This document shows positions 1 to 33,363 of a stretch of DNA of 33,363 nucleotides, piece after piece. Both the position numbers and the translations under genes were made by a program. How positions within the stretch are numbered: the stretch's first letter is position 1; each line of letters starts with the position of its first letter. Source of the DNA: an uncultured Geobacteraceae bacterium. Its GTDB lineage: Bacteria > Desulfobacterota > Desulfuromonadia > Geobacterales > Pseudopelobacteraceae. The notes beneath the pieces were generated by a model. That model saw nothing but the letters and a program-made list of their open reading frames with translations. It was not told the DNA's origin and made no database searches. The stretch covers positions 1-33,363 of the forward strand of contig CAIQWT010000022.1 in the NCBI GenBank assembly GCA_903875605.1, written 5' to 3'.

Positions 1-606
1 AGGCTTGAACTTACCAATCATGATGATAGCGAAGTATCACATCATGAATTTCGGTTTGCAAAATCTGGTAATAATGAAGTTATTGTTATTATCCGTAATG
101 TTACTAACAGAAAGCTATATGAAGAAAAACTGGTTCATGTCAGTAACCACGATGCGTTGACGAAAGTATACAATCGTACCTTCTATGAATCAGAACTTGA
201 ACGTCTTGGCAAAAGCCGTAGATATCCTGTGGGTGTAATTATAATTGATCTGGATGGTCTTAAAGCCACTAACGATACATATGGTCACGCCGCAGGTGAT
301 AAGATGATTATCAAAGCGGCAAACGTCCTACATGATGCTGTCAGAGCAGATGATTTGATAGCCAGAATAGGTGGAGATGAATTTGCTATTCTCCTGCCAG
401 AAACGAGTGCAGAAGCTTTAGGAGACGCTGAACAACGCATCATGAAGGCTGTAGAACAGTCGAATGAAACAGGAGATGGATTTACTCTGAAGTTATCTTT
501 GGGTACTGCGTTGGCTGAAACAAAGGAAAAATTGCTTGGCTCTGTGCGATTGGCTGACAAAAATATGTATCACAACAAAGCTTCAAAGAAACCAAATGGT
601 GCATGA
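1..606 (+). CDS. PAS-GGDEF diguanylate cyclase, 5' end missing
   Basis: The reading frame is open from the first base, so the start lies outside the window. The first ~45 residues end in a stretch typical of the last strand of a PAS domain and its linker (IIRNVTNRKLYEEKL). A GGDEF domain follows, with the DxLT-type entry (HDALTKVYNR), the metal-site stretch IIIDLDGLKATNDTYGH and an intact active site RIGGDEFAILLPE. RADD sits exactly five residues before GGDEF and matches the RxxD inhibitory I-site. The protein should therefore make cyclic di-GMP from two GTP and be product-inhibited. Sensor domains lie upstream and cannot be named. A TTG at 157 is in frame, but the domain clearly starts before it, so it is not a plausible start. 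No EAL domain follows. Confidence 0.93.
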   Translation, partial: RLELTNHDDSEVSHHEFRFAKSGNNEVIVIIRNVTNRKLYEEKLVHVSNHDALTKVYNRTFYESELERLGKSRRYPVGVIIIDLDGLKATNDTYGHAAGDKMIIKAANVLHDAVRADDLIARIGGDEFAILLPETSAEALGDAEQRIMKAVEQSNETGDGFTLKLSLGTALAETKEKLLGSVRLADKNMYHNKASKKPNGA

Positions 607-672
607 TGCTATTGTTGGGAAAAACGCCAATAATTTTGGTTGATTAAATATCCATTGATCAAAGATTAAAAT

Positions 673-688
673 TGTAGAATATTCTACA
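673..688. promoter_or_regulatory. Perfect 16-bp palindrome upstream of ihfA
   Basis: TGTAGAATATTCTACA is a perfect inverted repeat about 50 bp before the ihfA start, inside the AT-rich region where its promoter must lie. It looks like a dimeric repressor or activator site. Its half-site TGTAG/CTACA also occurs in the paired dyads at 31782 and 31826, but there the spacer is four bases, not six. The binding protein is unknown. Confidence 0.5.
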
Positions 689-736
689 GTGTATCGACAA
701 GTTGCATTTTTATTTTACGAAACAGGAGTATAGCAA

Positions 737-1027
737 ATGGCACTGACCAAACTTGATATCGTAGAGAAAATACATACTGAATTGGGGTTCCAGAAAAAAG
801 AATCTGTGGAACTGATAGAGTCAGTATTTTCCCTAATGAAGGATACTCTTGCATCAGGTGAAACTATTAAGATATCGGGCTTCGGCAGTTTTGTTGTGAA
901 ACAGAAGGCTGATCGGCGTGGTCGTAACCCGCAGACAGGTGAAACTATCACCATCGGATCACGCAGGATTTTAACTTATAAGGTTAGTAGCAAGCTCAAA
1001 CAGGCAATCAATGAAATTAAACCTTGA
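737..1027 (+). CDS. ihfA: Integration host factor alpha subunit (HU/IHF family)
   Basis: A 96-aa DNA-bending protein of the HU/IHF family. The N-terminus MALTKLDIVEKI, the ISGFGSFVV core and the arm motif GRNPQTGETITI, with its intercalating proline, are all present. The opening residues and arm match IHF-alpha better than HU. As a heterodimer with IHF-beta it would make sharp bends at specific sites, including those that let sigma-54 activators reach the promoter. An AGGAG at 724-728 supports the ATG at 737. The usual ihfA neighbour pheT is absent. The gene sits between a GGDEF protein and a DNA glycosylase, so this may be an extra copy. Its stop overlaps the next small ORF. Confidence 0.92.
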   Translation: MALTKLDIVEKIHTELGFQKKESVELIESVFSLMKDTLASGETIKISGFGSFVVKQKADRRGRNPQTGETITIGSRRILTYKVSSKLKQAINEIKP

Positions 1028-1116
1028 TGGATAATCTTGCAGTTAAACTTGCGTTAGCTCCATTTGTACTATTCATCATTATCATTGGAATCTTCATATA
1101 CCTGAAGCGCAGGTAG
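1027..1116 (+). CDS. Possible 29-aa single-helix membrane protein
   Basis: A short ORF whose ATG overlaps the ihfA stop (TGATG). The product is a five-residue polar head with an Asp and an Asn, a hydrophobic stretch of about 20 residues (LAPFVLFIIIIGIFIYL), and a basic KRR tail, which is the layout of a small inner-membrane protein with its C-terminus in the cytoplasm. There is no separate Shine-Dalgarno sequence, so translation would depend on coupling to ihfA. It ends 8 bp before the next gene. No family is recognised. The hydrophobic pattern and tight packing argue for a real gene, but the length is too short to be sure. Confidence 0.45.
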   Translation: MDNLAVKLALAPFVLFIIIIGIFIYLKRR

Positions 1117-1124
1117 AATTAAAT

Positions 1125-1688
1125 ATGACATCCATTGACGTACTCTCCAAAGACCCTGTAATGAGAAGACTGATTGACACACATCAGCCTGTTTCCATTG
1201 GTGGGAGTCCTTTATATGATGCTTTAATTGGATCAGTAATTTCTCAACAGCTTTCTGAATCTGCTTCGACAACGATCTATAGACGTTTGAAAGAATTATC
1301 TCCTATCACTCCCGAAGCATTATTTGCACTTGATATTGAATCATATAGGTCTTGTGGAATCAGTAGACAGAAAGCAAGTTATCTTAAATCTATCTCTGAA
1401 GCGGCACTCAATGGTGAACTTGATAGTATTGAAGGTAAAACTGATGATGAAATAGTTGAAATTTTAACTAGAATTAAAGGTGTGGGAGAGTGGACTGCAC
1501 AAATGGTATTGATATTTGCCTGTGGGCATCAAGACATTTGGGCTTCAAAAGATGCAGGATTATTGAGAGCGGCAAGAAAACTTTATAATATTCAGACGGT
1601 AGAAGAGTTCATAGAACTAGGCGAACGATTTAAGCCGTACAGATCACATGCGGCATGGTATCTGTGGAGTGTAGTGGACTCAAAGTAG
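1125..1688 (+). CDS. AlkA-type DNA-3-methyladenine glycosylase (HhH-GPD)
   Basis: A 187-aa base-excision repair glycosylase of the HhH-GPD superfamily. The helix-hairpin-helix is seen as IKGVGEWTAQM (residues 117-127), and the catalytic Asp is D143 in SKDAGLLRA, placed as in AlkA. It should remove alkylated purines such as 3-methyladenine from DNA and leave an abasic site. It lacks the extra N-terminal domain of E. coli AlkA (about 280 aa), which is normal for the short branch of this family. The ATG at 1125 follows the small ORF above by 8 bp, so ihfA, the small ORF and this gene may be co-transcribed. No FeS cluster motif is present, so it is not an EndoIII or MutY type. Confidence 0.9.
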   Translation: MTSIDVLSKDPVMRRLIDTHQPVSIGGSPLYDALIGSVISQQLSESASTTIYRRLKELSPITPEALFALDIESYRSCGISRQKASYLKSISEAALNGELDSIEGKTDDEIVEILTRIKGVGEWTAQMVLIFACGHQDIWASKDAGLLRAARKLYNIQTVEEFIELGERFKPYRSHAAWYLWSVVDSK

Positions 1689-1952
1689 CGTGGAGTAGCA
1701 GGTTGACTATCTTGAATTATGTATTGCAAGTTGTAGGATAAAATTGTATTGTTACCAAGCTAACAGGCTAGTAATATTGGTGTTTAGTTTTTCAAATAGT
1801 TGCAAAATAGTTGCACATCAGAAGCGTATCTTTGATAAAAAATGATGATTTATGAGAAGTGTCCGAAAATGTAGTTTTATAAGTCACCTGTAAGTAGCTT
1901 ATTTGGTTGATATATATCATGTAAGGGTGCGGCTCAAAATAACGTAATTAGC

Positions 1953-1998
1953 GTTCACACGGCAGGGGTCGCAGGTTCGAACCCTGCAACGCCCACCA
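1953..1998 (+). tRNA. 3' fragment of tRNA-Val (CAC), likely att remnant
   Basis: The sequence can be read from the anticodon loop onward: loop TTCACAC (anticodon CAC), 3' anticodon stem GGCAG, variable loop, T arm GCAGG-TTCGAAC-CCTGC, acceptor 3' strand AACGCCC, discriminator A and encoded CCA. The 5' half is missing. The bases before the loop do not give the expected acceptor strand GGGCGTT or a D arm. A break in the anticodon loop with an intact 3' end is the classic result of tyrosine-recombinase integration into a tRNA gene. The displaced copy stays at the far end of the element, which would place the element to the left. Confidence 0.75.
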
Positions 1999-2008
1999 AT
2001 AAAAACAG

Positions 2009-2039
2009 GGACTTATCCGAATTCGGCTAAGTCCTTTTT
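2009..2039 (+). terminator. Rho-independent terminator after tRNA-Val fragment
   Basis: The arms GGACTTA and TAAGTCC enclose a further palindrome, CCGAATTCGG, and are followed by five T. It lies 10 bases after the CCA of the tRNA fragment and is probably the tRNA gene's own terminator. Confidence 0.85.
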
Positions 2040-2439
2040 CTTTTTAGTTATATCTTAAGTCCTCAGTAAGTCTGCTTATTGAAAACTTGTACCCTCAACA
2101 GTAAAATGAGCTACCGTTTTAAGATACGTCCTGCCATATTCACTGCACTTATAGTACTAGGCTCTGACAGGTCCAAGGAAGCGTTCTCCTGTGTGGTCTT
2201 CTCGCTAGCTTTGGATTAGATTAGAACGCTTGTTATTTGATTCGTCGGTGGTATTGTGTCACTTGAACAATTAGTGGCATTGTTTAGCTGGGAATAGGTC
2301 TAAGTGATAATAAGCTGCTATAAACTTATAATTTTGTTGATTACAGATATTTTAAAGGCCAACATCCAACATAGGAGGATGGCCGGATCTGATCAGTAAC
2401 GAGTTGGAACTAAAAACAAGGAGAGGAGATCAGGAAGTT

Positions 2440-3531
2440 ATGCCATCTGAATTGCATGTTCCAAATGATTGTGATTTATATGAGGCAATTAGTAATATTG
2501 ATGAATATGGCACTATATATTTATCTAACGGTATTTATTCACTATCTGGGGATCTTACCATCTGTAAACCACTAAATATTCAAGGCGAAGAATGTGACCA
2601 ACCTGCAATAATAGAAACATCTGTTAATAGTAGCATAGTTATAGAAACATACGGACTTGTGTCCATGACCCATATTAGAGTTGTTGACGTATTTGTATTA
2701 CCCTCTATACCCATAACTGTCAATAACGGCAAATTAGATTTATATAGGTGCTTAATAACAAGTCGAAACAAAGGAACTGAAAATAATTTCTTGTATAACA
2801 TGTGTGGTATTTTACTATTAAATGACTCAGTTATAGAAATGAAATTATGTAGAATATCTAATCAGTTAAATGGTATAAGACTTTGTAATAACGCCAAAGC
2901 ATCCATTACTAAATGCATTATAAGTGATAATAGTGCGAGTGGGATATACTCAAAAGACACATCAACAATTAATGTCAATTCTTCGAAAATTCAGAATAAT
3001 GGCAGCACCGGAGTTATTGATTCTTCAGAATCTTCCACTGTACTTATAGACTGCAATATATCGGGTAATGTTAGAAATGGAATAGCGATTTACTCACAAA
3101 ACGCTATGATTAAAAAATGTTTTATTGTCTCAAACAGACGTTATGGAATAGCAATTATAGATTCATTGAACTCAGAAATAATAGAAAATGAGGTAAATCT
3201 TAATTATCAAGATGGGATATTAATTCAAGGGAAATCATCTCCATTATTAAGTGATAATAAATGTGAATCAAACAGAGAAGCTGGCATAGTCTATATTCGC
3301 GAAGCAACCGGAACAGCTGAAAGAAATTTGTGTAGAAAAAATAAGTACGGTATACACGTTATGAATAGTGCATCACCTGATTTGATCGGGAATGTTTGTG
3401 AGAGTAACCAGTTGAATGGAATATTATTCACAGATGAATCTGGAGGCAGTGCTATTGGTAACATATGCATTGATAATACAGAGGATATTATTAGCATAAC
3501 TAAAAATGCTTTACCAATAATCATCGATTAG
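2440..3531 (+). CDS. Right-handed beta-helix (NosD/CASH-like) repeat protein
   Basis: A 363-aa protein made almost wholly of repeated rungs of the form xxCxIxxNxxxGIxxxxS, as in the NosD/CASH and pectate-lyase-like beta-helix families. Many rungs carry a cysteine at one position (ITKCIISDN, LIDCNISGN, IKKCFIVSN, SDNKCESN, IGNVCESN, IGNICIDN), forming a cysteine ladder. The first ~60 residues (LYEAISNIDEYGTIYLSNGIY) form the usual entry motif of such helices. There is no signal peptide or anchor, so a cytoplasmic protein is implied. The start is placed at ATG 2440, with AAGGAGAGGAGA ten bases upstream; an in-frame TTG at 2404 lies before that site and is rejected. Base composition is AT-rich, unlike the operons further right, which suggests recent acquisition. 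No catalytic residues can be assigned. A scaffold or binding role is as likely as a sugar enzyme. Confidence 0.85.
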   Translation: MPSELHVPNDCDLYEAISNIDEYGTIYLSNGIYSLSGDLTICKPLNIQGEECDQPAIIETSVNSSIVIETYGLVSMTHIRVVDVFVLPSIPITVNNGKLDLYRCLITSRNKGTENNFLYNMCGILLLNDSVIEMKLCRISNQLNGIRLCNNAKASITKCIISDNSASGIYSKDTSTINVNSSKIQNNGSTGVIDSSESSTVLIDCNISGNVRNGIAIYSQNAMIKKCFIVSNRRYGIAIIDSLNSEIIENEVNLNYQDGILIQGKSSPLLSDNKCESNREAGIVYIREATGTAERNLCRKNKYGIHVMNSASPDLIGNVCESNQLNGILFTDESGGSAIGNICIDNTEDIISITKNALPIIID

Positions 3532-3628
3532 TTGGTACCTGCAAAAGGAGTGCGCCAGACACACCAGGCAACCTTATGCCGCAGTCGAAGGTTTTGACGC
3601 TAAAGACACTCACCAAAAGGAGAAACAA

Positions 3629-3949
3629 ATGGAGCAAAGTACGATAATAGAATCATGCGAGTTCTTATTTGGTCAACACTCTGATGAATGGAGCAATCAA
3701 GCGGGAATTTACATTTTTGCTGGGTTGAATTTAGATCGGAAGTGGACTCCCATAGTTGTTGGGCAATGCGACAGTTTTGCAGACAGTATTCCATTGCATT
3801 CATTATGGGCCACGGCGAAGAAGCAAGGGGCAACTCATGTCCTTTATCGACCAACACCTTTAAAGCATGATCGTGATCGTATAGAAAATATTTTAATTAC
3901 AAAATATGCGGATTTAGTAATTCTTCAAGAAGGGCAAAAAAAGGAGTGA
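3629..3949 (+). CDS. Small GIY-YIG-like protein
   Basis: A 106-aa protein with features of the GIY-YIG nuclease fold: AGIYIFAG near residues 25-32, a second strand PIVVGQCDSFADSIPLH in place of YIG, ATHVLYRP, and RDRIENILITKYAD, whose Glu is placed like the metal-binding Glu of the family. The YIG motif is changed to VVG, as in a branch of short uncharacterised family members, so catalytic activity is uncertain. The ATG at 3629 has AAAAGGAG eight bases before it. It stands alone between the beta-helix gene and a damaged gene in an AT-rich accessory stretch, where small nucleases of mobile elements or defence loci are common. Confidence 0.6.
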   Translation: MEQSTIIESCEFLFGQHSDEWSNQAGIYIFAGLNLDRKWTPIVVGQCDSFADSIPLHSLWATAKKQGATHVLYRPTPLKHDRDRIENILITKYADLVILQEGQKKE

Positions 3950-4004
3950 CAAAGGGTCGCGTCACAACAATTTACAAATAGAGAAAAACCAAATTTCCAA
4001 CCAG

Positions 4005-4045
4005 AAAGTTAGACCCGCCAAAACAAAAACTGGCGGGTCAACTTT
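4005..4045. terminator. Strong hairpin, probable terminator
   Basis: GACCCGCCA and TGGCGGGTC form a nine-pair stem around an A-rich ten-base loop. The stem extends outward by AAAGTT/AACTTT with one bulged A, giving 15 pairs. There is no long T tract, so it may also be a processing or attenuation element. It separates the GIY-YIG-like gene from the damaged gene at 4084. Confidence 0.55.
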
Positions 4046-4083
4046 ATGCCCGTTGAACAATAAAAACGGAAAAGAGTGAATGT

Positions 4084-4402
4084 ATGAATTCAGCTGAACA
4101 AATAATAGCAAAGCAGGCTGAATGGGCAAACAACAAAGTGCTTGAACTAATTGGAAGTGCTGGAGACCGAGGCCGCAAAGTTTATACAACAAAAATCGAA
4201 GACAATCTATTTCAACCGCTCAACGAGAAATCAAGAAATGAACTTTTAGGTGGAGATGGGGGGGCAAGCACCCATACCTCCTGATCTCAGCTCTATACGC
4301 ACATCCAACCTGCATCCAATAAATCTATTTTGGCGTTACCTGCGATCTACAGTCGTCGGTATGGGCTTTACTTTTACTTTGCAAAGTTGGCTGCCCAAAT
4401 GA
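4084..4402 (+). pseudogene. Frameshifted, truncated nuclease-like gene
   Basis: The first frame (4084-4284) codes for 66 aa beginning MNSAEQIIAKQAEWANNKVLELIGSA in style, with RGRKVYTTKIEDNLFQPL and RNELLGGDGG. From memory this order resembles the N-terminus of a PD-(D/E)XK-like restriction-associated family; this is a weak assignment. The frame then hits a run of seven G (4258-4264) and ends soon after in unrelated residues. Removing one G would join it to the frame running to 4402, which reads PPDLSSIRTSNLHPINLFWRY and looks like a natural continuation. Even so it stops after about 45 codons, so the gene is broken and short. A weak GGAAAAGAGTG precedes the ATG. Alternatives are phase variation at the G tract or a genuinely short protein. 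Confidence 0.5.
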
Positions 4403-4547
4403 AAACTATCCAAACTAGAATCTCAGATATTCTTCTATGCTTTAGGAACGATTGGACTTTAATGGCTATTTCCCTTATTGTGCGCAAATATATATTCATC
4501 CATACAAAATAAATGAAGAGCCGTGGATGCTAACTCCGGAGGATAGA

Positions 4548-5414
4548 ATGAAAGATAACGTTATCACACCGAGCACCAGGTTATGTGCTGTTATTGGAAA
4601 CCCTGTAGGACACAGTATGTCTCCAGCAATACATAACGCTGCTTTTAATTTTCTTAACCTGGACTATGTTTATGTTGCCTTCAAAGTAGAGGACGTAAAA
4701 AACGTATTAACAGGTATGAGAGCATTGACTAATTTTCGTGGTTTAAGCGTAACAATCCCTCATAAAATTGACATAATAAAATATGTCGATGAAATTAATG
4801 ATATAGACCGTTCAATCGGTTCAATTAATACTGTTATAAACGAAGATGGTAAATTAATTGGATTGGGGACTGATGGCCCTGCGGCTCTCAAAGCATTGGT
4901 TGATGCTGGTGTAGAGTTGTGTGGCAAGAATGTAGTCATGGTTGGTTCCGGTGGTGTTGCAAGAGCAATAGCATTTACTCTTGCCCAAAAAGCTGAAGTG
5001 GGTAAAATATCTCTCCTGGACATTGATCAGGGTATGCTTCAGGGATTGGCACTGGATTTAAAATCCGGGACAAAGGCAGATATTGAATCATTTGTTTCAA
5101 ATGACGCATCAATTGCTAAAGTAATGGAGTATGCGAATGTCATAATAAATTGCACACCTGTAGGTATGTATCCTCGTGAAGGTGTTTCTATAGTTCCGGT
5201 AGAGCTCTTAAAAGCTGGACAAGCTGTTTTTGATGTTGTGTATAATCCGCTCGAAACAAAAATGCTTAGTGATGCCAAATCCAGAGGACTGATAGCTGTC
5301 TCAGGTGTTGATATGTTTTTAAATCAAGCTGCAATGCAATTTGAACATTTTACGGGAGTCGAGGCACCTATCGAAGAGATGAGAAGGGTACTCATGGAGA
5401 AATTAAAGATATGA
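4548..5414 (+). CDS. aroE: Shikimate dehydrogenase
   Basis: A 288-aa NADP-dependent enzyme that reduces 3-dehydroshikimate to shikimate in chorismate synthesis. The substrate loop GHSMSPAIHN (residues 21-30), LSVTIPHK with catalytic Lys73, GSINTV, GTDG with Asp109, the nucleotide-binding loop GSGGVARAI and NCTPVGMYP are all present. The length is normal. ATG 4548 is chosen because GGAGG lies five bases before it. The frame is open further upstream (TTG at 4452, ATG at 4527), but those codons lie outside the conserved protein. The last four bases overlap the start of aroK (ATGA), so the two are translationally coupled. Confidence 0.97.
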   Translation: MKDNVITPSTRLCAVIGNPVGHSMSPAIHNAAFNFLNLDYVYVAFKVEDVKNVLTGMRALTNFRGLSVTIPHKIDIIKYVDEINDIDRSIGSINTVINEDGKLIGLGTDGPAALKALVDAGVELCGKNVVMVGSGGVARAIAFTLAQKAEVGKISLLDIDQGMLQGLALDLKSGTKADIESFVSNDASIAKVMEYANVIINCTPVGMYPREGVSIVPVELLKAGQAVFDVVYNPLETKMLSDAKSRGLIAVSGVDMFLNQAAMQFEHFTGVEAPIEEMRRVLMEKLKI

Positions 5415-5929
5415 ATTTAGTTTTAATTGGATATCGTGGCACCGGCAAAAGTACCGTTGGCACTCTATTAGCTGAGCGTCTTGGAATGCGGTATGTCTGC
5501 ATGGATAATGAAATTACAACAAAGGCGAAAATGTCCACGCCTGAGATTGTTGCAGCGTATGGCTGGAGTAAATTCCGTGACATGGAAGCCGAGTTGACTA
5601 TAGAGCTGACCAGTCAAGATGGCTTGATAATTGATACCGGCGGTGGTGTCATAGAACGTCAGGAAAATGTTAAAGCTCTTCAGGCTAATACGCAAATATT
5701 CTGGCTTCATGCATCAGTTGATACAATTATCTCACGTATTCAGGATGACTCTTCCCGGCCTGCGTTAACTTCGGGTAAGACATTTGTAGAAGAAGTTGCA
5801 GAAGTTTTGGCTAAAAGAGAGCCGGTTTATAAAGCAGCGGCAGATCATAGCATTGATGCAAATAATGCCAGCCCAAGTCAGATTACTGATCTCATCGTTA
5901 AAATATGGGTTGAATGTAAATCGACCTGA
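5411..5929 (+). CDS. aroK: Shikimate kinase
   Basis: A 172-aa cytosolic kinase that phosphorylates shikimate at the 3-hydroxyl using ATP, the step after AroE. Walker A is GYRGTGKST (7-15). Shikimate contacts are Asp32 in MDNE, Arg56 in KFRDME and the DTGGGV loop (75-80). The lid is the SRPAL region near residue 118. The start ATG overlaps the aroE stop. The pair is followed by a strong terminator, so it forms a two-gene operon. The name aroK rather than aroL is by convention for a single-domain enzyme. Confidence 0.96.
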   Translation: MNLVLIGYRGTGKSTVGTLLAERLGMRYVCMDNEITTKAKMSTPEIVAAYGWSKFRDMEAELTIELTSQDGLIIDTGGGVIERQENVKALQANTQIFWLHASVDTIISRIQDDSSRPALTSGKTFVEEVAEVLAKREPVYKAAADHSIDANNASPSQITDLIVKIWVECKST

Positions 5930-5973
5930 ATATCCGAGCCTGTATAGTATTCAATTGTTAATTGCAGATTGCG

Positions 5974-6016
5974 AATAATGAAAGGGGTGGCTTGCTCAGC
6001 CACCCCTTTCATTATT
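5974..6016. terminator. Bidirectional terminator between aroK and AMIN gene
   Basis: An 18-bp perfect stem (AATAATGAAAGGGGTGGC and its complement) with a seven-base loop. AT-rich outer arms on both sides let it work for the converging aroE-aroK and TPR-AMIN operons. Confidence 0.93.
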
Positions 6017-6077
6017 ATTTATAAGTAGTTACATGTTGAATGACGTGGCAATAAATGCCATGTTTCTGATTAATAGA

Positions 6078-7079
6078 TTATTTGAAGTTGATCCGCAATC
6101 CCTCATCTGTGCTGGAAATAGTATGTGCAGGAAATCCGACTTTACTTGAATCAAGAACAATACGAATATTCTTTGGTGATATACCGATGCGGGCTTTTGT
6201 AATGCCGAACTTATTTATGGCGACGGTTTTTGCTTTCTGGCTAATTTTACCCCCCGCTATGTCAATCACGAGACGATCGGGGCCAGATATAACCATTGCC
6301 TTGTAATCGGCAACGGACTGGTTTGTGCGGATATCAATATAAGTGGAACCGGTTGTAATTTCTTTAATCATCAGAGCAGAGTTACGCACCGGTGTGAAAC
6401 TAACAGGGACTACCGGCTCTAGTTTCGGAACTCGAGTCTCGCTTGGTGCAGACGGGATTCCTGCGCCGACTGCTGCAGGTACTGCCGCTGCAGTTACAGC
6501 CAACGGCAATGAAGATTTAGCAGTTGGTTCGTCGAGTCCGAGGGGGTCTTCTTCCTGGGCGGCTACTGCCGGAGGAGCAGCAGTTATAGCTGCCGGTACT
6601 TCCACTTTTGCAACCAGCTCGGGTTGCGGCACAGGTTTTGGCTCAGGCTTCAATTCCGGCTTTGATTCCGGTTTAGTCGCTGAAACAGCAGTGCCACCAA
6701 ATGTTACAGTCAGAAGTTTACGATCAGGAGAAGCGCTGACAGAAATATCTGATTCTGCAACTAGATTAAAAATAATTCTACTTACGACAATGCCGGAAAT
6801 TTGAGCTTTGTCGACACTGATACTGGAGACTGCTCCTTTATTGACGACAATTAGCGGCTCAACTTTTTCCGGGTCAGCCTCTGCTATGTCTACAACTGCC
6901 CGCGCCTGTCCAGGTACTTTGTAAAAAGTATATGTCATTGCAATGTCAGCAGATATTTCAATTGACACAACGCTTCCGGCAACAACCGGTTTAACTTCAA
7001 GCAACTCTGCTGCGAAAACAACAGAATTCATACAACCCAGCGCTGCTAAAAGAAAAAAGGTAGAGAGAGTTTTATTCAT
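6078..7079 (-). CDS. Secreted AMIN-domain protein
   Basis: A 333-aa protein with an N-terminal signal peptide (cut near VVFAA, residue 24), a first AMIN-like domain (about 25-130), a low-complexity linker rich in Lys-Pro-Glu and Ala (about 130-230), and a second AMIN domain (about 235-333, with IKEITTGSTYIDIRTNQSV and GPDRLVIDIAGG). AMIN domains bind peptidoglycan and occur in PilQ secretins and cell-wall amidases. No secretin or amidase domain is present, so this is likely an envelope adaptor. AAGGAGG lies nine bases before the ATG. It is the second gene of an operon with the TPR gene upstream on the same strand (76-bp gap). A role with type IV pili is plausible but not shown. Confidence 0.83.
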   Translation of the reverse strand: MNKTLSTFFLLAALGCMNSVVFAAELLEVKPVVAGSVVSIEISADIAMTYTFYKVPGQARAVVDIAEADPEKVEPLIVVNKGAVSSISVDKAQISGIVVSRIIFNLVAESDISVSASPDRKLLTVTFGGTAVSATKPESKPELKPEPKPVPQPELVAKVEVPAAITAAPPAVAAQEEDPLGLDEPTAKSSLPLAVTAAAVPAAVGAGIPSAPSETRVPKLEPVVPVSFTPVRNSALMIKEITTGSTYIDIRTNQSVADYKAMVISGPDRLVIDIAGGKISQKAKTVAINKFGITKARIGISPKNIRIVLDSSKVGFPAHTISSTDEGLRINFK

Positions 7080-7155
7080 GTAGTAAGCCTCCTTATGGCC
7101 CGTCCGGCAAAACTGTTTCAGAAATGATATACAATAACTTCACTCAGTTTCTGAG

Positions 7156-9021
7156 CTAAAAGTCCTTTAAATCGTCGTCGGAAAAATCAAGTGATTCAGA
7201 AAGATTTGCATCGTTGAGTCGTGAACTGATGTCTCTGAACCCTGGGTTTATAATGTTTATTTCGTTCAGCAGAGTATTCGCCTCATCTTTTCTTCCTGCA
7301 GCTTCGAGTCCCGATGCCAATTCATATTTCACGGTGCAACTATCTTCAACGCTCAATCCCGGTTTTAGAAGCGCCAACAGCATAGAGATAGATTTTTCAA
7401 CCTCACCACGTTCTTTCAGGCAAACGCACTGCATTATTAAACATTCCATCCGGCGTGAGGGGTCTTGTGACGCTTGACGAAACTCGTTAATGGCCTCATC
7501 GAATAGTCCCATTTCCTTAAACGCCTGTCCCAGGTCAAAATGAGACTGAGCATCGGAGCTTTCCATTTCGTTGCCGAATCTAACTCCTCGTGGCACAATA
7601 CTTATAGAGTTAAAAAGGTCGTTTGCCGAATCAAGCCAGTTATCATGAGCTAAAGTGGTTTCGCCATCCTGTTCAGGTGAATCAAAAGGCGAGTCTAGAT
7701 CAATATCAATCTCAATTTCTTCATCTGGCAGCTCAAATGTCTCAGCTGCGGCATAAAACGACTCCAGGTCCGATGCCGGTGGGAGAGATGTTGTATCCCC
7801 GCGTGTCGAAATAATTGAGGTCTCTTCCTGTGCTGCAGAGACATCTCCAAAAAAAGGTAAATCGCTGGTTTCCAACGAGTCAAATGGGTTTACATCAACA
7901 AAAACGGCCGAAGATTCCGTTTCAACTGGGGTGTCCGGCCTCTTTTCGGCAACAGAATGAAGAGCCCTCAATTTAGAAGTGAGAGATCGTATCTCATTTT
8001 CGTTACCGGTAGCCGTTGCGACGTTTATTAAACCTTCCAAGATTCTGATATTTATAGGATCTATCTTGTCTAAGGCGTTGTATACCTGTTCGAGTTGTTG
8101 GGTGAAACCGGCAGAAATAAGGGTTGTCTCGTATTTGTCTAACAGTTCCAACGCCGCTGCAAGGTTTTGCTCCAAAGTTACGGATGCGATGAGACCAGAC
8201 ATTGCTGCAGGTTCGGAAGGAAAAAACTTCAGAAAATGCTGATAGGCTACCTTTACTCTTTGCGGCTGTTCGAGTTGCTCAAAGGCCTGAATTACAAGCC
8301 CCCATGTATGTTTATTGTTTGGGTTACTGCGGAGGAGTCCCTGGATGCTCTCAATAGCGCTTGCGGCATTACCTTGCTGGACCAGTTCGGCAAGAACTTC
8401 AAACATAAAGTCAGGTTTTTCAGGGAATATCTGCTGAATACGGGTACACACTTTTGAAAGTGTTGTGTTGTCACGACGTTCAAGTAACAAGGAAGCCGTC
8501 TTTGAGAATACGGCGTAGGAATCTTCTTTTTTTCCATGTTTGAAGTTGGCTTCAGCAAGCTTAATCTTTATAGCGATATTAAGCGGATCAACATTTTGCA
8601 TCTTGCCAAGGATACTGAGCGCCTCGGGAACGTTATCGGCATTTTCGTAAAACTCATATACTAATTTGTATTCAGAAAGGGCGTTTGCAATGAGCCCATG
8701 TTTTTCATTGAGTTCTGCAAGTGTCAAAGAAATTGAAACGTCTGCGGGAAAAAGTTTTTGCAGCTGTTTGTAGACAGCTATAGCTTTCAGATAAAAGCCG
8801 TTTTTTGAGAAATGTCTGCCGATAATTTCCAGTTCTTTGCGTGCGTCATCATTACGACTGCATTTGATTAACAGTTCCGCAAGTTTTTGACGCAGATTGA
8901 TAGCTGCAGGTTCTAGTATCAGAATTTGCTCATACACTCTGGCCGCTTTGTCAAACTGTCCGCGCAGCGCCAGTTTTTGTGCTTCTTCAATCAGCTTGTC
9001 TTTTTTTGAAATGGCTGCCAT
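7156..9021 (-). CDS. Tetratricopeptide-repeat scaffold protein
   Basis: A 621-aa protein with many TPR-type helical pairs in the first ~340 residues (such as RGQFDKAARVYEQILILEP, NGFYLKAIAVYKQLQKLFP), an acidic linker of about 110 residues (ELPDEEIEIDIDLDSPF) and a second TPR block at the end (AQSHFDLGQAFKEMGLFDEAINEF). It ends in an acidic tail. There is no signal peptide from this start. The frame is open 30 codons further up, but those residues are Cys-rich and atypical; ATG 9021 has GAGGG about six bases before it and begins the conserved-looking MAAISKKDKLIEEAQ. It probably assembles protein partners and is co-transcribed with the AMIN gene. The two-block layout resembles TPR proteins of motility and polarity systems in delta-proteobacteria; this is inference. 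Confidence 0.82.
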   Translation of the reverse strand: MAAISKKDKLIEEAQKLALRGQFDKAARVYEQILILEPAAINLRQKLAELLIKCSRNDDARKELEIIGRHFSKNGFYLKAIAVYKQLQKLFPADVSISLTLAELNEKHGLIANALSEYKLVYEFYENADNVPEALSILGKMQNVDPLNIAIKIKLAEANFKHGKKEDSYAVFSKTASLLLERRDNTTLSKVCTRIQQIFPEKPDFMFEVLAELVQQGNAASAIESIQGLLRSNPNNKHTWGLVIQAFEQLEQPQRVKVAYQHFLKFFPSEPAAMSGLIASVTLEQNLAAALELLDKYETTLISAGFTQQLEQVYNALDKIDPINIRILEGLINVATATGNENEIRSLTSKLRALHSVAEKRPDTPVETESSAVFVDVNPFDSLETSDLPFFGDVSAAQEETSIISTRGDTTSLPPASDLESFYAAAETFELPDEEIEIDIDLDSPFDSPEQDGETTLAHDNWLDSANDLFNSISIVPRGVRFGNEMESSDAQSHFDLGQAFKEMGLFDEAINEFRQASQDPSRRMECLIMQCVCLKERGEVEKSISMLLALLKPGLSVEDSCTVKYELASGLEAAGRKDEANTLLNEINIINPGFRDISSRLNDANLSESLDFSDDDLKDF

Positions 9022-9361
9022 CAAAACCCTCAAGCCGGAGTACCCAGAAAATAACCAAACATTAACAGCACAAAACGAGCAAAAGCTACTGTAACAGTGG
9101 TTGTTTGTCAAGCTTAATATCTTGGTTATATTAGGATAATCAGCGTTTTATGCGGTTCCAAATTGCTTTGACAGGGCTCAAAAAAACCTTTACGGTACGC
9201 CGGAAGTTGCATCGCTTTGGTGTTTAATTGTATATAAGTACGATTTATTCAAAAACAACTTTCGTTAACGTAGATATCCTGTCAGTCAGTGTTGCACCGA
9301 TATCTGTCTGAGTCCGACCTCCCAGAGCCGGCGAGTAAACTATGTATTAGGAGACAGAAGG
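9022..9361. other. Divergent intergenic region, 340 bp
   Basis: It separates the minus-strand TPR gene from the plus-strand gene at 9362. A good -35 box TTGACA lies at 9168-9173, with a weak -10 TACGGT 17 bp later on the plus strand. On the minus strand a TTGACA about 90 bases before the TPR start is followed by no clear -10. No riboswitch or RNA is recognised. Confidence 0.4.
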
Positions 9362-10318
9362 ATGCGATTTTTACCAAAAGCAAATCCGCTTTACGAAAAA
9401 ATAGCAGCACATAATATTGTTATTCCGGAGGTTCTTGAAAAACTCGGTGACAACAATTTCACCGGATACATACATCAATCAGCACCTGAATTTGATTTTT
9501 ACGGGGTCTTTGCCAAGGGTAAGTTACTTTGTGCACTCAGTAGTGATCGCGGGATGGATAAAAGCGGATTTGAAGCTATTGCTCTTCTGTTTGACAAAGT
9601 TCTTCTGATAGGTGGGGAGATAAACGTGTATCGCATGACGGAAGATCTTGCCGTGTGCGCCCATGCATTGATCCTTGGCACCAGTCTTTTTAATGGTGAA
9701 GAGGTGCGACAGGTTGATATCAAAGGTGCACTGGGCCGCTTGAAAGGCTTGGGAACAAACGGTGTCGTGCGTTTTTATACCAATGACCGCTCTGCCATGA
9801 TTTTTTATAAAGACGGCCTACCGATCGGCTTTTACTATGACGAAGCCAGTTCGATAGAGTCTTCTTCTGAAGAATCCAGAAATATTGCTGCTCTGCCCGG
9901 TGCACGTGTTGAAATCTGTTCAACTAAAACACTTGAAGAGCTAATGCAGTACGACCTGCTGCAAATGGTAAACCTTCAAAAGCTTTGGGAGTCCGCTCAG
10001 TTACGCTACGCATCGCCAAGCGCAAAGCGAGTTGTCGTCCCAAATCCACTCGGAACATCCATGAGTGAAAAAAAGATGCTTGAGCTTGTAGACGATATTT
10101 CTGAAGTTGCCAGTGCATACCTGTCCAAGCCCGGTAGGGCAATTGTTGAAAAAAGAATTAAAGAGCTGGGCGGACCTATGCAACTACTCGATGACTCTAA
10201 GCGGTCACATTTTTTTGCTATGATGGAAATTGATGCCATAGCAAGTGATCCTAACGCTCGTATCGATGAAATGCTTGGTCTGATGAAATCTGAAATGGCA
10301 GACCGCCTTGCTGTTTAG
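9362..10318 (+). CDS. Conserved protein with DUF4388/PATAN-like N-terminus
   Basis: A 318-aa cytosolic protein without signal peptide or membrane segment. Residues ~25-100 (NNFTGYIHQSAPEFDFYGVFAKGKLLCAL) and again ~115-160 (GVVRFYTNDRSAMIFYKDGLPIGF) follow the 'spread of expression / display of value' pattern of DUF4388-like modules seen in signalling proteins of Geobacter. The rest is helical (ISEVASAYLSKPGRAIVEKRIKELG). AGGAGACAGAAGG precedes the ATG. It resembles conserved proteins of Geobacter sometimes labelled as GTPase-associated, but I see no catalytic motif and assign no function. Confidence 0.65.
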   Translation: MRFLPKANPLYEKIAAHNIVIPEVLEKLGDNNFTGYIHQSAPEFDFYGVFAKGKLLCALSSDRGMDKSGFEAIALLFDKVLLIGGEINVYRMTEDLAVCAHALILGTSLFNGEEVRQVDIKGALGRLKGLGTNGVVRFYTNDRSAMIFYKDGLPIGFYYDEASSIESSSEESRNIAALPGARVEICSTKTLEELMQYDLLQMVNLQKLWESAQLRYASPSAKRVVVPNPLGTSMSEKKMLELVDDISEVASAYLSKPGRAIVEKRIKELGGPMQLLDDSKRSHFFAMMEIDAIASDPNARIDEMLGLMKSEMADRLAV

Positions 10319-10425
10319 TCAGTTAGCGGCTAAATCTACACTTAGTTCATGCGAAAAAAACGATTCTTGAATAAAGATGCGCAATTCTATTATTGCTGGT
10401 TTTACGCAACTCGTCATGGGAGTTG

Positions 10426-11064
10426 ATGGTGCACTTTCAGCAAATACTTAAAGAATATCTGGAACTTCACGGATACTGGGTGCTGTTTCTCGGCACATTC
10501 CTGGAAGGCGAAGCGATCCTGTTACTCGCAGGCTTCCTCGCATTTCAGGGATACCTTAATGTCCTGGGAGTTATATGCACTGCCTGGGCCGGTTCTTTTC
10601 TCGGAGATCAATTCTATTTTTATCTTGGTCGCTTTAAGGGGAGGGGATTGCTGAAGCGCTTTCACTCTATAGCCAGAAAATTCCGTGAAGCACTCAAGCT
10701 GATCGAAAAATACGGGAACTTTGTAGCTTTTATCTCACGTTTTACGTACGGATTCAGAATTGTTCTGCCTATAATACTCGGTATAACCGATCTTGCACCC
10801 CGGACTTTTCTCTGGATAAATCTGGCCAGTGCCCTCACATGGGCAATTGTATTTTCTTTGGGTGGGTATCTGTTCGGAAAAAGCGCTTCGCTTGTCTTGG
10901 ATAATGTTAACAACTATGAGCATTATCTTGTTCTTATACTACTTGGGTTCATTATTATGGCGTGGTGCATTCACGCCTATCACGTGAGGCAACTAAAAAA
11001 GCCTGCCAGAGAGCGGTTGGCACGGATGCAGGCTCTGCATGCATCTCGAAGGATAAATTCTTGA
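10426..11064 (+). CDS. DedA/VTT-family membrane protein
   Basis: A 212-aa inner-membrane protein of the DedA (VTT/SNARE-associated) family, which helps flip or recycle lipid carriers and keeps membrane potential stable. It shows the family's reentrant motif (FLEGEAILLLAGFLAFQGYLN), GDQFYFYLGR, FISRFTYGFRIVLPIILG and further hydrophobic helices near 130-150 and 170-195. Start: ATG 10426 is in frame with GGGAG only three bases before it; GTG 10429 one codon later has better spacing (six bases). The upstream TTG at 10393 is unlikely. The last bases overlap the TTG start of trmJ. Confidence 0.88.
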   Translation: MVHFQQILKEYLELHGYWVLFLGTFLEGEAILLLAGFLAFQGYLNVLGVICTAWAGSFLGDQFYFYLGRFKGRGLLKRFHSIARKFREALKLIEKYGNFVAFISRFTYGFRIVLPIILGITDLAPRTFLWINLASALTWAIVFSLGGYLFGKSASLVLDNVNNYEHYLVLILLGFIIMAWCIHAYHVRQLKKPARERLARMQALHASRRINS

Positions 11065-11795
11065 ACAAAGACATCATAATCATTCTTGTTGAACCTCAGT
11101 CGCCAGGCAACATCGGTATGACCTGTCGTGCCATGAAAAACATGGGTTTAACCCAGTTAAGAATAGTGAAAGGTTGTGACCGGTTTGATGCGGAATCACT
11201 CAAATTTGCTGTTGCTGCACGGGATCTGCTCGAAACTGCACAAGTATTCCCGGATCTCGCGTCTGCCATGGCGGACTGCACTCTGACGGTTGGCACAACT
11301 CGGCGTCATGGGAAATATCGTCAGGAGATTCTTTCTCCCTCTGAGGTTGCCGGTTGCTTCAGGGAGCAGGTCTCTCCGGACTGCCGTGCAGCAATTGTTT
11401 TCGGACGCGAAGACAACGGCCTGACTACCGAAGAGCTGTCCCTTTGTCGCTGGCATGCAACGATTCCAACTTCGACAGAGTATGGTTCTCTTAACCTGTC
11501 TCAGTCAGTATTGCTTTTTTGTTATGAACTGGGTAAATCATCTGAATCAGCGGGGGGGGGGCGGTCACTCGAATTAGCAAAAGCCGAAGAGATGGAGACG
11601 CTTTTCGTGCACTTTAATGCCACACTGAACAAGGTAGGCTTTCTGAACGAGCAAAATCCGGCGCATATGATGCGCTCTTTGCGACGAATTTTTTTTAGAG
11701 CGAATCTTGATAGCCGGGAAGTCACAGTACTACGCGGAATGTTGACACAGATTGACTGGGCCAGTTCTGCGTTTGACGGGAGGAAGCGCTCGTGA
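11061..11795 (+). CDS. trmJ: tRNA Cm32/Um32 2'-O-methyltransferase, SPOUT family
   Basis: A 244-aa SPOUT enzyme that methylates ribose at position 32 of tRNA anticodon loops with S-adenosylmethionine. Motif 1 is SPGNIGMTCRAMKNMG (14-29), motif 2 VFGREDNGLTTEEL (113-126), motif 3 GSLNLSQSV (142-150), which forms the knot. A helical C-terminal domain follows, as in TrmJ/YfhQ. The start is TTG 11061, overlapping the dedA stop, with AAGGA about seven bases before it; the frame stays open upstream inside dedA, but those residues are not conserved. A run of ten G at 11552-11561 encodes Gly165-167 in the linker and is a possible slippage site. The stop overlaps the GTG start of the next gene. Confidence 0.93.
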   Translation: MNKDIIIILVEPQSPGNIGMTCRAMKNMGLTQLRIVKGCDRFDAESLKFAVAARDLLETAQVFPDLASAMADCTLTVGTTRRHGKYRQEILSPSEVAGCFREQVSPDCRAAIVFGREDNGLTTEELSLCRWHATIPTSTEYGSLNLSQSVLLFCYELGKSSESAGGGRSLELAKAEEMETLFVHFNATLNKVGFLNEQNPAHMMRSLRRIFFRANLDSREVTVLRGMLTQIDWASSAFDGRKRS

Positions 11796-12055
11796 CTCCA
11801 ACCACAATCGGCCTTGTTGCCGGAACACTCACAAGTATCGCCGCAATCCCACAGTTAATTAAAACTCTGCAGACCCGCCATGTGCGCGATATATCGATCT
11901 GGCAGCCGCTTCTGCTGTCGTTTGGTGTTGCACTTTGGATGATCTACGGTATTCTGATCAGTGATTTACCGCTTATATTAGCCAACATTACGCCACTGAT
12001 CTGCAATGCTGTACTGACCGGTATGAAAATACGCTATGGCAGGGATGATATTTAA
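11792..12055 (+). CDS. SemiSWEET-type sugar transporter
   Basis: An 87-aa protein with three transmembrane helices and one MtN3/PQ-loop repeat. The diagnostic Pro-Gln pair is in TSIAAIPQLIKTLQT, followed by WQPLLLSFGVALWMIYGI and a third helix with LANITPLICNAVL. SemiSWEETs work as dimers and carry sugars down their gradient. Start GTG 11792 overlaps the trmJ stop (GTGA), so it is translationally coupled. The substrate cannot be read from sequence. Confidence 0.9.
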   Translation: MTPTTIGLVAGTLTSIAAIPQLIKTLQTRHVRDISIWQPLLLSFGVALWMIYGILISDLPLILANITPLICNAVLTGMKIRYGRDDI

Positions 12056-12087
12056 CATAATTAACCACATTACACGGAGGTCACGTC

Positions 12088-12672
12088 ATGAAAAAAACAG
12101 TTACTAAGCTTTTTCTGTTTTCGCTTATCGCTTTGTTATCAGGATGCGGTTACAACAGCATGCAGGCCAACGAGGAGGCCGTTATCGCTGCTTGGGGAAA
12201 TGTTGAATCATCCTATCAGCGGAGGTCTGACCTGATTCCAAATCTTGTTGAGGTCGTTAAAGGGTATGCTACACATGAGGCTGATACACTCAAGGCGGTT
12301 ACTGAGGCACGCGCCAAAGTTGGCTCCATGCAGGTTACAAAAGATGTGCTCAATAACCCGGCCAGCTTGAGTAAATATCAACAGACACAAGGGGAGCTTT
12401 CAGGCGCACTGTCCAGGTTGATGGTGGTCGTCGAAAAATATCCTGACCTTAAGGCGAATCAAGGCTTCCTGGACCTGCAAAAACAGTTGGAAGGAACCGA
12501 AAACCGAATCAATGTTGCCCGTGAACGCTATAATGGAGCGGTACAGGTTTTCAATACCAGCATCCGCACTTTTCCTAACTCTCTGACAAATTCACTGATG
12601 CTTCATTTGCCGCGTAAAGAAGCTTTTAAAGCCGAAGAGGGCGCCAAGGTGGCGCCAAAAGTCAAATTCTAA
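12088..12672 (+). CDS. lemA: LemA-family lipoprotein
   Basis: A 194-aa LemA protein. The signal peptide ends in a lipobox LLSGC (Cys20), so it is a lipoprotein. The LemA signature is clear: EEAVIAAWGNVESSYQRRSDLIPNLVEVVKGYA, then an all-helical core with LSRLMVVVEKYPDLKANQGFLDLQKQLEGTENRINVARERYN. Its function is unknown. It is frequently encoded next to a TPM-domain protein, as here (20-bp gap). ACGGAGG lies seven bases before the ATG. Confidence 0.95.
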   Translation: MKKTVTKLFLFSLIALLSGCGYNSMQANEEAVIAAWGNVESSYQRRSDLIPNLVEVVKGYATHEADTLKAVTEARAKVGSMQVTKDVLNNPASLSKYQQTQGELSGALSRLMVVVEKYPDLKANQGFLDLQKQLEGTENRINVARERYNGAVQVFNTSIRTFPNSLTNSLMLHLPRKEAFKAEEGAKVAPKVKF

Positions 12673-12692
12673 TTGAAACGTTTTTTAAAGCT

Positions 12693-13583
12693 ATGAATAT
12701 AACGTCACTTCTTCTCGTTGTTCTATTGCTGATTTGTCCCGCCAGTTTACTGGCGCTTGATGCACCAAGGCTTAGTGGACGGGTAAACGATCTGGCGCAA
12801 GTAATGTCTCCGGAATCACGTCAGCAGCTTGAACAGAGGCTGAGTGAATTTGAACGTGACACATCCAATCAGGTGGTGGTTCTTACAATCCCATCGCTAC
12901 AGGGTGATAATATCGAGCAATTCTCGATCCGTGTGGCTGAAACATGGAAAATCGGGCAGAAGGGGAGGGATAACGGTATACTCCTTATAGTGGCGCAGTC
13001 AGAGCGTAAGGTACGTATCGAGGTTGGCATGGGGCTACAGGGGATACTCCCCGATCTTGCCGCCGGTCAAATCATCCGGGATATTATGCGACCACACCTG
13101 AAAAATGATAACTATGATCAGGGGATTTCGGCAGGTGTTGATAGTATTATTGCTGCGACTAAGGGTGAGTTTAATGCTGCGGGACAGTCCGCTCGGCAAC
13201 CGACTGCCGACAAGAAAAAAACACCCACGTTTCTGACAATGTTGCTGGTTACAGTGTTTGTAGCTATCGTACTGGGATTTTTCTCGCGCTACCTTGGTGG
13301 TATTGCCGGAGCAGTCGGACTGCCGTTGCTGAGCTATGCAGCTTTCCCTGGTTTGGGTATAATTACTCTGATTCTTCTGGCCGTATTCGGCCTTTTTGCC
13401 GGCCTGCTGCTAAGTATGGCTCTCTCATCAATGTTTGGCGGTGGATATGGTGGTGGGAGTGGTGGTTTCGGCAGCGGATTTGGTGGTGGCTTTTTTGGCG
13501 GTGGCGGTTCATCCAGTGGAGGTGATAGTTTTTCCGGTGGCGGCGGTGATTTTGATGGTGGCGGCTCCTCGGATGATTTCTAA
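12693..13583 (+). CDS. TPM-domain membrane protein (YgcG family)
   Basis: A 296-aa protein with a signal peptide (cut near LLALDAP), a TPM domain at about 25-150 (SGRVNDLAQVMSPESRQQLEQRL, QVVVLTIPSLQGDNIEQFSIRVAETWKIG, DNGILLIVA, RKVRIEVGMGLQGILPD), two to three membrane helices (~178-245) and a Gly/Ser-rich tail ending in Asp/Phe repeats. TPM domains face the periplasm; some relatives have been linked to photosystem repair or acid phosphatase activity, but the bacterial role is unclear. The partner is the LemA lipoprotein just upstream. The Gly-rich tail is a usual family feature. Confidence 0.92.
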   Translation: MNITSLLLVVLLLICPASLLALDAPRLSGRVNDLAQVMSPESRQQLEQRLSEFERDTSNQVVVLTIPSLQGDNIEQFSIRVAETWKIGQKGRDNGILLIVAQSERKVRIEVGMGLQGILPDLAAGQIIRDIMRPHLKNDNYDQGISAGVDSIIAATKGEFNAAGQSARQPTADKKKTPTFLTMLLVTVFVAIVLGFFSRYLGGIAGAVGLPLLSYAAFPGLGIITLILLAVFGLFAGLLLSMALSSMFGGGYGGGSGGFGSGFGGGFFGGGGSSSGGDSFSGGGGDFDGGGSSDDF

Positions 13584-13619
13584 GTTTATAAATTGCTAAT
13601 AATAAATCAGGTAACGTAA

Positions 13620-14969
13620 TTGGACATATTTTCTGGAAAAACTATTTTAACTGTCAGCCGACTGACCGCCCTGCTGCGCGGAGTGCTTGAAGAAAACTTT
13701 GAGCAACTCTGGCTGCAGGGTGAAGTATCCAATCTTTCATATCCTTCTTCCGGTCACTGCTATTTTACTCTCAAGGATGCCGGTGCTCAACTGCGATGCG
13801 TTATGTTTAAAAGCGTCGTAAAGAATCTAAAGTTTCGGCTTGCTGACGGGATGGCGCTTATTTCGCGTGGTCGTATATCGGTGTATGACCAGCGCGGTGA
13901 ATATCAAATGATCTGCGAATACGTGGAACCTGCAGGAATAGGCGCACTGCAGACGGCATTTACGCAATTAAAGGAAAAACTTGCCGGTGAAGGATTGTTT
14001 AACGAGGCACACAAAACCAATCTACCTAGTTTACCACGTAAAATCGGGGTAATTACTTCGCCGACCGGTGCTGCTATACATGACATCATTAACGTACTAA
14101 AGCGCCGATTTGCTTCTGCAGGTGTGCAGCTGTACCCGGTGCGAGTGCAGGGTGAGGGTTCAGCGTTGGAAATAGCTCGAGCCATTGATGAAATGAATTG
14201 TCTGGCAGAGGTGGATGTTCTTATCGTTGGGCGTGGGGGCGGTTCTCTTGAGGACCTCTGGGCTTTTAACGAGGAGGTTGTGGCTCGAGCAGTTTACCGG
14301 TCAAAAATTCCGATCATTTCAGCTGTCGGCCACGAAACAGACTGGACTATCTGCGACTTTGTGGCAGATCTTCGCGCACCAACACCATCGGCAGCTGCCG
14401 AGTTGGTGATTGCAAGCGCAGATGAACTGCGAAGTCTGGTTGATGGGCTTTTCAATCGTTTGCGTCGATCAACAGAAAACCTTCTTGCCGCATATGATGG
14501 CCGTCTTGAGGGTCTGCGAAGAGCATTGCATGATCCGCGAACAATGCTCGGTCATTTGGCTCAGAGAATGGATGATTTGACAGGAAGGCTGGATATGGGA
14601 TTGCGTGTGGCAGTTTCAAGCCGCCGCAGCCGTTTTGAGCGCCTTCAGGACGCCTTGCTGCATAACAATCCAAAAGAAATGGCAGATGCGCTGCGCCGGC
14701 AGATTACGCTCCTGTCACTGCGGGCCGAACACGTACTGGTACAAAAGCTTGAAGTTCTCAAACAGGAATTCGGCGATAATGCTGCCCGTCTGGAGGTGCT
14801 TTCCCCCCTCAAGACCCTTGCCCGAGGCTATGCGATTGCAACGCATGGGAGTGATGGGAAAGTGGTGTCCACTGCCGATTCGCTGGCTATAGGCGAACGT
14901 TTGCTACTAAAACTTAACCAGGGTCAGGCCAGTTGCACGGTAGAATCCATTAATACCGGCAACACTTGA
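13620..14969 (+). CDS. xseA: Exodeoxyribonuclease VII large subunit
   Basis: A 449-aa catalytic subunit of exonuclease VII, which degrades single-stranded DNA from both ends. It has an N-terminal OB fold (TVSRLTALLRGVLEENFEQLWLQGEVSNL, 11-39), KIGVITSPTGAAIHDI (141-156), the catalytic-region motif VGRGGGSLEDLWAFNEE (203-219), ISAVGHETDWTICDFVADLRAPTPSAAAE (about 233-261), then a long coiled coil and the C-terminal RGYAI segment. The start is TTG 13620, with CAGG eight bases before it; no in-frame ATG fits better. The small-subunit gene follows at 15027, and a promoter overlaps its stop. Confidence 0.96.
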   Translation: MDIFSGKTILTVSRLTALLRGVLEENFEQLWLQGEVSNLSYPSSGHCYFTLKDAGAQLRCVMFKSVVKNLKFRLADGMALISRGRISVYDQRGEYQMICEYVEPAGIGALQTAFTQLKEKLAGEGLFNEAHKTNLPSLPRKIGVITSPTGAAIHDIINVLKRRFASAGVQLYPVRVQGEGSALEIARAIDEMNCLAEVDVLIVGRGGGSLEDLWAFNEEVVARAVYRSKIPIISAVGHETDWTICDFVADLRAPTPSAAAELVIASADELRSLVDGLFNRLRRSTENLLAAYDGRLEGLRRALHDPRTMLGHLAQRMDDLTGRLDMGLRVAVSSRRSRFERLQDALLHNNPKEMADALRRQITLLSLRAEHVLVQKLEVLKQEFGDNAARLEVLSPLKTLARGYAIATHGSDGKVVSTADSLAIGERLLLKLNQGQASCTVESINTGNT

Positions 14970-14994
14970 CGCCATCAGGCTTACTTAGTATACA
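14966..14994 (+). promoter_or_regulatory. Sigma-70 type promoter for xseB-ispA-dxs
   Basis: TTGACG (14966-14971), a 17-bp spacer and TATACA (14989-14994) followed by AT. The -35 box covers the xseA stop codon. The predicted start of RNA, near 15001, lies 25 bases before xseB, so isoprenoid genes can be read without the upstream operon. Confidence 0.65.
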
Positions 14995-15026
14995 ATCACA
15001 CAACTTTATTTTGCGAGAAATCTACT

Positions 15027-15257
15027 ATGGCTACTGATAAATTTGAAGCTTCCCTGAAAAGACTGGAAGAAATCGTTAAGCGTCTTGAAGCGGGATCACT
15101 TACGCTGGAGGACTCACTCAAGGCATTTGAGGAAGGAGTCAAGCACGCGGGTTTCTGCTCCGGAAAGCTTGACGATGCTGAACGGAGGGTCGAAATTCTT
15201 TTGAGGCAGAAGGATGGCTCACTGAAACGGGAACCTTTTGAATCAGGCGAGATTTGA
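15027..15257 (+). CDS. xseB: Exodeoxyribonuclease VII small subunit
   Basis: A 76-aa helical protein that binds the coiled coil of XseA. The family core FEASLKRLEEIVKRLEAGSLTLEDSLKAFEEGVK is complete, followed by the second helix KLDDAERRVEILL. The length is normal. The ribosome site is weak (GCGAGA). It is 57 bp from xseA, with its own promoter in the gap, and 18 bp from ispA. Confidence 0.95.
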   Translation: MATDKFEASLKRLEEIVKRLEAGSLTLEDSLKAFEEGVKHAGFCSGKLDDAERRVEILLRQKDGSLKREPFESGEI

Positions 15258-15275
15258 ATTGAAAAGGAATCGTGC

Positions 15276-16169
15276 ATGGAACTGAAAATATATTTGAAAG
15301 AGCAGTGTGCCAGAGTAGATGCGGCACTAGACCGTTTTTTGCCAATGGAAACAGAACTGCCCCATAGTGTTCATAAGGCCATGCGCTACTCCGTATTTGC
15401 CGGTGGCAAACGGGTGCGACCTATCCTTATGCTGGCTGCCTGCCAGGCTGTTGGAGGTGATTCGGATCGAGCTCTCCCGGCGGCCTGTGCCATGGAGATG
15501 ATTCACACTTATTCGCTGATTCATGACGACCTGCCGGCTATGGATGATGATGATTTTCGGCGTGGCAATCCAACCAATCACAAGGTGTTTGGTGAGGCAA
15601 TAGCAATACTGGCGGGCGATGCGCTTTTGACAGAAGCTTTTAAATTGACCAGTGATCCCCGATTTATAGGTGGAAGCGATCCGTCGGGCTTGCTGGCTGT
15701 TATTCACGAGATTGCGACCTGTGCAGGTTCCTATGGTATGGTTGGTGGTCAGGTGATCGACATGGAGAGTGAGGGTCGCGGGGATATAGATCTGGCGACA
15801 GTTCAGTACATCCATACCCATAAAACCGGCGCCCTTATAAAGGCTTCGGTCGTGGCAGGAGCCCTGATAGGCGGAGCGACCGAACAGCAGTTAGCGGCGA
15901 TTACACGTTATGGCGAGGCTGCGGGGCTGGCTTTTCAAATTGCCGATGATATTCTTGATATTGAGGGCACTACTGAAGAGATCGGTAAGGATGCTGGCAG
16001 CGATGAAGCTCGCGGTAAAGCCACTTATCCGGCTGTGATGGGGTTGGTTGCTGCCAAGGAAGAAGCTCAGTCAATGATGGAAGAAGCCTTGAAAGCTCTG
16101 GATGTTTTTGATGCAGCAGCAGAACCGTTACGGGAAATCGCACGCTATATCGTACAACGCAGAAACTGA
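15276..16169 (+). CDS. ispA: Farnesyl diphosphate synthase (polyprenyl synthetase)
   Basis: A 297-aa short-chain trans-prenyltransferase that condenses dimethylallyl and isopentenyl diphosphate to geranyl and farnesyl diphosphate. The first Asp-rich motif is [10 protein letters not shown] (84-93), the second DDILD (224-228), with GGKRVRP (43-49) binding isopentenyl diphosphate. The two bulky-to-small changes that would lengthen the product cannot be judged by eye, so farnesyl versus geranylgeranyl product is inferred from context. AAAAGGAA precedes the ATG. It sits between xseB and dxs as in many proteobacteria. Confidence 0.95.
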
Positions 16170-16204
16170 AGCTACTACCATCACAACAAAAGACGGGCAT
16201 ATAT

Positions 16205-18076
16205 ATGTCAATACTCGAAACAATAAACTCACCCGATGATGTTAAACGACTTCCTGTCTCACGACTTCCTGAACTTGCAGCCGATTTGCGGAAGTCGATC
16301 ATTCAGACCTGTGCCGCCAATGGTGGCCATCTGGCACCTTCTCTAGGGGTTGTTGAGTTAACTATTGCTCTACATAAAGTTTTTGCCACTCCATCAGACA
16401 AGATAGTCTGGGACGTTGGACATCAGGCGTATGCGCATAAGCTATTGACCGGACGCCGTGAAATATTCTCAACATTGCGTACTCTGAATGGAATGAGCGG
16501 GTTTCCGAAACGGCATGAGTCTCAGCATGACGCTTTTGACGTTGGTCATTCGTCAACGTCCATATCAGCTGCTACCGGTTTTGCTGTAGCTAGAGACCTA
16601 GACGGCCGAAGAGGTAAAGTTTTGGCAGTTATCGGTGATGGTTCCATGACCGGCGGTATTGCTTATGAAGGAATTAATCACGCCGGGCACCTCAACAAAG
16701 ACATGATAATAATACTGAACGACAACGAAATGTCTATCGCAGAAAATGTTGGTGCTCTGTCGAACTTTCTGACCCGCACGGCTTCAAGCGAATTTGTTCA
16801 TCGTTTCAAAAAGAGTACAGAATCTTTTCTGAAACGTTTGGATGTGGGCAAAGGTGTCCTTCACGTTGCTCGCAAGATGGAAGAGTCGTTCAAGGGATTA
16901 TTCACGCCAGGTATGCTTTTCGAGGCATTCGGCTTCGAATACATAGGGCCGATTGACGGTCATGATCTTCCTACTCTGATCGAGACGCTGGAAAATGTAA
17001 AAAAATTCGATAATTCGGTTCTCATTCATGTTCTTACGAAAAAAGGAATGGGCTATAAGCCTGCCGAGCAAAACCCATCAATGTTTCACGGTGTTGGGCC
17101 GTTTGAGATTGAGACCGGCAAGGTAATAAAGGGGAAAAGCGGGGCTTCTTCATATACTGCTGTTTTTGGTGCTGCGCTCTGTAAATTGGCTGCTGAAGAT
17201 GATAGGATAGCCGCTATAACTGCTGCCATGCCAGATGGTACCGGCCTTGCCGGGTTTTCTAAAGAGTTTCCTGATCGTTTTTTTGATGTCGGAATTGCGG
17301 AACAGCATGGCGTAACTTTTGCTGCCGGATTGGCTGCAGGAGGTTACCGACCAGTTTTTGCCGTCTATTCAAGTTTTCTGCAGCGAGCTTATGACCAGGT
17401 CTGCCATGATGTCTGCCTGCAGAATTTACCGGTGACTTTTGCCATAGATCGCGGCGGGGTTGTTGGGAACGATGGGCCGACTCATCACGGCGCTTTTGAT
17501 CTTTCCTATCTGCGCCATCTTCCTAATCTGACCCTGATGGCTCCCAAAGATGAAAACGAATTGCAACACATGCTTGCCACTGCAATCGCGCTCGGTACTC
17601 CTGCTGCCGTGCGTTACCCTCGTGGGAATGGCTATGGAGTTGCGCTGGATCAGACGCTTGATATTCTTCCTGTCGGACGTTCTGAAGTGCTGCGTGAAGG
17701 CAATATTGCAGTGGTTATAGCCCTGGGAACAATGGTATATCCCATGTTGGATGCCGCAGAAGTCCTGGATAAAGAAGGTATCTCCTTGACGGTAGTAAAC
17801 GCGCGCTTTGTTAAGCCGCTGGATGATACATTGATCATCACTATGGCAGAGAAGTACGGTATTCTGATAACAATCGAGGAAAACTCGCTGCAGGGAGGTT
17901 TTGGCTCGGCGATTCTGGAGTTGCTAGAAGAGCGAGGCTTAAGCGGTACGCGGGTGCTACGCCTTGGCTATCCCGATTCCTATATTGCTCAGGGTGAGCA
18001 GCACGAGCTAAGGGCTATGCTTGGATTGGATAGGCCCGGTATAACTGCTTCAATTCGAACATTTCTTGCCTCGTAA
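16205..18076 (+). CDS. dxs: 1-deoxy-D-xylulose-5-phosphate synthase
   Basis: A 623-aa thiamine-diphosphate enzyme that joins pyruvate and glyceraldehyde 3-phosphate, the first step of the MEP isoprenoid pathway. Seen are [14 protein letters not shown] (40-53), [16 protein letters not shown], the ThDP motif GDGSMTGG (144-151) with [30 protein letters not shown] with the catalytic Glu, and the C-terminal transketolase domain [15 protein letters not shown]. The length is normal. The ribosome site before ATG 16205 is weak (GACGGG, distant). The stop overlaps the next gene's ATG (TAATG). Confidence 0.97.
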
Positions 18077-19359
18077 TGAATCCTCGTCCTTTTAATTTAT
18101 TTCGGCTTCTTTGTGGCGCAGCCTGCCTGTGCTTCTTAATTGTTTCCGCTGCTGCTGCCGGGCCGATTGACAGTGATCCGGTATTGCATAGCGGCTATGG
18201 CCGTGAATTATTGCTTCGCGGTGAATATGAAAAGGGTATTGCACAGCTGCGAGAAGCCTATCTACTCTTTCCTCTTAATATTACCTTCAAGCGTAATCTG
18301 GCTGAAGGATATGCTGCTTATGGCCATCAGCAATTCAAACAAAAACGTTATGAACAGGCAGATGAAAATTTTCTCAAGGCTATGGAGCTGTATCCTGAAG
18401 AAGCCGGCTATGTCCTCTTACGTGGTATCTGCAATTATCATCTGAAAAAATACGATGTTGCGAGGTATGAACTGGAGAGGGCGAAGGCACTCAAACCGGA
18501 TTCGGCCGAGATACTTTATTATCTCGGTCTTGTACAGTTTGATACTGACAATCGTCAGCAGGCTATTGAATTATGGGAACAGGCGCTTAAGCTTTCGCCG
18601 GGACGCAAGGAGATCGTTGAGCTTCTTGCCAAATCCCGCAAAGAAAATGCTGTTGAGTCAAGCATGGATCGTGGGCACAGTTCACGCTTCGACTTAACCT
18701 ATGATCCCGGAGTAGATGCCGCTTTTGCCCTGGCAATTCTGGATGTTCTTGAATCTGCGGCCAGTCTCGTTGGAGCAGAACTCGGAATGTTTCCAGAGGC
18801 TCGTGTGCCTGTTGGTATTTATAAACGAGCCGATTATAAAACGGTGACGGATTCTCCTGACTGGTCTGGAGGGTTCTACGATGGTAAGATACGTTTACCT
18901 TTTGGTGCTCTGGCCGAAATAACCCCTGCTATGCGTGGTGTTCTCTACCATGAGTACACTCATGTGGTAGTATTTGAGTTGACCAGGGGCAACTGCCCGC
19001 TCTGGTTGAATGAGGGCATCGCTGAAATGTTTGGTAGAATGCAGCATAATCGCACATTACCCGAATTCGGACGAGCGGCTCGTGCTGGTAAATTGATTGA
19101 CTTTAGAAAGCTGGAGGCCAATTTCAGCGAGCTTTCTCCTTCTGCTGCTGCTTTGGCATACCAGCAGAGTTATGCTTTAGTCAACTATATGGTCACAACA
19201 TATGGTTGGCACCGGATCAAGATGATTCTTTCAGGTCTGGGGACGGGGCTCACTTTTGATGAGTCGCTAAGGATTGCACTAAAAGACTATAATCTGACCT
19301 ACGATACAATGGAAAAGGAATGGCGTATATCTGTTGAAAGAGAAATGGTGGGTAAGTAA
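18076..19359 (+). CDS. TPR protein with zinc metallopeptidase (MA-clan) domain
   Basis: A 427-aa secreted protein. The signal peptide ends near SAAAAG (about residue 29). TPR units span roughly 38-180 (such as QKRYEQADENFLKAMELYP, DNRQQAIELWEQALKLSPG). A gluzincin-type peptidase domain follows, with HEYTH at 292-296 and LNEGIAE at 311-317, whose first Glu (313) is the expected third zinc ligand. It is probably a periplasmic peptidase that finds its substrate through the TPRs. It is translationally coupled to dxs (TAATG), although the functions seem unrelated. The stop lies at the left copy of the direct repeat noted at 19352. Confidence 0.88.
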   Translation: MNPRPFNLFRLLCGAACLCFLIVSAAAAGPIDSDPVLHSGYGRELLLRGEYEKGIAQLREAYLLFPLNITFKRNLAEGYAAYGHQQFKQKRYEQADENFLKAMELYPEEAGYVLLRGICNYHLKKYDVARYELERAKALKPDSAEILYYLGLVQFDTDNRQQAIELWEQALKLSPGRKEIVELLAKSRKENAVESSMDRGHSSRFDLTYDPGVDAAFALAILDVLESAASLVGAELGMFPEARVPVGIYKRADYKTVTDSPDWSGGFYDGKIRLPFGALAEITPAMRGVLYHEYTHVVVFELTRGNCPLWLNEGIAEMFGRMQHNRTLPEFGRAARAGKLIDFRKLEANFSELSPSAAALAYQQSYALVNYMVTTYGWHRIKMILSGLGTGLTFDESLRIALKDYNLTYDTMEKEWRISVEREMVGK

Positions 19360-19768
19360 CTTTTATCTTGCTTCGATATTTTAGCCTCGTTCAGTTTTAA
19401 GCTATGCATCCCAATCAGCGCCTTGGGGCTTTAGTTTAATGGTGTTAATCTCTAAAAAATGGATTAAGCCCTATAGATTATTAGTGTCACATACAGGCCA
19501 AACAAATAATTCTGTGTTATTGCGCTTGTCACTGTCATCTCCAGTTTCCAAGTCCACGGCCAATGTAAAAAAAATATGGCGAAAATTGTGTGTGTGATGT
19601 TGGACCTGTAGGATATGTCCAGTTATAGCATACATTGTAAAAGCATAATTGAGCTTTTCTTTTTTAATAACTAATTACATCCATATTACCTGAAAATGGG
19701 CTTGTTGGCTTGAACAGGGCGAAAATTAGTCTGTAAGTATCTTTTTCTCTTGCTTCGATATTTCAATC
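19352..19768. repeat. Imperfect direct repeat flanking ~380 bp before tRNA-Pro
   Basis: The segment near 19352-19382 (GTAAGTAACTTTTATCTTGC then TTCGATATTT) recurs at 19733-19763 (GTAAGTATCTTTTTCTCTTG then CTTCGATATTT) with two or three differences and one indel. The right copy supplies the -35 region of the tRNA-Pro promoter; the left copy overlaps the end of the peptidase gene. The bases between hold no ORF and only a weak hairpin (AAAAGC/GCTTTT, 19639-19658). Confidence 0.65.
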
Positions 19769-19778
19769 GTGGTATACA
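19750..19778 (+). promoter_or_regulatory. Promoter of tRNA-Pro
   Basis: TTGCTT (19750-19755), a 17-bp spacer and TATACA (19773-19778), with TG one base upstream of the -10 (TGGTATACAAT, an extended -10). The distance to the tRNA (about 13 bp) is suitable. Confidence 0.7.
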
Positions 19779-19791
19779 ATTTATCTTTCGT

Positions 19792-19868
19792 CGGTGAGTA
19801 GCGCAGCCTGGTAGCGCACCTGCCTTGGGAGCAGGGGGTCGCTGGTTCGATTCCAGTCTCACCGACCA
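19792..19868 (+). tRNA. tRNA-Pro (anticodon TGG)
   Basis: A complete 77-base cloverleaf: acceptor CGGTGAG/CTCACCG, D arm GCGC...GCGC, anticodon stem CCTGC/GCAGG with loop CTTGGGA (anticodon TGG), T arm GCTGG-TTCGATT-CCAGT (last pair G-T), discriminator A and encoded CCA. A C at the first position is normal for bacterial tRNA-Pro. Confidence 0.97.
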
Positions 19869-19878
19869 GCAAATTCAA

Positions 19879-19909
19879 GGGGTTACAGTTCATTCTGTAG
19901 CTCCTTTTT
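19879..19909 (+). terminator. Terminator of tRNA-Pro
   Basis: GGGGTTACAG and CTGTAGCTCC form a ten-pair stem (two G-U pairs) with loop TTCATT, followed by five T. Confidence 0.85.
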
Positions 19910-20070
19910 GTGTTAATTCAGCAATTAACCAGTGTGTAAGTGAAATCGGACTAGCCTTGGCAATCTTGATACGAACTAAGATCTAAACCGCAACATTTAA
20001 TATCGATCAGAGCATCATTCTTTGTGTGTTTTTAAGTATGCTGAAGCTTCTCTGGAAAATGGAGTAAAAT

Positions 20071-20520
20071 GTGGCTATTAAATTCAGTATCCTCTTTAAA
20101 ATTTTTCTGGTGACTGCTTGTTGCATGATTTCATCGCTTGATGTGCTGGCTGTGGAGCCATTAGAAATAAAGCAACTAACTGATGCTGACAAAATTTACT
20201 TTGGAAGCAGACTAACATCGGACCAAATTGAAAAACTTCAGCATATAAGTGCTCATGGCTACAATATGAGCAAGTTGCCTTGCGAAAAAATTGTAGCAAT
20301 TAACAAAAATATACATTTTTTAAGCTTGGTAACTCCTGTCTTTCGAAGCGCCTCTACCAGTGGTGAGGTTAGTGCATATGCAAAAAAATACTCCACTACA
20401 TTAGCACGCGAGCTTACTGACACTGTAAAAGCATTCAATGAGATCCTGCCGCGCTACAAGCAAATATGTTCATCTACCAAACAAAATCCCAAAAACACTG
20501 AATCACGCCAAAATCAATAA
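20071..20520 (+). CDS. Secreted protein of unknown function, 149 aa
   Basis: It starts at GTG 20071 with GGAG eight bases before it. The first ~28 residues form a signal peptide (KFSILFKIFLVTACCMISSLDVLAVEP). The mature part is mostly helical and polar, with two cysteines (in KLPCEK and KQICSS) that could form a disulfide, and an Asn/Gln/Lys-rich tail. No family is recognised. It stands alone between the tRNA-Pro terminator and a long non-coding stretch. It is AT-rich, so it may be accessory. Confidence 0.65.
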   Translation: MAIKFSILFKIFLVTACCMISSLDVLAVEPLEIKQLTDADKIYFGSRLTSDQIEKLQHISAHGYNMSKLPCEKIVAINKNIHFLSLVTPVFRSASTSGEVSAYAKKYSTTLARELTDTVKAFNEILPRYKQICSSTKQNPKNTESRQNQ

Positions 20521-20921
20521 GACCACCAACTCTCTCTGATGGACTCAGACCATATATAGAAAATAGTGGTTTTTTTGACCATATATCATTATGAGATCAA
20601 CATGCATGTCTGATAATTAATATTGATTTCACATTGGCCTTTATTGCCATTATGTTTTCTCTCTCCTGAAACGGTACCAGTAAGTCTCTGTTCGAACGTG
20701 TTTACTGCGCATAACTTTTTTATACACAGCTTGTTTCATATACAAATCGTAACTAACCGATAATACTACACACACGTATGGTAGCTCGGCTTTTAGTATT
20801 TATTTCACATACACTGATGCAGCATTATATTTCGGACGTAGGTAGTAGATAATCAACACCATATACTATAAATACTAACATTACAGCATGTTACAAAAAT
20901 ATTGTGGGTGTATGTCAAGCT
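20521..20921. other. 400-bp non-coding region upstream of a sigma-54 promoter
   Basis: There is no reading frame of note. GACCATATAT occurs twice, 29 bp apart (about 20547 and 20576). The dyad TAACAT-N6-ATGTTA lies at 20876-20893, about 60 bp before the promoter start, a plausible activator site. The length fits a region where enhancer-binding proteins act. Confidence 0.4.
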
Positions 20922-20937
20922 TGGCACTTGCTATGCA
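20922..20937 (+). promoter_or_regulatory. Sigma-54 (-24/-12) promoter
   Basis: TGGCACTTGCTATGCA matches the sigma-54 consensus TGGCAC-N5-TTGCA with one mismatch (ATGCA). GG and GC are correctly 12 bases apart. The predicted RNA start is near 20948, 46 bases before the membrane-protein gene at 20994. Confidence 0.75.
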
Positions 20938-20993
20938 AATGCTTAAGTACAACAGCAATTAAATTCAACACCATTTATAAATAGGAGGATGTC

Positions 20994-21221
20994 ATGAGAG
21001 CACTTATTACGTTAATGGGAATCATCGCACCAACTACAGTATTGGCAGCAACAGAAGCAGCAGCACGTGTAGATAACAGTGGAATTTTTGTTTGGGTGTT
21101 TCTAGGCTTTTGCGCACTGATAGTTGTAGCCCAGGTAGTTCCGGCAGTACTGCTGCTGACAGGTATGGTAAAAGGAGTTGTATCTGTAGTTAAAGATGAA
21201 GTAGTTGCCGTTAAGCACTAG
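20994..21221 (+). CDS. Small membrane protein, 75 aa, sigma-54 controlled
   Basis: The first ~18 residues look like a signal peptide (ITLMGIIAPTTVLAATEA). After a short polar part follows one hydrophobic helix (FVWVFLGFCALIVVAQVVPAVLLLTGMV), then a charged tail with alternating Val/Lys/Glu. The product would sit in the inner membrane with a short cytoplasmic tail. The ribosome site is excellent (AGGAGGATGTC before ATG). It is a single-gene unit bounded by a sigma-54 promoter and a hairpin. I do not recognise the family, though small proteins of this type occur in Geobacter genomes. Confidence 0.75.
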   Translation: MRALITLMGIIAPTTVLAATEAAARVDNSGIFVWVFLGFCALIVVAQVVPAVLLLTGMVKGVVSVVKDEVVAVKH

Positions 21222-21254
21222 TCACCAGGTAGTAAACAACGACATTGATTCTTT

Positions 21255-21279
21255 GAAAGGCCGCTTTATGCGGCCTTTC
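21255..21279 (+). terminator. Hairpin after the 75-aa membrane protein
   Basis: GAAAGGCCGC and GCGGCCTTTC form a ten-pair stem with loop TTTAT. The T tract is short (TTTC within the stem), but the position 34 bases after the stop fits a terminator. Confidence 0.8.
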
Positions 21280-21419
21280 TGCGTTTGCGACCTTTTGTTG
21301 CGTTAGATTTAGGTCATATTTTATTGTTTTTTAAAAACTCAAACGATATATTGATTAATATCAATTTTGTTTTTTGCCTTGACTATCTTGTTGACGATTA
21401 TACCGTTTAAGGAGTTTTC

Positions 21420-21797
21420 TTGAGGATAAAGATACATTGTCTGTTGAGTGTGTTATTAATAAGCGCCATTATGTTTCAATTTTTACTGCCGAAGATATGC
21501 AGTGCGGATTTTTTCAAGTACAAGGATGACCGTGGCGCACTTATAATCACAAACAAGTTTGAAGACATCCCAAAAAAATATCGTAACCGGGTTAAAGTCT
21601 TGTGGGACGCTGATATGAATGCGAAGGATCCAGTTGCAAGGCGTCGGGCCGCTGCTAAAGAACAGTTTGAAAGGCAGGATGCAGCTAAAAAGGTTCCATT
21701 GGAAACAGAACAAAAGAAAAATTCGTCAAAAAAGGAAAAGTCACTGGTTATTGAAATGGATGAGAACACCGGCCAGCTGATTCGTCGTTTCGAATAA
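21420..21797 (+). CDS. Secreted DUF4124-like protein
   Basis: A 125-aa protein with a signal peptide (about 1-29, ending KICSAD), then a short DUF4124-like motif FFKYKDDRGALIITNKFEDIPKKYR typical of periplasmic proteins with one small beta domain. A Lys/Glu/Arg-rich helical tail follows. The start is TTG 21420 with AAGGAG seven bases before it; no better start exists. A 39-bp gap to the PhnD-type gene suggests one operon, so it may be an accessory of that binding protein. The exact role is unknown. Confidence 0.72.
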   Translation: MRIKIHCLLSVLLISAIMFQFLLPKICSADFFKYKDDRGALIITNKFEDIPKKYRNRVKVLWDADMNAKDPVARRRAAAKEQFERQDAAKKVPLETEQKKNSSKKEKSLVIEMDENTGQLIRRFE

Positions 21798-21836
21798 AAA
21801 GTTACACGACAGCCCAGGTCCGCAAGGAGAACTGCA

Positions 21837-22664
21837 ATGAAAAAAACACGGATTTTACTTCTTATAGTTTTTCTGCTTTTGACCGCAGGTATGGCAGCGG
21901 CATCGGACTCACTTACTATTGGCGTTGCTCCTCACACCAGTGCTCGCGTTATACTTGAAATGTATCAGCCTCTACGTATCTATCTTGAAAAAGTGCTTGG
22001 CAGAACTGTTGAAATTGTCACTGCTCCCGATTTTGACACCTTTGCCCGACGGGGATTAGCACAGGAATACGATATTGCCGTTACTACCGGTCATCAGGCC
22101 AGACTTTTTCAAACGGAAAGCGGATATATTCCGTTTCTGACCTACAAAGCCGATTTCAAAGCGGTGGCTGTTGTTGCTTTGAAAGGTACAATTAAAGTTC
22201 CTGCCGACTTAAAAGGTAAGCAAGTTCTTGGCCTGAGTCCGACATCTCTTGTGACATTGTGGGGGCAGCACTGGCTTAAGGAAAATAAAATTGATTCTGC
22301 ATCCGTAAAGTATGTCAGTGCCTCGGACAGTGTTTCTCAACTGGTTATTGCCGGAGATGCGGCCGCCGGATTTACTTCTCTTGCAAATTATCAGAAACTT
22401 ACCCCTGATGTGCGCGGTCAGTTGCGCATACTTGCAGAAAGCAAATCCATGGCGGGGCGTGTATATCTTTTAAATAAGCGGAATACCTACCTTCAGCAAA
22501 AGATTGACGCCGCTTTGTGGTCGTTTGCAGCTACCCCCGAAGCAAAAAAATACTTTGAAACTAACAAGCTGGAAGGTTACCGCAAGCTCAGGAATAATGA
22601 GCTGAAAGAGATGGATCCCTACGCCAATGAGGTGAAAAAGTTTTTGCGCAACAGTACTAAATAA
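21837..22664 (+). CDS. PhnD-type periplasmic substrate-binding protein
   Basis: A 275-aa protein with a signal peptide (cut near AAASD) and the PhnD-like type 2 binding fold: SLTIGVAPHTSARVILEMYQPLRIYLEKVLG, then the alternating two-lobe pattern with YDIAVTTGHQARLF, ADLKGKQVLGLSPTSLVTLW and DAAAGFTSLANYQKL. Family members bind phosphonates, phosphite or other oxyanions, and many serve as sensors. No ABC permease or ATPase gene is next to it, so a sensing or scavenging role is more likely than a full transporter. AAGGAG precedes the ATG. The gene ends before a shared terminator. Confidence 0.85.
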   Translation: MKKTRILLLIVFLLLTAGMAAASDSLTIGVAPHTSARVILEMYQPLRIYLEKVLGRTVEIVTAPDFDTFARRGLAQEYDIAVTTGHQARLFQTESGYIPFLTYKADFKAVAVVALKGTIKVPADLKGKQVLGLSPTSLVTLWGQHWLKENKIDSASVKYVSASDSVSQLVIAGDAAAGFTSLANYQKLTPDVRGQLRILAESKSMAGRVYLLNKRNTYLQQKIDAALWSFAATPEAKKYFETNKLEGYRKLRNNELKEMDPYANEVKKFLRNSTK

Positions 22665-22705
22665 TACGCCATTCTTTCCGCATATCTGGAAAATAAAAAA
22701 TATAA

Positions 22706-22740
22706 AAAAGGCCGCGAGATAAATTGTCCCGCGGCCTTTT
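22706..22740. terminator. Bidirectional terminator
   Basis: AAAAGGCCGCG and CGCGGCCTTTT form an 11-pair stem with runs of A and T at both outer ends. It serves the plus-strand phnD-like gene and the converging minus-strand gene at 22774. Confidence 0.9.
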
Positions 22741-22773
22741 CAACCTGCCCGTCTTAATAAGATAGATCTGCTT

Positions 22774-23085
22774 CTATGCACCGCCCATCATTAATTCGTT
22801 TAGAGTTCTATTCGCTTCGTCAAGCCTGTTTTCAAGCCTTTTAAGTTCATCATTAGTATAAACACTTGTTCCTCTACCGATCTCAATCTGAATACGATCT
22901 ATTCTCTCCTGAATCGAATCAACCTGGTTCCCACAGTTCATTGAAACTAGTAAACATTCGTTCTTTAAACCCTGTTCTGCCGGGTTCATGCCAGGCATTT
23001 CAGCTCTATCTTCCGCTAGTACCGGTGCGGCTATTATCATAAGAGCTGCGGCTAACAGCGTAATTCTAAACATAATCCGTCTCAT
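22774..23085 (-). CDS. Small periplasmic protein with coiled coil, 103 aa
   Basis: The signal peptide (MRRIMFRITLLAAALMIIAAPVLA) is followed by a mature part of about 79 residues containing two cysteines (Cys44 and Cys51 in ECLLVSMNC) and a long amphipathic helix (QVDSIQERIDRIQIEI ... NDELKRLENRLDEANRTLNELM). ATG 23085 is used because AAGGAG lies six bases before it; a TTG two codons earlier is less likely. Its promoter has a Fur-like box at its upstream edge, so iron control is possible. The family is not recognised beyond similarity to small Geobacter periplasmic proteins. Confidence 0.72.
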   Translation of the reverse strand: MRRIMFRITLLAAALMIIAAPVLAEDRAEMPGMNPAEQGLKNECLLVSMNCGNQVDSIQERIDRIQIEIGRGTSVYTNDELKRLENRLDEANRTLNELMMGGA

Positions 23086-23124
23086 GGCCAACTCCTTTTG
23101 TATGAAATTACCATCTATGACTTG

Positions 23125-23153
23125 ACTATAGTCGTCTTATGCTTATATTGCAA
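23125..23153 (-). promoter_or_regulatory. Promoter of the 103-aa periplasmic protein
   Basis: On the minus strand TTGCAA (23153-23148), a 17-bp spacer and TATAGT (23130-23125). The start of RNA is expected near 23118, 33 bases before the ATG. Confidence 0.65.
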
Positions 23154-23154
23154 G

Positions 23155-23169
23155 TGAAAACCATTATCA
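23155..23169. promoter_or_regulatory. Fur-like box
   Basis: TGAAAACCATTATCA compared with the 7-1-7 Fur consensus TGATAAT-N-ATTATCA: the right half is perfect and the left half matches five of seven. It lies one base upstream of the -35 box of the minus-strand promoter, and about 180 bp before the MFS gene on the other side. Confidence 0.5.
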
Positions 23170-23348
23170 ATACTGCCGCTGATTATAAATACCCTAATAC
23201 GCTTTTTTCACCCATTCCTAGGATGTAATTTCAACAAATTGCAGTCTCGTATACAGTTAGCAAGGAATAGCAATGCCGCCCTATAAATTCAATAGCTTTC
23301 AGCCTCGATATCTGATAGATGCCTATTCATTAATAGGAAAATAGCATA

Positions 23349-24578
23349 ATGGAGAGTCTTATGTTCAGTGGAAATCGCGATGTTATTCTGCTTTTAATTA
23401 CCCGCACACTCAGGCTCTTTGGATACGGATTTTTATCGGTAGTCCTCGCCCTCTATCTCTCGGAATCAGGTTTAGACGATTTATTCATGGGAGTGATGTT
23501 CTCATTGACACTTGTCGGTGATGCGGGGATATCATTAATACTCACAACGACAGCTGATCGATTCGGCCGTAAAAAAACGCTTATAATCGGAGCCGTTCTT
23601 ATGATGGTTGCTGGCGTTGTCTTTATGATGACCAGCAATCCACTTCTGTTAATCATTGCAGCGATTATTGGGGTTATTAGCCCGAGTGGTAACGAAATTG
23701 GTCCATTTCTTCCAGTTGAGCAGGCAATACTTTCCCAGCTTGTCCATACAGATCAGCGAACGAGATTGTTTGCCTGGTACGGTTTGATCGGGTCGTTTGC
23801 CACAGCGTTAGGCGCACTAGCCAGTGGCTTTGCAGCCACAGCGCTCCAAACACGCGGCTTTTCAGCGTTGGATTCCTATCGGGTTATACTGTGTGGATAT
23901 GCACTAATCGGTGGAATGCTTGCGCTTGTTTTCACCGGGCTATCAAAGGAATGTGAGGTCATACGATCTGATGCTTCTAGTGCATCTCAATATCGCTTTG
24001 GACTGCATAAGTCGCGTGGCGTTGTTTACAAGCTTTCATTGCTCTTTTCACTGGATGCTTTTGCTGGTGGTTTTGTCCTGCAGAGTTTTATGGCGTACTG
24101 GTTTCATGTGCGCTACGGTGCGAATGAGGCTGTACTTGGCAGCATATTTTTTGGTGCTAATCTCCTGGCCGGAATTTCAGCACTGCTTGCTGTGCCTCTG
24201 GCAAAGAAGATAGGACTGATCCGGACGATGGTGTTTACTCATTTACCGTCTAATGTTCTGCTGATCCTTGTCCCGCTTATGCCTAACTTTACGCTTGCGA
24301 TCACTATGTTGCTGTTGCGCTTCAGTATTTCTCAGATGGATGTGCCGACACGTCAAGCCTATACTATGGCTGTTGTTGATCCTGACGAACGCTCTGCGGC
24401 CGCCGGCATAACAGGAATAGCGCGTTCTATAGGTGCTTCGCTCTCACCTGCAGTTGCTGGCGCCCTGCTGTCAACTTTTCTTGGTGGGCCGTTTATTGTC
24501 GCCGGTGGACTGAAAATTATCTATGATATTATCCTGTTCAGAAGCTTCAAAGCTGCAAATGTTTCCGATGAAATGTAA
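23349..24578 (+). CDS. MFS transporter
   Basis: A 409-aa inner-membrane protein with about 12 hydrophobic segments. The loop between helices 2 and 3 carries the MFS signature (ADRFGRKK, about residues 69-76), and the mirrored loop in the second half reads LAKKIG. Helices 4-5 include GLIGSFATALGALASG. The substrate is unknown; the overall pattern fits drug or metabolite efflux by proton antiport. Start: ATG 23349 has AGGAA about nine bases before it; ATG 23361 with GGAGAG five bases before it is an equally good alternative. It is a single-gene unit. Confidence 0.88.
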   Translation: MESLMFSGNRDVILLLITRTLRLFGYGFLSVVLALYLSESGLDDLFMGVMFSLTLVGDAGISLILTTTADRFGRKKTLIIGAVLMMVAGVVFMMTSNPLLLIIAAIIGVISPSGNEIGPFLPVEQAILSQLVHTDQRTRLFAWYGLIGSFATALGALASGFAATALQTRGFSALDSYRVILCGYALIGGMLALVFTGLSKECEVIRSDASSASQYRFGLHKSRGVVYKLSLLFSLDAFAGGFVLQSFMAYWFHVRYGANEAVLGSIFFGANLLAGISALLAVPLAKKIGLIRTMVFTHLPSNVLLILVPLMPNFTLAITMLLLRFSISQMDVPTRQAYTMAVVDPDERSAAAGITGIARSIGASLSPAVAGALLSTFLGGPFIVAGGLKIIYDIILFRSFKAANVSDEM

Positions 24579-24587
24579 TTACAGGCG

Positions 24588-24613
24588 AAAAAAAAGGCCG
24601 GTTATCCCGGCCT
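24588..24613 (-). terminator. Terminator of the chemoreceptor pair
   Basis: On the minus strand AGGCCGG-GATAA-CCGGCCT is followed by a run of T (eight A on the plus strand at 24588-24595). It lies 34 bases past the stop of the minus-strand receptor gene. Confidence 0.85.
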
Positions 24614-24647
24614 AGATTGTCATTTATGCAAAGCCAAGCGGCTATTA

Positions 24648-25826
24648 TTACAGCTTGAATCGGCCTACGAGTGATTGAAGTGTATCAGCTTCTCTGGAAA
24701 GTTCAGAAGATGCGGAGGCTGTTTGAGCAGCTCCATGAGCGGTCTGCCTAACTATGTTGGTAATCTGCTGGATGTTAGAGGCGATTTCTCCTGTGGTTGC
24801 CGTTTGCTCTTCTGCAGCAGTAGCAATCTGGTTTACCTGCATGGTAACGTTATTTATCTGGCTTAAAATCAGCTCAAGCGCTTGCCCGGACCTGATGGAA
24901 AGGTCGGTTCCTTTTTCAACCTCAGCGACTCCCTCCTCAATAGCGACCACTGCACCCCTCGTTTCACTCTGAATCGCTTTGATCATAGCGCCAATTTCGC
25001 GAGTTGCTCTGGTCGTACGCTCCGCAAGAGCTCGCACCTCGTCGGCTACAACGGCGAAGCCTCGTCCCTGCTCTCCAGCCCTGGCCGCTTCAATGGCGGC
25101 ATTTAGAGCCAGCAGGTTAGTCTGGTCAGCTATGTCTTCGATAGTTCCGATTATTTGTCCTATCTGTTCTGAGCGAGCGCCAAGGCTTTCAACAGTTTTC
25201 GCAGCATCTTTTACCTGACAAGCTATGCGTGACATACCGTTTGTTGTTAGCCTGACCGCCTCAGCACCAGAAACAGCTGTGCTGCTGGCCTGCTGTGAAT
25301 CGCCTGCAGCACTTAAACAGTTGCTTGCAATGTCATTTGAGGTCGCAGCCATCTCTTCACTGGCAACTGCGACAGTGTTAGTCTGAGCTGCAACGTCCTC
25401 GGCACCGGCAGCAATCTGACTGGCGCTGCTGTGAAGTTGCCTGGATGTCTGAGCCACCTGCTCCGACGAAAGAGATATTTGGGTTACAATATCGCGGATA
25501 GTTGCCTGCACACTTGATATTGAACGGATAATAGTGCTGATTTCGTTGTTGCGCTTGGGTGAAATTGTTTGGGTAAGATCCCGGTCTGCCATTTTTGCTA
25601 AATAGCCGATAATTCTCAGAAGTGCGTCGTTAATCGACCAGAAAAGCAGGCCGCTGAAAAAAAGTCCGAGAACTACAAACAGAGCTGTTGAAAGTATGGA
25701 AACCGTAGATGAGAGCATTCGCCCAGCTACTACTGCTAAAATTATGCACAAGCTATAGCATATTGACAGCATAAAAATACGGGTGCGTATTTTCAGATGC
25801 AGATAAAATCCTAAAAAGTAATCCAT
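24648..25826 (-). CDS. Methyl-accepting chemotaxis protein without periplasmic domain
   Basis: A 392-aa chemoreceptor. Two membrane helices (about 17-37 and 44-64) are joined by only a few residues, so there is no periplasmic sensor. A HAMP-like segment ([24 protein letters not shown]) leads to the signalling helices. The hairpin tip is [44 protein letters not shown] in order, the CheA/CheW-binding region. Methylation-type Glu/Gln pairs flank it. ATG 25826 has GGGAGGG six bases before it; an ATG in frame 17 codons up is not supported. It lies 90 bp after the haem receptor with no terminator between, so the two are likely co-transcribed. It probably senses the membrane state or a partner. Confidence 0.9.
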
Positions 25827-25916
25827 GTCTGCCCTCCCATAATGCTTTTCAATCCCAAAAATGTAATGCATTGCCAATATTTATAGATAGTATTGCTCCG
25901 TTATGTGCGCCGGGTG

Positions 25917-27530
25917 TTATATTTTAAACTGGCTTACAATTCGTCGCAGGTCATCTGCAAGTACAGAGAGCTGATTCGCAGAAGATGCTGATTCTTTGGC
26001 GCCGCGGGAAGTCTTGGCGACAACCTCTGTGATCTGCTGCATATTACTGCTTATTTCAGATGTCGTTGCGGTCTGCTCTTCGGCTGCAGTGGCAACTTGA
26101 TGGATCTGGGCGTTTACGTCATTAATCTGCTGGAGAATCTGTTCGAGAGCCCTGCCGGAATCTGCAGCTTTCTCGCTTCCCTTTGCTACTTCACTGACCC
26201 CTTCCTCCATGGCGATTACAGCACCTTTTGTTTCTTGCTGGATAGCCTTGATCATTTCACCGATTTCTCTTGTCGCACGTGTAGTGCGCTCAGCCAGCGC
26301 CCGCACTTCATCAGCAACAACTGCAAATCCTCTACCCTGTTCGCCCGCTCTGGCCGCCTCGATGGCAGCATTCAGAGCCAACAGGTTGGTCTGGTCGGCG
26401 ATGTCTTCAATCGTGCCGACAATTTCTCCGATCTGATCAGAGCGGCTCCCCAGACTTTCAACTGCGGTGGCGGAGCTTCTGACACGCTCGGCAATGCTGT
26501 TCATTACTTTAATGGTTTCATCGACAACCCTGGCCCCGGAAACGGCAGCGGCACTTGCCAGTTGAGAGCCTTCTGAAGCCATCTGGCAGTTCTGGGCGAT
26601 GTCACCGGATGTCGCTGACATCTCTTCACCTGCGGTGGCTACAGTCTCGGCCTGTGCGGCGACTTCCTCGGCACCGCTTGCCATTTGAGTGGCATTTGAC
26701 TGTAGTTGTACTGCAGAGGATGATACCTGTTCGCTAGTACGGGCAATCTGTGAGATTATTCCCCTGATTTTATCCACGAGTGAGTTTATCTCATCGGCAA
26801 GTTGTCCGAATTCATCATTGGATTTTACGATGATCTGTTTGGTAAGATCACCCTCGCCCCTGGCCAGATCAGTCACCTTGGAAACAAAGTCATTAAGCTT
26901 CTTCGTAACCGTTACTCGCAGGACTATCATCAGGCAGATAAAGCTGGCAATAAGCGCCACAACTCCGGAAATAAGAAGCATAATGGTAGCTTTTCTACTG
27001 GCGGCGTATCCTTGGTCGAGGCTGGTGTTAAGCTTAAGTGCGCCAAGCATCTTTGTATCTTTGTCATGGCATCCCTGACAGCGCTCTTCGTTAGGCAGTG
27101 GGATTATAGTCTCAAGAATATGAATGCCGTTTTGTTTGCCCTCGCTACTTGTGGCTTTGTTGCTTTTTAAAACCTCGGCCACAAGGGCATCACCCTTTAC
27201 ACCGCTACCGCGCTCATCACCCTTTTCATTGTAGATGGAAAAACCTACAGCCCGGTTTTTTTGAAGCACATCCTTGATGTAGGTATCAACTTTTTTCATA
27301 TCATCTGCCATCATGGCGGTTTTTATGTCGTCACCCATGATATTCACAAAGACCAGGCTGTTGTCTCTTTGCAGTCCGACCAACGCCTGTTTCTCCAGAT
27401 ACAGGGCTGCCGATCCAACTATTACCAGGCCTGTTATCAGTGCCAAGCTTGCCGCCAGGAGGATTTTAGTGGCGATGCCGGTTTTTCTGCCTGTTCGTGA
27501 GGATGAGTCAGTGAAATTCTGTTGCGACAT
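25917..27530 (-). CDS. Haem-binding methyl-accepting chemotaxis protein
   Basis: A 537-aa chemoreceptor. A first membrane helix (about 21-45) and a second (about 183-205) enclose a periplasmic domain of about 135 residues that contains CQGCH (151-155), a c-type haem attachment site. A HAMP domain (about 206-260) and the complete signalling hairpin follow, with the same [16 protein letters not shown] tip as its neighbour. Geobacter species are known to carry receptors with a PAS-like periplasmic domain and a covalent haem c that respond to redox or gases; this protein has that layout. ATG 27530 has GGGGAG eight bases before it; the frame 12 codons further up is rejected. It is the first gene of the receptor pair. 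Confidence 0.93.
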
Positions 27531-27774
27531 AATCGGTTCTCCCCAGTGAGATATAGTAATTAGCAACTGTTATTACATGCTCATCTAAATGTAGATACAA
27601 GAATATTGAATATATGGAGATTTGTTGCGACAAAGTGATTTTACAACTTTTTTTTAAAGTTACAAATAAATAATATATTGAAATTATTTTTTAGAAATGC
27701 AAGAAATTGATTTCAAGCAAGTTACAGGCCAGTACTATTGTCGCTATTCAGCTTTTTATGGCACGGAGAGTCAG

Positions 27775-27978
27775 ATGGAACAACGAATAAACGAGTTGGA
27801 GCTTCGCTACATGCAGCAGGAACAGACCATTCAGGAGCTTAATGAAATAGTCTGTCGTCAGGATCTTATACTAAGCCACCTCATGCGTGATTTGGCGACG
27901 TTGAAGGAACAATTCTTGGTCATGTCACCATCAGTTTCACGTGACGCAAATCAAGAGGAACCGCCACCACATTATTGA
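27775..27978 (+). CDS. slyX: SlyX family protein
   Basis: A 67-aa coiled-coil protein. The core MEQRINELELRYMQQEQTI, then a second helix ending SHLMRDLATLKEQ, and the Pro-rich end EEPPPHY are those of SlyX, a small protein of unknown function often beside slyD. No slyD is seen here. The start is ATG 27775 with ACGGAGAG five bases before it; the frame is open 26 codons up, but those residues lie outside the family. Confidence 0.9.
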   Translation: MEQRINELELRYMQQEQTIQELNEIVCRQDLILSHLMRDLATLKEQFLVMSPSVSRDANQEEPPPHY

Positions 27979-28074
27979 CGGACTATTTGTGTCAGCTTTA
28001 AGAAAGTACCTAAGGTGCCGTTATAACGGCTTGCTTGCGGATTGTGTTTGAGGGAAAGTGCCTAATATATCGAA

Positions 28075-28542
28075 TTATTTCCGGCTTATGATTTTCATCT
28101 CCTCTAGCAGCGTTCTCAATTTATGAATTCTCCAGCGATTTACACCAAGATCAAAGATTGCAATCGTAGAAGATGATCTTACTGAAATAGTATTCTCGTC
28201 CGGATGAATCAATAGTTCAAGGTTGTCAACAAATCTGAATACAAGGCTTGTGCATTTGGCATGAATATAAAAGTCATCGGACTCGACAATTGCTGTGCGT
28301 GGAATATTTGAAACGACCTCTTTGATTCTTGGCCACGCAACTTCAAGGGGAATCAGCAGGTTAAAATCGTCAGTTTTGTTATAAAATACCCATGCTGTGC
28401 TTGAAACACAGTTCGGCAGAGGGGAACACCCCTCCAGCAGTCGGGTATTGTCGCCAGACGTTATCAAATGTTTGCCAGAGCATCCTGAACTTATTAGTAC
28501 ACCAATTGCAACAACGACCATTTTAAGCTGGTTATATTTCAT
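28075..28542 (-). CDS. DUF1499 lipoprotein
   Basis: About 155 aa. The N-terminus is a signal peptide with lipobox ISSGC (Cys21 from this start), followed by the DUF1499 entry pattern LEGCSPLPNCVSS and a small alpha/beta domain (WPRIKEVVSNIPRTAIVESDDFYIHAKCTSLVFRFVDNLELL, then IRSSS-like strand). Function is unknown; members are envelope lipoproteins. The start is uncertain: ATG 28542 gives the most typical lipoprotein leader, ATG 28554 adds four residues, and the frame is open to 28611. No strong ribosome site helps. It is AT-rich and stands alone. Confidence 0.75.
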   Translation of the reverse strand: MKYNQLKMVVVAIGVLISSGCSGKHLITSGDNTRLLEGCSPLPNCVSSTAWVFYNKTDDFNLLIPLEVAWPRIKEVVSNIPRTAIVESDDFYIHAKCTSLVFRFVDNLELLIHPDENTISVRSSSTIAIFDLGVNRWRIHKLRTLLEEMKIISRK

Positions 28543-28680
28543 TTGAGCCTTCATTTTGAGGTTATTAAGTTGTGGCATCAAGTCTTTGTGATGTCGGTCA
28601 GTTACAGCCATTACTCAAAACATTTATAACACAATTCTCGACTCTCAATTGATAATACCTCTCAGACTTTTTTCTTGATA

Positions 28681-28700
28681 CACTGGACCGGTTTCCAGTG
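28681..28700. promoter_or_regulatory. Inverted repeat upstream of membrane sensor gene
   Basis: CACTGGACCGGTTTCCAGTG has seven-base arms (CACTGGA/TCCAGTG) around CCGGTT. It lies about 125 bp before the ATG at 28824 and could be an operator. There is no T tract, so it is not a terminator. Confidence 0.4.
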
Positions 28701-28823
28701 GAATTTATTTCTGCAAAATATGTTTGATAAATACTTTCCTGTATATTCAGAAATGTCCGCGCATGGAATTCGGATAACCAGTCAATTCTTAATGTTTTAT
28801 TTTGATTTCAAAGGAGTCTTTTA

Positions 28824-29165
28824 ATGGCTTACGGTGAGACAAAAAAGAGTACTTACTACCTCATTAGAACTGTGATGATGGCAACAATATTTGTAGCCAT
28901 TTTGGGATATATTGACTTTAAAACAGGTGAGATATCAATCGACATACTGTATCTGCTCTGTATGGGCCTGGTCGCGTGGTACACCAACATGCTTTTGGGG
29001 ATTTTATGTATATTGGAAATATTCGTGGCAAAAACAGCTTCAGACTATTTCTGCCAGATTAAGGTGGGAACTCACCTCTATGAGTGGAATGCACTTAATG
29101 ACGTCATTATGTATGTTGTCGTCTGTCTACTGGTTGTTAAATTAAAAAAGGCACTCACAACATAA
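28824..29165 (+). CDS. Free-standing membrane sensor-like protein, 113 aa
   Basis: Three hydrophobic segments (about 13-30, 39-66 and 93-107) and a pattern, ISIDILYLLCMGLVAWYTNMLLGILCILEIFVAKTASDY ... YEWNALNDVIMYVVVCLLVVKLKKAL, that resembles the membrane-embedded N-terminal part of sensor histidine kinases and diguanylate cyclases. No output domain follows; the protein ends after the last helix, so it is either a truncated sensor or a small partner protein. AAAGGAG precedes the ATG by seven bases. It is AT-rich. Assignment is by pattern only. Confidence 0.65.
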   Translation: MAYGETKKSTYYLIRTVMMATIFVAILGYIDFKTGEISIDILYLLCMGLVAWYTNMLLGILCILEIFVAKTASDYFCQIKVGTHLYEWNALNDVIMYVVVCLLVVKLKKALTT

Positions 29166-29959
29166 TTGAAGTGGTATGAAAGAGAACGTCATAAATGTTC
29201 GGAAAGGTTAATATTATACAAATGCACTTGTCTATTGGTAAATAACAATAGGCTTTGTAGACCATGGACTGAGACTATAAAAATTGGTGTGGAGAAAATG
29301 GAAAACGTCATTTTTCTAAGTCAAATGTAAAAGAACTTCTGGAAAACAACATAAGTCTAGGTATTCATTTTAGCACCTTGTATGATTGTGAAATTTCCCG
29401 GGGTATTCTATCGAAAGAAGCAGAAATAATTTTAATGTTTTAGATTTATAGCCTGCTTTAGTCAGTCATCCATTAGACTTCCCCCTCGGCAATTTCTATG
29501 CGATTCGAAATAGTGAAGCCTCGGCAGATTCTGTAGCCCTATCCTTGCGTCCGATGTCTGCTGCTATAATGGGAGTGGCAAAAGTGTTTTTTTTGCGTGT
29601 GGCTTCCAACTGAATGCCCATTTTAAGCCTATTTAAAGCTACTTTGGTAGTGAATAAATTTTCTCAAAGGAATACTAGTTTCAGCAGAATATTTTGAAAT
29701 TGCCAATTTAAAGCGCTATTATCACCTGTAATTTGTTTAACATTCGTCGTGATTGTCAGATGGTTGCAAACTGCAAAAATGGATGTAAAATAACATAACA
29801 CCTTGATTCAAAAAAGGAACGGCGGATGGCAATATAATGAGCAGGCAAGTAATCCCCTGACAACCACCACGGTCAACAATTATCCTGATTGATGTTATTA
29901 CGAACCGATATTGCGGCTTTTTCGTTCACCGTTTTTTTTGCATATAGAAGAGGAAGAAT
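29166..29959. other. 794-bp region with no convincing gene
   Basis: An open stretch at 29272-29443 (+) lacks a start codon but reads plausibly (WCGENGKRHFSKSNVKELLE ... SRGILSKEAEIILMF) and may be the remains of a small protein. A 41-codon minus-strand ORF (29621-29496) has no ribosome site. A T8 run lies at 29586-29593. No promoter, RNA or mobile element is recognised, apart from an AT-rich 5' flank of the activator gene. Confidence 0.4.
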
Positions 29960-31786
29960 ATGTCAATAGATCAAATAACAGCAGACCAGAATTTGCGTGA
30001 TATGGTCAATTCTCCTAAGCAGGCGTTCCTGAAGCTTCACGAACTACAGATGCGTCTGGTTGAACTGGAGATGCAAAACGATGAGTTGCGCCACACGCAG
30101 GCAGAGAATGAAGCCCGTCTGCGCACTCTGGTGCGTACCATTCCCGATCTGGTCTGGCTTAAAGATGTGGATGGTGTTTATCTGGCCTGTAATAGAATGT
30201 TTGAACGATTCTTTGGTGCCAAAGAAGAGGATATTATCGGTAAAACCGACTACGACTTTGTGGACAGGGAGCTAGCTGATTCCTTCTGTGAGCACGATCG
30301 CAACGCAATGGGGGCGGGAAAACCAACCGGCAACGAGGAATGGATCACCTATTCGGACAACGGTCAGCGGGCCCTGCTTGAAACCGTCAAGACCCCGATG
30401 TACGACAACGATGGTAAGATGATCGGTGTGTTGGGGGTCGCCCGTGACATCACCGGGCGCATACAGGCTGAAAAAGACCGGCTGAAAATGGAACGTGAAT
30501 TCCAGCAAAGCCAGATATTTCAGACTATTTCCGACTCAATCATCATGATCGATACGGAAGGGTGCCTGGCAAACTTCAATGCGGCAGCGGAAAAAGTCTG
30601 TGGCTACACGATTGACATGATTGGCAGAAAGATAACTGAAATCGGTCCCGGTTTCAGCGAAGTTTTACAGGAATCGCTCTCCAGTAATTTTCCCCGTGAA
30701 ATGCGTTGTTTTGAGCTGTGTACGCCTGAAGGTAAAAATCGCATCTTCAGCCTCAGGGCAACTCCCGTAACCGAACTGGATGGTACTGTCAGCGGCACGG
30801 TGGCGGTCATCCGGGATGAAACCTATCTGATTGAACTGGAACGTTCCCTGGAAATTCGCAGTCAGTTTCATGGCATTATCGGCGCTTCCGCATCAATGCA
30901 GCGAGTCTATTCCTTGATTGAATCCCTGGCCAATGTGCAGACGACAGTGCTGATATTTGGAGAAAGCGGGACCGGCAAAGAGCTGGTCGCCGCAGCGCTG
31001 CACTTATCCGGAAAGCGATCCGGAGGGCCGTTTATCAAGGTCAACTGCTCGGCATTATCAGAATTTCTGCTGGAAAGTGAACTGTTCGGTCATGTGCGCG
31101 GAGCGTTTACCGGGGCAATTGCCGACAAGGCCGGGCGTTTCCAGAAGGCGGATGGCGGAACGCTTTTTTTGGACGAAATCGGCGATATCTCATCCGCCAT
31201 CCAGATGCGGCTGTTACGGGTATTGCAGGAGAGCGAGTTTGAGCGGGTTGGTGACTCAAACCCCATCAAGGTGAATGTTCGTATCATAGCCGCAACGAAC
31301 ATGAATCTTGAGGAAAAAGTCCGGCAGGGTCTGTTCCGGAAGGATCTCTACTATCGCCTCAATGTATTTCGCTTTGAGTTGCCGCCTCTCCGGGATCGTC
31401 TTGACGACCTTCCTCTCCTGGTCACCCACTTCATTAAACGATACAACGATAAATTCGATCGTGAAATTCTGGGCGTGTCAGATAATGTCATGGATCTGTT
31501 TCGAACCTACGATTGGCCCGGCAATATCCGGGAACTTGAACATGTTATTGAGCGTGCCATAATCCTCTGCACTTCGGACATCATATCCGTCAACGATCTG
31601 CCTGACGCCGTGCTGCATGATCCCCGGCATGCCAGCAATGAGACTTCGCCAGCAACATACCCCTCTTCAGAAACCACGCGCCAGCCACTCACCATCGAAG
31701 AAGCCCTTGTCAAAGCCGGGGGCAATAAAACCCGTGCGGCGAAACTACTGGGTATCAGTCGCTGGACTTTGTATCGAAAGTTGTAG
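29960..31786 (+). CDS. Sigma-54-dependent activator, PAS-PAS-AAA+-Fis
   Basis: A 608-aa enhancer-binding protein. A short coiled coil (~25-55) leads to PAS 1 (~55-170, TIPDLVWLKDVDGVYLACNRM ... GVLGVARDITGR) and PAS 2 (~185-290, SDSIIMIDTEGCLANFNAAAEKV). The AAA+ domain (~303-535) has Walker A GESGTGKE (334-341), the sigma-54 loop GAFTGA (381-386), Walker B LFLDEIGD (402-409) and arginine fingers downstream. A Fis-type helix-turn-helix ends the protein (NKTRAAKLLGISRWTLYRKL). It opens sigma-54 promoters using ATP, under control of a ligand or redox signal at the PAS domains; there is no receiver domain. AGAGGAAG precedes the ATG. Directly downstream are two dyads and a -24/-12 promoter, so the next genes are likely targets. 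GC content is above that of genes to the left. Confidence 0.95.
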   Translation: MSIDQITADQNLRDMVNSPKQAFLKLHELQMRLVELEMQNDELRHTQAENEARLRTLVRTIPDLVWLKDVDGVYLACNRMFERFFGAKEEDIIGKTDYDFVDRELADSFCEHDRNAMGAGKPTGNEEWITYSDNGQRALLETVKTPMYDNDGKMIGVLGVARDITGRIQAEKDRLKMEREFQQSQIFQTISDSIIMIDTEGCLANFNAAAEKVCGYTIDMIGRKITEIGPGFSEVLQESLSSNFPREMRCFELCTPEGKNRIFSLRATPVTELDGTVSGTVAVIRDETYLIELERSLEIRSQFHGIIGASASMQRVYSLIESLANVQTTVLIFGESGTGKELVAAALHLSGKRSGGPFIKVNCSALSEFLLESELFGHVRGAFTGAIADKAGRFQKADGGTLFLDEIGDISSAIQMRLLRVLQESEFERVGDSNPIKVNVRIIAATNMNLEEKVRQGLFRKDLYYRLNVFRFELPPLRDRLDDLPLLVTHFIKRYNDKFDREILGVSDNVMDLFRTYDWPGNIRELEHVIERAIILCTSDIISVNDLPDAVLHDPRHASNETSPATYPSSETTRQPLTIEEALVKAGGNKTRAAKLLGISRWTLYRKL

Positions 31787-31839
31787 CATGCTACAGTTTT
31801 GGCGCACACATGTAACGCTTCAAGTTGTAGCACACTACA
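31782..31839. promoter_or_regulatory. Paired dyads, probable enhancer (UAS) for the activator
   Basis: TGTAGCATGCTACA (31782-31795, perfect palindrome, overlapping the activator's stop) and TGTAGCACACTACA (31826-31839) have identical TGTAG/CTACA arms, four-base centres and shared flanks GT...GTT. Their centres are 44 bp apart, about four helix turns. They lie about 140-190 bp upstream of the predicted sigma-54 transcription start, the normal enhancer distance. Confidence 0.75.
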
Positions 31840-31951
31840 GTTCCCCACTTCCTCGCAGTAGCTTCCGTAAGACCAATAAACTCAGTTAACTTACCGTATA
31901 TTATCACTTATTCCGGATATTCACCTTTGGCTTTCGCCCCTGTCTTAGCCA

Positions 31952-31967
31952 TGGCACATTTATTGTA
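31952..31967 (+). promoter_or_regulatory. Sigma-54 promoter for the receiver gene
   Basis: TGGCACATTTATTGTA matches TGGCAC-N5-TTGCA except T for C at -12, with GG and GT 12 bases apart. RNA would start near 31978, 72 bases before the ATG at 32050. Its pairing with the upstream dyads and the adjacent activator gene supports it. Confidence 0.7.
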
Positions 31968-32049
31968 AATATTATCTATAACGTTCTATCTAAAAGCAAA
32001 ACTGCGAGAGGATTCTCCCTCTTTATCCTTTGGAAAAGGAGTCATACAG

Positions 32050-32448
32050 ATGAAATGTTTGATAGTGGAAGATGATTTAAAATCCCGTCATATTCTTAAA
32101 GAGCTGCTCTCGTCATTCGGTGACTGCGATATAGCGGTCAACGGCCAGGAAGCGATCGACTCCTTCCGCCTTGCTCACGAATTTAAGCGACCCTATGACG
32201 CGATCTTTATGAATATCACGATGCCGGATGTCGATGGGTTGACGGCGCTGAGAGAAATCCGCTGCCTGGAACAGGGTATGGAGATGCCTCCCGGCCAGAA
32301 GGTTAAGGCTGTCATGATGACCGCCTCTGGCGACCCCCGCACAGTGATCAAGGCGTTCAAAGAAGGAGAAGCGAACTCATTCCTCGTCAAGCCGATAACC
32401 AAAAAGAAACTGGACAAGGAAATGGTTGCGCTCATGGTGGAAGAGTAA
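32050..32448 (+). CDS. Receiver-domain protein lacking the phospho-acceptor Asp
   Basis: A 132-aa single receiver domain (CheY fold). The acidic pair is at Glu7-Asp8-Asp9, the switch residue is Thr91 in MMTAS, and the conserved Lys is Lys114 in FLVKP. The position that normally bears the phosphorylated Asp is Asn55 (IFMNITMPDVDG), so it cannot be phosphorylated in the usual way and is likely a pseudo-receiver. AAAAGGAG lies seven bases before the ATG. It is the first gene after the sigma-54 promoter and is followed 55 bp later by the binding-protein gene. It may act by binding a partner, with its level rather than phosphorylation as the signal. Confidence 0.9.
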   Translation: MKCLIVEDDLKSRHILKELLSSFGDCDIAVNGQEAIDSFRLAHEFKRPYDAIFMNITMPDVDGLTALREIRCLEQGMEMPPGQKVKAVMMTASGDPRTVIKAFKEGEANSFLVKPITKKKLDKEMVALMVEE

Positions 32449-32503
32449 CCCTCTGTAAAGATTGATTACTATTTCCGAACCAGTAACCAACAAGGACCAC
32501 ACC

Positions 32504-33363
32504 ATGCGAAAAATCACCCTCGCCTTATTGTTGATAGCAGCGCTGTCCGGTTGCAATAAGTCACCGTCGCATGACGCCGGGCAACGAAGCACGGCTCCGC
32601 TTCAGAAAATTACCTTTGCTTATACGACCCAGCCGCAAGGCACCCTCGTCCATGTTGCGGTGGCAAAAGGATATTTCATTGAGGAGGGGCTTGATGTTCA
32701 ATCGTCCCTGCACACCTTTGGCAAAGCGGCACTGCAAACTCTCCTCGACCACAAGGCCGACTTTGCGGCCGTCGCAGAAACGCCCTTTATGTTCAATGTG
32801 CTCAAGGGGGAGAAAATCTGCGTAATTGCCAATATTGAAGCGAGCAACATGAACAACGCCATTGTTGCCAGGAAGGATGCCGGCATCTCGTCCCCCGGTG
32901 ATTTAAAAGGAAAGCGGATCGGCTTCACGCCGGGAACCACATCCGACTTCTTTCTGGATTCGCTGCTGACCGCAATCGGTCTGACCAGGCAGGCGGTTAA
33001 GCCGGTCGCCTTGAAACCGGAGGAGATGCAGGACGCCATCGTCGAAAAGAAAGTTGACGCGGTCTGTACCTGGAACTTCCCGCTGACTCAGATCAAGCGG
33101 CAACTCGGGGCCGATGGAGTCCTGTTTTACGACCGTGAAATCTATACCGAAACATACAACATTGTCAGCCAACAGGATTTTGTTAAGAAAAACCCGGAAA
33201 CGGTCAAACGCCTGCTCCGGGCCCTGATCAAAGCGGAAAACTTTGTCGCGGACCATCCTGACGAAGCCCAGTCGATCGTAAGCGTGGCGACTAAAACAGA
33301 CCTGGACATTGTCCGGGAGGTCTGGAACACGTTCGCATACCGGGTCGTGCTTGACAGGAGAAT
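32504..33363 (+). CDS. NMT1/SsuA-like binding lipoprotein, 3' end missing
   Basis: The frame is open to the window edge (about 286 codons seen). The leader ends in lipobox LSGC (Cys17). The type 2 binding fold is clear: ITFAYTTQPQGTLVHVAVAKGYFIEEGLDV, DFAAVAETPFMFNVL, SSPGDLKGKRIGFTPGTTSDFFLDSLL, DAIVEKKVDAVCTWNFPLTQIKRQL and VKKNPETVKRLLRALIKAENFV. Such proteins bind nitrate, sulfonates, taurine or pyrimidine-like compounds for ABC uptake; some are the N-terminal sensor of larger histidine kinases or GGDEF proteins, and an extension of that kind past the edge is possible here. ATG 32504 follows AAGGACC by six bases. It is second in the operon behind the pseudo-receiver. GC content is high, like its two neighbours. 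Confidence 0.88.
   Translation, partial: MRKITLALLLIAALSGCNKSPSHDAGQRSTAPLQKITFAYTTQPQGTLVHVAVAKGYFIEEGLDVQSSLHTFGKAALQTLLDHKADFAAVAETPFMFNVLKGEKICVIANIEASNMNNAIVARKDAGISSPGDLKGKRIGFTPGTTSDFFLDSLLTAIGLTRQAVKPVALKPEEMQDAIVEKKVDAVCTWNFPLTQIKRQLGADGVLFYDREIYTETYNIVSQQDFVKKNPETVKRLLRALIKAENFVADHPDEAQSIVSVATKTDLDIVREVWNTFAYRVVLDRR

Follow-up and report, generated by a model that had tools for sequence, protein, structure and literature searches.

These bacteria contain many paralogous bacterial enhancer-binding proteins (bEBPs), and sequence data seldom reveal how cross-talk among them is prevented. In the locus described here, a gene for a sigma-54 activator with two PAS domains ends within the first of two near-identical palindromes (dyads), a -24/-12 promoter follows, and beyond it lie the genes of a receiver-like protein and a binding lipoprotein (Table 1). 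Does the activator read these two dyads, the first of which overlaps its stop codon, and does it drive the operon that follows? The window, i.e. the whole stretch of DNA analysed, is the entire contig CAIQWT010000022.1 of assembly GCA_903875605.1 (33,363 nt), and all positions follow its numbering. Its source genome (G000) is counted within the 39 genomes of the genus and gave one match to the RpoN DNA-binding domain in a domain search. Based on the conservation of dyads and promoter together with the activator, combined with the co-variation of its recognition helix with the dyad bases, the activator is most likely both the reader of the dyads and the driver of the next operon, which supports the control of the adjoining genes claimed in the original prediction. 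We regard it as very probable that the locus forms a local one-component sigma-54 circuit, in which the PAS-PAS activator drives the pseudo-receiver operon by binding to the dyads located where its own coding sequence ends.

Table 1. Predicted elements of the activator locus, in window numbering.
Feature	Position	Strand	Basis
Sigma-54 activator (bEBP), open reading frame	29960..31786	+	Pfam; orthologues of 84-85% identity in G023 and G008
Trp602 codon, variable position X of the recognition-helix motif SRXT	31763..31765	+	Helix/dyad co-variation
Dyad 1, TGTAGCATGCTACA, across the last Leu codon and the stop of the activator gene	31782..31795	.	Exact TGTAG-N4-CTACA; conserved in G023 and G008
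Possible degenerate middle dyad, GCACACATGTAACG, spaced 22 bp from each of the other two	31804..31817	.	Three-locus alignment; weak
Dyad 2, TGTAGCACACTACA	31826..31839	.	Exact TGTAG-N4-CTACA; reads TGTAGCATGCTACA in G023 and G008
-24/-12 element, TGGCACATTTATTGTA, predicted RNA start ~31978	31952..31967	+	Conserved in three aligned loci
Ribosome-binding site, AAAAGGAG	32034..32041	+	Read from sequence
Single-domain pseudo-receiver, 132 aa, Asp to Asn at the phospho-acceptor codon (32212-32214)	32050..32448	+	Pfam
NMT1/THI5-type binding lipoprotein, cut by the contig end	32504..33363	+	Pfam NMT1, LPAM_1; 80% homologue in G008

By its domains, the activator is a predicted sigma-54-dependent bEBP of the NtrC/NifA class, expected to bind the dyads and to activate open-complex formation. 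Pfam places PAS domains at residues 53-165 and 186-286, a Sigma54_activat AAA+ domain at 306-471 (PF00158, E 4.6e-69), a lid, and a C-terminal Fis-type helix-turn-helix at 579-608 (PF02954, E 7.4e-11), and the GAFTGA loop is present in the window (DNA HVRGAFTGAIADK) as well as in the database orthologues read. According to Pfam, the receiver domain PF00072 is absent from the activator and from its G008 orthologue and present in the paralogues P0020 and P0013, so that the activator does not classify as an NtrC-like response regulator of a two-component system. The earlier description of a receiver-less activator with two PAS domains is thus borne out, with the correction that most other family members are receiver-bearing and that those whose loci were scanned lie beside chemosensory genes. 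The six database activators P0002-P0007 all end in SRWTLYRKL and vary in length and PAS content: the input part has been exchanged and the DNA-reading part has not; tryptophan occupies the variable position of the recognition helix in 6/6 database orthologues read. The majority of the named close relatives are labelled Desulfuromonadales or Desulfuromonadaceae. Outside these close kin, among the best 80 of 512 relative loci (a list that may omit records of very near genomes), the top relative shares 49% identity with residues 169-608, and no segment exceeds 55% identity, a value reached only across residues 291-548. The best-scoring solved relatives of the AAA+ part are ZraR and then a Nif-specific regulator, and that of the lipoprotein is a formyl-aminopyrimidine-binding protein; no ligand can be read from these sequence matches. 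The ~800 bp before the activator (29166-29959) contain no open reading frame of at least 90 aa and no Rfam match at gathering score.

Both dyads match TGTAG-N4-CTACA exactly and lie 44 bp apart where they had been predicted, and the window holds no further exact match. Within 31700-32060 one direct repeat was found, of 21 nt with 44-nt spacing and 90% identity, which is the dyad pair itself. Dyad 1 had been said to start inside the activator's stop codon; it spans the stop, but starts two bases earlier. Likewise, the -24/-12 promoter placed about 160 bp on has the correct spacing, but reads TGGCAC-N5-TTGTA, one mismatch from TGGCAC-N5-TTGC, with GT instead of GC as the -12 dinucleotide. It lies 170 bp from the start of dyad 1 and 112 bp from the end of dyad 2, and counting 24 bases on from it leads to the RNA start given previously. 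No match to an IHF consensus with up to two mismatches was found between dyads and promoter. Taken singly, such elements occur at chance level: allowing two mismatches, the window holds 13 dyads against 10.8 expected and 38 promoter-like matches against 33.3, and allowing one mismatch, the source genome holds 74 single dyads against 93 for the backward control. Single-dyad counts were hence rejected as evidence, and it is the combination of dyads and promoter that counts. The exact twin pattern is found at one place in the source genome. A wider regulon was rejected for exact dyads, as the two other exact single dyads of this genome both fall within long open frames and the surrounding 3 kb contain nothing resembling a -24/-12 element.

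Across the genus, the twin dyad tracks with the activator. A relative of the activator (E up to 1e-140) is present in 27 of the 39 genomes, the source genome included, and a full-length PAS-PAS orthologue only in G000, G023 and G008. The same three genomes each contain the exact twin dyad (gap 10-40) once, and the other 36 lack it; read backwards, the twin pattern has no match in any of the 39. In all three orthologous loci the dyads start at -2 and at +41 or +42 from the activator stop and are followed by TGGCACA-N4-TTGTA, so that dyads, their position and the -24/-12 element are kept beside the activator in both other orthologue genomes; an absence of the dyads next to orthologues, which would have spoken against the original prediction, is thus not seen. 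In the three-locus alignment, dyads and promoter stand out as conserved blocks from flanking sequence that drifts, with a third block between the dyads. A weak middle dyad lies there in register, with spacings of 22/22, 21/22 and 22/22 bp in the three loci; it is the best candidate in two of them and the second in G023. A three-site array is accordingly possible, with two good sites and one degenerate site in the conserved middle block.

The arrangement recurs in the wider activator family, for which 36 further loci were fetched, giving 37 with the window. Arrays were defined as TGT-N8-ACA dyads with 5/6 end bases and 5/7 pairs, spaced 20-24 or 42-46 bp apart, and were searched in the region reaching from 2 kb upstream to 4 kb downstream of the activator stop; the filter, the allowed spacings and the promoter score were chosen after the first loci had been viewed, and controls were run at the same settings. 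Phased arrays lie 3' of the activator in 28/37 loci, the filter finding none in the other nine (G014a, G029, G017, G036a, G031, G020b, G015b, G053 and G057), and whole loci yield 44 array pairs forward against none in 576,804 bases of reversed sequence. The array is within 110 bp of the activator stop in half of the 28 loci and 0.9-2.5 kb further on in the other 14. At 64-129 bp beyond the array (median 98 bp), a -24/-12 element scoring at least 12.5 is present in 25 of the 28, with three lacking one at this threshold; 232 of 5600 dinucleotide shuffles (4.1%) reach the same score. A stricter array pattern is found in 11/39 genomes of the genus and in 13/141 of the order, in 2/29 genera. In 27 of the 28 loci the best-scoring promoter site has T instead of C in the -12 dinucleotide, though the score favours C. 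For G. sulfurreducens, the consensus is reported as TTGGCACGGTTTTTGCT (PMC2725144), from which the GT of the window departs. We do not claim GT as a speciality of the family: strict TGGCAC-N5-TTGYA occurs at eight places in the source genome (three in the control), seven reading TTGTA and one TTGCA. It may instead be general in this lineage, which, if true, would be unusual.

Chemosensory genes accompany several of these arrays. By Pfam, the G005 locus encodes an MCP, a CheA-type Hpt/kinase protein, a further MCPsignal protein and a receiver, the G000:C94 locus an MCP, and CheW genes follow the arrays of G122 and G123; in other family loci such genes were judged from translations read by eye. 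In G000:C94 (L130, 45000-63000), a paralogue of the methionine helix class is followed by a FapA gene, a dyad array, an MCP gene and a family receiver with Asp intact, placing a gene of flagellar-assembly type within a sigma-54 chemosensory locus; this is the one far-array locus scanned, and the FapA-type gene stands after the activator. The window itself carries two adjoining methyl-accepting chemotaxis protein genes on the minus strand (24648-27566), one with an Mcp40H-20 sensor domain by Pfam.

How the paralogues may be kept apart is suggested by the recognition helix, where we compared residue X of [ST]RXT with bases 4-5 of each dyad half-site. With W these bases are AG in 12/12 half-sites (three activators), with P AA in 12/12 (three activators) and with L AT in 4/4 (one activator). 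With R, base 4 is G in 25/28 half-sites of six activators, mostly as GA or GC; the three exceptions lack G, one reading AG, and each of the six activators has TGTG half-sites. With M, AA is found in 47/70 half-sites of 15 activators, the other 23 differing. The mutual information is 1.28 bits against a permuted mean of 0.38, with 0/5000 permutations as high. On the AAA+ tree (28 rows), X can be accounted for by the minimum of four changes; about four joint changes thus underlie the co-variation, and the permutation count, which overstates it, should not be read as a probability. R activators are spread over more than one clade of this tree, its most distant row, G025, being R. Four extra arrays were found by the dyad pattern alone, in G002, in G122 and twice in G123; in G002 and in G122, the latter from another genus, the neighbouring helix is SRRT and the dyads are TGTG, fitting the rule. 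The two TGTG-type arrays of G123 (L228, L229) precede the CheW genes, with no activator helix found by the helix pattern in the DNA fetched, and an activator encoded elsewhere may serve several operons in that genome. In all four genomes with two array-bearing activators in the set (G000, G027, G022 and G032), the two differ in class. With activator gene, array and promoter side by side, the likely binding site of each paralogue can be seen next to its gene, and a one-residue/two-base rule becomes readable. If this code holds, the window activator would prefer TGTAG dyads over TGTAACATGTTACA and TGTGACATGTCACA DNA.

It could be argued that the dyads are read by a different regulator, a repressor or another bEBP, as proximity alone is no proof of binding and bEBPs are able to act at a distance. 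However, the joint occurrence of twin dyad and full-length orthologue in three genomes, with neither in the other 36, and the joint change of helix residue and dyad bases, which the cases in G002 and G122 follow, make this improbable. Still less probable is that the dyads act at the RNA level, forming a stem or a weak terminator that separates activator and operon. They can pair with each other as RNA (-21.3 kcal/mol, z -1.93), as two copies of one palindrome must, but 8 of 200 shuffles fold equally well, the single terminator-like site in 29600-32500 lies at 32006-32023 and not at the dyads, and elsewhere in the family arrays far beyond the activator stop nevertheless keep their short distance to a -24/-12 element. 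We consider it just as improbable that a sigma-70 promoter operates here, next to a chance -24/-12 match and an activator and dyads that are unrelated to it, although a TAGCCA-18-TATTAT match (9/12) overlaps at 31946-31975, the -12 is GT, and promoter-like matches in the window are near chance in number. Against it, TGGCAC-N5-TTGTA is kept in three loci while the flanks drift, and a good -24/-12 element recurs downstream of nearly all arrays of the family.

The operon presumed to be driven by the activator begins with the pseudo-receiver, in which the phospho-acceptor Asp of phosphorylatable CheY-like receivers is missing: Asn takes its place in the window, in G008 and in G023. Among 32 of the 52 family receivers of the genus examined, Asn is confined to these three orthologous loci and the other 29 have Asp. 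Among 120 of 313 database homologues listed, the 23 with Asn are all of 75-95% identity and the 97 with Asp all of at most 70%; the second acidic residue, Thr and Lys are kept in the Asn homologues listed, with one exception. The missing Asp might mark a decaying gene, and not a working part. However, the uniform Asn among close homologues, the retention of the other active-site residues and a dN of 0.10-0.12 against a dS of 0.49-0.59 (dN/dS ~0.2), indicative of purifying selection, make decay very unlikely. From the homologue distribution and the low dN relative to dS, we conclude that the change to Asn is maintained.

The lipoprotein gene adjoins the pseudo-receiver gene in G000 only; the G008 homologue lies two genes later, across a contig join. 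There, the first contig carries the activator, the pseudo-receiver, a kinase-receiver protein and an SBP_bac_3-PAS protein truncated by the contig end, and this end shares an identical stretch of 141 bp with that of a second contig. Such an overlap fits neighbouring contigs; a repeat could also give it. On the second contig follow part of a PAS-kinase-receiver protein, the 80% lipoprotein homologue, a HAMP-PAS-kinase-receiver, an NMT1-PAS-kinase-receiver and a GGDEF-EAL protein, and the G008 operon hence seems to extend over hybrid kinase genes as well as those of the lipoprotein and the GGDEF-EAL protein. In G023, the pseudo-receiver begins 145 bp from a contig end and is followed by a PAS hybrid kinase and an SBP_bac_3 kinase; it lies on another contig than the activator, and an overlap of the contig ends was looked for and not found. 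Based on the gene order in G008 and G023, the window probably holds the start of a sensor-kinase operon. NMT1 neighbours were viewed for the window's own gene and three others of 15 NMT1 matches; an NMT1 gene directly precedes a HAMP kinase in G008:C476, G008:C91 and G005:C23. Another NMT1 domain of the G008 cluster is kinase-fused. We do not favour the view that the lipoprotein is the sensor portion of a fused kinase, as its 80% and 78% homologues are open frames of 341 and 344 aa.

Taken together, we propose the following mechanism. The signal would enter through the PAS domains and free the AAA+ part, whereupon activator dimers on the phased dyads would assemble the AAA+ ring. The ring would then open the sigma-54 promoter 112 bp away, leading to transcription of the operon from the pseudo-receiver on. 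For the pseudo-receiver, the probable mode of action is binding to a kinase encoded in its own operon, which is the least certain step. The window branch probably derives from receiver-bearing activators working beside chemosensory genes, and, as PAS domains replace the receiver in the activator and the partner receiver is without a phospho-acceptor, control at both steps is probably phosphorylation-independent now. More broadly, X of SRXT may set bases 4-5 of the TGT-NN-CATG-NN-ACA dyad and thereby insulate co-resident paralogous chemosensory and kinase operons in this Desulfuromonadales lineage, with the window circuit converted as a unit to phosphorylation-independent control (PAS for receiver, Asn for Asp); we see this combined proposal as evenly balanced between right and wrong. 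The joint loss of both phosphorylation features, if true, would represent a clear case of a two-component branch turned one-component.

Among known systems, the NorR gene is divergent from its target, whereas activator and target share one strand in the window. NorR of Escherichia coli uses three enhancer sites upstream of the norVW sigma-54 promoter as a scaffold for its oligomer (PMC2941729); the window resembles it in having several sites between activator gene and target and in one-component N-terminal sensing, and differs in having PAS-PAS in place of the NO-sensing GAF domain, sites that start in the last codon of the activator, and a possible third site that is degenerate. Local bEBP regulons are already known in deltaproteobacteria: for Desulfovibrio vulgaris, PMC4641369 describes bEBP genes often co-localised with their own sigma-54 promoter, regulons that mostly comprise one to four operons, half-sites of the TGT...ACA type that fall into three motif groups, and PAS input in six one-component activators. 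The half-site spacing there is 9, 11 or 12 bp compared to 8 here, and motif similarity does not always follow similarity of the DNA-binding domain, whereas here one helix residue tracks the motif (PMC4641369). In Geobacter and other deltaproteobacteria, sigma-54 promoters have been predicted before some che clusters; the main text of that report has no match for 'enhancer', 'palindrom' or 'inverted repeat', and the passages concerned deal with neither an activator nor its sites, unlike here (PMC2577667). A single-domain protein comparable to the pseudo-receiver is Osp, a response-regulator-like inhibitor of the hybrid kinase CckA, thought not to be phosphorylated (PMC9430884); Osp keeps Asp and is without the acidic pair and Lys, whereas the window receiver has Asn and keeps the others, and the kinase partner of the latter is a guess by this analogy. 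As far as a limited literature search reaches, the TGT-N8-ACA arrays, the helix/dyad rule in this activator family and the paired loss of phosphorylation features are new. The same search gave no described system with the gene set of the window, in line with the earlier statement that none was known.

The source genome also encodes a second single-domain receiver of the family, with its Asp intact (L191, G000:C54, 1-3487). It is preceded by TGTAAA-type repeats and a weak -24/-12-like site and followed by KaiC, KaiB and then a protein without a Pfam match, and by eye the locus looks similar to what follows the SRPTLYKLL activator in G014.
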